In this document: one piece after another, positions 1 to 64,000 of the stretch | Position numbering within the stretch: position 1 is the first letter of the stretch | Layout: each line of letters starts with the position of its first letter | Origin: Nonomuraea sp. NBC_00507 | GTDB lineage: Bacteria; Actinomycetota; Actinomycetes; Streptosporangiales; Streptosporangiaceae | Direction: 5' to 3' | Length of the DNA stretch: 64,000 nt | Assembly: GCF_036013525.1 (NCBI RefSeq) | Contig: NZ_CP107853.1 | Location: 4,402,001-4,466,000 of the forward strand | Position numbers and translations under genes: made by a program | Notes under the pieces: model-generated | What the model was told of the DNA's origin: nothing | What the model saw: only the letters and a program-made list of their open reading frames with translations | Databases searched by the model: none

Positions 1-564
1 CGGGTACTCGAGGTGCAGGTAGAGGCAGCGCCGCTTGAGCGCCTCGGACAGCTCGCGAGTGGCGTTGGAGGTCAGCACCACGTACGGCCGGCGCGTCGCG
101 GCGATGGTCCCCAGCTCGGGGATCGTCACCTGGAAGTCGGACAGCAGCTCCAGCAGCAGCCCCTCGACCTCCACGTCGGCCTTGTCGGTCTCGTCGATGA
201 GCAGCACGGTGGGATTCGCCGACCTGATCGCCTTGAGCAGCGGCCGCTCCAGTAGGAATTCCTCGCTGAAGATGTCGTCGTCGGCGCTGGTGGCCTGGAT
301 CCTGAGCAACTGCTTCTTGTAGTTCCACTCATACAGCGCCCGGGCCTCGTCGAGCCCCTCGTAACACTGCAACCTGACCAGCTGGGCGCCCGTGGCCAGG
401 GCCACCGCCTTGGCCAGCTGCGTCTTCCCGACGCCCGCGGGCCCTTCGACCAGCAGCGGCTTGCCCAGCGCCGCGGCCAGGAAAACCGAGGTGGAGATGG
501 CGTCGTCGGAGAGGTAGTCCACGGCGGCGAGCCGTTCCGTCACGTCGGCGGGCGAGTCGAACAT
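1..564 (-). CDS. MoxR-family AAA+ ATPase (partial, C-terminus outside window)
   Basis: The frame opens at the ATG ending at 564 and runs off the left edge, giving the first 188 residues. The P-loop GPAGVGKT is at about residues 41-48. The Walker B stretch LLIDETDKAD starts near 121 and the sensor-1 LTSN is at 164-167. The layout fits MoxR/CoxD-type AAA+ ATPases, which act as chaperones that insert metals or remodel partners and usually sit beside a von Willebrand factor A protein. That partner would lie to the left and is not visible. The gene is transcribed away from tRNA-Lys. The family call is firm; the substrate is unknown. Confidence 0.85.
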   Translation of the reverse strand, partial: MFDSPADVTERLAAVDYLSDDAISTSVFLAAALGKPLLVEGPAGVGKTQLAKAVALATGAQLVRLQCYEGLDEARALYEWNYKKQLLRIQATSADDDIFSEEFLLERPLLKAIRSANPTVLLIDETDKADVEVEGLLLELLSDFQVTIPELGTIAATRRPYVVLTSNATRELSEALKRRCLYLHLEYP

Positions 565-700
565 CGATGATCCTGTCTGCCGGGGCTCGGTGCCGAACTT
601 TATTCTAGCCAGGCAGAGCTTTTGCCGCCCGGCCCGGCGTCAGGAGCCCGCCTGATACCGATTCGACCAGGATGAGGATCACCGGTATATTCCTCTGCAG

Positions 701-774
701 GCGCCGCTAGCTCAGTTGGTTAGAGCAGCTGACTCTTAATCAGCGGGTCCGGGGTTCGAGTCCCTGGCGGCGCA
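701..774 (+). tRNA. tRNA-Lys (anticodon CTT)
   Basis: A full cloverleaf is visible. The acceptor stem GCGCCGC (701-707) pairs with GCGGCGC (767-773), and the discriminator A is at 774. The anticodon stem GCTGA/TCAGC (728-732/740-744) closes the loop CTCTTAA, placing CTT at 735-737. The T-arm carries GGTTCGAGTCC. The CCA end is not encoded in full. A strong hairpin follows directly. Confidence 0.97.
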
Positions 775-779
775 CCGAG

Positions 780-817
780 AAGAAACCCAGGTCATGAACG
801 TGACCTGGGTTTCTTTG
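780..817 (+). terminator. Rho-independent terminator of tRNA-Lys
   Basis: A perfect 15-bp stem (780-794 with 801-815) has a 6-nt loop and a short T tract. It starts six bases after the tRNA, so it most likely ends the tRNA transcript. Confidence 0.85.
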
Positions 818-1021
818 TTGAGTGGCAGCAACCTGCGGACGCTGCGCCGAGCTGTCTGCCACTGGTCTGCCAATGCTCGCCAAGTCCGCGCCGTCTACTG
901 GCGGCCGCCGGTTTGGTCATCTACTCCGCTGGTTGTAGAGGACCACTCTTCCTCAGGCGGATTTCAGCGCCCGACGCCGCCCGCCATTCTGAACCGGTAC
1001 CTGGACCTGGGAGAGGCGATC

Positions 1022-1558
1022 GTGACGAAAACCCGTGGATTCCGGCTAGCCAAGCCGTGGCGCAAGGCGATCCTGATGATCCATATCTTGGCGTCGGTCG
1101 GGTGGTTCGGCCTTGCGACCGCGATATCCGTGCTGGAGATCGCGGCGCTGGGCATTTCCGAGCCGGCGACGTTGCAGGCGGCCTACCGCTTTCACGAGCT
1201 CTTGGTGGGGACCGTCGTCGTCCCGTCGGCGCTGACGACGGTCCTCACGGGGGTGGTCATCTGCTGGGGTACTCCGTGGGGGATGTTCAAGTACTACTGG
1301 CCGCCCGCCAAGCTGGTCGTCACAGTGGCGACGATTGCGGTGACCGTGGTCAACTCGCCGGACTGGATCTCCTTCGCCATCGCGAACGCCGATGCGCCGG
1401 GACCCGGCCTGGTCGAGGTCCAGCAAAGCCTCGTCGGTTTGGCCGCGCTGCACATCGTGGCTCTCGTGGTGGCCGCCTGGCTCTCGCTCTACAAGCCATT
1501 CGGCAAGATCAAGCCAACGGAGCGGGTGCGGTATGCAACTGGTGAATACCACCGCTGA
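1022..1558 (+). CDS. small integral membrane protein, unknown function
   Basis: The start is taken at GTG 1022, preceded by GGGAG at about 1009, and gives 178 aa. The frame is open further upstream, but that stretch looks non-coding. The protein has a basic N-terminus and four hydrophobic segments at about residues 17-38, 55-80, 95-115 and 135-158, with a short basic cytoplasmic tail. It resembles the DUF2269-type small actinobacterial membrane proteins, but I cannot assign a function. Its last 26 bases overlap the start of the next frame, so the two were probably translationally coupled. Confidence 0.6.
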   Translation: MTKTRGFRLAKPWRKAILMIHILASVGWFGLATAISVLEIAALGISEPATLQAAYRFHELLVGTVVVPSALTTVLTGVVICWGTPWGMFKYYWPPAKLVVTVATIAVTVVNSPDWISFAIANADAPGPGLVEVQQSLVGLAALHIVALVVAAWLSLYKPFGKIKPTERVRYATGEYHR

Positions 1559-2042
1559 TCCACCTGCCCAGCGGGAACCTCGCCCCGACGGCGTAGCCCG
1601 GCACCCGAGCCTGATCGTGGCCGCCACCGGCTATGTCGCACTGACCATCGGCTAGGTCATCGCCAACCGATCCACCCCGCAACCGGGTGCCACCGACACC
1701 CAGGTGCTCCGCTACGCGCAAAGCCACGGCGGCACGATGACGCTGGGCGCGCTTCTGCTCATCGCCTCCGCGGTCGCATTGGTGCTGCTGGCGGCGGCCA
1801 TGCACCAGCGATTGCGGGCGCTCGCCGCCACCACCGACGAGGCAGTCGCCTTCGCCGAATGGTCGTTCATCTTCGGCGGCCCGGCATTCGCCGCCACACT
1901 CGCCGTGCTGATCCTGGGCACCTCGACGGCAAGCGTTCGCCTCCCGCGCGCGATCAACGTGACCGGCCTGCCACCCAGTTGGCGCGCAGTCGTACTTGCC
2001 TATGCCGCGCCTCTGCTCGTGGCCGGATTTCCGATGCGATGA
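1533..2042 (+). pseudogene. membrane protein gene interrupted by an in-frame TAG
   Basis: One reading frame runs from ATG 1533 to the TGA ending at 2042. It is cut by a single TAG at 1653-1655 in the middle of what reads as the first membrane helix (..VALTIG-stop-VIAN..). Without the stop it would encode about 169 aa with four hydrophobic segments (about residues 29-43, 72-90, 112-130, 150-166). It overlaps the upstream membrane-protein gene. Reinitiation at ATG 1737 could give a shortened product. A sequencing error would look identical, so the pseudogene call is provisional. Confidence 0.6.
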
Positions 2043-2132
2043 CTGATTCCTGCGGCAACCAATCTACGTACCGTTCCACCAGTATCGATTCCCAAGGCCG
2101 CGCGACGGCCCGACCTCGGAAGTGAGACGACG

Positions 2133-2669
2133 ATGGATCGTTCTTTCACCGCGTCAGTTTTCATCGGCACGAGCGTGGACGGCTTCATCGCCCGCGCTGA
2201 CGGCGACCTCGGCTGGCTGATCAGTAGAGGTGAGGCCGCCGGCGGCGGGGATGGGTACGGCTATCCAGAGTTCATGTCCAGCGTGGACACCGTCGTACTG
2301 GGCCGCGCCACCTACGAAGCTGTCACGGCATCCGGTTGGTGGCAGTACGACGGCAAGAACGTGGCCGTCATCAGCAGCCGCCTACCCGCCGGCACCGACC
2401 CCCGCATCACGGTTTACCGAGACCTGGACCAGCTCATCGCCGGCCTGGCCGACCGCGGAACCAAGAGCGTCTACGTGGACGGAGGACAGACCATCCAAAC
2501 CTTCCTCCGGGCGGGCCTGGTCCAGCAGATCACCATCACCCAGGTTCCCGTCCTGATCGGCTCCGGCCTCCCGCTCTTCGGCCCGCTGGACGCCGACATC
2601 TCACTCACGCACCTGTCCACGAAAGTGCTCAAGGCGGGTCTCGTCCAGACGACGTACTCCGTCGAGTGA
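2133..2669 (+). CDS. RibD C-terminal / dihydrofolate-reductase-like protein
   Basis: This 178-aa protein begins with the family hallmark SVDGFIARADGDLGWL (residues about 13-29). It continues with LGRATYE (about 57-63), a YVDGG stretch near residue 115, and TQVPVLIGSGLPLF near 135. These place it in the RibD_C/DHFR superfamily of NAD(P)H-dependent reductases, common as single actinobacterial genes. RibD proper reduces a pyrimidine in riboflavin synthesis, but no riboflavin genes are near and the deaminase half is absent, so this is a stand-alone reductase with an unknown substrate. Confidence 0.85.
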   Translation: MDRSFTASVFIGTSVDGFIARADGDLGWLISRGEAAGGGDGYGYPEFMSSVDTVVLGRATYEAVTASGWWQYDGKNVAVISSRLPAGTDPRITVYRDLDQLIAGLADRGTKSVYVDGGQTIQTFLRAGLVQQITITQVPVLIGSGLPLFGPLDADISLTHLSTKVLKAGLVQTTYSVE

Positions 2670-2749
2670 AGCGCTCCGACTTCGCCGTCCTGGTTCCCCT
2701 GAAGCGACGCGACGCTGGCGCCACGTGCCCACCCGTGCGATCCGTCGCT

Positions 2750-5485
2750 TCAAGGCCTGTTCGTAGGTGTCTGACCGGTTGACGGAAGCGTGGCGAGCTC
2801 GCGTCGAGAGGCGACGTCGAGCTTGGGGAACGCGTTGTAGAGGTGATGGCTGACGGTTCGCGGGCTGATGAGGAGCTGGGCGGCGATGTCCCGGTTGGAC
2901 AGTCCCCGGGCGGCCAGCTGCACGATCTGCAGTTCCTGCGGGGTGAGGCGGGAGAGCAGCCCGGGCTGCGAACGCCGGTTAAGGGTGAGTCCGGTCGCGT
3001 TGAGCTCGGAACGCGCCCGCTCTCCCCACGGGCGGGCGTTGATGCGGTCGAACATCTCTGCGGCCGCGCGCAGGTGGCCTCGTGCCTCGGCCTTGCGACG
3101 CGCGCGGCGCAGCCACTCTCCGTAGAGCAGCTCGGTGCGGGCGTGTTCGAACGCCCGGCTGTCCTGTTGATGGAGGCGGAGGGCGGCACGGTAGTGGTCG
3201 TCCGCGTGTTCGTCGGGTGCGAGCAGCGCCCGGCAGCGCTCGACGAGAGCACCGACCGAGGGTTTGCCCACCTGTTGATTGAGCGCCTCCAGGCGCCGGT
3301 GCGCCGCGGAGGCCCGCTCAGGAAGCCCGAGCCGTACGGCGACCTCGACCAGATCGGGGACGCTGTGCCGGCCGGGCAGCTGGTAGCGGGCGGGGCTCTC
3401 CGCGACGGTCTCCAGGTGCCGCAGTGCGGGCTCAGGACGGCTGTGGGCCAGGTCGAGCAGGCCGAGGGCCCAGCCGGCCCGGTGGATCCCCGGCGAGTAG
3501 ATTCTCGCCCCGGCGTCGGTACGCGCATCAGCGGCGGCGGCGCGGCAGCGTTCCTCGTCTCCTTCCACGGCGGCAAGGTAGGCGAGCACGCTGCTGGCGA
3601 GGCTGAGCCACGGACGTTGGCCGATGTCACGGGCGATGCGCACCGCCTCACCCGCGCTGGTCGCCGCGTCTCGATAACGGCCGAGCTGAACCTGGGAGAT
3701 GGCCAGGTGATACAGGGCTTGGGGAAGGAGGCCCACCCGACCCATGGCCCGGCTGTCGGCGACGACCTCCGCCGCCAGGTCGTGGGCTTGCGTATCCACC
3801 CCGGCGATCAGTCCCAGCCCGCAGAAGTGCAGCAGGTCGTGCGGGCGGCCAACATGATTCCTCCGGGCGGCCGTTATCACTTCCGCCATCGGCGGCAGGT
3901 GTTCTGTGGGGCGCCCGACCGAGAGCGAGATGATCCAGTTCTGGATTTGATGGAGCGGGACCAGCGGATCATCGGCGTGCAGCCGTACCGCATCCAGGCG
4001 CTCGGCGGCCTGGGAGATCAGCTCGCCGTCTCCCGCGAACCAGGCATTGGCCACCATCTCCATCAAGATCTCCATCGTGCGCTGGGGACTCTGCGAGATC
4101 TCCTCGGCCAGTAGCGCATTCGCGGCACGGAATGACCCCTGGCCGGCGTGTGCCGACGCGAGCACGCGGACCAGCCGGCTGCCGAGGAGTGGGTCGCTCG
4201 CGCCCGGTCGTGCCCGCTCGGCCAGGTCACTCGACCAGGCCAGTTCACCCGCTTCCGTGGCGGCCTCCGCCGCACAGGTGAGTAGCCGCGCCCGCTCGGC
4301 AGGCTCCTTGGTCAACTGGGCCGCCCGTTCATAGGCGGCCGCCGCGGCCGCGTGCCCGTTTCGTTCGCCGGCCTGTACGGCTGCGCGTTCCAGCTCGACG
4401 GCGGCATCCTCATCCTGCCCGGTCACGGCGGCAGCGAGATGCCATGCCCGCCGGTCGGCACGGTCGCTGCCGACCAGCGCGTCGGCCAGTGCCCGATGTG
4501 CGGCCAGGCGTTGATCCAGCGACGCCTCCTGGTACACGGCCGCGCGAACCAGCGGGTGACGGAACCGTAGAGTCCTGGCGTGCTGGTCCAGCCGGATCAG
4601 CTCGGCCTCCATCGCGGGCTGCAGCGCCCCGACGGTCTCGCGGGCAGCCTCTAGCAAGATCGTCAGATTGCCCGTGTCGTCCGCGGCGGCGACCAGCAGG
4701 AGTCGTTGCGTCACCTCCGGCAGCCGTGCGACCTGGCCGTGGAAAGCGGCCCGCAGGCGGCTGGTCAGTGGGAGCAGGCCGCTCGAGGTGTTCCCGTCCA
4801 GGGCGATCGGCAGTTCGATGAGCGCGAGCGGGTTGCCACCGGCCTCGCCGAGCGCGCGGGCCCGCACGTCGGGGGCCAGCGCCGGGGCGTGCTCGTCGAG
4901 AAGCGCGGCCGCATCCTCAGCCGCGAGCCCGGTCAGGCGAATCGCGGCAATCCCGGGTGCGGGGAACGGACGCTCACCGTCCCGTGCGGCGAAGATCACG
5001 GCGACCGACTCGGCGTCCAGACGTCGCGTCGCGAACAGCAGCGCCTCGGCCGAGGGCCGGTCCAGCCATTGCGCGTCGTCGATCAAGCAGAGCAACGGCC
5101 GGTCCTCGGCGAGCTCCGACAGGAGCGACAGGACGGAGAGCCCGACGAGCATGCGGTCTGCCGGTACGGCAGGGCGGAGGCCGAAGGCGCTCTCCAGCGC
5201 CTGCCGCTGCGGCTCGGGCAGGTTCGGCAGCTTGTCGAGTGCTCCCCGCAGGAGCAGGTGGAGGCCCGCGAACGGCAGCTCCACCTCCGATTCGATCCCG
5301 GAGCCCCGCACCACCTGCATGCCTTGGGCGGTGCCTGCCGCGTGCTCCAGCAGTGCGGTCTTCCCGATCCCGGGTTCACCGCGAAGGATGAGGCTGCTAC
5401 TGAGCCCGGCACGCGCGTCCAGGAGCAACCGGTCGATCGCCGCCACCTCGGCGGATCTCCCGTGCAGCTCCATGACCGACCACAT
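2750..5485 (-). CDS. LAL-type LuxR family ATPase regulator
   Basis: A 911-aa protein, normal for the LAL (large ATP-binding LuxR) family. The N-terminal STAND ATPase has the P-loop RGEPGIGKT at about residues 35-43 and Walker B LLCLIDDAQWLD near 130. A long helical, TPR-like middle follows. The C-terminal LuxR helix-turn-helix is LTPQELQIVQLAARGLSNRDIA with SPRTVSHHL. Such proteins are MalT-like transcriptional activators gated by ATP and a ligand. The start may be the ATG at 5485 or the one at 5473 (MELHGRS), which matches family N-termini better. It is divergent from the LLM oxidoreductase, its most obvious candidate target. Confidence 0.9.
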   Translation of the reverse strand: MWSVMELHGRSAEVAAIDRLLLDARAGLSSSLILRGEPGIGKTALLEHAAGTAQGMQVVRGSGIESEVELPFAGLHLLLRGALDKLPNLPEPQRQALESAFGLRPAVPADRMLVGLSVLSLLSELAEDRPLLCLIDDAQWLDRPSAEALLFATRRLDAESVAVIFAARDGERPFPAPGIAAIRLTGLAAEDAAALLDEHAPALAPDVRARALGEAGGNPLALIELPIALDGNTSSGLLPLTSRLRAAFHGQVARLPEVTQRLLLVAAADDTGNLTILLEAARETVGALQPAMEAELIRLDQHARTLRFRHPLVRAAVYQEASLDQRLAAHRALADALVGSDRADRRAWHLAAAVTGQDEDAAVELERAAVQAGERNGHAAAAAAYERAAQLTKEPAERARLLTCAAEAATEAGELAWSSDLAERARPGASDPLLGSRLVRVLASAHAGQGSFRAANALLAEEISQSPQRTMEILMEMVANAWFAGDGELISQAAERLDAVRLHADDPLVPLHQIQNWIISLSVGRPTEHLPPMAEVITAARRNHVGRPHDLLHFCGLGLIAGVDTQAHDLAAEVVADSRAMGRVGLLPQALYHLAISQVQLGRYRDAATSAGEAVRIARDIGQRPWLSLASSVLAYLAAVEGDEERCRAAAADARTDAGARIYSPGIHRAGWALGLLDLAHSRPEPALRHLETVAESPARYQLPGRHSVPDLVEVAVRLGLPERASAAHRRLEALNQQVGKPSVGALVERCRALLAPDEHADDHYRAALRLHQQDSRAFEHARTELLYGEWLRRARRKAEARGHLRAAAEMFDRINARPWGERARSELNATGLTLNRRSQPGLLSRLTPQELQIVQLAARGLSNRDIAAQLLISPRTVSHHLYNAFPKLDVASRRELATLPSTGQTPTNRP

Positions 5486-5539
5486 TTCCGATGCGATGTC
5501 CGATGCCTCGAAACATGCATCCTACGTACCGTCTCGAGC

Positions 5540-5652
5540 ATGTCGTTCGGGCAAGGAGACATCCTGGTCATCGGCGGTACCTGGAAGACCGGCCGCCGGA
5601 TCGTCAGCCGCCTTCGATCACGCGGGCTGCCGGTCCGCGTCGGCTCTCGCTT
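5540..5652 (+). pseudogene. N-terminal fragment of an NmrA-type NAD(P)-binding reductase
   Basis: From ATG 5540 the frame reads ILVIGGTWKTGRRIVSRL and then LPVRVGSR, which is the Rossmann start of NmrA-like reductases (normally GGTGKTGRR). After about 38 residues the similarity stops abruptly and the following sequence is low-quality Pro/Arg/Ser reading. The frame stays open and in phase into the LLM gene, but that gene has its own ribosome site and ATG. I read it as a gene fossil in the divergent intergenic region. Confidence 0.6.
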
Positions 5653-5764
5653 CGCGGATGTGCCGAGGCCGTCGCCGAGATCGCCGAGGCGGACACAACG
5701 CCCATCTCGCCTACGGGCGCCGGTTTCGCCCAATCCACCTGCACCATCGAAAGGATGGGAACTC

Positions 5765-6655
5765 ATGAAGTTCGGGCTCTCTCTCCCCACCGGGGGACGT
5801 TACGCGTCACCCGAGGCGATCGCTCAGATCGCCGAAGGCGCGGAACGCATCGGCCTGAGCTCGCTATGGACGTTCGAGCGACTGCTCTCTCCGACCGGAC
5901 TGGTTTCGATGGGCGGCCAGGAGTTCCCCATGATGGAGCCCTACAACACGGTCTACTCTCCATTGGAGGTACTCGGCTTCGCGGCCGCCAAGACCAGCAG
6001 GATCCGGCTGGGCACCAGCATCATCAGCGCCCTCCTGCACAACCCGGCCGCCCTCGGGCGCAGCTTCGCAACCCTGGATCGGCTCAGCGGCGGCCGGATC
6101 GTGGCCGGTCTCGGCCAGGGCTGGATGCGCGAAGAGTTCGAGGCGGCCGGGGTGCCGGTGAGCCGTCAGGGAGCGGGGTTCGCGGAGTTCGTCCAGGCCA
6201 TGAGGGCGGCCTGGGGGCCCGATCCGGTCTCGTTCGACGGCCGTTTCTTCAAGATCGCAGAGTCCAGGCTCAATCCCAAGCCCGTCCAGGACGGCGGTCC
6301 GCCGATCGTTGTCGGCGCGGTCGCTCCCATCTCGATCAGGCGGGCCGCGAGGCTGGGGCTTGGGTTCAACCCGGTGCTGATGTCCTGGGAGGCGTTGGAG
6401 GAGGCGGTCACCACCTTCCGCGAGGCGGAGAGCGACCCCGGCTCGTTGCCCGTCGTCGTCCGGGTCAATAACTCGCTCAAGGACCGGCCCGTCGACGATC
6501 GCCCGCCGCTTGGTGGCTCGGCCGACCAGGTCGCCGAGGACCTTCACCGGCTCCGGGCCCTCGAGGTCGACGAGGTCTTCTGGTCGATGGATTACGACCC
6601 CGTTCCGCCTGACGCCCAGCTTGAACGCATGACGGAGCTCCTGAAGATCGTCTGA
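5765..6655 (+). CDS. LLM class F420-dependent oxidoreductase
   Basis: The 296-aa protein starts at ATG 5765 behind AAAGGA. It shows the luciferase-like monooxygenase TIM-barrel features: MKFGLSLPTGG at the N-terminus, SLWTFERLL near residue 35, RIRLGTSI near 80, LDRLSGGRIVAGLGQGW near 105-121 and PPIVVGA near 180. The start and the GRIVAGLGQGW segment are typical of actinobacterial TIGR03619-like F420 enzymes, although the cofactor (F420 or FMN) cannot be read from sequence alone. The substrate is unknown. It faces away from the LAL regulator. Confidence 0.88.
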   Translation: MKFGLSLPTGGRYASPEAIAQIAEGAERIGLSSLWTFERLLSPTGLVSMGGQEFPMMEPYNTVYSPLEVLGFAAAKTSRIRLGTSIISALLHNPAALGRSFATLDRLSGGRIVAGLGQGWMREEFEAAGVPVSRQGAGFAEFVQAMRAAWGPDPVSFDGRFFKIAESRLNPKPVQDGGPPIVVGAVAPISIRRAARLGLGFNPVLMSWEALEEAVTTFREAESDPGSLPVVVRVNNSLKDRPVDDRPPLGGSADQVAEDLHRLRALEVDEVFWSMDYDPVPPDAQLERMTELLKIV

Positions 6656-6788
6656 GTCGAGGCCGGCGAGGACGCGCAGGCCGTTCTGCCGGCGCGGGAG
6701 CACCGGCCAGACGTCGCCCTACACGATGTCAAGATGCCGCTGTCCGAGGATATCCAGGCCACCCGGCAGATCGCCGCCGCCGGTGCCG
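6656..6788 (+). pseudogene. response-regulator receiver-domain fragment
   Basis: Directly after the LLM stop, the frame beginning at 6656 reads VEAGEDAQAVLPAREHRPDV and then a LHDVKMP segment with SEDIQATRQIAAAG. This matches the beta2-alpha3 part of NarL/LuxR receiver domains (usually RPDVVLMDVRMPGMDGIEATR), including the phospho-acceptor Asp region. It has no start, no beta1 and no DNA-binding half, so it is a remnant. Confidence 0.65.
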
Positions 6789-7057
6789 GTCTACCAGCTC
6801 AAGATCTCCCTGGCCGCCGCGATGTGGCGGCGGGTCCTGTTGCCGGAGAAGTACTCGCTCGGCCGCCTGCACCAGGTCATCCGGGTGCTGTTCGGCTGGT
6901 CTGGCCACCACCTGCATGTGTTCAACGTGGGCAGGCGCCGCTACAGCGCCCCGTTCGCCCGGCTGGAGGAGTGCGGGGACGAGGATCTATGCCACCTGAA
7001 GCGGGTGCTGCCCGCCCCCGGTCGACGCTGTCGTACACCTACGACCTCGGTGACTGC
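6789..7057 (+). pseudogene. pRiA4b ORF-3-like protein remnant, frameshifted
   Basis: The frame from 6789 reads VYQLKISL, MWRRVLLPEKYSLGRLHQVI, then LFGWSGHHLHVF. These are the signatures of the plasmid pRiA4b ORF-3 family. The characteristic LSYTYDLGDC continues only in another frame from 7022, so a frameshift lies near 7015-7021, and the expected WEH region after GDC is missing. It abuts the receiver fragment with no spacer, as if two broken genes were joined. Confidence 0.65.
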
Positions 7058-7355
7058 CCCCTCGGGAGGACGATGTGGACGAGTGACCAGATCCCTGGCT
7101 CAGGCTTCCGGTAGTTCCAGGTTCCAGTGCGCGAGTCCGGACCCGTTCGTCACCCGTGCGCTCGATCACGGCATTCAAGAGTAACCGGCCGATGTCAGGA
7201 CTCCTCTGACTTATCGCGGATGCCGGCAGCGTCTGGACGGCGTCCAGGGTGCCGTCGCGCCGAGTTCGGGAATAGGTGGGAGTCGATCTCCCGCAGGCAC
7301 TCGACGTGGCGGGGCGCTCATGGGTTTCCTGAAGAGCGGGATGTAACGGAGCGCA
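7058..7355. other. intergenic stretch without recognisable gene
   Basis: About 300 bases between the fossils and the ATPase gene. I see no frame with convincing family similarity on either strand. The end holds AACGGAG in front of GTG 7356, so the promoter of the ATPase gene probably lies here. Confidence 0.5.
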
Positions 7356-8954
7356 GTGACTAAGGTGCAATGTGTGAAGTCCTTCAATACCACCGGCCCG
7401 TGCCGCGCGAATCTCCATTACCAGCTGGATCCGCTGGCGCGTCTGCCGAAGGTACGCCGGATGATCAAGGAAGAGAAGTTCTTCGTCGTGCACGCCCCCC
7501 GGCAGACAGGGAAGACCACCACACTGAAGGCCTATGCCGACGTTCTGACGGCCGAGGGTGTGTATGCGGCGGTCTACGCGTCCTGCGAGACCGCTTCCAC
7601 CGAACAGCCGGGCGCCGCCTCGCCGGAGGACCGGATCCTGGCGACGATCGCGGAAATGGCAGCCGAGGCGCAGCTCCCGTCCGAATGCCTCCCGCCGGAG
7701 CCGTGGCCGCAGGCCCCTGAGGGCACCAAGCTGCGCCGGGGGCTGCGCGAGTGGGCGCGCCGCTCTCCCCGTCCTGTGGTGCTCTTCCTGGATGAGATCG
7801 ACGCGCTGTCCGGCGACCATCTGGTGAGCGTGCTGCGGCAGTTGCGTGATGGGCACAACAGCCGCCCTGCGGCGTTCCCGCAGAGCGTGGCGGTCTGTGG
7901 GATGCGTGATGTACGCGACTACAAGGCCGCCTCGGGTGGCAATCCGGAGCGGCTGGTCTCCTCGTCCCCCTTCAATATGAAGGTGGGGATGCGGGTCCCG
8001 GACTTCACCTTCGATCAGGTGGCCGAGCTGTACCGCCAGCACACCTCGGCCACCGGCCAGGAGTTCGCGCTCGCGGCGGTGCAGCGTGCCTTCGAGGCAA
8101 GCCAGGGGCAGCCCTGGCTGGTCAACGCCCTGGCCTACGACATCATCAGTGAGCGCGGCATCACCGGGCCGGTCACCGATGAGCTGATGGACGAGGCGGT
8201 CGAGCGGCTGATCCGGCAGCGCGAGACCCATCTGGACTCGTTGGCGGCCCGGTTGCACGAGACGCGGGTGCAGCGGGTCATCGAGCCGATGCTCGCCGGG
8301 CTGACCGTGCCGTCCGAGAACATCGCCGTCTACAGCGACGACGTGCGTTATGTGCAGGACCTGGGGTTGGTCGCGCCAGGCAAGCCGCTGCAGATCTCCA
8401 ACCCGATCTACCAGGAAGTGATCACCCGGGTACTCGCGGCGAAGGTCGAGGACCAGGTCGTGCTGGAGCCGCGTAGCTTTGTCGCTGCCGATGGGCGGCT
8501 GGACATGGCCAGGCTGGTAGCGGAGTTCGCGGCGTTCTGGCGCAAGGACGGGGAAATCCTCACGGTCGGGCAAGGCTATACCGAGGCCGCCGCCCAGTTG
8601 GTCTTCATGGGGTTCCTGCACAGGGTCGTCAACGGTGGCGGCATCATCGACCGTGAGTACGCGCTGGGCCGGGGGCGGATCGACCTGTGTGTCCGCTGGC
8701 CGTATCGCGATGGGGAGGGCAAGCGGGTCTGGCAGTGGGAGGCGGTCGAGCTCAAGGTCCACCGCCCGGACCGCCCCGACCCGGTCGTCGAGGGCCTGGC
8801 CCAGCTGGACCGCTACCTGGACCATCTCGACCTGCGCACCGGGCTCCTCATCGTCTTTGACGTACGGCGGGACGCCCCGCCCGCAGCCGAACGCACGACC
8901 GTGACGACCGCCACCACGCCCTCCGGCCGGTCGGTCACCGTGCTGCAGGCCTGA
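7356..8954 (+). CDS. AAA-family ATPase with C-terminal nuclease-like domain
   Basis: A 532-aa protein. The N-terminal ATPase has the P-loop APRQTGKTTTLKAY near residue 48-60 and Walker B VVLFLDEIDALSG near 145. Then come CGMRDVRDY and helical lid sequence to about residue 350. The C-terminal part contains GGGIIDREYALGRGRIDL followed about 25 residues later by WEAVELKV. This is a D-x(n)-ExK pattern as in PD-(D/E)XK nucleases. The architecture resembles AAA-ATPase_like/DUF1703 proteins. I chose GTG 7356 (AACGGAG upstream); GTG 7374 is an alternative. RNase HI follows after 12 bases. Confidence 0.7.
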   Translation: MTKVQCVKSFNTTGPCRANLHYQLDPLARLPKVRRMIKEEKFFVVHAPRQTGKTTTLKAYADVLTAEGVYAAVYASCETASTEQPGAASPEDRILATIAEMAAEAQLPSECLPPEPWPQAPEGTKLRRGLREWARRSPRPVVLFLDEIDALSGDHLVSVLRQLRDGHNSRPAAFPQSVAVCGMRDVRDYKAASGGNPERLVSSSPFNMKVGMRVPDFTFDQVAELYRQHTSATGQEFALAAVQRAFEASQGQPWLVNALAYDIISERGITGPVTDELMDEAVERLIRQRETHLDSLAARLHETRVQRVIEPMLAGLTVPSENIAVYSDDVRYVQDLGLVAPGKPLQISNPIYQEVITRVLAAKVEDQVVLEPRSFVAADGRLDMARLVAEFAAFWRKDGEILTVGQGYTEAAAQLVFMGFLHRVVNGGGIIDREYALGRGRIDLCVRWPYRDGEGKRVWQWEAVELKVHRPDRPDPVVEGLAQLDRYLDHLDLRTGLLIVFDVRRDAPPAAERTTVTTATTPSGRSVTVLQA

Positions 8955-8966
8955 GAGACTGTCAGC

Positions 8967-9464
8967 GTGACGGACGTGGTCGACATCTTCACCGACGGCG
9001 CATGCCGCGGCAATCCCGGGCCAGGCGGCTGGGGTGCCGTGCTGCAGTACGGCAACCATGAGCGGGAACTGCACGGTGGCGAGGGCCCGACCACCAACAA
9101 CCGCATGGAGCTGTTGGCTGCGATCATGGCGCTGGAGACGCTGAAACGGCCCTGCGAGGTCCGGCTGCACACCGACAGCACGTATGTCAGGAACGGAATC
9201 ACTTCCTGGATCGCCAGGTGGAAGCGCAACGGGTGGCACACTGCGGCCAAGGAGCCGGTCAAGAACGCCGACCTGTGGCAGCGGCTCGATCAGGCTGCCG
9301 ACAGACACCAGGTCGAGTGGCTGTGGGTCAAGGGGCACAACGGCCACCCCGGCAACGAACGGGCGGACGAACTGGCCCGACGGGGTTGCGACGAGGTCGT
9401 GAGCGGGGGCGGTAGGTCAAGGTGTAATGCCGCACTCCACGGCGTGGCGCAGGCGGCATCCTGA
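8967..9464 (+). CDS. rnhA: ribonuclease HI
   Basis: The 165-aa protein cleaves the RNA strand of RNA-DNA hybrids. The catalytic carboxylates are visible: Asp in [12 protein letters not shown] (residues about 7-18), Glu in NNRMELLAA (near 48), Asp in HTDSTYV (near 71) and Asp in [12 protein letters not shown] (near 135). [14 protein letters not shown] carries the handle-side His. The GTG start at 8967 lies 12 bases after the ATPase stop, so the pair is likely co-transcribed. The last 25 or so residues extend past the usual end of the fold and look disordered. Confidence 0.92.
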
Positions 9465-9505
9465 CGCGCCATCGCTGTGCGGCGCCGCACAGCTTCTTCC
9501 ACAGA

Positions 9506-9523
9506 ATGTGGTTCGGACCACAT
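9506..9523. promoter_or_regulatory. inverted repeat upstream of unknown gene
   Basis: ATGTGGT-TCGG-ACCACAT is a perfect 7-bp inverted repeat about 30 bases before ATG 9555. It could be an operator or an RNA hairpin; nothing else supports either role. Confidence 0.35.
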
Positions 9524-9554
9524 ACGGCTGGACAGGCCTCACTACGGTCCCCGC

Positions 9555-10415
9555 ATGGGAAAGAAGCGAAGGCGGAAGCCCCGCCATGGCGCTGCCATCG
9601 GTATCGCGTTGCTCCTCGACGAGCTTGACCTCGCCACCATGGCGTCCTACCCGTCATTTGAGTTCGGCGCATACGACGAATATCTGGCCGCATGCGAGCA
9701 GAGCATGCGCTCTATGCTCCAAGCCGGCCACAGCGTCAGGGTCGAGACCTTCATCCCGGCCGAATACGCCGAATACTGCCAGGCGGAGCAACTGCCGCCC
9801 GACTCGGCTGCGAGCAGGGCCCTCTACGCTGCGGCAGTGTGCGATGAGGGCGAGCCCTTCCGCTATCGGGGCGAGCCCATCGCTGAACTCGTGGCCTCGC
9901 TCGCGCATCGAGAACGACTCAGGACACTCAGCATCCGGACAATGGACCTGCTGGACCCTCTGCCCTACGGGGCAGTGCTGGAAGCGGAGGAATATGCCGC
10001 CGACCTGCTCGCATGGCTCTGGACCCACGCGGGTTCCGGCTCGCACATCTTCACCTGCCACGTGAGCGACAGAGCGCACGATCCCCTGGAGCTTGTGGCC
10101 GAGGTGGAGCTCCGGAAGAACACGATGAGAGCCGTAGACGCGGAGATCACGGCCTTGTCCTTGATGCTGAGCTTCGCCCGGGCGGTCAAAGCCGAGGGCA
10201 GCATCGTCATGCGTTCCTTCACCTCCAGAACCGATCCTGACAATGGCTTGCCTGTGAAGATCGTCCGAGGCTGGGCCATCGTGAAAGGGGCGCTCCGTCC
10301 CCTGACGGCCACCGAGATCATGAAGGCCTCCCGTACCGACCCCCGCACCGGAGACCCTCTGCCTCCCGAGCCCGCAGTGGAGTACGCCGACTCCCACGAG
10401 CCGTTCGAACTGTGA
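9555..10415 (+). CDS. protein of unknown function
   Basis: I do not recognise this 286-aa protein. ATG 9555 begins MGKKRRRKPRHG, a very basic start. The frame is open upstream to GTG 9477, but neither start has a clear ribosome site. The body is mostly helical, with acidic and alanine-rich segments, no membrane segment and no catalytic motif I can name. The C-terminus is Pro/Glu-rich. It follows the ATPase/RNase HI pair on the same strand after about 90 bases containing an inverted repeat. It ends tail-to-tail with the ESX-like locus. Compared with the neighbouring core genes the codon choice looks less GC-extreme, which would fit an acquired block. Confidence 0.55.
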   Translation: MGKKRRRKPRHGAAIGIALLLDELDLATMASYPSFEFGAYDEYLAACEQSMRSMLQAGHSVRVETFIPAEYAEYCQAEQLPPDSAASRALYAAAVCDEGEPFRYRGEPIAELVASLAHRERLRTLSIRTMDLLDPLPYGAVLEAEEYAADLLAWLWTHAGSGSHIFTCHVSDRAHDPLELVAEVELRKNTMRAVDAEITALSLMLSFARAVKAEGSIVMRSFTSRTDPDNGLPVKIVRGWAIVKGALRPLTATEIMKASRTDPRTGDPLPPEPAVEYADSHEPFEL

Positions 10416-10442
10416 GTCCGTGAAGGGATGCCCGTTGTCGTG

Positions 10443-11153
10443 TCAGCGCTGCCGCTGTTCCCGCTCGGGCGGGGCGGGCAGTTCCCGCTTCGGGGCGAGG
10501 TAGACCGAGGGCCGGTCGGTGGAGATGACGGCGCGCTCGAAGTTGACGGCGGCGCCCTCGGTCGGCTTGATGTTGAACAGCTGGCCCAGCGACTGCGAGC
10601 TCGTCGCCAGTGTGCCGCCGGCCACCGCCAGGAAGCCGTACAGGACCTTGGTCTTCTGGGCGATCATGGCGTTGGTCAGCATGGTGAGCCTGGCCAGCAT
10701 GATGTCACCCGCGACACGCAGGTGAGGCGTCAGTCGCATGGCCTGACAGGCGAGGAGGTAGCCAAGGACGGCGGCCGCAAGGACGCCGATCTCCATCCAG
10801 TAGAGCGCGTAGGCATCGCGTACCTGGTCGACCTGCCCTTCCATGGTGTAGCAGAGGCCGCTCAGCTTCTGCAGGTCGCCGGAGAACAGGCTGGTGGCGT
10901 TGAGGAACGCCTCGCGGTCGTCGGCGATCCAACCGGCCCTGGATAGGAAGACGGCGTTGCCGATGAGGTTGGGATACTCCACCTCCAGGGCCTTGGCCAG
11001 TGAGTTCCAGTTGGCCTTGGCGTCGCCCATGCCGGGGACGTTCGCCAGCGCGGTGGTGGCGATCGTCACGCCGACCATGATGCCCGGGGCTGATCTCGCG
11101 GCCAGCTTGAGCTCGTCGAGTGCGGCCTTGGCGTGCAGCAGGGGATAGGGCAT
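10443..11153 (-). CDS. WXG100-partner-like membrane protein
   Basis: A 236-aa protein encoded 16 bases downstream of the small WXG100-like gene and behind AGGAGG. It has amphipathic helices in the first 110 residues with an AGWIADDREAF segment near 74-84, the Trp-x-x-Asp-Asp-Arg style seen in ESX-related helical hairpins. There are hydrophobic segments at about 119-138 and 168-185, and a basic, Pro/Glu-rich tail. Long actinobacterial proteins of this type accompany type VII secretion substrates. No EccC-type ATPase or other secretion machinery is in view, so secretion through ESX is inference. Confidence 0.55.
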   Translation of the reverse strand: MPYPLLHAKAALDELKLAARSAPGIMVGVTIATTALANVPGMGDAKANWNSLAKALEVEYPNLIGNAVFLSRAGWIADDREAFLNATSLFSGDLQKLSGLCYTMEGQVDQVRDAYALYWMEIGVLAAAVLGYLLACQAMRLTPHLRVAGDIMLARLTMLTNAMIAQKTKVLYGFLAVAGGTLATSSQSLGQLFNIKPTEGAAVNFERAVISTDRPSVYLAPKRELPAPPEREQRQR

Positions 11154-11169
11154 GGGTGGGATCCTCCTG

Positions 11170-11469
11170 TCACTGGTAGACCACGGTGCTGGCGTCCTCG
11201 GCGTCCCGCCAGTTCTTCTTGATCGTCTCGAGGGCGTCGATCCACTTGACGACGGTGTCGATGGCGTCGTCGGCGTAGTTCTTGACGTCGTCGCGCACGC
11301 CGTCGTACTTGCCGATCAGGACGAAGCCCAGGGTGCCGAAGCCGGGGAAGGGCACGTCGGTGCTGTCGACGGAGCTCTTGAGGCGCTCGAGGCCCGGGAT
11401 GACGTACTCGCGGAGGTTTCGCTGGATGTCGGCGATGGTCTTGGAGGTGATGTGGATGTCCTGGGCCAT
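11170..11469 (-). CDS. WXG100/ESAT-6-like small helical protein
   Basis: A 99-aa all-helical protein with a GGGGGAG ribosome site before ATG 11469. Two helices, roughly residues 8-35 and 55-88, flank a glycine/proline-rich turn (VPFPGFGTLGF). The WRDAED near residue 88 resembles the tail of ESX substrates. The size and hairpin plan match WXG100 proteins, though the central Trp-x-Gly is replaced by the GFG turn. It is first in a two-gene unit with the membrane protein. Confidence 0.5.
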   Translation of the reverse strand: MAQDIHITSKTIADIQRNLREYVIPGLERLKSSVDSTDVPFPGFGTLGFVLIGKYDGVRDDVKNYADDAIDTVVKWIDALETIKKNWRDAEDASTVVYQ

Positions 11470-11598
11470 GATCTCTCCCCCGCCGCGCTCGCAGTTTGCG
11501 GATTACGAAACATCTACTTAACGCGGAATGAGCGTATCGAGTATTTTGATCAAAGTCAGGAGTGATCGTTGATGCGGTAGTCGCGGAGGGGGCCGCTG

Positions 11599-12009
11599 GT
11601 GCTCGATCCTGGTGGTATCGGACCTGATGATCTGGAAAGGGTGGCCAGGGAGGCGGAGCAGGCCATGCGGCGGCTGGCCGACCTGCAGGAACGGCTCGGC
11701 GCGATCCGCGGCACCGGCACGGCCGCGGGCGGGCAGATCGTTGTGGGGGCCGACAGCTCCGGCCGTATCGACTCGATCGAGCTGAACCCGCGCGTGATGC
11801 GGATGGCCAGCCAGGACCTCGCCGAGGAGCTGCTACGCGCGGTCAACGCGGCGCAGGACGACTGTGTGCGGCAGACCCGCGACCTGGTCTCCGACACCGG
11901 CGTCGACCCGTCTGTGGACGAGGCCGCGTTCGAGGCCATGGAGCGCCGGCTGACGGACGCCCACGCCGCCTTCATGAGGGAGATGGAGGGTTACGGACGC
12001 TCTCGGTGA
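11599..12009 (+). CDS. YbaB/EbfC-family DNA-binding protein
   Basis: A 136-aa protein starting at GTG 11599 behind GGAGGGGG. It has the YbaB plan: an N-terminal helix rich in Ala/Glu/Arg (residues 8-35), a central beta meander (GQIVVGADSSGRIDSIELNP, about 44-63), and a C-terminal helix (LAEELLRAVNAAQDD). YbaB proteins are nucleoid-associated dimers. The variant here, with an extended acidic tail, is the form often seen in actinobacterial type VII/WXG100 neighbourhoods. It is divergent from the WXG100-like pair, across about 130 bases. Confidence 0.75.
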   Translation: MLDPGGIGPDDLERVAREAEQAMRRLADLQERLGAIRGTGTAAGGQIVVGADSSGRIDSIELNPRVMRMASQDLAEELLRAVNAAQDDCVRQTRDLVSDTGVDPSVDEAAFEAMERRLTDAHAAFMREMEGYGRSR

Positions 12010-12049
12010 GCCGCGGCGGCGCAAGCTCGAGCGCATCGAGCCGAGTGCT

Positions 12050-12823
12050 CTACGGGAGGTTCCTGCGCGGGCGGCGGCGCAGCAGGAGGCCGGTGGCGGA
12101 AGCGAGGATCACCAGGGATCCGGCCAGCATCAATGCCCGCCCGTCCGGCCCGGCCTCGCCCCCGGCCCCCGTATCGACTCCTCCCTCCGGGGTCGCGGTG
12201 GTCGTGACGGTGGTCGTCACCTCTGGGGTCGTGGCGTCGCTCTCGTCCTCGTCGTCCGTGGTTTCGTCGTCGGCCGTGTCGGTGGGGGAGGAAGTGGGGG
12301 TTGTCGCGCCATCGGATTCCCCGACGGCGAGCGGGTACTGCGTGAGAGCGGACTTGTTCTTGACCTCGCACTCGATCAAGGGCTCCTGAGGGCTGGGGCC
12401 GATGTTGATGGCGGCGGCGTGTACCTCGCCCTCGCCCGTGCCCGGCGGTGTCGTCGTCAGGTTGACCGTGGTCGTGGGGAGCGGGATGGGCTGGCCTGGG
12501 GTGATCGTGCCGAGCTGCCCCACGCCGGTGGCCGAGGTCAGCCGCGGGATTTTGCTGATGCCGGCGTACGCGTACAGCTTGAGACCGCCGTCCAGGCCGG
12601 TCGAGGGTGCGCGGAGCTCGGCTCCCGCCACATAGGTGCCGCGCCAGCCGATCGTCAGGTTCTCCCCAACCGCGGCACGCGCGGGGACCGTCAGTTCGAC
12701 GTTGACCTTGACCTGCTGCTTCTGGCCTGTGGCTGTCGTGGTGCACTCGTAGTCCACGACGCTCGCCGCGGGGGCGGGTAAGAACTGCAGGGCGATGATC
12801 GGGACGACCAGGTGGACGCGCAC
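12050..12823 (-). CDS. secreted, C-terminally membrane-anchored protein (DUF6801-like)
   Basis: The start is GTG 12823 behind AAAGGAGGG, giving 257 aa. The frame is open further upstream, but that part would precede the signal peptide. Residues 1-21 form a signal peptide ending APAASVV. A beta-rich domain follows (YECTTT near 24, two Cys likely disulfide-bonded), then a Thr/Asp/Glu-rich low-complexity stalk (about residues 165-215). It ends in a hydrophobic helix (LMLAGSLVILASATGLLL) with a basic RRRPRR tail. There is no LPXTG, so it is anchored by the helix. The globular domain resembles DUF6801 cell-surface proteins. Confidence 0.65.
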   Translation of the reverse strand: MRVHLVVPIIALQFLPAPAASVVDYECTTTATGQKQQVKVNVELTVPARAAVGENLTIGWRGTYVAGAELRAPSTGLDGGLKLYAYAGISKIPRLTSATGVGQLGTITPGQPIPLPTTTVNLTTTPPGTGEGEVHAAAINIGPSPQEPLIECEVKNKSALTQYPLAVGESDGATTPTSSPTDTADDETTDDEDESDATTPEVTTTVTTTATPEGGVDTGAGGEAGPDGRALMLAGSLVILASATGLLLRRRPRRNLP

Positions 12824-12914
12824 GGCGAGCCCTCCTTTGTGGCAGATGAGGCACCAGAGGAAATGATGGTGGAGAGACGAGGTTGACACGAATGTCCACA
12901 TATGGACAACCCGG

Positions 12915-14030
12915 TCAGCGGCGTCGGGGCGTGTAGGGCGGGACGGCCTCGAGGTCCAGATCCGCATCGGGCCAGCGGCGGCGGAGCAGGTCGGCCGCCT
13001 GACGGGCCCAGCCGGCCAGATGCGGCAGGGCACGGTGGGCCTCGGCGGTGCGGGCGGCGGCCTCCAGGATCGCGACGAGCTGCGGGCGGCTGTCGTCGCC
13101 CGCCGGGCGGGCGTCCACCCTGGGGAAGCGTTCCAGCCGGTTCAGGGCGTAGGAGAGGCAAGCCGCGGCCAGTCCGAAACCATAACGCCGGTCGTCCTCG
13201 GCCTCGGGCACGCCGCGGGCCAGGGCGCGGCGATACTCGGCGGCGAGGCCGTCGTCGCGGACCGACAACCAGCCGGGGCCGGGGACGTGCAAACAGACGG
13301 CGTCGTGGAGAGCGTGGGTGTAGGCGGCGAACTCGAAGTCGATGAGCCGGGCGTCCGGGTCGCCCGAGGGATGCACGAGGATGTTGTTGGTCTCCGGGTC
13401 GCCGCTGCTCAACGCCAGGAACGATCCGGGCTCGGCCAGCTCCTCCCGTACGGCGGCCAACTCCCGCTCGGCCCGCCCCACGATCGGCGCGCCGAGGGCC
13501 GCGGCCTGCCTGTGCCCCTTCTCGCGGTTCCCGGCGAAGTGCACGATACGGTCCTCGTCCGGCGTGATCGGGCCGAGCGCCGCCCTGCGCGCGTGGTAGG
13601 TCGCGGCCTGCCCGGCGGTGGCGGCGTTCAGCTCGCCGCGGGCGCGGGCGAAGGCGGCCAGGCGTATGGCGTGGGCGGCTGCGCCGTCCGCACGCAGCAG
13701 CCCGTCCAACGGCGTGCGTGGCGCCAGGTCCTCCAGCACGATGAGCCCGGCATCCAGGTCGGCCGCCAGAGCGCGCGGAGCCAGGCCGAGGCCGAGGTCG
13801 TCGGAGAGGAAGCGCAGCACGGCCAGTTCGGTGCGGGTCCGCCACGAGGCGGTACGGAGACCGTCGGCGCCTCGGTGCGGGCGCGTCCATTTGGCGATCA
13901 CCGGTTCGGCGCCGTCCAGCCGCGCTCGTGCGACGGCCCAGGGCGGCACGGGTTGCCAGCCGACGACGGTGACGGGGGCGGGACGATGGCGGGATAAGAG
14001 GGATTCAACTTCGATGGGCCGGCCGATCAC
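12915..14030 (-). CDS. aminoglycoside-phosphotransferase-like protein (APH family)
   Basis: The 371-aa protein follows the APH/choline-kinase fold. It has an N-lobe with PVIAKWTRP (Lys near 47), LIVLEDLAPRTPL in the hinge, the catalytic-loop segment ALSSGDPETNNILV (near 205-218) and RLIDFEFA as the metal-binding DFE (near 228). The usual catalytic-loop HGDxxxxN reads SGDxxxxN here, so His is replaced by Ser, while Asp and Asn are kept. Substrate unknown; such single genes are common and rarely confer resistance. It is the last gene leftward of a divergent pair with the gene at 14209. Confidence 0.75.
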   Translation of the reverse strand: MIGRPIEVESLLSRHRPAPVTVVGWQPVPPWAVARARLDGAEPVIAKWTRPHRGADGLRTASWRTRTELAVLRFLSDDLGLGLAPRALAADLDAGLIVLEDLAPRTPLDGLLRADGAAAHAIRLAAFARARGELNAATAGQAATYHARRAALGPITPDEDRIVHFAGNREKGHRQAAALGAPIVGRAERELAAVREELAEPGSFLALSSGDPETNNILVHPSGDPDARLIDFEFAAYTHALHDAVCLHVPGPGWLSVRDDGLAAEYRRALARGVPEAEDDRRYGFGLAAACLSYALNRLERFPRVDARPAGDDSRPQLVAILEAAARTAEAHRALPHLAGWARQAADLLRRRWPDADLDLEAVPPYTPRRR

Positions 14031-14173
14031 GCGAGTAGCTTATGCGTCCCTGCTGCGCCGGATTGATCCGCGTGGCACATTTTGCCGCCTTGCGTGAGCG
14101 CGGCTGGAGTCCCCACGAAGGCTGCGACGGGGGAGCCTGTCTGGGATTTCTCTGAGATGGTTTTACACACCTC

Positions 14174-14202
14174 TTAACACCAAGTAATTGAGCCATTACA
14201 AT
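14174..14202 (+). promoter_or_regulatory. strong housekeeping-type promoter for a leaderless gene
   Basis: TTAACA (14174-14179), a 17-base spacer and TACAAT (14197-14202) match sigma-70 group consensus well. The ATG at 14209 lies just seven bases after the -10, so the transcript should begin at or next to the start codon. Confidence 0.7.
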
Positions 14203-14208
14203 GCGTAT

Positions 14209-14841
14209 ATGAAAACACTGCAGTCAGCCAATGGCCTGCCTGACCATGGGCATGGGGGGCTGGGACGTGTGGCGCACGGAGCGCTGACGTCCCTGTCTGG
14301 CATCGAGGACGGACCGAAACTCTTCCTCGGCTACAACACCCTTCCCAATCCACCGTTTCCGCTGGTCGGATACCTGCAGAACGACTTGGGCCCGGAGGCG
14401 GCGGCTCTCGACCCGGCCTCCCTGCTGCGCGCCGCCGCCGGGTCGATGCGGGCACACCCGGTGCCGCCGAAGGAGGCGTTCGCCGAGGGGCACCGGCGAG
14501 TGGCGGCGGTGATGCGGGTGGACGCGATGGTCTTCGTGGTTTCGGCGCGGGCGTTCGCTCCGCAGCAGAGCCCGTCCGCCCGCGCACTGTGGGCGAACCT
14601 GGTCGAGGGCTATTACCGCGATGGCGACGCCGAGGCGTGCGTGGACGCACGGGAGACGGCCCTGGCCCTGGGCGTGGACCGGCAGAACGGTCGTGTGCTG
14701 CTGGTGGCCGAGCGGGGCCCGTCCGGCGGCTATGCCGCACCTGTCCGCGTCGAGGGGAAGCCGAGAGGGGAGCTGTTCGACCTGCTGGGGGAGGTGCTGG
14801 ACGCCCAATACGTGTGGACCAAGGCGGCATTCGCGCTCTGA
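14209..14841 (+). CDS. protein of unknown function (leaderless mRNA predicted)
   Basis: A 210-aa soluble protein, not recognised. It starts MKTLQSANGLPD; no ribosome site precedes ATG 14209, but the promoter places the transcript start there. It contains KLFLGYNTLPNPPFPLVGYL (about 39-58) and a possible Rossmann/MFS-independent alpha/beta body with VDAMVFVVSARAFAP near 105. The start codon of an in-frame longer version (14188) lies inside the promoter and is rejected. A hairpin at 14922-14951 probably ends the transcript. The APH-like gene is divergent. Confidence 0.6.
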   Translation: MKTLQSANGLPDHGHGGLGRVAHGALTSLSGIEDGPKLFLGYNTLPNPPFPLVGYLQNDLGPEAAALDPASLLRAAAGSMRAHPVPPKEAFAEGHRRVAAVMRVDAMVFVVSARAFAPQQSPSARALWANLVEGYYRDGDAEACVDARETALALGVDRQNGRVLLVAERGPSGGYAAPVRVEGKPRGELFDLLGEVLDAQYVWTKAAFAL

Positions 14842-14921
14842 GGCCGTGCCCTCTCGGTGTTCGCCCAGTCCAGCCACCCCTTCGTGACGCCGGGGCGCCG
14901 GCCCCCCGATCGGACCCCGCC

Positions 14922-14951
14922 CCTCCCTCGCCTTGAGCAGGGCGAGGGAGG
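14922..14951 (+). terminator. hairpin terminator without T tract
   Basis: CCTCCCTCGCC (14922-14932) pairs perfectly with GGCGAGGGAGG (14941-14951) around an 8-base loop. It sits 80 bases after the stop of the leaderless gene, as many actinobacterial terminators do. Confidence 0.6.
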
Positions 14952-14998
14952 AGACGGCCATGAAGGGATTCGCCAGACGTCCAGCATGAGGGGCCGAA

Positions 14999-15216
14999 GT
15001 CGTGAGGCCCACCGCGGCACCGTCGATCACCCGGCAGCTGGTGGAGCGCTTCGCCACCCCGGGTCGAACGCCGGGCCGGCCGGCGCGCTGAGCCTCAGCG
15101 AGACCACGGTGAAGACCCACGTGGCGCGCATCTTCGCCAAGCGCGGCCTGCGTGACCGCGCCCAGGCCGTGGTCGTCGCCTACGAGACCGGCCTCGTCCG
15201 CGCGGGCGACGGCCTC
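14999..15216 (+). pseudogene. LuxR-type response regulator remnant
   Basis: One frame reads VRPTAAPSITRQLVERFA, the linker found between receiver and LuxR domains. After a frame change near 15088 the sequence reads LSLSETTVKTHVARIFAKRG followed by LRDRAQAVVVAYETGLVRAG, the recognition helix and tail of a LuxR domain. The first half of the HTH (normally LTPREREVL..) is deleted, as is the whole receiver. It is a decayed NarL-type regulator. Confidence 0.7.
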
Positions 15217-15297
15217 AGTAAGGCCCTGCGACGGGCATCCGTAAGGGGTCGCGACGGGCCTCGTCCGCGCACGGTGAGCGCCCGTAGGCTGGGCGGC

Positions 15298-16134
15298 ATG
15301 ACCTTCATCGTGACCACGGGCGCCACCGGCAGGCTCGGTGGCCGGATCGCCGCCCGGCTCGCGGCTGCAGGGGCCGAGCAGCGGCTCGTCTCCCGGGCCG
15401 CGGGCCGCGTGCCGCAGCTCGACCGCGCGAGCGCGATCAGCGCGGACTACGGCGATCCCGAGGCGATGAGGCGGGCCCTCGACAAAGCGACGACCGTATT
15501 GTTCGTGTCGGCGTCGGAGAGCGCCGACCGGCTCGACCGGCACCGCACGTTCGTCGACGTCGCCCGCGACGCCGGCGTCACGCACCTGGTCTACATCTCC
15601 TTCTACGGCGCCTCGCCGTCGGCCACGTTCACGCTGGCGCGTGACCACTGGGCGACCGAGCAGCACATCCGCGACAGCGGCCTGCCCTTCACCTTTCTGC
15701 GCGACAGCCTGTACGCCGACTTCCTGCCCAGCATGGCCGGCGAGGACGGCGTGATCCGCGGCCCGGCCGGGCAAGGCCGGGTGGCGGCCGTGGCCCAGGA
15801 CGACATCGCCGACGCGGCGGCCGCGGTGCTGCTGGACCCGGGCGCGCACGAGGGGGCGACCTACGACCTCACCGGGCCGCGCGCGATGACGCTGGACGAG
15901 GTCGCCGCCACACTGAGCCGGGCCACCGGGCGGACCGTCACCTATCACCCCGAGACCCTCGAGGAGGCGTACGAGTCACGCCGGGTTTACGGCGCGCCCG
16001 ACTGGCAGGTCGACGCGTGGGTGTCCACCTACCTCGCGATCGCCGCCGGCGAGCTCGAAGGAGTCAGCGACGCCATCCCGGCCCTCACCGGGCACCCGGC
16101 GACGACCTTCGAGGAGCTCCTGGCAAAGATCTAG
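15298..16134 (+). CDS. NmrA-family NAD(P)-binding oxidoreductase
   Basis: The 278-aa protein has the dinucleotide motif GATGRLGG at about residues 8-15. It continues with the NmrA-style ADYGDPEAMRRAL near 50, VSASESADR near 70, LVYISFYGA near 100 and FTFLRDSLYADFLP near 130. These atypical short-chain reductases sense or reduce quinone-like or small ligands (compare QorB, NmrA). The active-site Tyr-x-x-Lys of classical enzymes is not obvious. It is a single gene, preceded by a LuxR fossil and followed by the ROK gene. Confidence 0.82.
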   Translation: MTFIVTTGATGRLGGRIAARLAAAGAEQRLVSRAAGRVPQLDRASAISADYGDPEAMRRALDKATTVLFVSASESADRLDRHRTFVDVARDAGVTHLVYISFYGASPSATFTLARDHWATEQHIRDSGLPFTFLRDSLYADFLPSMAGEDGVIRGPAGQGRVAAVAQDDIADAAAAVLLDPGAHEGATYDLTGPRAMTLDEVAATLSRATGRTVTYHPETLEEAYESRRVYGAPDWQVDAWVSTYLAIAAGELEGVSDAIPALTGHPATTFEELLAKI

Positions 16135-16147
16135 GCATTTTGGGGGT

Positions 16148-16176
16148 TTGACCGGTCCGCCCTGCATGGATTAGTT
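16148..16176 (+). promoter_or_regulatory. promoter of the ROK operon
   Basis: TTGACC (16148-16153), a 17-base spacer and TTAGTT (16171-16176) precede the ROK gene. The downstream stretch 16171-16196 contains TAGTT twice and an AGTTAATTAA segment, a plausible autoregulatory site for the ROK protein. Confidence 0.5.
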
Positions 16177-16207
16177 TCTCACCAGTAGTTAATTAAAGGG
16201 GCGGCTC

Positions 16208-17335
16208 ATGGACCAGAGGTATTCGCCGGTTCAGGACTTACGGCGGCACCACCGCCGGCTGGTGCTGCGGAGCCTGCGCGACGACGGGCCTCAGCCGCGT
16301 GCCGATCTGGCGCGGCGGCTGGCTCTGTCGGCCACCACGATGACCAAGGTGGTGGGCCAGCTGCTCGAGGAGGGCCTGGTCGCGGAGGACGCCGTGGAAG
16401 GCGCCGGCCAGCGGGTCGGCCGCCCGTCCACCGGCATCAGGATCCGCGCGGACGCCCGATACGTCATCGGTGTCCAGGTCGGCGCGGGCGCGGTGCAGCT
16501 GGGGCTGTGCGACCTCAGGGCCAGGGGCGTCCGGAGCGCATCGTTCGCCTTTGACGCCGAGGCCCCGGAGCGGGTCGTGGCGCGCATCGCCGAGGTCGCG
16601 TCCGAGCTCGCGGCCGACGTGCCCGCCGACCGGCTGCTGGGCATCGGGGTCGCCGCCCCCGGCCCGGTGGATCCCGAGCATCGCCGCAACCTGCTGTCGG
16701 TCAACCTGGGCTGGCGCGACGTGGCCTTCGCCGACCTGCTGGAGGCCGCGCTGGACGTCCCCACGGTCGTCGACCACAACGTACGTTCCATGGCGCTGGC
16801 CGAGTGCCGCTACGGGGAGACGGCCGGCGCCGACCCCCTCCTGTACGTGTACGTCCGCACCGGTGTCGGCGCCGGCCTGGTGATCGGCGGCCACCCGTTC
16901 CGGCCAGGCCCCTACGGGGTCACCGAGCTGGGCCATCTGCGGGTGCTGGAGAAGGGCCGCCCGTGCCCGTGCGGCGCGACCGGCTGCCTGGAGACCGTGG
17001 TGTCGGAGCCATACCTGATCGAGCAGCTTGGCCGCCGCTCCGCCAACCCGCTCGCGGAGATCCCCGACGGACTCCTCGACGACCTGGTGGATCACCTGAC
17101 CACCGGGCTGGCCAGCGCCGTCAACCTGCTCAACCCCGAGCTGATCCTGCTCGGCGGCATCTTCGCGCCGGCTCCTGAGCCGGTGTTCGACCGGGTGCGT
17201 GCCGCCCTGCGGGCCAAGGCGTTCCCCGTGCTCCGCGACGCGGTGCGGGTGGAGCGGCCGACCCTCGGCGGCGAGGCCGCCGGCGTGGTGGGCGGGGCCG
17301 CCGTCGCCTTGGATTGTTTCTTGTACGAAAGGTAG
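16208..17335 (+). CDS. ROK-family transcriptional regulator
   Basis: A 375-aa protein with an N-terminal winged helix-turn-helix (residues about 15-70, with RADLARRLALSATTMTKVV) and a ROK sugar-kinase-like domain. The zinc-binding CPCGATGCLE lies near 253-262. GIGVAAPGPVD and GVGAGLVIGG are the phosphate-binding loops. ROK regulators sense sugars or amino sugars. The ATG follows AAAGGGG. The next gene starts five bases after the stop, so this is the local regulator of the beta-propeller glycosidase-like protein. It could also act on the ngc operon, which carries a ROK-type palindrome. Confidence 0.9.
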   Translation: MDQRYSPVQDLRRHHRRLVLRSLRDDGPQPRADLARRLALSATTMTKVVGQLLEEGLVAEDAVEGAGQRVGRPSTGIRIRADARYVIGVQVGAGAVQLGLCDLRARGVRSASFAFDAEAPERVVARIAEVASELAADVPADRLLGIGVAAPGPVDPEHRRNLLSVNLGWRDVAFADLLEAALDVPTVVDHNVRSMALAECRYGETAGADPLLYVYVRTGVGAGLVIGGHPFRPGPYGVTELGHLRVLEKGRPCPCGATGCLETVVSEPYLIEQLGRRSANPLAEIPDGLLDDLVDHLTTGLASAVNLLNPELILLGGIFAPAPEPVFDRVRAALRAKAFPVLRDAVRVERPTLGGEAAGVVGGAAVALDCFLYER

Positions 17336-17340
17336 GAACT

Positions 17341-18303
17341 GTGGTTAATCGCGTTTACGCCCCGCTGGCCGCGTTCGATCCTCTGGCGGGCGAGGTGGTG
17401 CTCGCGCCGGAGAAGGACGAGGAAGGTTACTGGTCGGGCGCCGCCGGGGTGCTGCACGATGGCGAGCGGTTCTGGCTGACCTACCGGCGACGCCGGCCCA
17501 GGGGCGCCGCGTCGGAGCGCGGCTGGCAGTGCGCGGTCGCGGTCAGCGACGACGGCCTCGACTTCACCGACGTGTGGTCGGCGCACAAGGGCGAGCTGGG
17601 CACGCCGTCGATGGAGCGTTTCTGCCTGGCGCCGGCCGACGGCGGCGGGTTCCGGCTCTACCTGTCGTACGTGGATCCGGCCGACAACCGGTGGCGCATC
17701 GACGCGGTGACGGCCGAGCACCCGTCCGCGTTCGACGTCACGCGGGCCCGGCCCGTGCTGACCGCGGCCTCCACCGGCACCGAAGGCGTCAAGGACCCGT
17801 ACGTGCTGCGTGCCGGTCCCGTCACCTACCTGTTCGCCAGCTACGCCGAGCCGCTGGAGAGCCCCGACCCCGATGCGCACGCGACCGCCGACATCTACAA
17901 CGTCGGCGCGACCACGCACCCCACCGGCCTGGCCACCAGCCTCGACGGCGAGTCGTTCACCTGGCGGGGGAGCGTCCTGCCGGTCGGCACCGGCTGGGAC
18001 CGCTACCAGGCCAGGCTGAACAGCGTGGTGCCGATCCCCGGCTGCGGATACGTGGGCTTCTACGACGGCTCGGCCTCGCACGCGGAGAACTACGAGGAGC
18101 GCTGCGGCATCGCCGTCTCCACCGATCTGTTCGACTGGCGGCGGCTGTCGGAGTATGGGCCGTGGGTCACCTCGCCGCATCGCAGCGGATCCGTACGCTA
18201 TCTCGACGCGCTGATCCTCGACGGGCAGTGGTGGCTTTACTACGAGATGACGCGCCAGGATGGGGCACACGAGCTGCGCGTCCTTCGCGTTCGGGCTGAA
18301 TGA
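17341..18303 (+). CDS. glycoside-hydrolase-like five-bladed beta-propeller protein
   Basis: GTG 17341 behind AGGTAGGA gives 320 aa without a signal peptide. The pattern of repeated beta blades is GYWSGAAGVLHDGERFWLTY, then FRLYLSYVDPADNRWRIDAV, KDPYVLRAGPVTYLFASY and RYLDALILDGQWWLYYEM. This matches GH43/GH32/GH130-like propellers. KDP near residue 150 and the Glu in YYEM near 305 could be functional acids, but I cannot fix a family. It is co-transcribed with the ROK regulator, so a cytoplasmic role in oligosaccharide breakdown or sensing is likely. Confidence 0.7.
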   Translation: MVNRVYAPLAAFDPLAGEVVLAPEKDEEGYWSGAAGVLHDGERFWLTYRRRRPRGAASERGWQCAVAVSDDGLDFTDVWSAHKGELGTPSMERFCLAPADGGGFRLYLSYVDPADNRWRIDAVTAEHPSAFDVTRARPVLTAASTGTEGVKDPYVLRAGPVTYLFASYAEPLESPDPDAHATADIYNVGATTHPTGLATSLDGESFTWRGSVLPVGTGWDRYQARLNSVVPIPGCGYVGFYDGSASHAENYEERCGIAVSTDLFDWRRLSEYGPWVTSPHRSGSVRYLDALILDGQWWLYYEMTRQDGAHELRVLRVRAE

Positions 18304-18369
18304 GCCGGACGCACGCCTCGGGCCCCATTACTCTCCCATAGAAGGGCATTCTTGGGGGCGGAGGGATTA

Positions 18370-20121
18370 GTGACGGTCAACGGGGCGTCGGCGACGACGC
18401 CTGTGGCAGAGGTGACGGGCCAGGCGGTCGGGCGGGTTCTCGGCACGCAGGCGGCCTCGCCGCTGTCGTTCTGGGTGGGGCTGGAGCCAGGCAAGGTCCT
18501 GCAGCTCGACGACGTGGTGGTGACCAGGCGGGAGGTGCCCGGGTACGGGCCGGTGCTGATGGCGGGCGTGGTGACGACCGTGGAGGCCAGGCACGAGGGC
18601 GCGGCCTACGACTCGGACGTGTTCCTGATCGCCGAGGGCGCGCTGCCTGCCGCCGTGGTCGAGGTGGCCGAGATACGGGTGACCAGGGTCGAGCCGGAGG
18701 TGTTCGTGCCGCCGCTGCCCGGCGCCCAGGTCTACCTGGCCAGTGCCGGCGACCGCGACCAGGCGCTCTACTTCGACGTCATGGACCGGCGCATCCCGAT
18801 GGGCATGGGCCGCGACGGCCAGCCGCTCTACGTCAACTTCGACTTCCTCGACGGCACCCGCGGCGCCCACGTGTCGATTTCCGGCGTGTCCGGCGTGGCC
18901 ACCAAGACCTCCTTCGCCACGTTCCTCCTCTACTCGATCTTCAACTCGGGAGTGCTGGACGCGGAGTCGGCCAACACCAAGGCGTTGATCTTCTCCGTCA
19001 AGGGCGAGGACCTGCTCTTCCTCGACCACGACAACCTCCGCCTCGACGAGAAGGCCAGGAGCGTCTACGCCAGGCTCGGGCTGCCCGCGCGGCCGTTCGG
19101 CAGCGTGCACGTCTTCGCCCCGCCCCGGCCGAACGACCCGAACGGCGTGCCCCACGTCGCCGCCCGCACCCAGGGGGTGAGCGCCTTCTACTGGACGCTG
19201 GTCGAGTTCTGTGAGGACGAGCTGCTGCGGTTCGTCTTCGCCGACGCCGACGACGAGCGGGCCGGCTATTCGCTGCTCGTCGGCCAGGTCGCCGCCCGGC
19301 TGAAGGCGTGGGCCGAGCCCGTGGGCGACGGCGGTGCGGTCAGGGTGCAGGGCACGACGTGCCGGACGTTCGCCGACCTCGTCGAGATGCTGTCCGACCA
19401 GCTGCAGGACGAGGGCAGCCGGCTGCAGTGGACCGGCGCGCAGACGCCGCTCGGCACCGTCAACGCCTTCCTGCGCAGGCTCCGCAGCGCGGTCCGCCCG
19501 CTGTCCCCGATCGTCCGCGGCGACCTGCCGTTCTACCGCGCCCACTCGGTCAGCACGTCCGACGCCCAGGTCTCGATCGTGGACCTGCACAACCTGCCGG
19601 AGCGGGCGCAGCGGTTCGTGGTCGGCGTGGTGCTGCGCGGCGAGTTCCACCGCAAGGAGTCCTCAGGCACGGCCAAACCCCTGCTGTTCGTGGTGCTGGA
19701 CGAGCTCAACAAGTACGCGCCGCGCGAGGGCGACTCGCCGATCAAGGAGATCCTGCTGGACGTGGCCGAGCGCGGCCGCTCACTCGGCGTCATCCTCATC
19801 GGCGCCCAGCAGACCGCCTCGGAGGTGGAGCGGCGCATCGTCTCCAACAGCGCCGTACGCGTCGCAGGCCGCCTCGACCCGGCCGAGGCCGCCAGATCCG
19901 AGTACGGCTGGCTGCCCCCGGCCGTCCGGGAGCGCGCCACGATCGCCAAGCCGGGCACCATGTTCGTGGCCCAGCCGGAGATCCCGGTCCCGCTGGCCGT
20001 GGCCTTTCCCTTCCCCGCGTGGGCGACCCGGCCGGCCGAGGCGGCGGCGCAGGTGACGGCGTCGAGCGGTGATCCGTTCAAGGGCCTGCCCGGCGTCGAA
20101 GACGACATCCCGCCCTTCTGA
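18370..20121 (+). CDS. herA: HerA-type DNA-translocating ATPase
   Basis: GTG 18370 behind GGAGGG gives 583 aa. Residues about 12-110 form a HAS-like beta-barrel. The P-loop region is SGVSGVATKTSFATF (about 171-185). Walker B is LFVVLDELNKYAP (about 439-451), and the FtsK/HerA-style GAQQT lies near 478. HerA hexamers pump DNA and load the NurA nuclease during end resection. The P-loop is unusual: Thr replaces the last glycine before Lys. It is first in an operon with sbcD, sbcC and nurA, separated by 14 bases, then 1- and 4-base overlaps. Confidence 0.85.
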   Translation: MTVNGASATTPVAEVTGQAVGRVLGTQAASPLSFWVGLEPGKVLQLDDVVVTRREVPGYGPVLMAGVVTTVEARHEGAAYDSDVFLIAEGALPAAVVEVAEIRVTRVEPEVFVPPLPGAQVYLASAGDRDQALYFDVMDRRIPMGMGRDGQPLYVNFDFLDGTRGAHVSISGVSGVATKTSFATFLLYSIFNSGVLDAESANTKALIFSVKGEDLLFLDHDNLRLDEKARSVYARLGLPARPFGSVHVFAPPRPNDPNGVPHVAARTQGVSAFYWTLVEFCEDELLRFVFADADDERAGYSLLVGQVAARLKAWAEPVGDGGAVRVQGTTCRTFADLVEMLSDQLQDEGSRLQWTGAQTPLGTVNAFLRRLRSAVRPLSPIVRGDLPFYRAHSVSTSDAQVSIVDLHNLPERAQRFVVGVVLRGEFHRKESSGTAKPLLFVVLDELNKYAPREGDSPIKEILLDVAERGRSLGVILIGAQQTASEVERRIVSNSAVRVAGRLDPAEAARSEYGWLPPAVRERATIAKPGTMFVAQPEIPVPLAVAFPFPAWATRPAEAAAQVTASSGDPFKGLPGVEDDIPPF

Positions 20122-20135
20122 TCACAGGTGGTTTC

Positions 20136-21275
20136 GTGAAGATCCTCCACACCGCGGACTGGCACGTGGGCAAGGTGCTCAAAGGCCGCCCTCGACTCGA
20201 CGAGCACCGGGCCGTGCTGCGCGAGCTGGTCGGCGCCGCCCGTACGCACGACGTGGACGCCGTCATCGTGGCCGGCGACCTGTTCGACACCTCCGCCCCC
20301 ACCCCCGAGGCCCAGTCGCTGGTGCTCAACGCGCTCATGGCGCTGCGGGCCGACAACCGCGACGTGATCGTGCTGGCCGGCAACCACGACAACCCGCAGC
20401 TGCTGGAGGTCTACCGGCCGGTGCTGGGCAAGCTGGGGCTGCACGTGCTCGGCGCCTTCCGCCGTCCCGACGCGGGCGGCACGCTGGCCTTCACCGCGCG
20501 CTCCGGCGAGCCGGTGCGGCTGGCCGTGCTGCCCTTCCTGTCGCACCGCTACGTCGTACGCGCCGCCGAGGTCCTCACCGGCACCGCCGCCGACCACAAC
20601 CGCGACTACGCCGCCCGCATCGGCGAGCTGATCGGCGCGCTCACCGCCGGCTTCCACGGCGACACCGTCAACCTCGTCACCACCCACGGCACCCTGCCCG
20701 GCGGGGCATTCGGCGGCGGCGAGCGGGAGGCGCAGTCGATCTTCTCCTACTACTTCGAGCCGACCGCCTTCCCGACGGCCACCCAGTACGCCGCCCTCGG
20801 CCACCTCCATCGCCGCCAGCAGATCCCCGGGCCCTGCCCGATCTGGTACAGCGGCTCGCCGCTCGCCGTCGACTTCGGCGAAGAAGGCAACACCCCGGGC
20901 GCGCTGCTGGTCGAGGTCTCGCCTGGTCGTCCGGCCGTGGTGCGCGAGCTGACGTTCGGCTCGGCCCGCCGGCTGCGCACCGTACGCGGCACGCTGGAGC
21001 AGCTGGAGGCCATCGAGCCCGGCGACGACTGGCTCAAGGTGATCGTCGAGGAGAAACCCCGCGTGGGCCTCGCCGACGACGTGCGCGAGCTGCTGTCCGG
21101 CGCCGTGGACGTCATGCTGGATGAGAAGTTCCGTCCGGTGCCCGCCACGCGGCGGGCGAGCTCCGCCGACCGCAGCCCGCGCGAGTTGTTCCGCGACTAC
21201 CTTGCCGCCACCGGACGCCACGACGACCAGGTGGCCACCCTGTTCGACCGGCTCTACGACGAGGTGACCGGCTGA
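20136..21275 (+). CDS. sbcD: exonuclease SbcCD subunit D (Mre11-type)
   Basis: A 379-aa metallophosphoesterase. The motifs are in order: LHTADWHVGK (near 4-13), VAGDLFDTSAPT (near 47), LAGNHDN (near 85), VTTHGTLPG (near 185) and ALGHLHRRQQIPG (near 222). These supply the metal ligands of a two-manganese nuclease. SbcD/Mre11 works with SbcC/Rad50 on DNA ends and hairpins. Unlike most actinobacterial sbcD genes it sits between herA and sbcC. The stop overlaps the ATG of sbcC by one base (TGATG), so translation is coupled. Confidence 0.93.
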   Translation: MKILHTADWHVGKVLKGRPRLDEHRAVLRELVGAARTHDVDAVIVAGDLFDTSAPTPEAQSLVLNALMALRADNRDVIVLAGNHDNPQLLEVYRPVLGKLGLHVLGAFRRPDAGGTLAFTARSGEPVRLAVLPFLSHRYVVRAAEVLTGTAADHNRDYAARIGELIGALTAGFHGDTVNLVTTHGTLPGGAFGGGEREAQSIFSYYFEPTAFPTATQYAALGHLHRRQQIPGPCPIWYSGSPLAVDFGEEGNTPGALLVEVSPGRPAVVRELTFGSARRLRTVRGTLEQLEAIEPGDDWLKVIVEEKPRVGLADDVRELLSGAVDVMLDEKFRPVPATRRASSADRSPRELFRDYLAATGRHDDQVATLFDRLYDEVTG

Positions 21276-23692
21276 TGCGCCCCCTGCTGCTGCACCTGGA
21301 CCACTTCGGCAGCTTCCGCGAGCCGGTGACGGTGGACTTCACCGACACCGAATACTTCGCGCTGGTCGGCCCCACAGGGGCGGGCAAGAGCACGATCATC
21401 GATGCGATCTGCTTCGCCCTGTACGGCACGGTGCCGCGCTGGGGGAGGGAGGGCGCCGTCGCCCACGCACTGGCGCCGTCCGTCAGCGCCGGCAAGGTGG
21501 CGATGGTGTTCGAGAGCAACGGGCGCCGTTACGGCGTGGTCCGGGCGATGGTGCGCGACGCCAAGGGCGCGGTGCGTACCAAGGAGGCCAGGCTCGACGA
21601 GCTCGACCCCGTGGCCCAGCCGGCGTTCGACGCGGTGGTCAAACCCCTCGCCGAGGGCGAGAACGTCACCATCGAGGCCCAGCAGGTGACCGGTCTGGAG
21701 TACCGGTTCTTCACTCAGTGCGTGGTGCTGCCGCAGGGGCGCTTCGCCGAGTTCCTGCACGCGGCGCCGCGCGAGCGGCAGGACCTGCTGGTGCAGTTGC
21801 TCGACGCCGACGTGTACGAGCGGATCAGGCAGCGCGCCGCCCGCGAGGAGGAGACCGCCAAGCAGGCCGCCTCCTTCGCCCGCGACGAGCTCGCCAAGTT
21901 GTCCGGCGCGAGCGAGGAGGCCGAGCGGGAGCTGGCCGAACGGCTGGCGGCGCTGCGGCGGCTGGCCGAGACCATCAGCGCCGACCTGGACCTGCTGCGG
22001 GCCCGCGAGTCCGACATCCGCCGCGCCGAGCAGGAGCGGGCGGCCGTCGCCGAACGGCAGTCGGTGTTGTCGGCGCTGCGCATGCCCGACGCGGTCCCGA
22101 CCCTGGCTTCGGCCCGCCGCGCCGCCGCCGAGGCGGTCGAGACGCTGACCGCCGAGGTCGCCACCCTGGAAGCCGACGATCATGAGGCGTACGAGGCGCT
22201 GGCCGCCCTGGGCGATCGGGGCGCGCCGCGGGCGGCGCTGGCCGCGCTGGACGCCCGCGAGCGGTTGCACGTCGAGGCCAGGCGCGCCCGCGGCGCCGCC
22301 GCTTCAGCCGCCGCGCCGCTGGAGGGCCTGGCCGCCGAGGCGGCCGATGCCGAACGAGCGCTCGCCAACGTGGAGGCGCGGCGCGAACGCCTGCGTGACG
22401 CCCACGCCGCCGCCCACCTCGTCCAGCGGCTCGCCGTCGGCGAAGCGTGCCCGGTCTGCCGCCACCCGATCACCGAGCTGCCGCGCCACGAGCAGCCCAC
22501 CGACATGCGCACCGCCGACCGCGCCCTCGCCACCGCCCGCGAACGGGTCCAGCAGGCCAGAGCCGCGCACGCCAAGGCCGAGACGTCGGCGTCGATGCTG
22601 GCCGCGCAGGCCGCCCGGCTGGAGACTGAGCTGGCCGCGTTGCCCGCCCCCGGCGACCGGGCCGAGCTCGAAGCGCGGCTGGCCGCCATCGCCAAGGCCG
22701 ACGAGCTCGCCACCGAGGCCCGCAACGCCGTACGCGCCGCCCGCGGCCGGCTGGACCGCGCGCGGAGCGCCGCCGAGCAGGTCGAGCGGCAGGCCGACAG
22801 CGCCTGGCGCACGCTGGAGTCCGCCCGCGACCGGCTGCTCGTCTCGGGTGTCCAGGACGACCCGCCGCCGCCCTTGGTCCGCGAGGACCTGCACCGGGCC
22901 TGGAGCGAGCTGCTCGGCTGGCGGGACCGGGCCGCACAGGCCGCCCGTGCCGCGCTGGCCGCGTACGACGAGGAGCTCGCCCGGGTCGGTGAGCGGCTCG
23001 CCGCCGACCGCCACAGGCTCGGCGAGCGCCTGGCCGAGCACGGCGTCGTCGCCCCGCGCGACGCCTCCCCCGACCAGCTGGGCGCCGCCGTCGCCGGGAC
23101 CGCGGCCCGCGCCGAAAGCGCGCTCGACCGGCTCAAGGAGGACCGCAAGCGGGCCGCCGACCTGGAGAACCAGGTCGCGATGAAGGAGCACGAGGCCAAG
23201 GTCGCCCACGAGCTCGCGCTGCGCCTGCGCGCCAACGCCTTCGAGCGCTGGTTGTGCGCCGAAGCCCTCGCCGTGCTGGTCGCCTCGGCCTCCGAGACGC
23301 TGCGCGAGCTGTCCGACGGCCAGTACGAGCTGGCGCTCAGCGACAAGACCGGCGACATCGAGGTCATCGACTTCGGCGAGGCCGGGATGCGGCGCAGCGC
23401 CCGCACACTGTCGGGCGGTGAGACCTTCCAGGCCGCGCTGGCACTCGCCCTGGCCCTGTCCGGCGCCGTCGCCAGGGGATTGGACTCCATCTTCCTCGAC
23501 GAGGGCTTCGGCACCCTGGACCCGGCCACGCTCGACACCGTCGCCACCACGCTCGAACGCCTCGCCGCCGGCCAAGATCGCATGATCGGCGTCGTCACCC
23601 ACGTTCCCGCGCTGGCCGATCGGGTGCCGGTACGCTTCGAGGTCAGGCGCGACGCCAAGGGCTCCCATGTGCGGAAGGCGGAGGTTCAGTGA
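21275..23692 (+). CDS. sbcC: exonuclease SbcCD subunit C (Rad50-type SMC ATPase)
   Basis: An 805-aa protein with the N-terminal P-loop GPTGAGKSTIIDAICFALYG near residue 31-50. Long Ala/Glu/Arg-rich coiled coils follow, with a zinc hook CPVC near 391-394. The C-terminal ABC signature LSGGETFQAAL is near 710 and Walker B is SIFLDEGFGTLD near 735. It is shorter than E. coli SbcC (over 1000 aa), so the coiled coil is short. The ATPase clamps DNA and gates the SbcD nuclease. The nurA start overlaps its stop in GTGA. Confidence 0.93.
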   Translation: MRPLLLHLDHFGSFREPVTVDFTDTEYFALVGPTGAGKSTIIDAICFALYGTVPRWGREGAVAHALAPSVSAGKVAMVFESNGRRYGVVRAMVRDAKGAVRTKEARLDELDPVAQPAFDAVVKPLAEGENVTIEAQQVTGLEYRFFTQCVVLPQGRFAEFLHAAPRERQDLLVQLLDADVYERIRQRAAREEETAKQAASFARDELAKLSGASEEAERELAERLAALRRLAETISADLDLLRARESDIRRAEQERAAVAERQSVLSALRMPDAVPTLASARRAAAEAVETLTAEVATLEADDHEAYEALAALGDRGAPRAALAALDARERLHVEARRARGAAASAAAPLEGLAAEAADAERALANVEARRERLRDAHAAAHLVQRLAVGEACPVCRHPITELPRHEQPTDMRTADRALATARERVQQARAAHAKAETSASMLAAQAARLETELAALPAPGDRAELEARLAAIAKADELATEARNAVRAARGRLDRARSAAEQVERQADSAWRTLESARDRLLVSGVQDDPPPPLVREDLHRAWSELLGWRDRAAQAARAALAAYDEELARVGERLAADRHRLGERLAEHGVVAPRDASPDQLGAAVAGTAARAESALDRLKEDRKRAADLENQVAMKEHEAKVAHELALRLRANAFERWLCAEALAVLVASASETLRELSDGQYELALSDKTGDIEVIDFGEAGMRRSARTLSGGETFQAALALALALSGAVARGLDSIFLDEGFGTLDPATLDTVATTLERLAAGQDRMIGVVTHVPALADRVPVRFEVRRDAKGSHVRKAEVQ

Positions 23693-24633
23693 CGGGCTTC
23701 ACCGTTGACCCGTGGGACCCCGGCTACGCCGCCGCCCTCGCCGTCGAGGCCCTCTCCGAGCTGGGCGCGACCAGCGCCGAGCTGGTGCTGGACATCGAGC
23801 GGCCGGCCGCAGACTGGAAGCCCGTCACGCCCGGCCCTGACGCCGCCGCCCCCGAGACGTTGCTGGTCGCCGACGGCGTCCGCAGGATCGACGCCCGCGT
23901 CTGGGTCCATGATCCCGACGCGCCCATGCCCGTTCCCGGGATCGCGGCCTCCTACGCGGCCGGGATCGTGCGATGCGGCCCGGACGGCGCCGACCTCGCC
24001 GAGATCGAGGTCCACCGGGCGTTGATCTCCGCGTTCCCGCAGGCGCCCGAGGTCAAGACCCCGCACGCCACCTACCACCCCAGCAAGGCCGCCGACGGCA
24101 GCTTCGAGGAGCTGTCGCTGGCGTTGCAGCGGCAGGTCACGCAGCTGGAGGTGGACCTGGCGGTGCGGCACCGGTCGCAGAGTGACGACCTGCTGCTGGT
24201 GGACGGGCCGTTGCGGGGGCGTACGCATCTGCCGCGCACGGTCGGTTACATCAAGACGCACCACACCGCCTACCTGCCGCCGCCGCAGTCCGCGGTGGTC
24301 GCCGCGCTCATGCCCGGGCAGCGTACGCCGGTCTTCTTCATGGGCACCAGCTGGCGGCGGCACGCCTGGTATGTACGGCTCCCCGTCCAGTCATCGGCAC
24401 CCTGGGCGGGTGTGGCCCGCTGCGAGGCCGGCGCCGAGCTGGAGCCGGCCCAGGTCGTCCGGCTGGCCGACGCCGTCACGCTGGCCCTGCCGCCGCTGGC
24501 CGGAGTGGACTACAAGGACCCGCGCGCGCCACAGAACCTCGTCCCGATCGGCGGCCTGGAAAAGCTCCTGCGCCACCACTTGGGCGACGCCCGCCTGCTC
24601 TACCGCGCGCTGCGCACCGCCGCGGGCGCCTAG
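23689..24633 (+). CDS. nurA: NurA-type DNA end-processing nuclease
   Basis: GTG 23689 overlaps the sbcC stop by four bases; 314 aa. The RNase-H-like NurA fold is indicated by LLVADGVRRIDARVWV (near 60-75, catalytic Asp in beta1), the DLLLVDGPLRG segment (near 166-176), TVGYIKTHHTAYLPP and the C-terminal DYKDPRAPQNLVPIGGLE. The second acidic residue is supplied by VDGPL. NurA is a 5'-3' exonuclease/endonuclease that partners HerA, and the presence of herA at the head of the same operon supports the call. The palindrome GCGCCTAGGCGC covers the stop codon. Confidence 0.85.
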   Translation: MTGFTVDPWDPGYAAALAVEALSELGATSAELVLDIERPAADWKPVTPGPDAAAPETLLVADGVRRIDARVWVHDPDAPMPVPGIAASYAAGIVRCGPDGADLAEIEVHRALISAFPQAPEVKTPHATYHPSKAADGSFEELSLALQRQVTQLEVDLAVRHRSQSDDLLLVDGPLRGRTHLPRTVGYIKTHHTAYLPPPQSAVVAALMPGQRTPVFFMGTSWRRHAWYVRLPVQSSAPWAGVARCEAGAELEPAQVVRLADAVTLALPPLAGVDYKDPRAPQNLVPIGGLEKLLRHHLGDARLLYRALRTAAGA

Positions 24634-24644
24634 GCGCTGACCTA

Positions 24645-25844
24645 TCAGTGGCGGGCGCGGGGGAGCGAGGCGGTCACGATCAGGCCGCCCCCCTCGCGCG
24701 GCCGTGCCCTGACGTCGCCGCCGTGCGCGAGCGCCACCGACTGCACGATCGACAGGCCAAGACCCGCGCTCCGCGCGGTGACCACCCGCTCGGCGCCGTG
24801 CCGGTGGAAGGGCTTGAACAGCAGCGGGACGTCGTAGGGCGGCACCTCAGGCCCGGTGTTGCTGACCTCCACCTCGACCTTTCCCTCCGACACCGTACGG
24901 CTGACCACCCGCACCCACCCGGCGCCGTCGTCGACGTTGTAGCGGATGCCGTTCTCGACCAGGTTGTGCACCAGCCGTTCGAGCAGCAACGCGTCCCCGG
25001 TGGTCGGCGCCTGCGCGGTCACCTCGTACACGGTGATCTTGGCCTCGGCGGCGTCCCCTTCGGTCTGCCTGACCACGTGCGTCACCACGTCGGCCAGGTC
25101 CACCGGCGACCGATCCGCGATCTCCTGCTCGGACCTGGCCAGCAGCAGCAACCCGGAGATGAGCCGCTCGTGGCGGGCGTTGATCTCCAGCAGGCTCTCG
25201 CCCAGCTCCTTGACGTCAGCCGAGGCCGTACGGCGGTGCATGGCCAGCTCGACCAGCGCCCGGTTCAGCGTCAGCGGCGTACGCAGCTCATGAGAGGCGT
25301 TCGCCACGAACCTGCGCTGCCCGTCGAAGGAGTCGTCCAGCCGCTCCACCATGGTGTCGAACGTGTCGGCCAGCGTCTTGACCTCGTCCTCCGGCCCTTC
25401 GAGACCGATCCGCTGATGCAGGCCGCGCTCGGCCATGGGCTCGGCGGCGATCTTGCGGGCCGTGTCGGTGACTCGGTGCAGCGGCGCCAGCACCCGCCCC
25501 GCCACCACCCAGCCGAGTCCGACGGCCAGGCCGCCCACCACGACCAGCGCGATCGCGCCCTGGGTGAGCAACGAGGTGATGGCGGCACTGCGCAGCTCCA
25601 GCTCCTGCTGGCGCAGCCACTCGATCGCGGCCTGGCCCTCCAGCAGGACGCCGTCCTTCATGAAGAACAGGTTCTTGACCTTGCCGGGCTCCGACGCGTA
25701 CCGGCTCTCGAACGTCTGCGTCAGTTGCTGGTTGAACAGCAAATAGGTGACGCCGAGCAAGGTCAGCCCAGCGAGAAAGAAGACGGCGCCGTACACGAGC
25801 GTGAGTCGCAGTCGCAACGTGGGCTGCAGGCGCGGGAGTCTCAT
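24645..25844 (-). CDS. sensor histidine kinase
   Basis: 399 aa. The N-terminal membrane helix is at about 12-35, then a short extracellular sensor (about 40-90) and a second helix at about 95-120. A HAMP region follows, then the H-box FVANASHELRTPLTLNRALVE (His near 200). The ATPase has an N-box (LVHNLVENGIRYN) and a G-box (SAGLGLSIVQSVALAHGG). It is a classical OmpR-type membrane kinase. Its ATG overlaps the stop of the response regulator by four bases. It is convergent with nurA. The divergently placed efflux operon is the probable target. Confidence 0.92.
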   Translation of the reverse strand: MRLPRLQPTLRLRLTLVYGAVFFLAGLTLLGVTYLLFNQQLTQTFESRYASEPGKVKNLFFMKDGVLLEGQAAIEWLRQQELELRSAAITSLLTQGAIALVVVGGLAVGLGWVVAGRVLAPLHRVTDTARKIAAEPMAERGLHQRIGLEGPEDEVKTLADTFDTMVERLDDSFDGQRRFVANASHELRTPLTLNRALVELAMHRRTASADVKELGESLLEINARHERLISGLLLLARSEQEIADRSPVDLADVVTHVVRQTEGDAAEAKITVYEVTAQAPTTGDALLLERLVHNLVENGIRYNVDDGAGWVRVVSRTVSEGKVEVEVSNTGPEVPPYDVPLLFKPFHRHGAERVVTARSAGLGLSIVQSVALAHGGDVRARPREGGGLIVTASLPRARH

Positions 25845-26497
25845 GCGATCCGGTACCCCACCCCCGGCACGGTCTCCACGACCGGCGGGTCGGCGAGCTT
25901 GCGGCGCAGCTTGAGAATGGTGAGCCGGACGGCCCCCGTGAACGGGTCGGCGTGCTCGTCCCACGCCTTCTCCAGCAGCTGCTCGGCCGAGACCACGTTG
26001 CCGTTGGCCCGCATCAGCTCGGCCAGCACCGCGAACTCCTTCTTCGACAGCGGCACGAACCGCCCGTTCCTGAACACCTCCCTGCGCGCCGGGTCCAGCG
26101 TGATCCCGGCCCGGCGCAGCACCGGCGGTACGGCCGGCCGCGAGCGCCGCCCCAGGGCCAGGACGCGGGCGGCCAGCTCGGGGAACGCGAACGGCTTCGA
26201 CAGGTAGTCGTCGGCCCCGATGGACAGCCCCGTCACCCGGTCGTCGAGCTGCGCGGCCGCCGTCAGCATCAGCACCCGCGCGTCGGACTCCGAGGCGACC
26301 AGTTCCCTGCACACCTCGTCGCCGTGCACCCGCGGCAGGTCGCGATCCAGCACGACCACGTCGTAGTCGTTGACCGCGATCCGTTCCAGCGCCGCCTCGC
26401 CGTCATGCGCCAGATCGACCGCATGGGTCTCCTCGCGCAGCCACTCGGCAATCGCGTCGGCGAGCATCCGCTCGTCCTCAACCACCAGCACCCGCAT
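25841..26497 (-). CDS. OmpR-family response regulator
   Basis: 218 aa. Receiver domain MRVLVVEDERMLADAI (acidic pair near 8-9), phospho-acceptor Asp in DVVVLDRDLPRVHGD (near 51) and Lys in YLSKPFAFPEL (near 101). The C-terminal winged helix is at about 125-218 (LSKKEFAVLAELMRANGNVV and GAVRLTILKLRRKL). It pairs with the histidine kinase in an ATGA-coupled operon. It is divergent from the lipoprotein/efflux operon, across 150 bases. Confidence 0.94.
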   Translation of the reverse strand: MRVLVVEDERMLADAIAEWLREETHAVDLAHDGEAALERIAVNDYDVVVLDRDLPRVHGDEVCRELVASESDARVLMLTAAAQLDDRVTGLSIGADDYLSKPFAFPELAARVLALGRRSRPAVPPVLRRAGITLDPARREVFRNGRFVPLSKKEFAVLAELMRANGNVVSAEQLLEKAWDEHADPFTGAVRLTILKLRRKLADPPVVETVPGVGYRIA

Positions 26498-26648
26498 GGC
26501 GTAGCTCAGGCCCCTCTCTTCGCTTTCAGAGCCGAGTGTGACCTACGGGGCGTTTGCTCCAAATAAGTCAGCCGCGGAAACGCGGAGGAAACGGCGGGCC
26601 GTATTGCATCTCCCCTCGACGACGTTGATTCGACGGAGGAGATCATCC

Positions 26649-27164
26649 ATGCGAGCACGAGCTCTCATAACTCTGGCCGCCGCCACCATGCTGCTGGCGG
26701 GCTGCGGAGGCGCCGCCGCCGGCGGCTCCGACGTGGCCTCGGTCACCGGCACAGGCAATCAGGCCGGGGCCAGCGCCAAACCGAGCGAGGACCCGCACGA
26801 GAGGGCGCTCAAATACGCCCAGTGCATGCGCGAGAACGGCATCGACATGCCGGACCCCGAGCCGGGCAAGGGCGTCATGCTGCGGCTCGACAAGAACACC
26901 CCCAGGGAGACGATGCAGAAGGCCCAGGAGGCCTGCAAGCAGTACGCCCCGAGCGGTCAGAAGGCGGGCGGGGGTGACCCCAAGCGGGCCGAGGCCCTGC
27001 GCAAGGTCGCGCAGTGCATGCGGGACAACGGCGTCGAGAAGTACCCGGACCCCGAGGGCGGCATGATGCGCATCACCGGCGACGTCGGCCAGGACCCCGA
27101 CTTCAAGTCCGCCCAGGAGAAGTGCCAGGAGCAGATGGCTGAGGCCGGTATGGGAGGAATGTGA
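26649..27164 (+). CDS. lipoprotein of efflux operon, duplicated CMRxNG motif
   Basis: ATG 26649 behind GGAGGAG gives 171 aa. The signal peptide ends in the lipobox LLAGC (Cys near 18), so the protein is a surface lipoprotein. After a disordered spacer two similar repeats appear: YAQCMRENGIDMPDPEPG (about 56-73) and VAQCMRDNGVEKYPDPEGG (about 119-137). Each is followed by a Cys-Lys/Gln helix (EACKQYA, EKCQEQM), suggesting two disulfide-bonded helical units. It is common in actinobacterial MacAB-like operons. It probably assists the downstream membrane fusion protein; the exact role is unknown. It overlaps the next gene. Confidence 0.75.
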   Translation: MRARALITLAAATMLLAGCGGAAAGGSDVASVTGTGNQAGASAKPSEDPHERALKYAQCMRENGIDMPDPEPGKGVMLRLDKNTPRETMQKAQEACKQYAPSGQKAGGGDPKRAEALRKVAQCMRDNGVEKYPDPEGGMMRITGDVGQDPDFKSAQEKCQEQMAEAGMGGM

Positions 27165-28297
27165 TGGGAATGGCCACCCTTGACGGGAAGGCGGAGCCCG
27201 ATGCGACGCCCTCCCGCCCGCGCCGCCGTCGCGGGCGGGGCAAGGTGGTCGCCGGACTGTTCATCGTGCTGGCCGCAGCGGGCGGTGGGTTCGTGGCGAT
27301 CAACAGCGGGGGCCTGCTGGAGGGCGCCTCGGGTCCGACCCAGTCGGCCAAGGCCCTGCCCCCGGCCACCGCCACGGTGGCCAGGCAGACGCTGAACGAC
27401 ACCATGGACGCCGATGGCGAGCTCGGCTACGGACCGGTCACCACGGCGGTGAGCAGGAAGCCCGGCACGATCACCTGGCTGCCCGAGAGCGGTCAGCAGA
27501 TCACCCGCGGCAAGTCGATGTACCGGCTGGACAACGACCCCGTCACGCTCATGTACGGCGACACGCCCGCCTACCGCGACCTCAAGATCGGCGCGGAGGG
27601 CAACGACGTGGAGAACCTGGAGCGCAACCTCAGCAAGCTGGGCTACGACGGCTTCACGGTCGACGACGAGTACACCTACGACACCGCCGAGGCCGTCATG
27701 GAATGGCAGGAAGACCGTGGCCTGGACGAGACCGGCGTGGTCGAGCTGGGCCGCGTCGTCTTCGCGCCGGGCAAGGTACGCGTGGAGAGCATCGAGTCCG
27801 AGGAGGGCCAGCCGGCCCAGCCCGGCCAGAAGGTCCTGACGTACACGGGCACGTCCAAGGTCGTCACCGTCGAGCTGGAGGCCGAGGACCAGCGGATGGC
27901 CAAGAAGGGGGCCAAGGTCGAGGTCACGCTGCCCGACGGCAAGAACGTGAACGGCAAGGTCACCGAGGTCGCCACGGTCATCGTGCCGGGCGACAGCCAG
28001 AACGCCGACCCCGAGACCCGGGTCGAGGCGCTGGTCTCGATCGGCAATGCCAAGGCCGCCAAGGGGCTCGACAAGGCGTCGGTGGACGTGACGTTCACCG
28101 CCTCCCAGCGCAAGAACGTGCTGACCGTGCCGGTCGCGGCGCTCGTGGCGCTGCGGGAGGGCGGCTTTGGCCTGGAGGTGATCGAGGGCGGCACGTCGAG
28201 GTACATCGCCGTCGAGACGGGGCTGTTCGCCGGCGGGCGGGTCGAGGTCGAGGGCGACGGGCTCACCGAGGGCATGACCGTGGGGATGCCGAAGTGA
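27164..28297 (+). CDS. MacA/HlyD-like periplasmic adaptor with peptidoglycan-binding domain
   Basis: Start chosen at ATG 27164, five bases after GGGAGGA; 377 aa. A basic N-terminus precedes one membrane helix (about 26-45). Outside are a lipoyl/barrel region (PGTITWLPESGQQITRGKSMY), a peptidoglycan_binding_1 domain (IGAEGNDVENLERNLSKLGY with TAEAVMEWQ, about 145-190) and a C-terminal beta-barrel/MPD part. The PG-binding insertion is typical of actinobacterial adaptors for MacB-type ABC exporters. It is the second gene of the lipoprotein-adaptor-ATPase-permease operon. Confidence 0.85.
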   Translation: MGMATLDGKAEPDATPSRPRRRRGRGKVVAGLFIVLAAAGGGFVAINSGGLLEGASGPTQSAKALPPATATVARQTLNDTMDADGELGYGPVTTAVSRKPGTITWLPESGQQITRGKSMYRLDNDPVTLMYGDTPAYRDLKIGAEGNDVENLERNLSKLGYDGFTVDDEYTYDTAEAVMEWQEDRGLDETGVVELGRVVFAPGKVRVESIESEEGQPAQPGQKVLTYTGTSKVVTVELEAEDQRMAKKGAKVEVTLPDGKNVNGKVTEVATVIVPGDSQNADPETRVEALVSIGNAKAAKGLDKASVDVTFTASQRKNVLTVPVAALVALREGGFGLEVIEGGTSRYIAVETGLFAGGRVEVEGDGLTEGMTVGMPK

Positions 28298-29049
28298 CGT
28301 ACCCCATGATCTCGCTGACGGATGTGTCCAAGTCCTACCCCGGCGGGGTGACGGCGCTGAACTCGGTGTCGCTGCGCATCGAGCACGGCGAGCTCGTCGC
28401 CATCGCCGGCCCGTCGGGGTCGGGGAAGTCGACCATGCTCAACGTCGTCGGCACCCTCGACCGGCCGTCCTCGGGAACCATCCACATCGACGGCTACGAC
28501 GTGTCGAAACTGTCCGACGGCCAGCTCTCGGCGCTGCGCGCCACCACGATCGGTTTCATCTTCCAGCACTTCCACCTCGCCGCGAAGGTCCCCGCGCTGG
28601 ACAACGTGGCCGACGGCCTCATCTACACCGGCATGAGCAGGTCCGAGCGGCGCCGCCGGGCGGCCGCCGCGCTCGAACGGGTCGGTCTCGGGCACCGGAT
28701 GGACCACGAGCCGCACGAGTTGTCCGGTGGCGAGCGGCAGCGCGTGGCCATCGCCAGGGCCGTGGCGGGCGAGCCGCCGCTGGTGCTGGCCGACGAGCCG
28801 ACCGGGGCTCTGGACTCGGTGTCCGGCACGGGGGTGATGGAGTTGCTGCACGAGTTGAACGCCTCCGGCACCACCATCGTGATCATCACGCACGATCGGG
28901 AGATCGCCGCCAGCCTGCCCCGGCAGGTGCGGATGCGGGACGGCGAGATCATCGCGGACAGCGCGATGCCCGACATGCCGGACTCCGGCACGTCGGGCAT
29001 GGTGCCGGACTCGGGCACATCGGATATGGCCGAATCAGGGGTGGCGTGA
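28294..29049 (+). CDS. MacB/LolD-type ABC transporter ATP-binding protein
   Basis: GTG 28294 overlaps the upstream stop (GTGA); ATG 28306 is an alternative. 251 aa. Walker A is GPSGSGKST near residue 40, the Q-loop IGFIFQHFHL near 90, the signature LSGGERQRVAIARA near 144, and Walker B PLVLADEPTGALD near 165. The C-terminal 30 residues add two near-identical PDSGTS units not found in the core family. It energises the permease that follows. Confidence 0.92.
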   Translation: MTYPMISLTDVSKSYPGGVTALNSVSLRIEHGELVAIAGPSGSGKSTMLNVVGTLDRPSSGTIHIDGYDVSKLSDGQLSALRATTIGFIFQHFHLAAKVPALDNVADGLIYTGMSRSERRRRAAAALERVGLGHRMDHEPHELSGGERQRVAIARAVAGEPPLVLADEPTGALDSVSGTGVMELLHELNASGTTIVIITHDREIAASLPRQVRMRDGEIIADSAMPDMPDSGTSGMVPDSGTSDMAESGVA

Positions 29050-30269
29050 TGGCCGTCGTCGAGGTGAAACGGCCCAAACTGGCCCCGGCCGGCATGCGGC
29101 TGGGCGACGTCATGCGGGTCGGCGCGGTGGGCCTGCGGACGCGCCCTCTGCGGGCGTTCCTGTCCGCGCTCGGCATCGCCATCGGCATCGCGGCCATGGT
29201 GGGCGTGGTCGGGCTCTCGTCCTCCTCGGGCGCCGAGCTCGACCGCACGCTCTCCGCCCTCGGCACCAACCTGCTCACCGTCGCCTCGGGCACCACGCTC
29301 ACGGGCGAGGCGGCGCAGATGCCGAAGGACGCCGAGGCGATGATCGAGCGCATCGGGCCCGTGGAGGCCGCCTCCGCGGTGGCGAAGATCTCCGCGGCCA
29401 AGGTCTACAGGTCCGAGCAGATCCCCGAGGCCCAGACCGGTGGCATCGCCACGTACGCCGCCCGCCTCGACCTGCCCGCCACCGTCGGCGCGACGCTACG
29501 CAGCGGGACCTGGCTCAACCAGGCCACCGAACGCTATCCGGCGGCCGTGCTCGGCTCGGCCGCCGCCCAGCGGCTCGGCATCGGCGCGGTCAGCCAGGAC
29601 ACGCAGGTCGTCGTCGGCGGCCAGCGCTTCTCCGTCGTCGGCGTGCTGAACCCGGTCGCGCTCGCCACGGACCTGGACAGCGGCGTCATGGTGGGCTGGC
29701 CGGTGGCCGAGGAACGGCTGGACTTCGACGGGCACCCGACCACGCTCTACACCCGCTCGGAGGAGGCCAATCTGGAGGCGGTACGCCAGGTCCTGGCGGG
29801 CACCGCCAACCCGGAGGCGCCGAACGAGGTGGACGTCTCCCGCCCGTCCGACGCGCTGGCCGCCAAGCAGGCGACCAGCCAGGCGTTCGCCAACCTCCTG
29901 CTGGGCGTGGGCGCGGTGGCTCTGCTCGTGGGCGGTGTCGGCGTGGCCAACACCATGGTCATCTCGGTGCTGGAACGCCGCTCGGAGATCGGGCTGCGCC
30001 GCTCGCTCGGGGCGACCCGCGGTCAGATCCGCATCCAGTTCCTGGCCGAGTCGCTGCTGCTGTCGGCGATGGGCGGAGCGGGCGGTGTGCTCCTGGGCAC
30101 CGCCGTCACCATGGGGTACGCGCTCTACAGCGGCTGGCCCTCCGTGGTCCCGGCCTGGGCCACGGTCGGCGGGCTCGCCGCGACGCTGGCCATCGGCGCC
30201 ATGGCCGGCCTCTACCCGGCCATCCGCGCCTCCCGCCTGTCCCCGACGGAGGCACTCTCCACGCCGTGA
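29049..30269 (+). CDS. MacB-like ABC transporter permease (FtsX family)
   Basis: 406 aa; the ATG overlaps the ATPase stop by one base. It has the FtsX/MacB plan: N-terminal helix (LRAFLSALGIAIGIAAMVGVV region, about 35-55), a large extracellular MacB_PCD domain (about 60-270), then three helices (about 275-300, 325-350, 360-380). The C-terminal LYPAIRASRLSPTEALS is a family hallmark. Together with the lipoprotein, adaptor and ATPase it forms an export system for an unknown substrate, likely controlled by the adjacent two-component system. Confidence 0.9.
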   Translation: MAVVEVKRPKLAPAGMRLGDVMRVGAVGLRTRPLRAFLSALGIAIGIAAMVGVVGLSSSSGAELDRTLSALGTNLLTVASGTTLTGEAAQMPKDAEAMIERIGPVEAASAVAKISAAKVYRSEQIPEAQTGGIATYAARLDLPATVGATLRSGTWLNQATERYPAAVLGSAAAQRLGIGAVSQDTQVVVGGQRFSVVGVLNPVALATDLDSGVMVGWPVAEERLDFDGHPTTLYTRSEEANLEAVRQVLAGTANPEAPNEVDVSRPSDALAAKQATSQAFANLLLGVGAVALLVGGVGVANTMVISVLERRSEIGLRRSLGATRGQIRIQFLAESLLLSAMGGAGGVLLGTAVTMGYALYSGWPSVVPAWATVGGLAATLAIGAMAGLYPAIRASRLSPTEALSTP

Positions 30270-30312
30270 CCCCCGCCCGCCCGGGTACGCTCGGCCCTCG
30301 CCCGCCTGCCGG

Positions 30313-30367
30313 GCGCGGGCCGTCGCCGTACGCCGGTCCGGCCGCGCGGGCCGTCGCCCCACGCCGG
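30313..30367. repeat. two 24-bp GC-rich direct repeats between convergent genes
   Basis: Copies at 30313-30336 and 30344-30367 share GCGCGGGCCGTCGCC and ACGCCGG, with about 22 of 24 identical and a 31-base period. A partial third copy follows. The region separates the permease stop from the TetR stop and can fold strongly, so it may serve as a two-way terminator. Confidence 0.45.
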
Positions 30368-30391
30368 CTGCCCGGGCGCGGGCCCGGCGTC

Positions 30392-31027
30392 CTATTCCGG
30401 CTGGAGGAGCTGGGCGGCCAGGGTCCCGTGGATCCACTCCTCCCACTGCTCGGGCCTCCAGCCGCGCTCCTCGACGAACTGCAGGTAGACCTCGGGACTG
30501 AGCAGCGTGTAGAGCACGTCGGCCGCGAACTCGGCCGAGACACCGGCCCGCGCTCCCGGCTTGGCCATGAGCGCGTCGGCCGCGGCCCGCTGCACCGTGT
30601 AGCGGGGATCGACGTCGTACGACCAGAGCGCTGCCACCTCGGGATCCATCGCCGCGGCCGTGCTCAGCACCTTCATGACCGGCGCCACTCGTTCGAGCAC
30701 GCCCCGCGCGCCGCGCACATGCGCCCGTAGGTGCTCCTCGGCACGCTCGGCGGCCATCGCCGCGTGGAACCACGGCCGGTCCATGGTCGCCACCGGCTCG
30801 TCGTCCCCGGCGATCGTGACGTCCACCAGCTCTTTCAGTAGCGAGCGTTTGTTGCCGAAGACGAAATAGATCGTCTGCACGGCCACGCCCGCTTTATCCG
30901 CGATGTCCTGCAGGTTCGTGGTGCCGTACCCGTCGCGCACGAACAACTCCCCGGCCGCCTGCAGGATCCGCCTCCGCGTCTCCCTGGCCTTCTGCGTGCG
31001 TTTGCCGACCCTCTTGACATCCTCCAT
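30392..31027 (-). CDS. TetR/AcrR-family regulator
   Basis: 211 aa. The N-terminal HTH is at about 15-60 (ETRRRILQAAGELFVRDGYG, NLQDIADKAGVAVQTIYFVFG). The C-terminal ligand domain is rich in Ala and helices, with no recognised ligand signature. The start codon lies three bases from a perfect 17-bp palindrome, so the gene is very probably autorepressed. The divergent small monooxygenase shares the intergenic region and a second operator copy. Confidence 0.9.
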   Translation of the reverse strand: MEDVKRVGKRTQKARETRRRILQAAGELFVRDGYGTTNLQDIADKAGVAVQTIYFVFGNKRSLLKELVDVTIAGDDEPVATMDRPWFHAAMAAERAEEHLRAHVRGARGVLERVAPVMKVLSTAAAMDPEVAALWSYDVDPRYTVQRAAADALMAKPGARAGVSAEFAADVLYTLLSPEVYLQFVEERGWRPEQWEEWIHGTLAAQLLQPE

Positions 31028-31029
31028 AG

Positions 31030-31072
31030 CTAGAGTTTAACTCTAGTTACGTTCGCTAGATAGCAACTCTAG
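31030..31072. promoter_or_regulatory. two tandem TetR operators
   Basis: Site 1 at 31030-31046 is CTAGAGTT-T-AACTCTAG, a perfect 8-bp inverted repeat. Site 2 at 31056-31072 is CTAGATAG-C-AACTCTAG, sharing the whole right half and the first five bases of the left. The sites are 26 bp apart centre to centre, between the TetR and monooxygenase starts. Confidence 0.75.
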
Positions 31073-31084
31073 AGAGGAACTACA

Positions 31085-31378
31085 GTGAAAGCGATCATCC
31101 GCACCACCCGCTTCACCGCCGACCCCGCCGCCACCGAAAAGGTGCTCGCCGCGCGGGCCGCCCTCATCGCCGCGCTCCGCGCCAAGATCTCCGGACCCTC
31201 GGAGGCCAAGCTGATCCGGGTCGACGAACGGACCTGGGTCGACATCTGGCGCTGGGATTCCCCGGCCGACCTTGAGGCCGCGGCCGAGCTCGCGCCCACG
31301 TTGCCGGAGGCGCGGGCCGCGTTCGCCGTGGCCAATGACCCGACGGCCGAATCGGGCGAGCTGGTCGACGAACGCTAG
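31085..31378 (+). CDS. antibiotic biosynthesis monooxygenase (ABM) family protein
   Basis: A 97-aa ferredoxin-like protein starting at GTG 31085 behind AGAGAGGA. It begins MKAIIRTTRFTADPAATEKV, with helix AARAALIAALRAKISG and the strand TWVDIWRWDSPADLEAAAEL. Such ABM-fold proteins are small dimeric oxygenases or degrading enzymes for quinone-like compounds. It is divergent from the TetR gene and presumably derepressed by that regulator's ligand. Confidence 0.75.
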   Translation: MKAIIRTTRFTADPAATEKVLAARAALIAALRAKISGPSEAKLIRVDERTWVDIWRWDSPADLEAAAELAPTLPEARAAFAVANDPTAESGELVDER

Positions 31379-31400
31379 GTTCTCCGGGCCTGGCCCGGTG

Positions 31401-32390
31401 TCACCTGGCGCCGCCCCTGAGCTTGGCGATCAGTCCCAGGTCGTCCACGCAGTGTCCGAGGCCGAGCGCCACGGACTCCAGGGGCCGCTCCGCCCGGCGC
31501 ACCGGCATGCACAAGGCGGTACGCATCCGCCGGCACAGCCCGCGCAGCAGCGCGCCACCCCCCACCAGCACCGCACCCCGTTCCCCGAGGTCGGCCACCA
31601 GTTCCGCCGGGCAGTCCTCCACGATCCCGACCGCCGCCCGCTCGATGGTCTCGACCGGCTGCCTGGTCGCCTCATAGATCAGTTGCACTGGGAGTGCCGC
31701 CGTGCGCTCCCTGCCGGTCTCCGCGTCCCTGCCGTGGACCAGCACCTGCCGGTCCAGAGGCTTCCACTCGGAGCCCGCGCGTCGCTTGGCCGCCTCCGCC
31801 TCGGCCTCGTCGATCAGCAGTCCGTGCTCGCGCTCGACCAGGCGGGCGATCGACCTGCTCATGGCATGGCCGCCGCCCGGCACCGTGCCAGAGGCGACCA
31901 CGGCCCCGTAAGACAGCACCGCGATCCTGGCCGCGTCGCGCCCGATGTCGATGACCATCCACCCGGCGCAGTCCTTGACCGGCACGCCCGCGCCGAGCGC
32001 GGCCGCCAGCGCGTGCGGGATCAGCAGGATGTCCCGCGCCTCCGCCTCGAACGCCACGTCCCGCAGCGCCGCCCGGTCGATCCGCGTGCACCCGTCGGGC
32101 AGCGCCAGGACCACCCGCGGCCGGGCGAACGGATGCCCGTGCACTTTGCGGACGAAATACCGGATCAGACGCCGGGTGAGCTCACCGTCGGCCGGCAGCC
32201 CGTCGCTGATCGGCCAGCACGTCTCGCCGGGTACGTCGACGGCCGCCGCGCCGTACCCGAGGACCTTGCCCGTCTCGGCGTGGCGTGCGACGGCCGAGGG
32301 CTCGTCCAGCACGATGCCCTTGCCCTTGACGTAGATCCGGGTGCACGCGGCCCCGAGATCCATCGCCAGGTCATGGCCGAGGACGCTCAT
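31401..32390 (-). CDS. divergent MreB/Mbl-like actin homolog
   Basis: ATG 32390 behind CGGAG gives 329 aa. The frame is open further upstream but lacks family similarity. The phosphate-1 loop is MDLGAACTRIYVKGKGIVLDEPSAVA (about 9-34), phosphate-2 is MVIDIGRDAARIAVLSYG (about 145-162), and the adenosine motif is AVLVGGGALLRGL (about 290). It matches MreB-family actins that polymerise under the membrane. Several canonical residues differ (GAAC for GTAN, DIGRDA for DIGGGT), so it is a diverged paralogue. In filamentous actinobacteria such proteins work in aerial hyphae and spore walls. Confidence 0.75.
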   Translation of the reverse strand: MSVLGHDLAMDLGAACTRIYVKGKGIVLDEPSAVARHAETGKVLGYGAAAVDVPGETCWPISDGLPADGELTRRLIRYFVRKVHGHPFARPRVVLALPDGCTRIDRAALRDVAFEAEARDILLIPHALAAALGAGVPVKDCAGWMVIDIGRDAARIAVLSYGAVVASGTVPGGGHAMSRSIARLVEREHGLLIDEAEAEAAKRRAGSEWKPLDRQVLVHGRDAETGRERTAALPVQLIYEATRQPVETIERAAVGIVEDCPAELVADLGERGAVLVGGGALLRGLCRRMRTALCMPVRRAERPLESVALGLGHCVDDLGLIAKLRGGAR

Positions 32391-32557
32391 CGCCGCTCCG
32401 GGGGGTTGGCTATCATGTCGCTTCTGCTTCCCCGGTGCGTACCAACGCAATACCAGGAACGGTTCGTCTTTGCCCAAGGCACGGCCTCAGCCCCGGTTTC
32501 GCGCCATAACCGCCGCCGTGCGAAGCTGTGATTGTCCCCAACACCATGGAGGTCCTC

Positions 32558-32758
32558 ATGGCGGATACACCGGAGCCGGAAAACAGCGAAACTCCCGAGG
32601 ACGAGATGAAGCGCAAGTTCCGCGAGGCGCTGGAGCGCAAGCGCAACCAGCACGCGGGCTCGGGCGAGGGTGGCAGGGGCGGTGACCCATCGAAGATCCA
32701 CGGGGCGCACGGTCCGGCTGCGAGTAAAAGATCGTTCAGGCGCAAGAGCGGCGGCTGA
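32558..32758 (+). CDS. DUF5302 small protein
   Basis: 66 aa, ATG 32558 behind GGAGG. The sequence is MADTPEPENSETPEDEMKRK, then a basic helix and a Gly/Ser-rich tail with HGAHGPA, ending FRRKSGG. This matches the actinobacterial DUF5302 family, conserved but of unknown function. It is soluble and mostly disordered, with a charged helix. It is divergent from the MreB-like gene, and a hairpin terminator follows. Confidence 0.8.
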   Translation: MADTPEPENSETPEDEMKRKFREALERKRNQHAGSGEGGRGGDPSKIHGAHGPAASKRSFRRKSGG

Positions 32759-32770
32759 GACTGGGATTGC

Positions 32771-32803
32771 GAGGGGGTACGGCATGCCGTGCCCCCTCTT
32801 TCT
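32771..32803 (+). terminator. Rho-independent terminator
   Basis: GAGGGGGTACGGCA (32771-32784) pairs with TGCCGTGCCCCCTC (32785-32798) with one G-T wobble, followed by TTTCT. It terminates the DUF5302 transcript 12 bases after its stop. Confidence 0.85.
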
Positions 32804-32915
32804 ATGCCGACCACTGCCCGATTCGTCCCTTTACATCCCTAGGTAGATCTTTCTACAGATTCATGATGATTTGTTTGCGTGTGTCCGGAATACGTGGTTA
32901 AAGTGTGGGCCATTA

Positions 32916-33047
32916 CCTAGCCGAGTCCCGATAGATCGGGAACCGGGGACCCATCCCCTGGGGTGAATCCGGCCACGTGCCGGTAGGGCATCTCCACCGC
33001 CCGAACCCGTCAGCTAACCCGGTAGGCGTGATGGAGAGGACACCGCA
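32916..33047 (+). promoter_or_regulatory. c-di-AMP riboswitch (ydaO-yuaA type)
   Basis: The conserved pieces occur in order: CCGAGTCCCG, ACCGGGGA, CTGGGGTGAATCC, a GGTAGGGC segment, CCACCGCCCGAACCCGTCAG, then CTAACCCGGTAGGCG and GGAGAGGA. This is the characteristic ydaO-yuaA core, which binds two c-di-AMP molecules and usually switches expression off. In actinobacteria it typically controls cell-wall hydrolase genes. Here it lies 170 bases upstream of an RlpA-like secreted protein. Confidence 0.92.
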
Positions 33048-33116
33048 TTGATGTACGTACCCCCAGACAGCGTCGTGCCGGCCTCCGGTTGATCGGCCCT
33101 TTTCCCAGGCTCTTTT

Positions 33117-33180
33117 CGCGCTCCGCGTAGTAACCCCCGTTCGGCGTTCTGCCTTGCTACGCCCTTTTTTGGGGAGCGCG
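33117..33180 (+). terminator. riboswitch expression platform: attenuator hairpin
   Basis: GCGTAGTAA (33125-33133) pairs with TTGCTACGC (33154-33162), followed by CCTTTTTT to 33170, a clear intrinsic terminator. An outer stem CGCGCTCC (33117-33124) with GGAGCGCG (33173-33180) extends it and would mask the GGGGAG sequence. This fits c-di-AMP-dependent shut-off of the downstream gene. Confidence 0.75.
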
Positions 33181-33215
33181 TGTCCCTGACCCCTCGCAAA
33201 GGACCTCACTGCCCC

Positions 33216-34010
33216 ATGTCTGCACGTTTTGGCCTGCGTTCCTGCGCCCTGTTCGCCACCTCCGCCACCACCGTTGTGGCCATCGCCTGCACGGCGGCCC
33301 ACGCCGATTCCGACACCGAAGAGAAGATCCTGCTCAAGGGCTCTACCACGGCGTCCTATTACTGGGACGACGGATCCGGCCGCAACGGTGACACGGGCAT
33401 GCCCGCCAGCGGCAAGCCCATGCAGAAAGGTCTGGCCGCCAGTCCGAGCTGGCCGCTGCTGACCGAGGGATATGTGGTCTACAAGGGCAAGAAGCTCCCC
33501 TTCTTCGTCGGTGACCGCGGCCCGGGCGTGCCCTCCAACCGTGGCATCATGCTCGACTTGGACGCCAAGACCTTCGCGGAGCTGACCGGCGGCAGGTTCA
33601 ACCCCAATACGCTCAGCGTGGAGGGCGTCGGCGGCCAGGGTCACATCAAGATCGACTACGTCATCACGAAGTGGGGCGACGGCGTCGGCAAGAAGAACTA
33701 CCCGGTCCCCTTCTCCACCGGCGCCTGGGGCAGGAAGGACACTAACCCAGCCAAGCCTCCGAAGGTGGTGGCAGAGGAGGAGCCTGCCGAGGTCAAGACC
33801 CCCGAGGCCAAGTCCGCCGAGGTCGAGCCCGTCGAGGAGCCCGCCGGTGGCAAGGCGGTCGCGGCTCCGGTTGGGCACCCCGTCACGCCCAAGACCGAGG
33901 TGGAGGAGTCGAGCGCCGTGAGCGGCGTCCTCCTCACGGGCGCGCTGGCCATGGCCGGGGGCGGCGTGGTGCTCGGTCACAAGCGCCTGCGCAGACTTAT
34001 CAAGCGCTGA
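33216..34010 (+). CDS. RlpA/double-psi-barrel-like secreted protein, C-terminal membrane anchor
   Basis: ATG 33216 gives 264 aa; GTG 33180 is an in-frame alternative next to GGGGAG. The signal peptide ends AAHADS near residue 30. The mature domain reads ASYYWDD, PASGKPMQKGLAASPSWPLL, FFVGDRGPGVPSNRGIMLDL. This resembles RlpA (DRGPF..R.IDLS), a double-psi beta-barrel that cleaves or binds peptidoglycan. Then comes a Glu/Pro/Lys-rich stalk (about 180-225) and a C-terminal helix (VLLTGALAMAGGGVVLG) with basic RRLIKR. Control by a c-di-AMP riboswitch supports a wall-remodelling role. Confidence 0.65.
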   Translation: MSARFGLRSCALFATSATTVVAIACTAAHADSDTEEKILLKGSTTASYYWDDGSGRNGDTGMPASGKPMQKGLAASPSWPLLTEGYVVYKGKKLPFFVGDRGPGVPSNRGIMLDLDAKTFAELTGGRFNPNTLSVEGVGGQGHIKIDYVITKWGDGVGKKNYPVPFSTGAWGRKDTNPAKPPKVVAEEEPAEVKTPEAKSAEVEPVEEPAGGKAVAAPVGHPVTPKTEVEESSAVSGVLLTGALAMAGGGVVLGHKRLRRLIKR

Positions 34011-34019
34011 CTTTACGAG

Positions 34020-34050
34020 ACGGAGACCAGAATGTCATTCTGGTCTCCGT
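34020..34050. other. perfect 31-bp palindrome between two genes
   Basis: ACGGAGACCAGAATG, one central T, and its exact reverse complement. It starts ten bases after the RlpA-like stop and ends five bases before ATG 34055. No T tract follows. It may be a terminator for the upstream gene, an operator for the hydrolase, or both. Confidence 0.6.
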
Positions 34051-34054
34051 GACC

Positions 34055-34894
<840 letters not shown>

Positions 34895-34930
34895 ACGCCC
34901 GGCGGCGGCCCGCACCGGCCTGCGGGCCGC

Positions 34931-35281
34931 TCAGGCCGACTTCTCGCGGCACCGGATTATCTCGACGATGTTCTGCTCGGCCCACTCGGCCACCGCTGAG
35001 ATCGGTTCGTGCAGCGAGCGCCCGAGATCCGTCAGCGTGTACTCGACCCGCGGCGGCACCTCGGCGAACACCTCCCGCGTGACGAGCCCGTCCTGCTCCA
35101 TGGCCCGCAACGTCTGCGTCAGCACCTTGGGTGTGACCCCGCCGATCTGTGCCCGCAGCTGGGTGAATCGCATCGGCCCGCCGATGAGGCTGAGCACGAC
35201 CAGCACCGACCATTTGTCGCCGATCCGATCCAGAACCACCCGAGTCGGGCAATTCATATCGAAGACATCGCCGATATCCAT
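34931..35281 (-). CDS. HxlR-family transcriptional regulator
   Basis: 116 aa. It has the HxlR winged helix with CPTRVVLDRIGDKWSVLVVL (about 10-29), RFTQLRAQIGGVTPKVLTQTLRAME and LVTREVFAEVPPRVEYTLTDLG. HxlR proteins sense reactive electrophiles or redox, often via the conserved N-terminal Cys (here near residue 10). It is divergent from an NAD(P)-binding reductase and shares a 17-bp palindrome with it. This is a typical sensor-reductase pair. Confidence 0.92.
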   Translation of the reverse strand: MDIGDVFDMNCPTRVVLDRIGDKWSVLVVLSLIGGPMRFTQLRAQIGGVTPKVLTQTLRAMEQDGLVTREVFAEVPPRVEYTLTDLGRSLHEPISAVAEWAEQNIVEIIRCREKSA

Positions 35282-35309
35282 AAGGTACTTATAGCACGAT
35301 GAAGTAACC

Positions 35310-35326
35310 AGTATCCAATGGATACT
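35310..35326. promoter_or_regulatory. HxlR operator palindrome
   Basis: AGTATCCA-A-TGGATACT, a perfect 8-bp inverted repeat, lies midway between the divergent HxlR and reductase starts. GTATCC-type half-sites are the usual HxlR target. Confidence 0.8.
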
Positions 35327-35335
35327 CTTGCTGCC

Positions 35336-35938
35336 ATGAAGATCCTTCTCTTTGGCGCGACCGGCATGATCGGCCAGCGCATCGCCGCAGAGCTCACCGA
35401 CCGCGGGCACGAGGTGACCGGCGTCAGCCGCTCGGGTCCCGTCAAGGGCGACGTTCACGACTCCGCCACTCTGGCCAAGGGCTATGACGCCGTCGTCTCC
35501 GCCATCAGCCCGCCGCGCGACGGCACCGAGCCGGAACCGCCCTTCGTCGCCGCCTATCGCGCGCTGATCGACGGCGTGCGCGTGGCCGGCGTGCGCCGCC
35601 TGATCGCCGTCGGCGGCGCCGGCAGCCTCCAGGTCGCCCCCGGGGTCGACCTGGTCGACACGCCCGAGTTCCCGGAGATCTACAAGAAAGAGGCGCTGGC
35701 CGCGCGTGCCGTGCTGCGCCTCTTCCGCGAGGTGGAGGACCTGGACTGGACGTACATCTCGCCGGCCGCCGAGATCGCGCCCGGCGAGCGCACCGGGGTC
35801 TACCGCATCGGCGGCGACCAGCTGCTGGTGGACGAGAAGGGCCGCAGCTTCATCAGCGCCGAGGACTACGCGGTCGCCGTCGCGGACGAGCTGGAGAACG
35901 GCGCACATCCGCGCCGGCGCATCACGGTGGCCTACTGA
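35336..35938 (+). CDS. NAD(P)-binding reductase (NmrA/epimerase-like) under HxlR control
   Basis: ATG 35336 gives 200 aa. The dinucleotide motif FGATGMIGQRIAAEL is at about 6-20, then VVSAISPPRDG near 55 and RLIAVGGAGSLQVAPG near 85. WTYISPAAEIAPGERTG near 135 and the C-terminal SAEDYAVAVADELE are typical of short NmrA/YwnB-like reductases. These detoxify or sense electrophiles and quinones. The ten-base gap to the operator and the divergent HxlR gene argue for direct repression by that protein. Confidence 0.85.
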   Translation: MKILLFGATGMIGQRIAAELTDRGHEVTGVSRSGPVKGDVHDSATLAKGYDAVVSAISPPRDGTEPEPPFVAAYRALIDGVRVAGVRRLIAVGGAGSLQVAPGVDLVDTPEFPEIYKKEALAARAVLRLFREVEDLDWTYISPAAEIAPGERTGVYRIGGDQLLVDEKGRSFISAEDYAVAVADELENGAHPRRRITVAY

Positions 35939-35961
35939 ACGGAGGCGTACTGAACGGTGGC

Positions 35962-37170
35962 CTACTGAGCGGCGTCCTCCGGCAGCAGCGCCTTCTCGTC
36001 GGGCTTGTGGACGAGCACGTTGTCCACATACGACTTCACGGCCGCCTCCAGCCCGACGTCCGCGCCCGCCTGCTCCGACAGATACCAGCGGTGGTCCAGA
36101 ATCTCGTGGAACAGCTGCGCGGGCTCCAGCTTCCCGCGCAGCCCCGCGGGAATGGCCTCGACCGTCGGCTGGAACACCTCCGCCAGCCACTTGTGCGCCA
36201 CGATGGCCTCGTCCTCGTGCCGCAGCCCCTTGGCCACCCGGAACCCGTCGAGGTCGTTGAGCAGCCGCCGCGCCTGGTTCTCCTCCACGTCGAGCCCGGT
36301 CAGCCGGAGCAACCGCCGCTGGTGGTGCCCGGCGTCGACGACCTTGGGCCGCACGATGAGCCGCCCGGTGCCGACCTTGCGCCGCACCATCATCTCGGCC
36401 ACGTCGAAGCCCAGCAGGTTGAGCCGCCTGATCCGCTGCTCCACGCGGTGCCAGTCCACCTCCTCGATGATCTCGCTCTCGTTGATCTCGTCCCACAGGC
36501 GGTGGTAGCGGGTGACGACGTCCTCGGCGGTCTCCATGGGGTCGATGGACGGGTGCAGCAGCCCACCCGCCTCCAGGTCGAGCATCTCGCCGAAGATGTT
36601 GGTGTGCGCCGCGTCGATGTCGGCCAGCCGCTGGCCGTTGCTGATCATCGGGTGCATCTCGCCGGTCTCGGCGTCCACCAGGTACGCCGCGAACGCCCCC
36701 GCGTCTCTGCGGAACAGGATGTTGGACAGCGAGCAGTCGCCCCAGTAGAAGCCGTTCAGGTGGAGCCGCACCAGGAGCACGGCCAGGGCGTCGAGCAGCC
36801 GGGTGAGCGTGTCGGGGCGTAGCGTGCCCGACATGACGGCGCGGTAGGGCAGCGAGAACTGCAGGTGCCTGGTGATCAGCGCCGCGTCCAGGTCGTGCTC
36901 GCGGCCGGTGACGTACGCGACCGGCTCCACGGCCGGTGCGTCGAGCCGGGCCAGGTCCCACAACAACTGGTATTCGCGCTTGGCGTAGCGCTCACTGATC
37001 TCCTTGATCGCGTACACCTTGCCCGAGAGCCGGGCGAAGCGCACCACGTGCCGCGAGATGCCGCGCGGGAGATCGACGAGATGGTGCTGCGGCCAGTCAG
37101 CGAGTGGAACGTCCCAGGGGAGGCGAATGAGGTCGGGGTCACCGAGCGCGCCAGTCATCTGCAGGGGCAT
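35962..37170 (-). CDS. DUF4032 protein with lipopolysaccharide-kinase-like fold
   Basis: Start taken at ATG 37170 (402 aa); 37158 is possible and neither has a strong ribosome site. The first 200 residues are kinase-like: GKVYAIKEISERYAKREYQLL (about 49-69, Lys near 55), RLHLNGFYWGDCSLSNILF (about 137-155, catalytic Asp in GDCSLSN) and AYLVDAETGEM (about 162, metal Asp). The rest is the DUF4032 domain. The family is conserved in actinobacteria, without an assigned substrate. It is divergent from the DUF885 peptidase with only 22 bases between starts. Confidence 0.8.
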   Translation of the reverse strand: MPLQMTGALGDPDLIRLPWDVPLADWPQHHLVDLPRGISRHVVRFARLSGKVYAIKEISERYAKREYQLLWDLARLDAPAVEPVAYVTGREHDLDAALITRHLQFSLPYRAVMSGTLRPDTLTRLLDALAVLLVRLHLNGFYWGDCSLSNILFRRDAGAFAAYLVDAETGEMHPMISNGQRLADIDAAHTNIFGEMLDLEAGGLLHPSIDPMETAEDVVTRYHRLWDEINESEIIEEVDWHRVEQRIRRLNLLGFDVAEMMVRRKVGTGRLIVRPKVVDAGHHQRRLLRLTGLDVEENQARRLLNDLDGFRVAKGLRHEDEAIVAHKWLAEVFQPTVEAIPAGLRGKLEPAQLFHEILDHRWYLSEQAGADVGLEAAVKSYVDNVLVHKPDEKALLPEDAAQ

Positions 37171-37192
37171 TTGCTCAGGATAAGGTGCACCG

Positions 37193-38761
37193 GTGGACGA
37201 GTTTCTCAAGTGGTACTTTTCCGACCGTCCCGTCGTCGCCAGCTTCCTGGGAGCCGACGGCTACGATCACACCCTCGGCGATTTCACCGCCTCCGCCTGG
37301 ACCGCCCGCGAGAAGGAAGAGGTCCGCTGGCTCGAGCGCCTGTCGGCGACCGAGGCCGCCTCGCCCGACGACGCGATCGACAGAGACCTTGTCCTCTCGC
37401 AGCTGAGAGGCTCCATCGCGCTGGCGTCCTGGCCCGAGTGGCGCCGCGACCCCGCCGCCTACCTCTCGTCGATCTTCGGCTCCATGTACACGCCGTTCCA
37501 GCGGCGCCTCAAGCCCGAGCCCGAGCTGGTGTCGTCCGCGATCTCCCGGTTAGCGGAGGTTCCTGCCGTGCTGGCGGCCTGCCGGGCGAACCTCGACCCC
37601 GACCTGGCGGCGCCGCTGCTGATCCAGCGAGGTCTCGGCCAGGCCCGCACCGGCCGCAACTTCCTCACCAGGACGATCCCGGGCATGGTGGAGGACTCCG
37701 ACCTGCGGGCCGAGCTGGCGGCCGCAGCCGAGCCGGCCGCCGAGGCGTTCGACCGGCTTGTCGCGTTCCTCGAGTCCTTCCAGTGCGGTGGCACCTGGCG
37801 GATGGGGGAGCGGCTCTACTCCACGCTGCTGCGCGAGCGCGAGCTCCTCGGGTACGGCGCCGCCGAGCTGCACGAGAAGGGCAAGAGCGCCTGGGCCGAG
37901 CTGGACGCCAGGATGCGGGAGGTGGCGGTCCGGGTCAACGGGAGCGAGGACTGGCGGGCCGCGATGGAGACCCTCATGGACGACCATCCGCCGACCTTGG
38001 CGGACATGCGGGCCGAGTACGAGGCGGAGACCCGGCGGGCACGGGAGTTCGTCAGGGAGCGGGACCTGGTCACGTTCGCCGACGGCGAGGAGTGCCACGT
38101 GCTGCCGTCCGCCGAGTACACCCGGCCGATCCTGGCCGTCGCCCACTACCTCGCGCCGCCGCCGCTGGCCAGTTCGCGGACCGGCGTGTTCTTCGTGCCG
38201 TACACGCCTGACGACTTCACCCCCGAGCAGGTGCGCCAGCGCCTGCGCACCAACTCGCGAGCCCAGATGCCGTCGATCGCCGTCCACGAGGCGTACCCGG
38301 GGCACCACTGGCACCTGTCGTACATGGCGGGCAACCCGCGCACGGTCAGGAAGGTCTTCCGCACGGCGTACTTCACCGAGGGCTGGGCCCTCTACGTCGA
38401 GAAGCTCCTGCACGAGCAGGGCTACTTCGACACCCCCGCCACCGAGCTGGCGCACCTGGACTGCCGGATCTTCCGCGCCGCCAGGATCGTCGTGGACACG
38501 GCGCTGCACTGTGAGGACATGTCGATCGAAGAGGCCGAGACGTTCATGGCCACGAAGGCGTCGCTCTCGCCCGGCACCGCCCAGGGCGAGGTGAACCGCT
38601 ACTGCGCGTGGCCCACGCAGGCGCCCTCCTACCTCACCGGCGCCATCGAGATCGACCGCATCCGCGCGTCGTTCCAGGGCACGCTGAAGGAGTTCCACGA
38701 CACGATCGCGGGGTCCGGGGGCCTGCCACTGGGCCTGGCGGAGCAGGTGGCGCTGGCCTAA
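37193..38761 (+). CDS. DUF885 zinc-metallopeptidase-like protein
   Basis: 522 aa from GTG 37193. The DUF885 hallmark SIAVHEAYPGHHWHLSY lies near residue 360. It is an HExxxGHH variant of the zincin motif, with a downstream GWALYVEKLLHEQG as the usual gluzincin-side helix that supplies a Glu ligand. The N-terminal half is helical. Homologues are cytoplasmic or lipoprotein peptidases with little characterisation; there is no signal peptide here. The stop overlaps tail-to-tail with the aldolase gene by four bases. Confidence 0.85.
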   Translation: MDEFLKWYFSDRPVVASFLGADGYDHTLGDFTASAWTAREKEEVRWLERLSATEAASPDDAIDRDLVLSQLRGSIALASWPEWRRDPAAYLSSIFGSMYTPFQRRLKPEPELVSSAISRLAEVPAVLAACRANLDPDLAAPLLIQRGLGQARTGRNFLTRTIPGMVEDSDLRAELAAAAEPAAEAFDRLVAFLESFQCGGTWRMGERLYSTLLRERELLGYGAAELHEKGKSAWAELDARMREVAVRVNGSEDWRAAMETLMDDHPPTLADMRAEYEAETRRAREFVRERDLVTFADGEECHVLPSAEYTRPILAVAHYLAPPPLASSRTGVFFVPYTPDDFTPEQVRQRLRTNSRAQMPSIAVHEAYPGHHWHLSYMAGNPRTVRKVFRTAYFTEGWALYVEKLLHEQGYFDTPATELAHLDCRIFRAARIVVDTALHCEDMSIEEAETFMATKASLSPGTAQGEVNRYCAWPTQAPSYLTGAIEIDRIRASFQGTLKEFHDTIAGSGGLPLGLAEQVALA

Positions 38762-39390
38762 CGCCGGGGGAACTCGGGCGGGTTGAGCGCACGCTCGACC
38801 ACGGCGGCCAGCTGCTCCTCCGTCAGGATGGTCGGCTTGCCCACGCCGAGGCCGCGGACGTAGACCTCGCAGAGCCACTCGAGCAGCCGGGTGGCCTCGA
38901 ACGCCTGCTCCAGCGTCGCCCCGATGGTCACCCCGCCGTGGTTGGCCATCAGGGCGGCCTGCTTGCCCTCCAGCGCCGCCCGCACGTTGGCGGCCAGCTC
39001 CGGCGTGCCATAGGTGGCGTACTCGGCGACCTTGACCACGCCGCCCAGCAGCAGCGCGTTGTAGTGCACCGGCGGCAGCTCGGTCATGGTGGTCGCCACG
39101 ACGGTCCCGAACACCGAGTGCGTGTGCACGACGGCCTGCGCGTCGGTGGTCTCGTAGACGGCCAGATGCATGGGCGTCTCACTCGACGGCTGCAGCTCGC
39201 CCTCCACCAGGTAACCCTCGACGTCCACGATGGGGCACATCTCCGGGGTGAGCCGGTCCAGCGCCGCCCCCGACGGGGTCACCGCGACCAGGTCGCCCTG
39301 GCGCACGCTCAGGTTGCCCGAGGTGCCGATGACCAGGCCGAGCTCGACGGCGCGCCGGCCATACTCGCACAGCTGCTCGCGGAGGCTCAT
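38758..39390 (-). CDS. class II aldolase/adducin family protein
   Basis: 210 aa. The family markers are GTSGNLSVRQGDLVAVTPSG (about 22-41), Glu in PSSETPMHLAVY (about 68-79), the zinc ligands in VVHTHSVF (near 88-92) and the third His in MANHGGV (near 149). Enzymes of this fold, such as L-fuculose- or L-ribulose-phosphate aldolases/epimerases, split or epimerise sugar phosphates. It belongs to a set with a TetR regulator, a PfkB kinase and an aminotransferase. The transcript is predicted to start at or very near the ATG. Confidence 0.85.
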   Translation of the reverse strand: MSLREQLCEYGRRAVELGLVIGTSGNLSVRQGDLVAVTPSGAALDRLTPEMCPIVDVEGYLVEGELQPSSETPMHLAVYETTDAQAVVHTHSVFGTVVATTMTELPPVHYNALLLGGVVKVAEYATYGTPELAANVRAALEGKQAALMANHGGVTIGATLEQAFEATRLLEWLCEVYVRGLGVGKPTILTEEQLAAVVERALNPPEFPRR

Positions 39391-39398
39391 ACGCTGGC

Positions 39399-39427
39399 AA
39401 TGTAGTCGGTCGTCCGATATACAGCAA
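39399..39427 (-). promoter_or_regulatory. aldolase promoter with embedded operator
   Basis: On the minus strand TTGCTG, a 17-base spacer and TACATT lead to a start nine bases before ATG 39390. The spacer holds TCGGACGACCGA, an inverted repeat. TCGGACG recurs in the spacer of the PfkB-operon promoter, so the same TetR may bind both. Confidence 0.55.
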
Positions 39428-39438
39428 TCAACGGCGGA

Positions 39439-40023
39439 TCACAGGCGGTCGAGTGCCTGCAGCATGATCCGCTCCAGGTCGACGCGGGTCAGCCGGCCGG
39501 GATAGAGCAGCAGGTGCAGGCTGAGGCCGTCGACCAGGGCGAGCAGGTGCTCGGTCAGGTCGTCGAGGTTGTCGTCCGCGCGCAGCTCGCCGGCCGCGCG
39601 CGCCTGGCCCAGCAGGTCGCGTACGGCGGCCCGCAACTCCTCCGCCTCCGCCCGCTGCACCTCCGCCAGTAGCTCCGAGGCCAGGCTGCGGCTCCAGAAG
39701 CTGACCTCCAGCCGCGTCTCCTGAGTACGATCGGCGTCCAGCGGCAAGTTGTCGAGCAGCAGTTCGCGCAGGGCCGCGAGCCCCGTCACGCCCTCCACCT
39801 TGCGGGCCAGCCGCGCCCTGATGCGCTGGTGCGACTGCCGCAGCGCCGACAGCAGGATCTCGTCCTTGTCGGTGAAGTAGTGGGCGAGCACCCCGTTGGA
39901 GTAGCCGGCCTCCTTGGCGATGGCCCTGGTGGTGGCGGCGTCGATGCCGTCCCTGACGATCACCCGGCGCGCCGCCGACAACAGCTCGCGCCTGCGCTCG
40001 TCATGATCGACGATCTTCGGCAT
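39439..40023 (-). CDS. TetR/AcrR-family regulator (BetI-like)
   Basis: 194 aa, ATG 40023 behind GGAGG. HTH at about 8-52 (RRRELLSAARRVIVRDGIDA, RAIAKEAGYSNGVLAHYFTDK). The C-terminal region contains FWSRSLASELL and LTEHLLALVDGLSLHLLL, the BetI/TetR_C_6 pattern. It lies between the aldolase gene (same strand, downstream) and the divergent kinase/aminotransferase pair, and probably controls both units. Confidence 0.9.
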   Translation of the reverse strand: MPKIVDHDERRRELLSAARRVIVRDGIDAATTRAIAKEAGYSNGVLAHYFTDKDEILLSALRQSHQRIRARLARKVEGVTGLAALRELLLDNLPLDADRTQETRLEVSFWSRSLASELLAEVQRAEAEELRAAVRDLLGQARAAGELRADDNLDDLTEHLLALVDGLSLHLLLYPGRLTRVDLERIMLQALDRL

Positions 40024-40035
40024 CGGTCGCCTCCA

Positions 40036-40066
40036 TTGACTTTTTATTCGGACGTCTGTCTATTTA
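40036..40066 (+). promoter_or_regulatory. PfkB-operon promoter with embedded operator
   Basis: TTGACT (40036-40041) is followed by a spacer containing TTCGGACGTCTG and an A/T-rich -10 region (TCTATT or TATTTA, 40059-40066). ATG 40071 follows within a few bases and has no ribosome site, so a leaderless transcript is likely. The TCGGACG core matches the aldolase promoter spacer. Confidence 0.55.
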
Positions 40067-40070
40067 GACT

Positions 40071-40988
40071 ATGACCATCGCCACCGTCGGCGTCCACATC
40101 GCCGACATCCTCGCCAGGCCCATCGATCACATTCCCGAGGGCCAGGACACCGTGCTGGTCGACCAGATCCGCCTCACCGCCGCGGGCGCCGCCGCCGGCA
40201 CGGCGGTCGATCTGGTCAAGCTGGGCAACGACGTGGTCACGATGGGCGCCATCGGTGACGACGAGCTCGGCGACTTCCTGCTGATGGTGCTGGCCAAGCG
40301 GGGAGTGGACACCTCGTTCCTGGCCCGCAGGACGGGGGAGCAGACGGCCGCCTCGATCCTGCCGATCCGGCCGGACGGCGGGCGGCCCAGCTTCCACGTG
40401 CCCGGCGCGAACCTGTCCGTGACCTACGCCGACCTGGACGTCGCCGCGCTGCGCGGCGTGCGGGCGATCCATCTCGGCGGCATGGACGTCACGTTCGGCC
40501 TGGGGGATCCGGCCTTCTTCGCCCTCCTGGACGAGGTACGGGCGGCCGGGACCATCATCACCATGGACCTCCTGTCGGAGATGCCCGACTTACTGGGCAT
40601 GGCCCGCGCCTTCCTCCCCCACGTCGACTACGTGCTGCCGAACGAATCCCAGGCCCTCCTCATGACCGGCTGCACGGACATCCCCGAGGCCGCGGCCGCA
40701 CTGCTCGGCGACGGACCGCGCGGCGTGCTGATCACGATGGGCGCGGAAGGCAGCCTCGTCGTCACCGACGCCGGCTCCGAACACGTACCCGCGCTCAAGA
40801 CGGACGTGGTGGACACGACCGGCTGCGGCGACGCGTACTGCGCGGGTTTCCTCACCGGCCTCCTCCACGACCAGGACGTCCTGACGGCCGCACGATGGGG
40901 CACGGCCGCCGCCGCCCGCGTCGCCACCGGCCTCGGCTCCGACGCCGGGCTCACCGACCTCGACTCGACCCTAAGGACGCTCACGTGA
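40071..40988 (+). CDS. PfkB-family carbohydrate kinase
   Basis: 305 aa. It begins TIATVGVHIADILARP and has the first PfkB-like glycine segment TAAGAAAGTAVDLVKLG (about 36-52). The catalytic signature VDTTGCGDAYCAGFLTGLL is near 249-267, with the base Asp in GCGDAY. It phosphorylates a sugar or nucleoside of unknown identity. The GTG of the aminotransferase overlaps its stop (GTGA). Together with the aldolase, a pathway from an amino sugar or polyol to a phosphorylated triose is plausible but not proven. Confidence 0.88.
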   Translation: MTIATVGVHIADILARPIDHIPEGQDTVLVDQIRLTAAGAAAGTAVDLVKLGNDVVTMGAIGDDELGDFLLMVLAKRGVDTSFLARRTGEQTAASILPIRPDGGRPSFHVPGANLSVTYADLDVAALRGVRAIHLGGMDVTFGLGDPAFFALLDEVRAAGTIITMDLLSEMPDLLGMARAFLPHVDYVLPNESQALLMTGCTDIPEAAAALLGDGPRGVLITMGAEGSLVVTDAGSEHVPALKTDVVDTTGCGDAYCAGFLTGLLHDQDVLTAARWGTAAAARVATGLGSDAGLTDLDSTLRTLT

Positions 40989-42199
40989 ACGACGCCGAAC
41001 TCCGCCTGCGCGCCGCGAAGGTCGTCCCCGGCGGCATGTACGGGCACCTCAACGCCGCCATCTTCGCCCCCGGCTACCCGCAGTTCTTCGAGCGCGGCGA
41101 AGGGTGCCGGCAGTGGGACGTGGACGGGCGCGAGTACATCGACTTCATGTGCAGCTGGGGTCCCATCGTGCTCGGGCACCGGCACCCGCGCGTGGAGCGG
41201 GCCGCCGCCCGCCAGGCCGCGCTCGGCGACTGCCTCAACGGTCCCGGCGCGATCATGGTGGAGCTGGCCGAGCTGCTCGTGGACACCATCCCGAGCGCCG
41301 ACTGGGCGATGTTCTCCAAGAACGGCACCGACGCCACCACCCAGGCGTTGATGGTCGCCAGAGCCGCCACCGGCCGGACGAAGGTGCTGATGGCGCACGG
41401 CGCTTACCACGGAGCCGACCCGTGGTGCACGCCCTCCTTGGCGGGCACGACGCCGAACGAGCGGGCCGACCTGGTCGAGTTCACGTACAACTCGCTGGAG
41501 TCGCTGGAGGCCGCGGCGGCCACCGTGGAAGGGGACGTGGCGGCGATCATCGTGACGCCGTTCAAGCACGACTCGTTCGAGGACCAGGAGTTGGTCGAGC
41601 CGGCCTTCGCCCGCGGCGCCCGCGCCCTGGCCGACCGGCTGGGGGCGGCGCTGGTGATCGACGACGTGCGGGCCGGTTTCCGCATCGACCTGCGAGGCTC
41701 CTGGGAGCCTTATGGGGTGCGGCCGGATCTGACGGCCTGGTCCAAGGCCATGGCCAACGGCTACCCGATCGCCGCCGTCACCGGCACCGACGCGCTGCGC
41801 GGGCCCGCGCAGACGTTGTACTCGACGGGCTCGTTCTGGTTCTCCGCGGTCGCCATGGCGGCGGCCAAGGCCACCATCGAGACCCTGCGTGACACGGACG
41901 GCATCGCCGCCATGGAGCGCGCCGGCACGCTCCTGCGCGAGGGCCTGAACGACCAGGCCAAGTCCCACGGCTTCGTGGTGAACCAGACGGGGCCGGTCAC
42001 GATCCCGTGGCTGAGCTTCGACGGCGACGCGGACCTGTCCGTGGCCATGTACTGGAGCGACGCCTGCTTGCGGCACGGGGTGTATCTGCACCCGTGGCAC
42101 AACTGGTTCATGTCGGCCGCGCACACGGACGACGACGTCGCCAAGGCACTGGAGGGCACCGACCGGGCCTTCGCCGAAACCCGGGCCCACTTCGGCTGA
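40985..42199 (+). CDS. class III aminotransferase (GSAM-like)
   Basis: 404 aa, GTG 40985 overlapping the kinase stop. VPGGMYGHLN at the N-terminus and YIDFMCSWGPIVLGHRHPRV near 50-70 match glutamate-1-semialdehyde-mutase-like enzymes. MFSKNGTDATTQAL (near 100) binds the PLP phosphate. VIDDVRAGFR (near 225) supplies the Asp, and the Schiff-base Lys lies in LTAWSKAMANGYPIAAV (near 253). hemL itself is usually elsewhere with heme genes, so this is a catabolic aminotransferase or aminomutase in the TetR-controlled set. Confidence 0.88.
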   Translation: MNDAELRLRAAKVVPGGMYGHLNAAIFAPGYPQFFERGEGCRQWDVDGREYIDFMCSWGPIVLGHRHPRVERAAARQAALGDCLNGPGAIMVELAELLVDTIPSADWAMFSKNGTDATTQALMVARAATGRTKVLMAHGAYHGADPWCTPSLAGTTPNERADLVEFTYNSLESLEAAAATVEGDVAAIIVTPFKHDSFEDQELVEPAFARGARALADRLGAALVIDDVRAGFRIDLRGSWEPYGVRPDLTAWSKAMANGYPIAAVTGTDALRGPAQTLYSTGSFWFSAVAMAAAKATIETLRDTDGIAAMERAGTLLREGLNDQAKSHGFVVNQTGPVTIPWLSFDGDADLSVAMYWSDACLRHGVYLHPWHNWFMSAAHTDDDVAKALEGTDRAFAETRAHFG

Positions 42200-42232
42200 C
42201 CTCTCCTCGGTAATGCGTCCGGGATTCCGGAC

Positions 42233-42577
42233 ATGGGGTACGCGTTACGCCGATGCGCGGACCCCGATGACGCGGCCGACGTGGTGGCCGAGACCTTCAT
42301 GATCGCCTGGCGCCGGATAGCCGAGGTCCCCGCGGGCCCAGTCGACCTCTCACAGCTCGGCCGGGTCTTCCGCGCGCTGTCCGACGACGACAGGGAGCTG
42401 CTGTCCCTGGTCGCCTGGGAGCGCCTCGACCCCGGCCAGATCGCCAGGACGCTCGGCATTTCCCGCAACGCCGCAAGAGTCAGGCTCTATCGCGCGCGAC
42501 GGCGCTTCGCCCGCGCCCTGGCCGCAGCCGGAATCGATACCGCACGCGCCGCCGCAGTCGAAGGGAGCGTCCTGTGA
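42233..42577 (+). pseudogene. internally deleted ECF-type sigma factor
   Basis: The 114-aa frame opens inside region 2 (YALRRCADPDDAADVVAETF, IAWRRIAEVPAG). It then jumps directly to region 4 (VFRALSDDDRELLSLVAWE, LDPGQIARTLGISRNAARVR). The first 20 or so residues of region 2 and about 40-60 residues covering 2.3-2.4 and the linker are missing. Normal relatives are about 180 aa. The frame is intact and overlaps the next gene in GTGA, so a product may still be made. DNA melting and -10 recognition should be lost. Confidence 0.7.
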
Positions 42578-43212
42578 ACATCGCCGATCTCGCGCGGGTG
42601 CGCGACGAGGACCTGCTCAAGGAGCCGGTGGGGCAGGCGTCCTGCGCGGGGGCGCGGGCGCTGATGGAATCGATCATGTCCGAGGAGCCCCAGTACGCCA
42701 ACGCGGCCGTCTCGGTCGAGACCCGCGACGACTACCTCCACGTGACGATCACGGACCCCGAGGCCGACGTCTCGGCGTTCACCGAGGCCTTCCGCGCCGT
42801 CGGACTGGATGCCGAGGTGAAGAAGGTCCCGGTGGCACCGGAGGATGTCGGCACGTTGGTCGGCATTGGCCGGCCCGCCGCACCCGGCGAACCCTATGCC
42901 CAGCGCGTCCAGATCCATCCGGTCAACGGCGACGACTACGACGCCCGCGGCAAGCCGGTAGCCGAGGTCAGGGCCGAGATGGAGAGACGCGGGATGAAGA
43001 TCACATATGTGGTGATGTGGTCACACCCCGACGGCACCGGCTCGGGCTACAACGTCGACGCCGCGCACATCAAGGACGACTGGCCCGTCGGTTCGGTGTT
43101 CAGTACGGCGTCCGACGCCGTCGAGGTGACCGTCGAGGTCGGGCCCGACGTGCCGCCCGACTCGCTGCCCAAGTCCACGGCTCCGGATCCGCGGGGCTGG
43201 TGGGAGGACTGA
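42574..43212 (+). CDS. unknown protein coupled to the sigma-factor remnant
   Basis: 212 aa, GTG 42574 overlapping the sigma stop. The first 40 residues (ARVRDEDLLKEPVGQASCAG, ALMESIMSEEP) look like the N-termini of proteins that follow SigE-like genes in actinobacteria. The remainder is a soluble alpha/beta sequence with VEVTVEVGPDVPP and a WWED end. There is no membrane helix and no zinc HxxxCxxC motif, so it is not a typical anti-sigma factor. Function unknown. Confidence 0.6.
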   Translation: MNIADLARVRDEDLLKEPVGQASCAGARALMESIMSEEPQYANAAVSVETRDDYLHVTITDPEADVSAFTEAFRAVGLDAEVKKVPVAPEDVGTLVGIGRPAAPGEPYAQRVQIHPVNGDDYDARGKPVAEVRAEMERRGMKITYVVMWSHPDGTGSGYNVDAAHIKDDWPVGSVFSTASDAVEVTVEVGPDVPPDSLPKSTAPDPRGWWED

Positions 43213-43394
43213 TGCTCACGATCGGCAGGCCTTGTCGGTGAATGTCCGTGGGCTCTTGCCCTCTTCGCCCAGGTAGACGATGCTGTCGTCTACCTCCAGG
43301 TCACGGCCATGCCGCCCGCGGTCACGGCGAGGTCACGGCTCTATCTCGGACCTTGACGCCGGTCGGCGGCCGTTCGTACCTTTCGGGCAAACGT

Positions 43395-43411
43395 TTAGGA
43401 AACTTTCCTAA
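43395..43411. promoter_or_regulatory. ROK-type operator of the ngc operon
   Basis: TTAGGAAA-C-TTTCCTAA, a perfect 8-bp inverted repeat, lies four bases before the GGGAG ribosome site of ngcE. Palindromes of this AGGAAA/TTTCCT type are typical of ROK-regulated sugar uptake genes in actinobacteria. Confidence 0.75.
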
Positions 43412-43424
43412 TTCGGGAGCCTCC

Positions 43425-44870
43425 ATGACCCACCCGGGCGAAATCACACGACGCCAACTGCTTCGCCGTATCGGCATGACCGCGTTCGTGGCCGGCCCCG
43501 GCGCGGGCCTGCTGAGCGCCTGCGCCACCGCCGGCGGAGGCGGCGATCCCACGGCCGCCCCGGCGACCTCGATCGCCGCCTCCGCCGATCCCAAGAACCC
43601 CTTCGGCGTCGACGCGAAGAAACCGCTCGAAGTGGTCATCTTCAGCGGCGGGTACGGCGACGCCTACGCGAAGGACCTGCACGAGGAGCTCTACAAGAAG
43701 GCGTTCGCGGGGGTGTCGATCAAGCACACCGCCACCCAGCAGATCGGCACCCAGCTCCGCCCTCGTTTCGTCGGCGGCGACGCTCCCGACGTGCTCAACA
43801 ACTCAGGCCCCGAGGCGATGGACCTGGTCGCGCTCGCCGCCGAGGGCCACCTGGCGGACCTGGCTCCGCTGTTCGACGCGCCGTCGGTGGACGAGCCGGG
43901 CAAGAAGGTGCGCGACACCATCACGCCGGCCGTGCTCGACAACGCCAAGATCGACGGCAAGGACCTGGTGCTGAACTACACCGTGTCCCACCGCGCGCTC
44001 TGGTACAACGCCAAGCTGTTCGAGTCGCGGGGATGGGCGGTCCCGAAGACGTGGGCCGAGTTCACGGCGCTGGGGGAGACCGCGAAGAAGGACGGCATCC
44101 TGCTGTTCGCCTACCCCGGCCAGAAGGGCCCGTACTACCAGTTGTGGAACGTGCTCTACACCGCTGCCAAGATCGGCGGCAACCAGGTGATCATCGACCT
44201 CGACAACCTGGTGGACAACGCCTGGAACGCCGAGCCAGTGAAGCAGGCGGTCACGGCGTGGGCCGACGTCCAGGCGAAATATGGCGACAAGGCATACTTC
44301 GGTCTCGACCATACGCAGACCCAGATCAAGCACCTGCAGAACGAGGTGTTGTTCTACCCGGTCGGGTCCTGGATCGAGAACGAGATGACCAAGGACATCC
44401 CGCTGGACTTCCAATACGCCATCGCCCCCATTCCCGACGTCACCGCCGCCGACAAGATGCCGTACGGCGCCATCCAGGTCGGCGTCGGCGAGAACTTCGT
44501 CGTCGCCGCCAAGGGCAAGAATCCGCAGGGAGGCCTTGAATACCTGCGCATCATGCTCTCCAAGGAAGGCGCGAAGGGCTTCACCGAGAAGACCAAGAAC
44601 CTCACGGTGGTGAACGGCGCCGCCGAGGGAGTGGACCTGCCCGCCGGCCTGAAGAGCGCGGCCAAGGCCCAGGACGCGGCCGGTGAGAACATCATCACCG
44701 ACGCCCGTTTCGAAGGCTGGTACAAAGAGCTCTTCGACTACGGGACCGAGCAGATCAACGTGGTCATGGCCGGGCGGATCACGCCGGAGAAGTTCTGCGC
44801 CAATATGCAGAAGAAAGCCGACGCCATCAAGAAGGACGACGCCGTCGCCAAGCAGACGCGGAGCCAATAG
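43425..44870 (+). CDS. ngcE: N-acetylglucosamine/diacetylchitobiose-binding lipoprotein
   Basis: ATG 43425 (GGGAG upstream) gives 481 aa. A twin-arginine-like start RRQLLRRIGMTAF precedes the lipobox LLSAC (Cys near 26). NPFGVDAKKPLEVVIFSGGYG, IKHTATQQIGTQLRPRFVGG and PDVLNNSG match NgcE family landmarks, as do AADKMPYGAIQVGVGE and NPQGGLEYLRIMLS. It delivers amino sugars to the two permeases that follow. No ATPase gene is in the operon; the shared ATPase MsiK is normally encoded elsewhere. Confidence 0.85.
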   Translation: MTHPGEITRRQLLRRIGMTAFVAGPGAGLLSACATAGGGGDPTAAPATSIAASADPKNPFGVDAKKPLEVVIFSGGYGDAYAKDLHEELYKKAFAGVSIKHTATQQIGTQLRPRFVGGDAPDVLNNSGPEAMDLVALAAEGHLADLAPLFDAPSVDEPGKKVRDTITPAVLDNAKIDGKDLVLNYTVSHRALWYNAKLFESRGWAVPKTWAEFTALGETAKKDGILLFAYPGQKGPYYQLWNVLYTAAKIGGNQVIIDLDNLVDNAWNAEPVKQAVTAWADVQAKYGDKAYFGLDHTQTQIKHLQNEVLFYPVGSWIENEMTKDIPLDFQYAIAPIPDVTAADKMPYGAIQVGVGENFVVAAKGKNPQGGLEYLRIMLSKEGAKGFTEKTKNLTVVNGAAEGVDLPAGLKSAAKAQDAAGENIITDARFEGWYKELFDYGTEQINVVMAGRITPEKFCANMQKKADAIKKDDAVAKQTRSQ

Positions 44871-44874
44871 CACG

Positions 44875-45789
44875 ATGGAGCGGTTGCGCAGGTACGGGTT
44901 CGTCGCCGGATTCCTCGTCGTCCCCGTCGCCCTCTATTCGGTCTTCGTCATCAGCCCCTATATCCAGGCGTTCCAGCTCTCGCTGACGAGCTGGAACGGA
45001 TATTCCTCGGTCGTGCGCTACGTGGGGCTGGACAACTTCGGCCGGTTGCTCGAGGACGAGGTGTTCTGGCGGGCCCTGCGCAATCACGGACTTCTCCTGC
45101 TCGTCCTGCCGATCGTCACCATCGTCATCGCGCTCTTCCTGTCGTTCCTGCTGAACCTGGGCGGCGGCACGCGCGGCGCGGGCATGAAGGGCGTGTGGGG
45201 GTCGACGTTCTACCGGGTGGTGTACTTCTTCCCCCAAGTGCTCGCCGTGGCCGTGGTCGGGGTGCTGTTCCAGGCCGTCTACCGGCCGGACGAGGACGGT
45301 GTGCTCAACGGCGTGCTCGGCAGGTTCGGCGTCGAGCCCGTCGGCTGGCTCACCGAGCCGGGACTCGCCCTCTGGTCGATCATGGCGGTGATGGTCTGGC
45401 AGGCGGTCGGGTTCTACGTCGTGCTCTTCTCCGCGGGGATGGCCGCCATTCCTCGGGACTATTTCGAGGCCGCGGCGCTCGACGGCGCCGGGCGCGTGCG
45501 GCTCTTCTTCTCGATCACGCTGCCGCTGCTGCGCGACACCGTCCAGGTCGGCTGGATCTATCTCGGCATCGCCGCCTTCGACGGGTTCGCGCTGATCCTG
45601 GTGCTGGCGGGGGACAAGGGCGAGCCCGACGGGGCCACGACCATTCTCCCGGTCACCATCTACAAGACGGCCTTCGCCTTCAACAAGGTCGGGTACGCCT
45701 CCGCGATGGGCGTGGCGTTGTTCTTCCTGACCGTGACGTTCGCCGTGCTGACGTTGCGTACCACCAGGCGCGAGAGGATTGAGCTCTAG
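44875..45789 (+). CDS. ngcF: sugar ABC transporter permease (NgcF-type)
   Basis: 304 aa with six hydrophobic segments. FVAGFLVVPVALYSVFVISPYIQAF is at the N-terminus and the EAA loop DYFEAAALDGAGRVRLFFSI is near 196-215, the site that contacts the ATPase. It matches MalF-type permeases. It starts four bases after the ngcE stop and is followed two bases later by the second permease, so the three are one operon under the ROK-type palindrome. Confidence 0.85.
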   Translation: MERLRRYGFVAGFLVVPVALYSVFVISPYIQAFQLSLTSWNGYSSVVRYVGLDNFGRLLEDEVFWRALRNHGLLLLVLPIVTIVIALFLSFLLNLGGGTRGAGMKGVWGSTFYRVVYFFPQVLAVAVVGVLFQAVYRPDEDGVLNGVLGRFGVEPVGWLTEPGLALWSIMAVMVWQAVGFYVVLFSAGMAAIPRDYFEAAALDGAGRVRLFFSITLPLLRDTVQVGWIYLGIAAFDGFALILVLAGDKGEPDGATTILPVTIYKTAFAFNKVGYASAMGVALFFLTVTFAVLTLRTTRRERIEL

Positions 45790-45791
45790 AC

Positions 45792-46646
45792 ATGGCCGCG
45801 CGTGACATCGGCCGGCCGCGGCCCAGCGTGCTCAGTGGGCTGTCGCACATGGCGCTGGCGGTCTGGGCATTACTGATCATCGCGCCGCTGGCGTGGACGT
45901 TCCTGGCGTCGTTCAAGACCAACACCGAGATCTTCGGCGACCCGCTGCAGTTGCCCGGCGCGCTGCGGCTCGACGCGTGGGGCCGGGCCTGGGATAAAGC
46001 GCACATCGGGCAGTACATGCTCAACACGGTCATCGTCGTGTTCTTCGGTACGGCTGGGACGATGGTGTTCGGGTCGATGGCGGCGTATGTGCTGGCGCGA
46101 TACCGCTTCATCGGCAACAAGCTGATTTATTACTACTTTGTGGCCGGTTTGGCGTTCCCGGTCTTCCTGGCGCTGGGACCCCTCTTCTTCGTCGTCAAGC
46201 AGGTCGGCCTGCTGAACTCGCACCTCGGCCTGGTCCTGGTCTACATCGCCTATTCGCTGCCGTTCACGGTGTTCTTCTTGGCGGCATTTTTCCGGACATT
46301 GCCGGATGCTGTCGCCGAGGCGGCCCTCATCGACGGCGCCTCGCACACCCGCACGTTCTTCCAGATCATGGTCCCCATGGCCAAGCCCGGCCTGATCAGC
46401 ATCACCATCTTCAACGTGCTCGGCCAGTGGAATCAGTATCTGCTGCCCCTCGTCCTCCTCGCCGGCGACCCGGACAAATGGGTCCTCACCCAGGGCATCG
46501 CCAGGATCTCCACCTTGGCCGGGTATGAGGCCGACTGGCCGGGCCTGTTCGCCGCCCTCAGCATGACGATCCTGCCGGTAATGATCGTCTACATCATTTT
46601 CCAGCGTCAGATCCAGTCCGGGCTCGGCACGGGGGCACTGAAATAA
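45792..46646 (+). CDS. ngcG: sugar ABC transporter permease (NgcG-type)
   Basis: 284 aa, MalG-type. HMALAVWALLIIAPLAWTFLA is the first helix, SMAAYVLARYRF is near 95, and the EAA loop AVAEAALIDGASHTRTFFQI is near 175-194. The C-terminal IYIIFQRQIQSGLGTGALK is typical. It completes the transporter with NgcE and NgcF. The pterin dehydratase gene begins nine bases after its stop and may be read through. Confidence 0.85.
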   Translation: MAARDIGRPRPSVLSGLSHMALAVWALLIIAPLAWTFLASFKTNTEIFGDPLQLPGALRLDAWGRAWDKAHIGQYMLNTVIVVFFGTAGTMVFGSMAAYVLARYRFIGNKLIYYYFVAGLAFPVFLALGPLFFVVKQVGLLNSHLGLVLVYIAYSLPFTVFFLAAFFRTLPDAVAEAALIDGASHTRTFFQIMVPMAKPGLISITIFNVLGQWNQYLLPLVLLAGDPDKWVLTQGIARISTLAGYEADWPGLFAALSMTILPVMIVYIIFQRQIQSGLGTGALK

Positions 46647-46655
46647 GGTGCAGTC

Positions 46656-46931
46656 ATGGACGTCGAGAGCAAGCTCAAAGCCCTGCCGGAGTGGCGGCGC
46701 GAGGGCGAGGAGATCCGGCGCACGGTCACCGCGCCCGACTTCCCCGCCGCCATCCGCATCGTCGACGAGATCGCGGTCAAGGCCGAGGAGCTCAACCACC
46801 ATCCCGACATCGACATCCGGTGGCGCACGCTGCATCTGGCGCTCACCACCCATGACCAGGGCGGCCTCACCGACCTCGACTTCACCCTGGCCGCGATGAT
46901 CGACGACATCGCGGCGAGACACGGTGCTTGA
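46656..46931 (+). CDS. 4a-hydroxytetrahydrobiopterin dehydratase (PCD/DCoH)
   Basis: 91 aa. The signature EELNHHPDIDIRWRTLHLAL (about 46-65) contains the catalytic His-His-Pro-Asp, and LTTHDQGGLTDLDFTLA the third His. The fold recycles the carbinolamine made by aromatic amino acid hydroxylases. No such hydroxylase is in the window, so the role may be another pterin reaction. Confidence 0.93.
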   Translation: MDVESKLKALPEWRREGEEIRRTVTAPDFPAAIRIVDEIAVKAEELNHHPDIDIRWRTLHLALTTHDQGGLTDLDFTLAAMIDDIAARHGA

Positions 46932-47029
46932 AAGACTTGGCGGCGAATACCCAGGGTAGTGGGCCGATTACTCGTTAGAGTGGGTGCTTTCTCCGAGCCT
47001 GACAGCGGCTCGGCCGATGAGGAGCTCTC

Positions 47030-47590
47030 ATGCGCGTGCCCACCGTCCTGTTCATCCCGCTCGTCGCGATCGGCGCCGCCGCCTGCGCGGGCCCGTCGGC
47101 CCCGCTGCAGAACGCCCCCGCGCGGGGCGCGTCCGCGAACAGCCAGCTCTCGCTGTCCGCCGCCGGCGACTTCACCCTGTCCGACACCGACGCCATCGTC
47201 TACGACCGCAAGCTGGCCCCCAAGGGCGCTCAGGCCAGCGTCACCACCGAGTCCTCCGGCGGCCAGACCCGCACCTCGCTCGTCGTCGAGGGATTCCTGC
47301 CGAGCCACACCTACGGCGTCCACCTGCACGCCAAGCCATGTGGCAAAAAGCCCGACGACGCGGGATCGCACTACCAGCACCGCCAGGGACAGATCGACCC
47401 GGTCAGCGAGGTCTGGCTGGGCGTCGCCACCGACGCCCAGGGCGCGGGCCGCTCGACCGCCCGCAACCCCTGGGCGCTGGACCCCAACCGGCTGCCCCAC
47501 TCGCTCGTGATCCACGCCAAGCCCACCGTCACCAGCGGTCCGAAGGCCGGCCAGGCGGGGGACCGCGTCGCCTGCCTCACGCTACGCTAA
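47030..47590 (+). CDS. copper-type superoxide-dismutase-family lipoprotein lacking zinc ligands
   Basis: 186 aa, ATG 47030 behind GAGGAG. Lipobox GAAAC (Cys near 19). The SodC copper ligands align: His-x-His in YGVHLHAKPCG (near 99-101), His in AGSHYQH (near 115) and His in SLVIHAKP (near 164). The disulfide pair (KPCG, RVACLTL) and the active-site Arg in GDRVAC are kept. The zinc subloop is different: where HVGDLGN is expected the protein has EVWLGVA, so the zinc His and Asp are absent. It is probably a surface copper-only enzyme or a copper-binding derivative. Confidence 0.8.
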   Translation: MRVPTVLFIPLVAIGAAACAGPSAPLQNAPARGASANSQLSLSAAGDFTLSDTDAIVYDRKLAPKGAQASVTTESSGGQTRTSLVVEGFLPSHTYGVHLHAKPCGKKPDDAGSHYQHRQGQIDPVSEVWLGVATDAQGAGRSTARNPWALDPNRLPHSLVIHAKPTVTSGPKAGQAGDRVACLTLR

Positions 47591-47637
47591 GCCCGGCAGA
47601 CAGGGCATAATTACACAATTACATAGCGGAGGTATGA

Positions 47638-48738
47638 GTGACCAGCAGCCGCCAATGGCAGCCACCCCGATTAAGACTCTTCGAGGACGCCCACCGCCGG
47701 GCCACCTGGCTCGAGTTACTCTACGACCTCGTCTTCGTCGTGGCGGTAGCGGAGCTGGCCGCGGTGCTCGCCGAAGGTGACAACGTCGGCGCGTTCGTGG
47801 GGCTGTTCGTCCCCATCTGGTGGGCCTGGGCGGGATACGTCTTCTACGCCAACAGGTTCGACACCGACGACGTCAGCCACCGGCTGCTCGCGCTGCCCCA
47901 GATCCTGGCGGTGGCGACCATGGCCGCCAGCGTGGGCGACATCGAGCACCGCTCCGGGCTCTTCGCGATCGCCTACGCGGTGGCCCGGGTGCTGCTCATC
48001 GTGGCCTACGCCCGCGCCGGCCGCCACGTGCCCGAGGCCCGGCCGCTGACGATGCGCTACGCCGCCGGGTTCGCCGTGGCCGCGGTCATCTGGCTGGCCT
48101 CGCTCGCCGTCGAGCCGCCCACGCGTTACTGGTTCTGGGCCGTCGCCATCGTCATCGACCTGGCCACGCCCCTGCTGGCCCGCCGCTACCAGGGCAAGCT
48201 GCCTCCGCAGACCGAGCACCTGCCCGAACGTTTCGGCCTGTTCGTGGTGATCGTGCTCGGTGAGGTCGTCGCCGCGGTCGTCGTCGGCCTCAAGGGCCAC
48301 GACATCACACCGGGCACGCTGCTGATCGCCTTGGCCGGCGTGGCCGTCGCGATGGGCTTCTGGTGGCTCTATTTCGGCCACCTCGACGAGTCCGTCGTCC
48401 TGCGCACCCGGCTGGCCGGGCAGGTGTGGGTCTACTCGCACCTGCCGTTGTCGCTGGGCCTGGTGGCCTTCGGGATCGGCATCGAGCACGCCATCGCCCA
48501 CCCGTCCAGCACGAGCTGGGCCATCGGACTGCCGGCCGCGCTGGTGTTCGCCGTGCTCGGGGTGCAGCACCTGTGCTCGCTCGACCGCCGCGCCGCCGTC
48601 ATCCGCCTGGCCGCCGCCGCGCTCACCGTCGCCACCGCCGCGCTGCCCACCGCGGCTGCGCTCCCGCTCATTCTCCTGTACGCGGCCGCGCAGGTGGCGT
48701 ACGACCTGCTCCGACCACGACCGGAAGGCGTCGCATGA
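47638..48738 (+). CDS. LtrA-family membrane protein
   Basis: 366 aa, GTG 47638 behind GGAGG. It begins with the family signature WLELLYDLVFVVAVAELAAVL (about 24-44), then IWWAWAGYVFYANRFDTDD (about 60-78). ERFGLFVVIVLGEVV lies near 199, and there are ten or eleven hydrophobic segments. LtrA (low temperature requirement A) proteins are named after a Listeria mutant; the transported or sensed molecule is not known. The next gene overlaps its stop (ATGA). Confidence 0.9.
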   Translation: MTSSRQWQPPRLRLFEDAHRRATWLELLYDLVFVVAVAELAAVLAEGDNVGAFVGLFVPIWWAWAGYVFYANRFDTDDVSHRLLALPQILAVATMAASVGDIEHRSGLFAIAYAVARVLLIVAYARAGRHVPEARPLTMRYAAGFAVAAVIWLASLAVEPPTRYWFWAVAIVIDLATPLLARRYQGKLPPQTEHLPERFGLFVVIVLGEVVAAVVVGLKGHDITPGTLLIALAGVAVAMGFWWLYFGHLDESVVLRTRLAGQVWVYSHLPLSLGLVAFGIGIEHAIAHPSSTSWAIGLPAALVFAVLGVQHLCSLDRRAAVIRLAAAALTVATAALPTAAALPLILLYAAAQVAYDLLRPRPEGVA

Positions 48739-49064
48739 CCACCCAGGACCTGTTCGACCGCCAGCTGGCCGCGATCGCCGGCCAGGACCTCGAGGCACTC
48801 CTCGCCCAATACCACGACGATGCCACGGTGATCCGCTTCGACCGCGTCGCCAGGGGCCCCGCCGAGATCAGGGAGTTGTTCACGGCGTATCTGTCGGCGA
48901 AGCCCCAGGTCGACGAGATCGTCTCGCTGCAGGTGACCGATGACGTGATCTTCTACAACGCGGTGATGACGATCGGCGGCAACCGGGTGACGACGTACGG
49001 CACGCTCGTGGTCAGGGACAGCAGGATCTGGCGCCAGACAGCCGCCGCGCTCCCCGTGACCTGA
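48735..49064 (+). CDS. NTF2-like/SnoaL-type protein
   Basis: 109 aa, ATG overlapping the LtrA stop. FDRQLAAIAGQDLEALLAQY, DDATVIRFDRVARGPAEIRE and LFTAYLSAKP are the helix-strand opening of the cone-shaped NTF2-like fold, followed by four strands. It may bind a small hydrophobic ligand or be a minor enzyme; no catalytic dyad can be asserted. Translational coupling suggests a link with the LtrA protein. Confidence 0.75.
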   Translation: MTTQDLFDRQLAAIAGQDLEALLAQYHDDATVIRFDRVARGPAEIRELFTAYLSAKPQVDEIVSLQVTDDVIFYNAVMTIGGNRVTTYGTLVVRDSRIWRQTAAALPVT

Positions 49065-49142
49065 TCATTCCTTCACCAGCGCGAACGCACCTGCTGGCCA
49101 GGCGGGACGTACGCGGCCAGCGGGAGGCGCTGACGGCGCGCC

Positions 49143-49211
49143 ATCTTCACCAAGCTCGGACTGGAGAACAGCGGCGATGTGCATCGGCGGGTGGCCGCCG
49201 TCCTCGCATAG
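49143..49211 (+). pseudogene. 3' end fragment of a LuxR-type response regulator
   Basis: The frame from 49143 reads IFTKLGLENSGDVHRRVAAV and then LA-stop, the final helix of NarL/LuxR DNA-binding domains (usually IFTKLGLPPSDDDHRRVLAVL). Nothing of the receiver or recognition helix survives upstream. It is a short fossil in the 170-base gap between convergent genes. Confidence 0.6.
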
Positions 49212-49233
49212 CTCGGTCCAGATCCGTCCTGAT

Positions 49234-50481
49234 TCAGAAGTATGTGCGGATCAGGTCCACCACTGTGTGGTCGCCGTCGATCACCGGGATCACCTGCCAC
49301 TTGTCGAACGCCGTGCAGGGATGGGAGATCCCGAAGCGGATCAGCTCACCCGGCGCGAGCGTGGCGTCCGCGCCTACCTCGACATAAGCGTGGTGGTCGT
49401 TGACCGACCTCACCCGCAGCCCGCAGGCCGGGCGGAGCGTGCCGTCGAGGGCGCGGACCTGCTGCGGCGAAGGCAGGCCCTCGTCGTAGGCCACCTCGCG
49501 CTTGCCCATGCCCACAATGGCCAGGCCGTCCTCCGGCGTCGAAAGCACCTGGGCCCACATGTGGAGGGCAGGCTCCAGCGAACCTTCTTCGGGGATGCGC
49601 CGGAAAGGCGTCCAGTCCTGATAAATCCCGTCATCGTGGGAGATGTAGGCGCCGCTGCGGAGCACCACCCGCAGCCGGTGCCCCGGCAACCATGTGCCGG
49701 CCAGCCGAGCGGCGACCACGTCGAAATACTTGCTGCCACCCGCGGTGACGACGACCTCCTCTCCCAGCAGGCGCTCGACCGACAGCCGGTGCACGGCCGC
49801 CCGCACCCCAGCCAGGTAACGCCCGGCCGCCTCCGCGTCGGGCAGCCCGCCCTCGTAGGCGGCCAGCCCGGCCAGCTCCAGCCCGGGGGCCTCCACGATG
49901 GCCCGCGCCACGTCGCACAGCTCGGCGACCGTACGGCATCCCGTGCGCCCGCCTCGATGACCCAGCTCGGCGAGCACCCGGAGCGGCCGCCCGCCCGGTA
50001 CGGAGGCGACGGCGGCCGCCATCGTGCGCACGCCGGTCACGGAGTCGGCGCAGCACAGGAAGTCGAAGCCCTGCTGGACCTGCTCGACCGCCCAGCGCAG
50101 CGGACCCGGGTCGAGCAGCTCATTGGCGAGCAGCACGCTCGGCACACCGAACGCCCGGCACGCCAGCGCCTGGCCCGCCGTGGCCACCGTGATCGCCGTC
50201 GCTCCGGCGGCGAGCTGGGCCGCGAAGAGCGAGGGCGACATGGTGGTCTTGCCGTGCGGGGCGAACTCCAGGCCGTGCCGGGCGCAGAAGCGGGCCAGGG
50301 TGTCGATGTTGTGCACGAGGGCGGCGCGGTCGGCCACCATGACGGGCCAGGTGAACGCCCCGCCGAAGAGGTGGTGCCGCTGGGCCGCGAACTCGTCGAG
50401 CGACACCGGGGGCCCCGGCCACCACAGGCCCTTGGTCCGCCAGTCGATCCGCTCCGCGGGGAGGGACAGCTTGATCGTCAC
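49234..50481 (-). CDS. D-serine-deaminase/D-threonine-aldolase-like PLP enzyme
   Basis: GTG 50481 gives 415 aa. The alanine-racemase-type barrel carries the PLP lysine in LEFAPHGKTTMSPSLF (about 71-86), the usual HGKT motif of DSD1/D-threonine aldolases. LAELGHRGGRTGCR and VVTAGGSKYFDV line the phosphate site. The C-terminal barrel contains LRSGAYISHDDGIYQ and VNDHHAYVEV, where the His and nearby residues can hold a metal. It should deaminate or cleave a D-amino acid. It is last in the ABC/M20/MBL operon and overlaps the MBL gene by four bases. Confidence 0.82.
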   Translation of the reverse strand: MTIKLSLPAERIDWRTKGLWWPGPPVSLDEFAAQRHHLFGGAFTWPVMVADRAALVHNIDTLARFCARHGLEFAPHGKTTMSPSLFAAQLAAGATAITVATAGQALACRAFGVPSVLLANELLDPGPLRWAVEQVQQGFDFLCCADSVTGVRTMAAAVASVPGGRPLRVLAELGHRGGRTGCRTVAELCDVARAIVEAPGLELAGLAAYEGGLPDAEAAGRYLAGVRAAVHRLSVERLLGEEVVVTAGGSKYFDVVAARLAGTWLPGHRLRVVLRSGAYISHDDGIYQDWTPFRRIPEEGSLEPALHMWAQVLSTPEDGLAIVGMGKREVAYDEGLPSPQQVRALDGTLRPACGLRVRSVNDHHAYVEVGADATLAPGELIRFGISHPCTAFDKWQVIPVIDGDHTVVDLIRTYF

Positions 50482-51206
50482 GTGGTGCTCTCCGGTAGGA
50501 GCCCGCGGGCGAGAACGTCGCGGGCGGTGGTCAGGTGCCGATGGGCCCGGCGCAGCGAGATCTCGTGATGCCCGGGAAAGAGCGCGTCCACCTTCAACTC
50601 GGCCAGGCGGGCCAGGCTGGCGGCGTACTCGGGGATCCGGCAGTCGTGCAGGTTCTGCAGCGACACCCGGCCGCCGGTGAAGACGCAGTCGCCGGAGAAC
50701 AGTGCACGGTGCCCGGGCGCCTCCAGCAGGTAACAGGTGTGGCCGTCGGCGTGGCCGGGCGTTGCCACCGCGCGGAGGGTCACGCCTCCCAGGTCGATCA
50801 GGCCGCCTTCGGCGATGGGTTCGACGCCGGGACACGGCGCGAACGTGTAGTCCCGCGAGTACGTGCCGCCCGCCCGCGCCCGATCGAGGCTGATCATCTG
50901 CTCGTCGCCGCTTGCGATCCATCGGTCCGCCGGCGGGCCGGCGAGCACCCGCAGGCCCGGTATCCGCCGTGCCAGCGCGGCGGCGCCGCCCGCGTGGTCG
51001 GCGTGGCCATGGGTGAGCAGCAGGTATGCGGGCACGGCACCGGCCAGGTTGCCCACGATGGCCTCCACGTCCCGCCCCGCTCCGGCGTCGACCAGCGCGC
51101 ACGCCCGCTCACCCCGGACCAGGTAGACGTGGCAGTCCAGGGAATCGGTGAGATCGAATCCCGCGGCGCCGCTGCCGACGAGGTCCACGTGATCGCTCAG
51201 CCGCAC
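50478..51206 (-). CDS. MBL-fold metallohydrolase
   Basis: GTG 51206 gives 242 aa. The metal-binding motif LLTHGHADHAGGAAALA (HxHxDH near 72-77), AVATPGHADGHTCYLLE (His near 150), the bridging Asp in ALFSGDCVFTGG (near 170) and a terminal FPGHH complete the glyoxalase-II-like site. Such hydrolases open thioesters, lactones or lactams. The start region is duplicated 38 bases upstream (51221-51247). Its GTG is coupled to the next gene via GTGA. Confidence 0.85.
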   Translation of the reverse strand: MRLSDHVDLVGSGAAGFDLTDSLDCHVYLVRGERACALVDAGAGRDVEAIVGNLAGAVPAYLLLTHGHADHAGGAAALARRIPGLRVLAGPPADRWIASGDEQMISLDRARAGGTYSRDYTFAPCPGVEPIAEGGLIDLGGVTLRAVATPGHADGHTCYLLEAPGHRALFSGDCVFTGGRVSLQNLHDCRIPEYAASLARLAELKVDALFPGHHEISLRRAHRHLTTARDVLARGLLPESTT

Positions 51207-51234
51207 GTGCGCACCCCGCCGTCCACGTGGTCGT

Positions 51235-52362
51235 TCAGCCGCACGCGTCCTCCCGGACCAGATCGACGATGAGGTCGGCGGCGAGGCGCACGTCGGCGAG
51301 GACGATCGACTCGTCCACCGAGTGGGCGTCAAGGATCGAGCCAGGCCCGAAGACCACCGCCGGGATGCCCGCCCGCGCGATCTTGCTGGCGTCCGTGCAG
51401 AACGGCATGCCGTGCACCCTCGCGTCCAGGCCGCGGGCGGCGAGCACGTGGCACAGTCCGGTGACGACCGGGCTGTCCGCCGGGGTGCCGAGCGCGTAGT
51501 CCACGGTGAACGGCGGGTCGAGCTCGATCCGGCCGGGCAGCAGGCGCGCCAGCTCCTCGCGGTCTCGCTTCCACACTTCCAGCGGATCCTCGCCGGGCAA
51601 CGTGCGCCTATCCACGTCGATCTCACACCGCCCAGGGACGATGTTCGGGCCGGTGCCGCCGCGGATCCGGGTGACGCACCGGGTGGCCGCCCCGAGCAGC
51701 GGATGGTGGGGTACGTCGGGCGTGGTGGCGTCCAGGTGGGCCAGTACGCGGGTCATCAACGTCACGGCGTTGACCGCATCGTCCGGGCGAGAGGCGTGGC
51801 CGGCCTCGCCCAGCGTACGCACCGTGTAGCGGACCACCCCCTTGTGCGCGATGCCTGCCGCGAGCCCGGTCGGCTCGCCGACCACCGCCGCGGCCACCTC
51901 GGGTACGGGCAAGTCCTCAAGGAGCCCGAGCACGCCGCGGTAGCGGTGCTCCTCGTCGATCACCCCGGCGAGTACCACGGTGCACGGCGGCTCAGGACCG
52001 GCGGCCAGCTCGGCCGCGGCCAGCATGAACGCCGCCAGGGAGCCCTTGGCGTCGCAGGCGCCTCGCCCGTACAACCGCCCGTCGCGGACCTCACCCGCGT
52101 ACGGGTCCACGGTCATGCCTTCGACCTCGACCGTGTCCAGGTGCGACACCAGCAGGAGGGCCCGCGGGTCGCGGCCGGGCACCACGGCCACGACGTTGGG
52201 CCGCCCGGGCAGCACCTCGCGGATCGAGGCGGCGACGCCGTGCCCGGCGAGCCAGTCGCGGACGGCCACGGCCAGCGCGGCCTCGCCCGGCCCCGTCCTG
52301 TCGCGCGGGTTGACGCTGGGGGCGCGTACCAGCTCGCGCAGCAGCGCCTCGGCGGGGCTCAT
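51235..52362 (-). CDS. M20-family metallopeptidase/deacylase (ArgE/DapE-like)
   Basis: 375 aa, ATG 52362 overlapping the permease stop (ATGA). The metal site is visible: LLVSHLDTV (His and Asp near 72-74), GRGACDAKGSLAAFM (bridging Asp near 102), VIDEEHRYRG (general base Glu-Glu near 133) and VVGEPTG. The lid domain follows (HKGVVRYTVRTLGEAGHASR). Members remove N-acyl groups from amino acids or split dipeptides. Placed between an ABC importer and a D-amino-acid deaminase, it fits stepwise breakdown of an N-acyl or peptide-linked D-amino acid. Confidence 0.88.
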   Translation of the reverse strand: MSPAEALLRELVRAPSVNPRDRTGPGEAALAVAVRDWLAGHGVAASIREVLPGRPNVVAVVPGRDPRALLLVSHLDTVEVEGMTVDPYAGEVRDGRLYGRGACDAKGSLAAFMLAAAELAAGPEPPCTVVLAGVIDEEHRYRGVLGLLEDLPVPEVAAAVVGEPTGLAAGIAHKGVVRYTVRTLGEAGHASRPDDAVNAVTLMTRVLAHLDATTPDVPHHPLLGAATRCVTRIRGGTGPNIVPGRCEIDVDRRTLPGEDPLEVWKRDREELARLLPGRIELDPPFTVDYALGTPADSPVVTGLCHVLAARGLDARVHGMPFCTDASKIARAGIPAVVFGPGSILDAHSVDESIVLADVRLAADLIVDLVREDACG

Positions 52363-53348
52363 GCCGTGCGCCGTTCGCGGGCGTACAGGAGCAGGAGCAC
52401 GATGATGAGCAGTCCCAGCGCCACCTGCCGCAGCCCTTCGCTGAGGTTCCACGCCACCAGCAGCGCGGTCAGCAGGGTCAGCAGCAACGCGCCGGCGACC
52501 GTGCCGAGCAGGTGCCCGCGTCCGCCCAGGATCGACGTCCCGCCGAGGACGACGGCCGCGATCGACAGCAGCTGGTACGGGTTGCCCATGGTGAGCGAGC
52601 TGGTCCCGGTGAACCCGAGTAACACCAGCCCGGCGACCCCGGCGAGCAGCGCGCAGGCGGCGTACATCACGAGGGTGGTGACCGGCACGGGCACGCCTGA
52701 CGCCCGCGAGGCGGGCTCGCTGGTGCCGAGCGCAAAGGCGTAAGCCCCGAGCCGCGACAGGTGTAGCAGCCAGACGGCGACGGCCGCGATGCCGAGCCAC
52801 AGGACGGTGGCCAGCGGGATCCCCGCCACGCTGCCGTTGGCGAGCGCGTCGAGCAGCGGGATGCTCGCCGACTTGGGCGAGCCGTTGGTGTAGATGAGCA
52901 GCGCGCCCGAGATGACCGTGGTGCTCGCCAGCGTCATGACCATGGGCGGCAGGCGCAGCCAGACGATGCCGGCGGCGTTCACCACCCCGACCAGCGCGCT
53001 GACCGCCAGCGCGACGAGGATGGCCACCGCGCCGCCCGATCCCGCGGCCACCTGAGCGCACACGACCGCCGACAGCGCCACCACCGCGGAGACGGACAGG
53101 TCGATGCCGCTCATCATCACCACGAGCGTCTGCCCGACGGCCACGATGCCGAGGAACGAGGCGGTCTGCACCAGGTAACGCACGCTGGCCAGGCTGCCGA
53201 ACCCTCTCGCGAACAGCACCGCCGCCACCCACGTCAGCGCCAGCACCCCGAACGCCCACAGAGCCCGGTTGCCGCGCAGCCCGTCGAAGGAGCGCCGCGG
53301 CCCCGCATCGCCGGCCCGCACGCCCGAGCCCTGGACGGTCTGCGTCAT
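52359..53348 (-). CDS. ABC transporter permease, RbsC/BPD_transp_2 family (second of two)
   Basis: 329 aa with about ten hydrophobic segments after a 30-residue polar start. It carries the family landmarks GQTLVVMMSGIDLSVSAVVAL (near 70-90) and LSIAAVVLGGTSILGGRGHL (near 255-274). It forms the heteromeric channel with the neighbouring permease. Overlaps at both ends (one base upstream, four downstream) indicate coupled translation. Confidence 0.9.
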   Translation of the reverse strand: MTQTVQGSGVRAGDAGPRRSFDGLRGNRALWAFGVLALTWVAAVLFARGFGSLASVRYLVQTASFLGIVAVGQTLVVMMSGIDLSVSAVVALSAVVCAQVAAGSGGAVAILVALAVSALVGVVNAAGIVWLRLPPMVMTLASTTVISGALLIYTNGSPKSASIPLLDALANGSVAGIPLATVLWLGIAAVAVWLLHLSRLGAYAFALGTSEPASRASGVPVPVTTLVMYAACALLAGVAGLVLLGFTGTSSLTMGNPYQLLSIAAVVLGGTSILGGRGHLLGTVAGALLLTLLTALLVAWNLSEGLRQVALGLLIIVLLLLYARERRTA

Positions 53349-54277
53349 CAGGCCACCGCCTTCCTGGTCGCCAGCGTCTTCACCGCGACCGCCACGATCA
53401 GCACGACACCCTGCAGGATCATCTGGTAGAAGGTCGAGATCCCGGTGAACAGCAGCAGGTTGGTCAGCAGCCCGAGCAGCAGCGCGCCGAGCAGCGTGCC
53501 GCGCATCTGCCCCACCCCGCCGAAGAAGCTGATCCCGCCGAGCACTGCCACCGCGATGGAGTTCAGCGTGTACGGCACACCGATCGTCGGATCGCCCGAC
53601 CCGGTCTGGATCGCCAGGCCGATCCCGGCCAGCCCGGTGAAGAGACCGGCGAGTCCGTACGCGTAGATCTTGACGCGGCGCGTGTCGATGCCGTTGGCGT
53701 AGGCGCCGTGCTCGTTGCCGCCGGCGGCGTACAGCGCCAGGCCGAAATGGGTCGTCTTGACCAGCTTCCACAGGCCCAGGGCCACGCCGATGGCGATGGC
53801 GGGCAGCGCTAGGCCGTGCCAGCCGAGGTTGTAGGCCCGCACCAGCCCTTCGGGCACATGCCCGCCGGGCTGGGGGAGCACGATCAGCGTGACCCCGCCC
53901 CACAGGAACGACGCCGCCAGCGTGACGATGATCGGCGGCAGTCCGGCGTACGCGACCAGCACCCCGTTGGCCGCGCCCGCCAGCACGGTGACCGCGAGCG
54001 CGAGCGCCATGGCGGCCACCACGCCTCCTGGGGCATCGGGAGGATAGATGACGAACACCGCCATGCCGAGCGACAACACGGCGCCGAGCGACAGGTCGAT
54101 GCCGCCGGTCAGCATGACGATGGTCTGCCCGGCGGCGGCCAGGATCAGCGGCAGGAACTGCGCGGACAGGATCGTGATCGTCGACGGGTGCAGCAGCGTC
54201 GGGTCGAGCCGCTGGTAGACGACGAGCACCATGGCCAGCAGCGCGCACAGTCCCAGCAGGTCGAGGCGGTTACGCAC
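53348..54277 (-). CDS. ABC transporter permease, RbsC/BPD_transp_2 family (first of two)
   Basis: GTG 54277 gives 309 aa. GQTIVMLTGGIDLSLGAVLSL near 50-70 and LNSIAVAVLGGISFFGGVGQM near 238-258 are the conserved loops of the ribose/autoinducer-2-type permeases. It overlaps the ATPase gene by eight bases and the second permease by one. Confidence 0.9.
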   Translation of the reverse strand: MRNRLDLLGLCALLAMVLVVYQRLDPTLLHPSTITILSAQFLPLILAAAGQTIVMLTGGIDLSLGAVLSLGMAVFVIYPPDAPGGVVAAMALALAVTVLAGAANGVLVAYAGLPPIIVTLAASFLWGGVTLIVLPQPGGHVPEGLVRAYNLGWHGLALPAIAIGVALGLWKLVKTTHFGLALYAAGGNEHGAYANGIDTRRVKIYAYGLAGLFTGLAGIGLAIQTGSGDPTIGVPYTLNSIAVAVLGGISFFGGVGQMRGTLLGALLLGLLTNLLLFTGISTFYQMILQGVVLIVAVAVKTLATRKAVA

Positions 54278-55814
54278 CGGCCACCTCCGTCGCCGTGCTC
54301 TCGCCCGCCGCCTCCGCGGCCGTGCTCCTGCCTGCCACCGACGCCTGGACCAGGCGTTCCTCGGTCAGCTCGGCTCCGGCCAGCCGGTCCACGACCGCGC
54401 CCTCGTACATGACCAGGACCTCGTCGCACAGGCCCACCAGCTCCATGGTGTCGCCGGAGGTGACCAGCACCGCCAGGCCTTCACCGGCCAGCTCGCGTAG
54501 CAGGTGGTAGATCTCACGCTTGGTGCCGACATCGATGCCGCGGGTCGGCTCGGCGAGCAGGAGAACGCGGGGCCGGTTCGGCAACCACTTGGCCAGCGCG
54601 ACCTTCTGCTGGTTGCCGCCGGACAGGCGGCGGGCCTCCTGGGCGGGGGAGGTGGTCTTGATCCGCATGCGGGCGATCAGGTCGTTCACGAGCCGGTCCT
54701 CGCGCCGCCGGGAGACGGTGGTCAGCGTGCGGGCGGGGGCGAGGGTGCGCAGGCTGGTCAGCGCGAGGTTGGCGCGGACGCTCCTGACCACGTGCAGCCC
54801 TTCGGTCTTGCGGTCCTCCGGCACGTAGCCGATGCCGCGGCGGATCGCCTCGCGAGGGGAGACGAGGCGGCAGGGCCGCCCGTCCACCGTGATCCGGCCG
54901 CTGTGGGGACGCAGGCCGAACAGGGCACGCAACACCTCCCGCTGGCCCTGGCCCTGCAGCCCGCCCAGGCCGACGATCCGTCCCGGCGCCAGCTCCAGGT
55001 CCGCGCCCTGAGCTCCGGCGAACAGACCGGAGGCGGTCAGAACCGGCCCTTCGTCAGACGGCGCGATGTCCGCCTTGGCAGGGAACATGTCCGAGAGCTC
55101 GCGGCCCACCATCAGCCGGACGAGGTCGTCGTGGTCGGTCTGCGCGCGCTCCCGGGTGGCCATGACCTCGCCGTCCTTGAGCACGGTCAGCCGGTCGGCG
55201 ACGGCGAGCAGCTCCCCCATGCGGTGGCTGACGATCACGACGGAGCGGCCACGCTCGCGCAGGTCGGCGATCACCCGGAAGACCGCGCTCACCTGGTCGT
55301 CGTCGAGTGCCGATGTGGCCTCGTCGAGTATCAGCAGACGCGGGTCCGCCGTGAGCGCCTTGGCGAGTTCCACGAGCTGCTGCGCGCCGAGCGGCAGCCG
55401 CCCGGCGGGCGTGCGCGGGTCGACGTCCAGGCCGACCCGCTCCAGCAGCGGGCGGGCACGGGCCGCCAGGTCTCGGTGACGGACCAAACCGCGGCGGCTG
55501 GGCCAGGTCCCGAGGAACACGTTCTCGGCCACGCTCTGATGCGGGTTCAGGCTCAGCTCCTGGTGCACTGAGGCGATGCCGGCGGCCCGCGCGCGGTGCG
55601 GTGACCACGCGCGGACGGCTTCGCCGTCGTACCGGATGGTGCCGGAGTCCGGGGTGAGCAGGCCAGTGATCAGTGAGAGCACGGTGCTCTTGCCGGCGCC
55701 GTTCTCGCCCACCAGGGCGAGCACCTCTCCGGTGCGGATGTCGAAGCCGACCTCGCGCAGGACGGTGACGCCGGCGAAGGACTTCGACACCCGCTCGACG
55801 TTCAGCAGCGTCAT
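54270..55814 (-). CDS. sugar-type ABC transporter ATPase with two nucleotide domains (RbsA-like)
   Basis: ATG 55814 gives 514 aa, the normal size for the family. Domain 1 has LVGENGAGKST (near 34), signature-like PLGAQQLVELAKAL and Walker B LLILDEATSALD (near 160). Domain 2 has the degenerate P-loop GLGGLQGQGQRE (near 275), signature LSGGNQQKVALAKWL (near 398) and LLLAEPTRGIDVG. The second site has Gln/Gly in place of Gly-Lys, as is usual in RbsA. The Ala/Thr/Glu tail is a local extension. Confidence 0.92.
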   Translation of the reverse strand: MTLLNVERVSKSFAGVTVLREVGFDIRTGEVLALVGENGAGKSTVLSLITGLLTPDSGTIRYDGEAVRAWSPHRARAAGIASVHQELSLNPHQSVAENVFLGTWPSRRGLVRHRDLAARARPLLERVGLDVDPRTPAGRLPLGAQQLVELAKALTADPRLLILDEATSALDDDQVSAVFRVIADLRERGRSVVIVSHRMGELLAVADRLTVLKDGEVMATRERAQTDHDDLVRLMVGRELSDMFPAKADIAPSDEGPVLTASGLFAGAQGADLELAPGRIVGLGGLQGQGQREVLRALFGLRPHSGRITVDGRPCRLVSPREAIRRGIGYVPEDRKTEGLHVVRSVRANLALTSLRTLAPARTLTTVSRRREDRLVNDLIARMRIKTTSPAQEARRLSGGNQQKVALAKWLPNRPRVLLLAEPTRGIDVGTKREIYHLLRELAGEGLAVLVTSGDTMELVGLCDEVLVMYEGAVVDRLAGAELTEERLVQASVAGRSTAAEAAGESTATEVAGA

Positions 55815-55827
55815 CCGGGTCCCTCCG

Positions 55828-56901
55828 CTACGCGCCGAGCAGCTTGTCGATCTCGCTCTGCGGGATCGGCTGGATGGGGTAGGAGTCGTCGGGCTGGTCC
55901 GGCTTGACGAACTGGTCGAGGTTCTCATCGGTGATCTCGGGGAGGGGGACGGTGATGGTGGACGGGACGGCGGTGCCGGCGCTCTTGGCCACCGCGGCCC
56001 GCAACGCGATCACCGCCAGGTAGTTGGGCTGCGCCGTGGCGATGGAGGAGAAGCCCTCCTTGCGCTTGTCGGCCCACAGCTTGAGGAAGCCGTTGTAGTT
56101 CTCACCGGTGATCGGGACGAGCTTCTTGTCCTGCTTCACCAGGGTCTGCAGCGCCGCGGCGGACAGGGCGCCGCCCTGGGAGAAGACGCCGGTGATGGTC
56201 GGATGCGCCGAATAGGCCGAGGCGAACGCCTGCGCGGCCGGGGCCAGGTTGTACTCGCTGTGGACGTTCGCCGCGATCTTGATGTCCGGGTACTTCTTGA
56301 AGATCTCTTCCGCGCCCTTCCAGCGCTCCTCGCTGACGGACACGCCGGCCGGGCCGTTCATCGCGATGATCTCGCCCTTGCCGCCGAGCTTGTCGGCCAG
56401 CCACTGGGCCGTCAGCCGGCCCCACTCGACCTGGTCGGTGCCGACCCTGATGACCTTCTCGCTGGTGACGAGGCTGTCGAAGTTCACGACCACGATGCCC
56501 GCGGCCACGGCCTTCTCCATCACCGGGTTGAGCGCGGTGGAGGAGCCGGCGTCGACGAGGATGACGTCGTACTTCTGGGTGATCATGGCCTGGATCTGGG
56601 CGATCTGCTGGGAGGTGTCGCCGTTGGCGTTGAAGGTCTCATAGCTCGCCACCTTGCCCTCGGCCTTGAGCTTGGCCACGTCCTCCTCGAGCATCTGCAG
56701 GGTCTGCTGCATCCACGAGGGGGCGAGATAGATGGTGGACCAGCCGACCTTGAGCGCCTTGGGTGCGGCGCTCGACGCGCCGCCGGTCGCTCCGGCGGGG
56801 GAGGCCGTGGTATTTCCCTGGTCGACGTTGCACGCCGCGGTCGCCAGAAGTGCGCCGAGTGCCGCCGAGGCGATCAGGGCGCGTCGCGTCATCCTCGTCA
56901 T
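55828..56901 (-). CDS. periplasmic-binding-protein (RbsB-like) lipoprotein
   Basis: 357 aa. Signal peptide with lipobox LLATAAC (Cys near 24). It is a type I periplasmic-binding fold: KALKVGWSTIYLAPSWMQQT, IAQIQAMITQKYDVILVDAG, VVVNFDSLV and TGVFSQGGALSAAALQTLV. The lower-than-usual similarity to ribose proteins and the neighbouring deacylases suggest an amino-acid-derived ligand. It is first in the operon; its promoter region contains the 20-bp operator at 56925. Confidence 0.9.
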   Translation of the reverse strand: MTRMTRRALIASAALGALLATAACNVDQGNTTASPAGATGGASSAAPKALKVGWSTIYLAPSWMQQTLQMLEEDVAKLKAEGKVASYETFNANGDTSQQIAQIQAMITQKYDVILVDAGSSTALNPVMEKAVAAGIVVVNFDSLVTSEKVIRVGTDQVEWGRLTAQWLADKLGGKGEIIAMNGPAGVSVSEERWKGAEEIFKKYPDIKIAANVHSEYNLAPAAQAFASAYSAHPTITGVFSQGGALSAAALQTLVKQDKKLVPITGENYNGFLKLWADKRKEGFSSIATAQPNYLAVIALRAAVAKSAGTAVPSTITVPLPEITDENLDQFVKPDQPDDSYPIQPIPQSEIDKLLGA

Positions 56902-56924
56902 GGAGCCCTCCTTTAACGGACCAC

Positions 56925-56944
56925 GTTCGTAAGTGGTTCGTAGT
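56925..56944 (+). promoter_or_regulatory. operator copy 1 of the divergent regulator
   Basis: GTTCGTAAGTGGTTCGTAGT consists of two GTTCGTA units 11 bp apart. It is 23 bases from the start of the binding-protein gene. Copy 2 on the opposite strand at 57030 matches in 15 of 20 positions, with four of five differences G/A. Confidence 0.75.
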
Positions 56945-57029
56945 ATGGTGGGATCAGGATGCTCCTAAGGAGCTGTTTCGGTCAACAGTGGGTGCGTTAA
57001 AACGGCGTGACCGGCGTTGGGGCGCATTT

Positions 57030-57049
57030 ATTGTGAACTACTTATGAAC
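57030..57049 (-). promoter_or_regulatory. operator copy 2 of the divergent regulator
   Basis: Read on the minus strand it is GTTCATAAGTAGTTCACAAT, the inverted counterpart of copy 1. It lies 20 bases before the regulator start, so the regulator probably controls itself and the transporter operon. A GCTCC-TAA-GGAGC hairpin at 56961-56973 sits between the copies. Confidence 0.75.
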
Positions 57050-57068
57050 TCGGTCGTATAGGGGGATC

Positions 57069-58574
57069 ATGACGATCGTGATCGGGCTCGTCATCCACGC
57101 GAGCCATCGAGCCGTCTTCGAGGAGGCGGCCCGCACGCTGTCGGGCGTGCGGCTGGAGTGGGTGAGCTACGAGCAGGAGGACGAGATCCGGCCGCGGGTC
57201 CAGGCGCTCCTCGAGCGCGAGCAGGTGCATGGCCTGCTGCTCGGTCAGGTGCCCTATGCCAAGTCGCGCGACCTGCTCCCGGCCGGGCTGTCCGTCGCGG
57301 TCACCAAGTCCCGCGCCCTCGACCTGTCCTTCGCCTTCTTCCGCGCGCAGGCGGACGGCCGGCCCGCGGTGCCGGTCAGCGTCGACACGTTCGATCCCGA
57401 AACGGTCAGCGAGGTCGTCCAGGCGCTCGGGCTCGACCTCGACCAGGTGGCCTGCCTGCCGTACGATCCGGAGCAGACCGTCGACGAGATCGTCGCCTTC
57501 CACCGCCGCTTCGCCGAGCGGACGGGCGCCGCCTATGCCATCAGCCTGCGCACCGCCGTCACCGCCCGGCTGACCGCGGGCTCGGTCCCCGTGGTGAACG
57601 CCTTGCAGGGGCCTGCCACCATCCGGGCCGACCTTCACGAGCTCGCCCTGCGTATCCAGTCGCGGCAGGCCAGCGCGTCGCGGTTCGCCGCGGGGGTCTT
57701 CCTCGTAGGGGCCCAGGACGCCCGGGCCGACCTCGACCGGGCCCGCATCGGGCTGATGAACCTGCTGGTCAACACGCCGGAGTTCGGCGAGGCGTGGATC
57801 GAGAACCGCGACCGCCGCGGCGTCGTCGTCTTCGCGCACAAGGCGCTGTTCGAGGAGGTCACCCACAACTGGGTGTCCCTGCCCATCCTCGGCGTGGCCC
57901 AGGAGACCCTGGGCGTCCGGCCCGCCGCCGGGTTCGGCATCGGCGGGTCCGCCCGAACCTGCGTCCAGCTCGCCGAATGGGCGGCCTCGCGCGCCGAGCA
58001 GGAGGCTGCGCCCTCGGCCTACCTCGTGGAGGACAGCGGCGTCATCATCGGTCCGATGAGCGGGTCGGGCTCACCGCTGGCCTTCACCTACCGGGACCAC
58101 GGGGGTGACCTGGAGGAGTTGGCGCGGCGCGCCGGCCTCAGCCCGGCGACCCTGTCCCGGCTCGCCGCGGTCGAGCGCAGCCTCGCCGGGCGCCTGATCT
58201 CACCGAGCGACCTCGCGGGACAGCTCGGCATCACCAACCCGAGCGGCCGCCGACTGATCCGCAAGCTCAGCGAGTCCGGGCTGGTCACCGAGGAGGGCAG
58301 CGAGCAGATGCACCGCAAGGGCCGCCCAACCCGCCTCTACCGCCTCGGCATCGCCACCGCCCTCACCCTCACCCCCGCCCCCGGACACCGCGCCCCCCGC
58401 GCGACCGACTCCGGGTCATGGCAGGGTGAGGCGACGGATCTCGATCGCGGCCCTGGGCTCGGTGGTGGCCGTGTTGGAGACCGCGGTGCGTGGCAGGGCG
58501 GCGCGACCGGCCCAGAGGCCGGTGCCGGGCGGGGCGGTGGTCCGTTGGGCGAGACCGCTTCGCGACAGGGATAG
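57069..58574 (+). CDS. unfamiliar transcriptional regulator with C-terminal winged helix
   Basis: 501 aa; the ATG follows a GGGGG run. A winged HTH is evident at about 375-428 (LISPSDLAGQLGITNPSGRR, LIRKLSESGLV, RKGRPTRLYRL). Residues 1-370 are alpha/beta and not a family I can name: VHGLLLGQVPYAKSRDLL near 53, SVDTFDPETVSEVVQAL near 104, and GFGIGGSARTCVQLAEWA near 288-305. Residues 440-501 are a Gly/Arg-rich, probably disordered tail. It is divergent from the ABC operon and faces two copies of a 20-bp direct-repeat operator. It precedes the amidohydrolase by seven bases. Confidence 0.7.
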   Translation: MTIVIGLVIHASHRAVFEEAARTLSGVRLEWVSYEQEDEIRPRVQALLEREQVHGLLLGQVPYAKSRDLLPAGLSVAVTKSRALDLSFAFFRAQADGRPAVPVSVDTFDPETVSEVVQALGLDLDQVACLPYDPEQTVDEIVAFHRRFAERTGAAYAISLRTAVTARLTAGSVPVVNALQGPATIRADLHELALRIQSRQASASRFAAGVFLVGAQDARADLDRARIGLMNLLVNTPEFGEAWIENRDRRGVVVFAHKALFEEVTHNWVSLPILGVAQETLGVRPAAGFGIGGSARTCVQLAEWAASRAEQEAAPSAYLVEDSGVIIGPMSGSGSPLAFTYRDHGGDLEELARRAGLSPATLSRLAAVERSLAGRLISPSDLAGQLGITNPSGRRLIRKLSESGLVTEEGSEQMHRKGRPTRLYRLGIATALTLTPAPGHRAPRATDSGSWQGEATDLDRGPGLGGGRVGDRGAWQGGATGPEAGAGRGGGPLGETASRQG

Positions 58575-58581
58575 GAGCAGG

Positions 58582-59847
58582 ATGTCCTACGATCTGCTGC
58601 TGGCCGGCGGTGAGGTCATCGACGTCGGTGGCGGGCACGTCGGCCGGTACGACGTCGGTGTGCGCGGCGGCCGGATCGCCGCCGTCGCCCCCGCCCTGCC
58701 CCGGCACCTGGCCCGCGAGGTCGTCGACGCCCGGGGCAAGGTGATCACGCCCGGCCTGGTCGACCTGCACACACACGTCCACCCCGGTGCCACATACTGG
58801 GGGATCGACCCCGACCCCGTCGCCTGGTACACCGGCGTGACCACCTGGGTCGACGCCGGCTCCGCCGGCGCGTACGCCATCGAGTCCCTGCGCGCCGCCG
58901 TCACCGACTACCAGGTGCGGGTCGCGGCGCTGCTCAACGTCTCCGCCGTCGGCCTGACCGCGCCCGACGGGGAGAGCCGCGAGCTGGCCAACTGCGACGT
59001 CGACCTCGCCGCGGCGACCTTGGCGGGCAATCGTGACCTGCTCTTCGGCGTGAAGGTGCGCATGGACGGCAAGACCGTGGGCACGAACGGGCTGGAGCCG
59101 TTGCGCCGCGCGATCAAGGTGGCCGAGGCAGGCGAGGTCCCGGTCATGGTGCACATCGGCGTCGCGCCACCGGCCGTGGACGAGGTGCTGCGCCTGCTGC
59201 GACCCGGCGACATCGTCACCCACTGCGCCAGCGGGCTGGCCACCGGCATGGTGGAAGGAGGCGGCATCGCGCCCGCCGTGGTCGAGGCGTACGCCGCGGG
59301 CGTGCTGTTCGACATCGGGCACGGATCCGGAGGGTTCGCGTTCGACGTGCTCGAAGCACAGCTCAAGGCCGGGATGATCCCTCACGCGATCTCCTCCGAT
59401 CTGCACGCGCGGTGCCTGTACGGGCCCGTGTTCGACTTGCCGACGACGATGACGAAGCTGCTCGCCGTCGGGCTGCCGCTGGAGGAGGTGGTCGCCGCGG
59501 CCACCGTGCGTCCCGCCCAGGCGCTCGGCCTGCCCGGCGGCGCAGGGACGCTCGCCGTGGGCGCCCGGGCCGACCTCGCGGTGTTCGCACTGGAGGAAGG
59601 CGCGTTCGAGCTGGTCGACTCACACCGGCAGCTCCGGACCTCGGACCGGCGGCTGGTCAACGAGCTCACCTACGTCGCCGGCCGCCCGCTGCCGCCCCGG
59701 CTGCCGCCGCACCCCAAGCCCTGGATCCCGCTCACCGAGGCCCAGCACGAGGCGCTGCGCCAGCGGGCCGGACGGGTCCGCGCGCTGCTCTCCGCCCCGC
59801 TGGTCGGCGCGGACGGGCTGGCCGAGCAGTTCCCCCGGTCGCCCTGA
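58582..59847 (+). CDS. amidohydrolase/deacetylase-family metallohydrolase
   Basis: ATG 58582 behind AGGAGCAGG gives 421 aa. The metal ligands are HTHVH (VDLHTHVHPGATYW near 61-74), the probable carboxylated Lys in GVKVRMDG (near 157), His in VMVHIGVAPP (near 192), His in DIVTHCAS (near 214) and the catalytic Asp in HAISSDLHAR (near 276). Relatives such as Atu3266 and EF0837 deacylate N-acetyl-D-amino or (R)-hydroxy acids. With the D-amino-acid deaminase, the M20 enzyme and the ABC importer divergently encoded, it probably starts or continues breakdown of N-acyl D-amino acids. Confidence 0.83.
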   Translation: MSYDLLLAGGEVIDVGGGHVGRYDVGVRGGRIAAVAPALPRHLAREVVDARGKVITPGLVDLHTHVHPGATYWGIDPDPVAWYTGVTTWVDAGSAGAYAIESLRAAVTDYQVRVAALLNVSAVGLTAPDGESRELANCDVDLAAATLAGNRDLLFGVKVRMDGKTVGTNGLEPLRRAIKVAEAGEVPVMVHIGVAPPAVDEVLRLLRPGDIVTHCASGLATGMVEGGGIAPAVVEAYAAGVLFDIGHGSGGFAFDVLEAQLKAGMIPHAISSDLHARCLYGPVFDLPTTMTKLLAVGLPLEEVVAAATVRPAQALGLPGGAGTLAVGARADLAVFALEEGAFELVDSHRQLRTSDRRLVNELTYVAGRPLPPRLPPHPKPWIPLTEAQHEALRQRAGRVRALLSAPLVGADGLAEQFPRSP

Positions 59848-59852
59848 GGCGT

Positions 59853-61046
59853 TCACCAGCAGGCGGCGATTCTGTCCAGCACCGGCGCCGGATACATCCC
59901 GTAGTTGTAGAAGTCGACGGCCGCCGCGCCGGCGGAGGTGCAGGCGGCCACTTTCGCGGCCAGATGCGCGGCATCGAGGGTGTCCGGGTGACCGGGCCGC
60001 AACACCACCCGTACCGGACACCTGCCGCCGGCGGCCGCCACGACGGAGGCCACGTCGGCACGCAGCCGCGCCACGTCCCGCACGTAGCCCAGGTACGCAT
60101 AGCCGTCGGCCACGGCCGACAGCGCGGGCACGTCCACCCCGAGCCGCCAGCCCTGCTCGGCCGCGGCCGGGCCCTCAGGGGCTCCGTCGCCGTAGCCGAG
60201 CAGCGCGCCGGTCAGGTCCAGATACACCAGCTCGCCGCCGTCCTCGTGCACGGCGGCGGCCACTTGCCGGGTCAGCGCGGTCACCACACCCTGCCGTACG
60301 GCGAGAAAGCCGTCGAGCTCTTCACCCACCGCCGCACGTAGCGCCGGCAGGTCGGCCGGCGTGGCGGCGCCGTCGCCCTCCAGCGCCCGGTCGAGATGGC
60401 CGGCCACGGTCGCGCGCAGCCGCTCCGCGTCCACCCCGGCGGCCTGCGCCGCCTTCCGGCAATCCACGCAGAAGCACAAACCCATCAGCAGCCGCTCGCC
60501 CGGGCCCAGCGGGACGAAGGAGCGCTCGTGGTGGTGCCCGTGGTCGAAGGTCCCGTACGAGAGCGCCTCGGCCACCACCGGCCCCACCGCCGCCGCCGTG
60601 CGGGCCAGCGCCACCGCGTAATCGGCCACGTCCGGATTCGCCGGGCACAGGTCGGCGAGCAGCCGGTCGCCGAAGCACGTCTCGGCGCACACCTCGGGAA
60701 ACGCGCTGCCCAGCGTGGTGTTGTGCAGGAACACCGTCCAGGCGAGCACGTCGCCGCCCGCCCGCTCGCGCAGCTTGGTCACGGCTTCCTGCTCCGCGAG
60801 CGGCTGCCCGGGCGGGCGCAGCCGCACCCCCTGCCAGACCTCCGGAGGCAGCGGCAGGAACACGCCGTCACGCCGGTGCACCACCCGCCCGCTCTTTCCC
60901 CGCGGCACCACGTCGCGCGCCTGGTGGTAGGCGACGGCGACGGTCACCGCCGCGACGCCCCTCTCGCGCACCCGCGCCAGCACCCTCTCCACTCCCTCGT
61001 CCACCAGGTCGGAGGGGAAGACGTAGAGGCTGCTGCGGCGAAGCAT
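59853..61046 (-). CDS. unknown TIM-barrel-like protein with CxCxxC motif
   Basis: ATG 61046 gives 397 aa; GTG 61064 is possible and neither has a clear ribosome site. I do not recognise a named family. The sequence looks like an alpha/beta barrel: RRSSLYVFPSDLVDEGVERV at the start, VTVAVAYHQARDVVPRG near 34, LAWTVFLHNTTLGS near 100, FDHGHHHERSFVPLGPG near 160, then GLCFCVDCRKAAQAAGVD near 183-200, VYLDLTGALLGYGDG, and VDFYNYGMYP at the end. The acidic and His-rich loops at strand ends suggest a hydrolase; the Cys trio may hold a metal. It is convergent with the amidohydrolase by five bases. Confidence 0.6.
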   Translation of the reverse strand: MLRRSSLYVFPSDLVDEGVERVLARVRERGVAAVTVAVAYHQARDVVPRGKSGRVVHRRDGVFLPLPPEVWQGVRLRPPGQPLAEQEAVTKLRERAGGDVLAWTVFLHNTTLGSAFPEVCAETCFGDRLLADLCPANPDVADYAVALARTAAAVGPVVAEALSYGTFDHGHHHERSFVPLGPGERLLMGLCFCVDCRKAAQAAGVDAERLRATVAGHLDRALEGDGAATPADLPALRAAVGEELDGFLAVRQGVVTALTRQVAAAVHEDGGELVYLDLTGALLGYGDGAPEGPAAAEQGWRLGVDVPALSAVADGYAYLGYVRDVARLRADVASVVAAAGGRCPVRVVLRPGHPDTLDAAHLAAKVAACTSAGAAAVDFYNYGMYPAPVLDRIAACW

Positions 61047-61088
61047 GGAGAGATTGCACCACACGGCCTGGGGGTCGAGGAAAGCGGC

Positions 61089-61934
61089 CTACCCGAAGAC
61101 GGCGGGCGGGGGCACCGGGGCCAGGACGGGGTCGCCGTCCCTGATGGGATAGGCCCCGGCGACGAAGTTCGTCAGCGCCTCCCCGTGCACGCACCTGGCC
61201 TGCGTCAGCCCGCCGGCCGCGCGCCGCGTGAGCAGGTCCACCGGCAGATCCGTACGCGAGGCCGCCACGATGAGATTCCCGAAGCGGCGCCCCCGCATGA
61301 CGCCCGGCTCCGCCAGCAGCGCCACATGGCGGAACGTGGCGATCACCGTGGCCAGCAGGCGCCTGGCGAAGGCCAGGCCCTTGCCGTCGGCCAGGTTGAT
61401 CAGCAGGGTGCCATCCGGGCGCAGCACCCGGGCGATGTCGCCCATGTACTCGATCGTGGCCAGCTCCACCGGCATCGTCGCCCCGGTGAACGCGTCCAGC
61501 ACCACCAGGTCCGCCGTGGCGTCCCACACCTTCGCGGCGCCGTCCCGGCCGCCCTCCACGATGACCTTCAGCCGGGGCACGGAACGCAGCTCCAGCTGCT
61601 CCCGTACCAGATTGACCAGCAGGCCGTCGGGCTCGATCACGATGTGCCGCGAACCCGGGCGGGTGGCGGCGACGTAGCGGGGGATCGTGCAGGCTCCGCC
61701 GCCGACATGGACGCAGCTGAGCGGTCCGTCCTGGAGAAGGTCAATAACGTCCGCCATGAGACGGACGTACTCGAATTCGAGGAATGTGGGATCTTTGAGA
61801 TCCACATACGACTGAGGTACGCCATCCTTGGACAGCACCCAGCCGTCCTGCCTGTCCAGATCCCGGAGGAGTTCCACCTCGCCGAACGTCACCGGATAAA
61901 GGCCGGGCATCGGTTCCCGCTGTCCACGTGTCAC
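61089..61934 (-). CDS. spermidine-synthase-like methyltransferase-fold protein
   Basis: GTG 61934, seven bases after GGAGGG, gives 281 aa. LSCVHVGGGACTIPRYVAAT (about 79-98) is the SAM/decarboxy-SAM loop. IVIEPDGLLVNLVREQL supplies the adenosine-binding acid, and ADLVVLDAFTGATMP (near 147-161) contains the catalytic Asp region. QSYVDLKDPTFLEFEYVRLM matches the N-terminal domain of short actinobacterial spermidine-synthase-like proteins. The true acceptor is unclear. The divergent PBP starts only 25 bases away. Confidence 0.8.
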   Translation of the reverse strand: MTRGQREPMPGLYPVTFGEVELLRDLDRQDGWVLSKDGVPQSYVDLKDPTFLEFEYVRLMADVIDLLQDGPLSCVHVGGGACTIPRYVAATRPGSRHIVIEPDGLLVNLVREQLELRSVPRLKVIVEGGRDGAAKVWDATADLVVLDAFTGATMPVELATIEYMGDIARVLRPDGTLLINLADGKGLAFARRLLATVIATFRHVALLAEPGVMRGRRFGNLIVAASRTDLPVDLLTRRAAGGLTQARCVHGEALTNFVAGAYPIRDGDPVLAPVPPPAVFG

Positions 61935-61959
61935 GCTGATCCCTCCTGGGAGAAACCGT

Positions 61960-63495
61960 ATGCGACGACGAAGGCTGATTGTGCTCGTTATCGCGGTTGT
62001 CGCGATAGTCGGGGCGAGCACATTCGCGGTCTTGGCGTCCAACCGGGTCAAGGGGAGCCCCTCGAAGACGGCGGCCGCGTACTTCGAGGCGTGGCGCAAG
62101 GGGGACATCACGGGCATGGAGCGGCTGGTGTACCAGCCGCCGGCCGACTTCGTCGTCCGGCATCGGGCGTTGTCGGACGAGCTGCACGTCGAGTCCATCC
62201 AGCTGACCCCGGGGCCGTTGAAGAGCATGGGGGACGGGTCCGCCGAGGTGCCGTTCGCGGGCGTGCGGGAGCTGACCGAGTTCGGGGCGTGGCCGTTCGA
62301 CAGCACGTTGCGGCTGGCCGTGCGGGACGGGGCGTGGAAGGTGTTATGGGCGCCCGAGACGCTCCACCCGCTGCTCAAGGGCGGGGGGAGGCTGGAGCTG
62401 GGCGAGATCGACATGGTGGGGGCCGAGCTGGTCACGAGCGAGGGCGACCGGATTCCCCACGACAGCTACGCGGAGGCGTACCTCGAGCGGCTCAAACCCG
62501 AGTTCGCCGAGGCGAACCAGGGGTGGGAGCTGGTGCTGAAGGTGCCGGGGCAGCCGGACCGGCCGTTGCTCAGCAAGCAGGCCGGGGCGAACGTCGAGCA
62601 GACCACGTTGTCGCGGCCCGTCCAGGCGGCGGCCGCCCGGGCGCTGGACGGCGTGGAGGACTCCGCGATCGTCGCCATCCGGCCGGGCACCGGCGAGATC
62701 GTGGGGCTGGCCGACCGCCTCGAGGAGAACTTCAGCGCCGTGCAGGACCTCTTCCCGCCGGGCTCCGTCTTCAAGACGATCACGGCGGCGGCGCTGCTCA
62801 AGAACGGCCTCGAACCGTTCTCGGAGGTCTCGTGCCCGGATAGCTACACCATCCCCGGCCATCGGACCATCGACAACGACGGGGCGGTGGATCGCGGCCT
62901 CATCAGCTTCACCGACGCGTTCGCCCATTCCTGCAACACGACGTTCGTCGAGCAGGCCACCACGAGGCTGAGCTCGAAGGACCTGGTGGAGACGGCGAAC
63001 GAGTGGGGGTTCGGCCGGCCGATCATGACCGGCATCGGCGGGAGCTGCGGCTCCGTGCGGGAAACCGACGACGTGGACGCGTTCGCCGAGGACGTGATCG
63101 GCCAGGGCGAGGTCGTCACCACCCCGCTGTGCATGGCGGCGCTCGCCGCCGCCGTGCAGAGCGGCGTGTGGCGCTCGCCCAGACTGCTGTCGACGGCGCA
63201 GGTGAGTCGCATCGACGGCACGCCGCCACCCGAGCCCGCGCCCATGGACGAGGGGATCGTGACGGCGCTGAGGGACATGATGACCGCGGTGGTGGACTAC
63301 GGCACGGCGGCCGACACGGGGCTGCCGGAGGGCGTGGCGGGCAAGACCGGCACGGCGGAGGTGGTCGACGGTGAGGATCACGCCTGGTTCGTCGGATACC
63401 GCGACGACCTGGCCTTCTGCGTGTTCGTCCGGCACGGCGGCAGTGGTGCCGCGACCGCCGCTCCCATCGCCGCCCGCTTCTTGAATGGACTGTAA
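61960..63495 (+). CDS. class B penicillin-binding protein (transpeptidase) with NTF2-like domain
   Basis: 511 aa. One N-terminal membrane helix (about 7-26), then a MecA_N/NTF2-like domain (about 33-135, SKTAAAYFEAWRKGDITGME). A linker barrel follows, then the transpeptidase with the SxxK serine in FPPGSVFKTI (near 269), SxN in AHSCNTTF (near 326) and KTG in AGKTGTAEVV (near 465). It crosslinks peptidoglycan outside the membrane. The domain order equals the PbpA/MecA-like group, although shorter than classic PBP2. It ends inside the 20-bp palindrome before the hemolysin-III gene. Confidence 0.92.
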   Translation: MRRRRLIVLVIAVVAIVGASTFAVLASNRVKGSPSKTAAAYFEAWRKGDITGMERLVYQPPADFVVRHRALSDELHVESIQLTPGPLKSMGDGSAEVPFAGVRELTEFGAWPFDSTLRLAVRDGAWKVLWAPETLHPLLKGGGRLELGEIDMVGAELVTSEGDRIPHDSYAEAYLERLKPEFAEANQGWELVLKVPGQPDRPLLSKQAGANVEQTTLSRPVQAAAARALDGVEDSAIVAIRPGTGEIVGLADRLEENFSAVQDLFPPGSVFKTITAAALLKNGLEPFSEVSCPDSYTIPGHRTIDNDGAVDRGLISFTDAFAHSCNTTFVEQATTRLSSKDLVETANEWGFGRPIMTGIGGSCGSVRETDDVDAFAEDVIGQGEVVTTPLCMAALAAAVQSGVWRSPRLLSTAQVSRIDGTPPPEPAPMDEGIVTALRDMMTAVVDYGTAADTGLPEGVAGKTGTAEVVDGEDHAWFVGYRDDLAFCVFVRHGGSGAATAAPIAARFLNGL

Positions 63496-63513
63496 CCTAC
63501 GGTACCGTAGGTT
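63494..63513. promoter_or_regulatory. perfect 20-bp palindromic operator
   Basis: AACCTACGGTACCGTAGGTT is exactly self-complementary and ends two bases before the ATG of the hemolysin-III gene. Its left end overlaps the PBP stop codon. The form suits a TetR-family dimer; no TetR gene is adjacent within the window. Confidence 0.8.
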
Positions 63514-63515
63514 TC

Positions 63516-64000
63516 ATGACGACCATCACCGTTAAGCCCAGGCTGCGAGGCTGGTTGCACACTGGAGCGCTGCCCGTGACGCTGATCGCCGGGTTCGTGC
63601 TCGTGGCGCTCGGCCCGACGTTGCAGGCCCGTGTGGCCTCCGCCGTCTACGCACTCACGTCGGCGTTGTTGTTCGGCATTTCGGCCACCTATCACCGCAG
63701 CACGCTCGGCCCGAAGCTGGCCGAGTTCCTGCGCAGGGTCGATCACGCCAACATCTATTTGATCATTGCCGGGACTTATACGCCCTTCGCCTTGCTGGCC
63801 CTGGACGGGGTGGCCCGGGTGGCCGTGTTGGGCGTCATCTGGGGCGGCGCGCTGGCGGGCGTGTTGTTCCGGGTGTTCTGGATGGGCGCGCCGCGCTGGC
63901 TCTACACCGTGCTCTATCTGGCGCTGGGCTGGACCGCGGTCTTCGTCATGCCGCAGCTGCTCGAGGGTGCGGGCGTGGCCGCCGTCGTGCTGGTGGCCGT
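63516..64000 (+). CDS. hemolysin III family (PAQR-like) membrane protein, partial
   Basis: ATG 63516; the first 161 residues are in the window. Helices begin near 20, 40, 75, 100, 120 and 145. The family's metal-site signature is visible: SATYHRSTLGPKLAEFLRRV (His near 60) and DHANIYLIIAGTYTPFALL (Asp/His near 75-77). Hemolysin-III relatives of adipoQ receptors are zinc-dependent ceramidase-like membrane enzymes or ion regulators. The start lies directly after a perfect palindrome, so expression is probably repressor-controlled and may be leaderless. Confidence 0.88.
   Translation, partial: MTTITVKPRLRGWLHTGALPVTLIAGFVLVALGPTLQARVASAVYALTSALLFGISATYHRSTLGPKLAEFLRRVDHANIYLIIAGTYTPFALLALDGVARVAVLGVIWGGALAGVLFRVFWMGAPRWLYTVLYLALGWTAVFVMPQLLEGAGVAAVVLVA

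Follow-up and report, generated by a model that had tools for sequence, protein, structure and literature searches.

A herA-sbcD-sbcC-nurA cassette that appears to move among Actinomycetota and may process DNA ends

A compact cassette of four genes, herA, sbcD, sbcC and nurA, lies within a stretch of 64,000 nucleotides from Nonomuraea sp. NBC_00507 (the whole of this stretch is called the window here). The cassette is common but patchy in Actinomycetota, and it appears to move as one unit between chromosome sites, species and plasmids. Its probable role is that of a self-contained bacterial cassette for processing DNA double-strand ends, one that spreads as a unit. The observation made in a preliminary description of this DNA is real and was correctly read overall, and the interpretation offered there is partly supported.

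The cassette and its four proteins

The four open reading frames are on the forward strand and they, the gap and the overlaps between them are all where the preliminary description had placed them. The first gene is herA (18370..20121, +), which has a GTG start with GGAGGG just 5' of it and encodes a HerA-type protein of 583 residues, predicted to be a hexameric dsDNA pump. Fourteen bases separate it from sbcD (20136..21275, +; GTG start), the gene for a 379-residue Mre11-type nuclease. sbcD overlaps sbcC (21275..23692, +; ATG start), which encodes a short Rad50-type ATPase of 805 residues, in a TGATG. In turn, sbcC overlaps nurA (23689..24633, +; GTG start), the gene for a NurA-type RNase H-like nuclease of 314 residues, in a GTGA. 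Judged by this packing, all four functions sit in a single operon. The four family assignments have been confirmed through sequence matches to models or solved structures and, for NurA, also through the fold. A ROK regulator gene and a glycosidase-like gene lie 5' of the cassette (16208..18303, +), and the right flank holds a two-component pair with lipoprotein-like, MFP, ABC and FtsX-like genes (24645..30269, strand given as '.'); the names of all these neighbours come from reading the ORFs. The G+C content of the cassette (18370-24633) is 73.5%, against 69.6 and 70.0% in the 10 kb on either side. Further along there is a lone MreB-like ORF at 31401-32390 (-), recognized from its translation.

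In a sequence search, two stretches of the window HerA within residues 17-557 (of 583) align with 7f6d_B, a chain of Deinococcus HerA (E 1.6e-139). In a profile search the match becomes a single stretch, 12-560, that spans the HAS-barrel and ATPase domains (E 1.8e-203). Residue equivalences were read by hand from the 7f6d_B alignment and the letters were then checked. K179/T180, K211, D214, D444/E445, R452, R470 and R509 correspond to K175/T176, K217, D220, D487/E488, R495, R513 and R552 of Deinococcus HerA (drHerA) and are kept. Six of these nine residues are invariant among 27 aligned sequences and the other three are present in 90% or more. R154 of drHerA is not kept and is D158 in the window. 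The acidic patch that contacts NurA is partly altered, with D78 kept as D83 and with E80 and D81 replaced by F85 and L86. Going by its residues, the protein is predicted to be a bacterial-type HerA of the FtsK-HerA superfamily that is equipped for ATP hydrolysis and DNA translocation.

The window NurA matches the Deinococcus chain 7f6d_H (E 1.7e-20 by sequence, 8.1e-57 by profile) and 1zup (E 0.016 and 8.2e-20, respectively). An alignment, in which the chain offset of 20 is inferred, equates D62, K189 and R279 with the catalytic D53, K201 and R309 of drNurA, and W9 equates with W8 by position only. All four residues are invariant in alignments of 40 and 42 sequences. In addition to these catalytic residues, the protein has in its predicted structure the RNase H-like NurA fold, as the preliminary description expected, with low confidence in the region of the pin-like motif (residues 11-30, mean pLDDT 54). 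The closest NurA in a protein collection, among 120 listed of 3903 relatives, is 98% identical and carries the name Nonomuraea. These listed relatives are named 'hypothetical protein' at NCBI and often 'NurA domain-containing protein' in UniRef.

Pfam profiles had been proposed as a check on the first and last genes. No Pfam model matches the window HerA. The sole hit of the window NurA is to DUF1979 and is not significant (E 0.24), and PF09376 does not match this protein. Therefore, the profile test taken alone would have failed. However, comparison with solved structures by sequence and fold settles both identities. At E up to 0.01 the HAS-barrel model PF09378 is reached by one of the 27 aligned HerA sequences, and PF09376 by 19 of 42 aligned NurA sequences. 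The latter model is thus too narrow for this branch of NurA. Misannotation of the two genes is ruled out by the 7f6d matches of both proteins and by the NurA fold.

SbcD carries DWH, GDLFD, GNHD, THG and GHLH, which we take to be its metal-binding motifs. SbcC carries GPTGAGKS, LSGGE, LDEGFG and CPVC, presumably its Walker A, signature, Walker B and zinc hook, and the CPVC hook noticed earlier is at residue 392. These motifs mark the two proteins as an SbcCD pair. SbcD matches the NCBIfam model TIGR00619 (E 9.4e-51) and the solved SbcD 4lty (E 1.8e-31). SbcC matches the solved SbcC 6s6v (E 7.7e-41) and TIGR00618 (E 6.4e-77), in the latter case with 259 bits against a curated cut-off of 478.5, perhaps because the protein is short.

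Relation to known operons

An archaeal herA-mre11-rad50-nurA operon has reportedly been known since work by Constantinesco in 2004, and it unites the same four functions. The label 'archaeal-style' in the preliminary description is therefore apt for gene content. It does not suit the proteins, which are bacterial-type: their closest solved relatives are from Deinococcus in the case of HerA and NurA and are likewise bacterial in that of SbcD and SbcC. Archaeal and bacterial NurA-HerA are less than 20% identical (PMC9960219). Likeness to the Deinococcus radiodurans HerA-NurA complex (7f6d, 7wrw, 7wrx; PMC9960219) extends along most of HerA and to the sequence and fold of NurA, and nearly all of the published catalytic and translocation residues compared are kept. 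Unlike the Deinococcus pair, the window pair shares one operon with sbcD and sbcC, and its HerA lacks R154 and two of the three acidic NurA-contact residues.

In Oceanithermus profundus a bacterial hepA is followed by sbcD and sbcC, an arrangement noted in 2017 and compared with the archaeal architecture (PMC5448004). That is the case of a single thermophile, which the available part of the source reads as recruitment of SbcDC, whereas the cassette is widespread in Actinomycetota, apparently mobile and found on plasmids. A literature search of limited scope, over sources available in part, found no report of the four-gene operon in actinobacteria.

Distribution in the phylum and other end-processing systems

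The locus set consists of the best 80 of 584 confirmed relatives in a genome-contig collection. All four genes are present in the same order and on the same strand at 64 of these loci. Another 14 end at a contig edge, 13 of them inside sbcC and one inside sbcD. The last two (L025 and L049) have herA alone, with no match to NurA, SbcC or SbcD in the stretch examined. Among these best 80 of 584, the nearest named loci are from Nonomuraea and most named loci belong to the window's class.

According to the preliminary description, actinobacteria normally rely on AdnAB/RecBCD plus a separate sbcCD. The loci above and a survey of phylum genomes show that the arrangement is not exceptional in the phylum. 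HerA has some match (E 0.001) in 133 of 396 genomes and a strong match (E 8e-51 or better) in 76. Strong matches occur in 2 of 38 genomes of the window's class and in 74 of 358 elsewhere in the phylum. Thus, the window's class is thinly represented in this sample, despite the named loci and despite the strong HerA matches in 30 of 120 genomes of the window's family. Twenty of the 76 strong loci were examined; the full set is present in 19, and the remaining one is truncated where its contig ends. The order is herA-sbcD-sbcC-nurA in ten of the 19 and nurA-herA-sbcD-sbcC in nine. In one family of these phylum genomes (f19) another type of HerA turns up repeatedly, with about 30% identity across the ATPase part.

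The cassette is not the only end-processing system of its host. Elsewhere in the 12.9 Mb genome is another sbcC-sbcD pair, of the ordinary kind (L151, G000:C1:6147728-6152968), of 1383 and 369 aa, the SbcC being very long. The genome also has two large neighbouring ORFs that contain PDDEXK nuclease domains, read as putative AdnA and AdnB, and no match to RecC at E 1e-10. With an AdnAB-like pair and a second sbcCD in the same genome, the cassette is an additional set, as had been supposed.

Could the cassette be a replacement for AdnAB or RecBCD? This reading is rejected because the cassette goes with AdnB: in the phylum sample outside the window's class, AdnB is present in 43 of 74 genomes that have a strong HerA match and in 17 of 284 that lack one. 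Even so, 16 of those 74 match neither AdnB (at E up to 1e-60) nor RecC (at E up to 1e-10), and in these genomes resection could fall mainly to the cassette. In the family sample the cassette is carried by 7 of 17 genomes where the ordinary sbcD is missing and by 23 of 103 otherwise (Fisher p 0.13), so carriers are not clearly commoner where that gene is missing.

Movement between sites and species

Within the genus group (the database's grouping, 54 genomes) the ordinary sbcD is universal, whereas herA is found in 41 genomes and nurA in 42. The difference of one is due to genome G524, where sbcC-nurA run into a contig end. One of the 12 genomes without nurA is only 63% complete.

One clue to movement comes from the 4 kb flanks, compared in 21 genomes (210 pairs) and scored as common when they share at least 500 bp. 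The upstream flank is common in 23 of 210 pairs for the cassette versus all 210 for the ordinary sbcCD. The downstream values are 15 and 119 of 210, with gene ends set by tblastn hits, so that the end of the ordinary sbcC may be misplaced in a few cases.

Another clue is a conflict between trees of 31 genomes. In the tree of the ordinary SbcCD, genomes G531, G540, G548 and G560, and also G517, lie inside the genus. In the cassette tree the same five lie among other genera. The latter tree was built from herA, sbcD and nurA, and sbcC was omitted because its coiled coil aligns poorly. An AU test rejects a single genus clade for the cassette, though modestly (p-AU 0.021), and it was run after a first FastTree had already shown the conflict. 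Identities to the window tell the same story. In G531, G540, G548 and G560 they are 83-84% for the ordinary SbcCD and 76-77% for the cassette, whereas in the distant G515 and G546 they are 62-68% and 84-85%, respectively.

A third clue is the site itself. In the sub-clade to which the window belongs, the cassette comes with the ROK and glycosidase-like genes, and both lie 5' of herA at six loci (L112, L113, L114, L116, L118 and L144). At L001 there is just a partial glycosidase match, plus an NmrA-like gene. At nine loci without an adjacent cassette (L132-L140) five of the six right-flank genes are kept in all nine and the lipoprotein-like gene in eight, and neither the ROK nor the glycosidase-like gene was found at 55% identity or more. 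Two of the nine, L133 and L140, also have the left-hand NmrA-like gene, about 4 kb away. The genome of L140 is G524, which has its cassette on a different contig. Some lineages have probably lost the cassette and others gained it, and chromosome rearrangement may have contributed to its changing surroundings.

Plasmids, viruses and a possible role in defence

Six plasmid records match the cassette. One of them, an 11.85 Mb Nonomuraea 'plasmid', is evidently a chromosome and was set aside. The other five are from Streptomyces, Sphaerospermopsis, Nostoc, Aulosira and Chlorohelix, and each has the four genes side by side; the Nostoc copy spans the start of a circular record. The HerA proteins of Chlorohelix (29% identical) and Aulosira (27%) are distant. 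PLSDB typing assigns one copy to a conjugative and one to a mobilizable plasmid.

Why would such a set of genes move in this way? Possible answers are defence against incoming DNA or an aid to recombination that is selfish or borne by plasmids. The first is the main alternative to a role in resection. HerA would pump, NurA and SbcCD would shred incoming linear DNA, either for defence or in competition between plasmids, and repair would be left to AdnAB. We consider this unlikely. A guess at defence had been made in the preliminary description, and defence-type genes do lie near two of the five plasmid copies. The Streptomyces copy adjoins TIGR02678, TIGR02679, TIGR02680 and DUF2397 genes, which we take to be Wadjet, and is also near ImmA/IrrE and Mrr-type endonuclease genes (L192). 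The Chlorohelix copy is near TIR, Swt1-HEPN and ImmA/IrrE genes. However, two plasmids of five are an anecdote without a control, and on chromosomes the named neighbours among those listed are mixed and mostly non-defence. The chromosomal set comprises 126 of 195 called proteins, up to the three nearest per side, from 22 loci of which nine are outside the window's genus. Seven of the 126 match Ser/Thr kinases and three match N6 methylases; most of the other families, among 25 listed of 117, have metabolic or regulatory functions. A PADLOC scan hits 50 families in these flanks versus four for 131 control proteins (of 203; 19 of 20 random regions contributed, and since every one lies in the genus group the control is not fully matched). 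Nevertheless, enrichment for defence genes is not convincing, as the flank families are nearly all kinase-type (among 25 listed of 50) and such models match ordinary kinases too. At individual loci, N6 methylase genes are directly 5' of herA (L005 and L009) and a NACHT-domain gene is near the cassette (L012). Overall, the link to defence is suggestive on plasmids and weak on chromosomes.

Unlike the HerA-based defence systems Sir2-HerA and HerA-DUF4297, and unlike TdpAB (8wfd), the cassette has no Sir2, DUF4297 or modification gene, and it has SbcCD. The PADLOC HerA models match the window HerA at E 1.1e-5 or weaker, with mad8 at 5.9e-9, none of which is strong, and no PADLOC model matches the window NurA; a HerA model with its partner nuclease is thus not strongly matched by the window genes, which counts against defence. 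PMC12977600 mentions a transfer to Deinococcus-Thermus that was likely horizontal, and an antiviral role as a possibility. A limited literature search, including the available parts of that source and of PMC11291478, found no defence system that combines HerA, NurA and SbcCD. A broader proposal is that one mobile system against foreign DNA or competing plasmids exists in Actinomycetota, Cyanobacteriota and Chloroflexota. In it SbcCD would sense foreign ends and HerA-NurA would shred the DNA processively; plasmids would spread the system, and sister species would differ through its loss or replacement. We regard this as doubtful. If it held, a single portable machine would have been put to two uses, one in the archaeal 'repair operon' and one in its bacterial counterpart.

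A different idea is that two units share the operon, namely a spare SbcCD and a HerA-NurA pair for DNA transfer, like the NurA-like protein and TdtA of Thermus transjugation. Apart from the plasmid typing above, this could draw on the NurA-HerA pairs without adjacent SbcCD described in the available parts of reports on Thermus (PMC5448004) and its mobile element (PMC5365140). Matches in viruses are limited to two distant phage records and three viral contigs at 27%, the contig search patterns being built from one protein and so reaching close relatives only. Two viral contigs (L218 and L219) have a nurA-like gene 5' of a distant herA and no full SbcCD pair in the stretch examined, which also fits two units. 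However, SbcD and SbcC accompany HerA-NurA at 64 of the best 80 loci, at 19 of 20 phylum loci and on five of five plasmids. That they do so in two different gene orders suggests a joint function, and makes separate units improbable.

A possible mechanism for end processing

If the cassette does process double-strand ends, SbcCD would recognise and open blocked or hairpin ends. A HerA hexamer would thread the duplex and pump it into a NurA dimer, which would degrade the 5' strand and leave a 3' tail for RecA. The cassette would work alongside the host AdnAB and ordinary SbcCD, not instead of them. We infer the formation of a complex, the strand polarity, the use in recombination repair and the agent of movement. 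The HerA-NurA steps would follow by analogy from Deinococcus biochemistry, and the hand-over from SbcCD is suggested by the constant linkage in two gene orders and by the archaeal model.

The relation to a complex that resects 5' ends, the kept catalytic residues and the fact that the four genes travel together all argue for resection. Other observations count against it. A core repair system would not usually be patchy or mobile, the residues of the HerA-NurA contact as mapped in Deinococcus are only partly kept, and herA occurs without the other three genes at two of the best 80 loci.

The role of the better-studied relatives is not straightforward. HerA-NurA of Deinococcus performs 5'-end resection in vitro, and yet a double knock-out of nurA and herA is about ten-fold more resistant to high UV and mitomycin doses (PMC9960219). 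Therefore, a role in repair is disputed even there. According to the same source, HerA-NurA deletions in Deinococcus or Thermus give modest or even improved damage resistance. On the other side, intermolecular recombination falls ten-fold in Deinococcus without nurA or herA, and Thermus HepA has a role in UV survival (PMC5448004).

Significance

The function of bacterial HerA-NurA is thus disputed, with the results on damage resistance set against those on reduced recombination. The part of the present finding that deserves attention is the wide, patchy and mobile distribution of the cassette. In culturable actinomycetes it is a compact set of genes that may be present in one species and absent from its sister, and this would allow a direct test of what it is for, be it repair, the uptake of DNA or defence.
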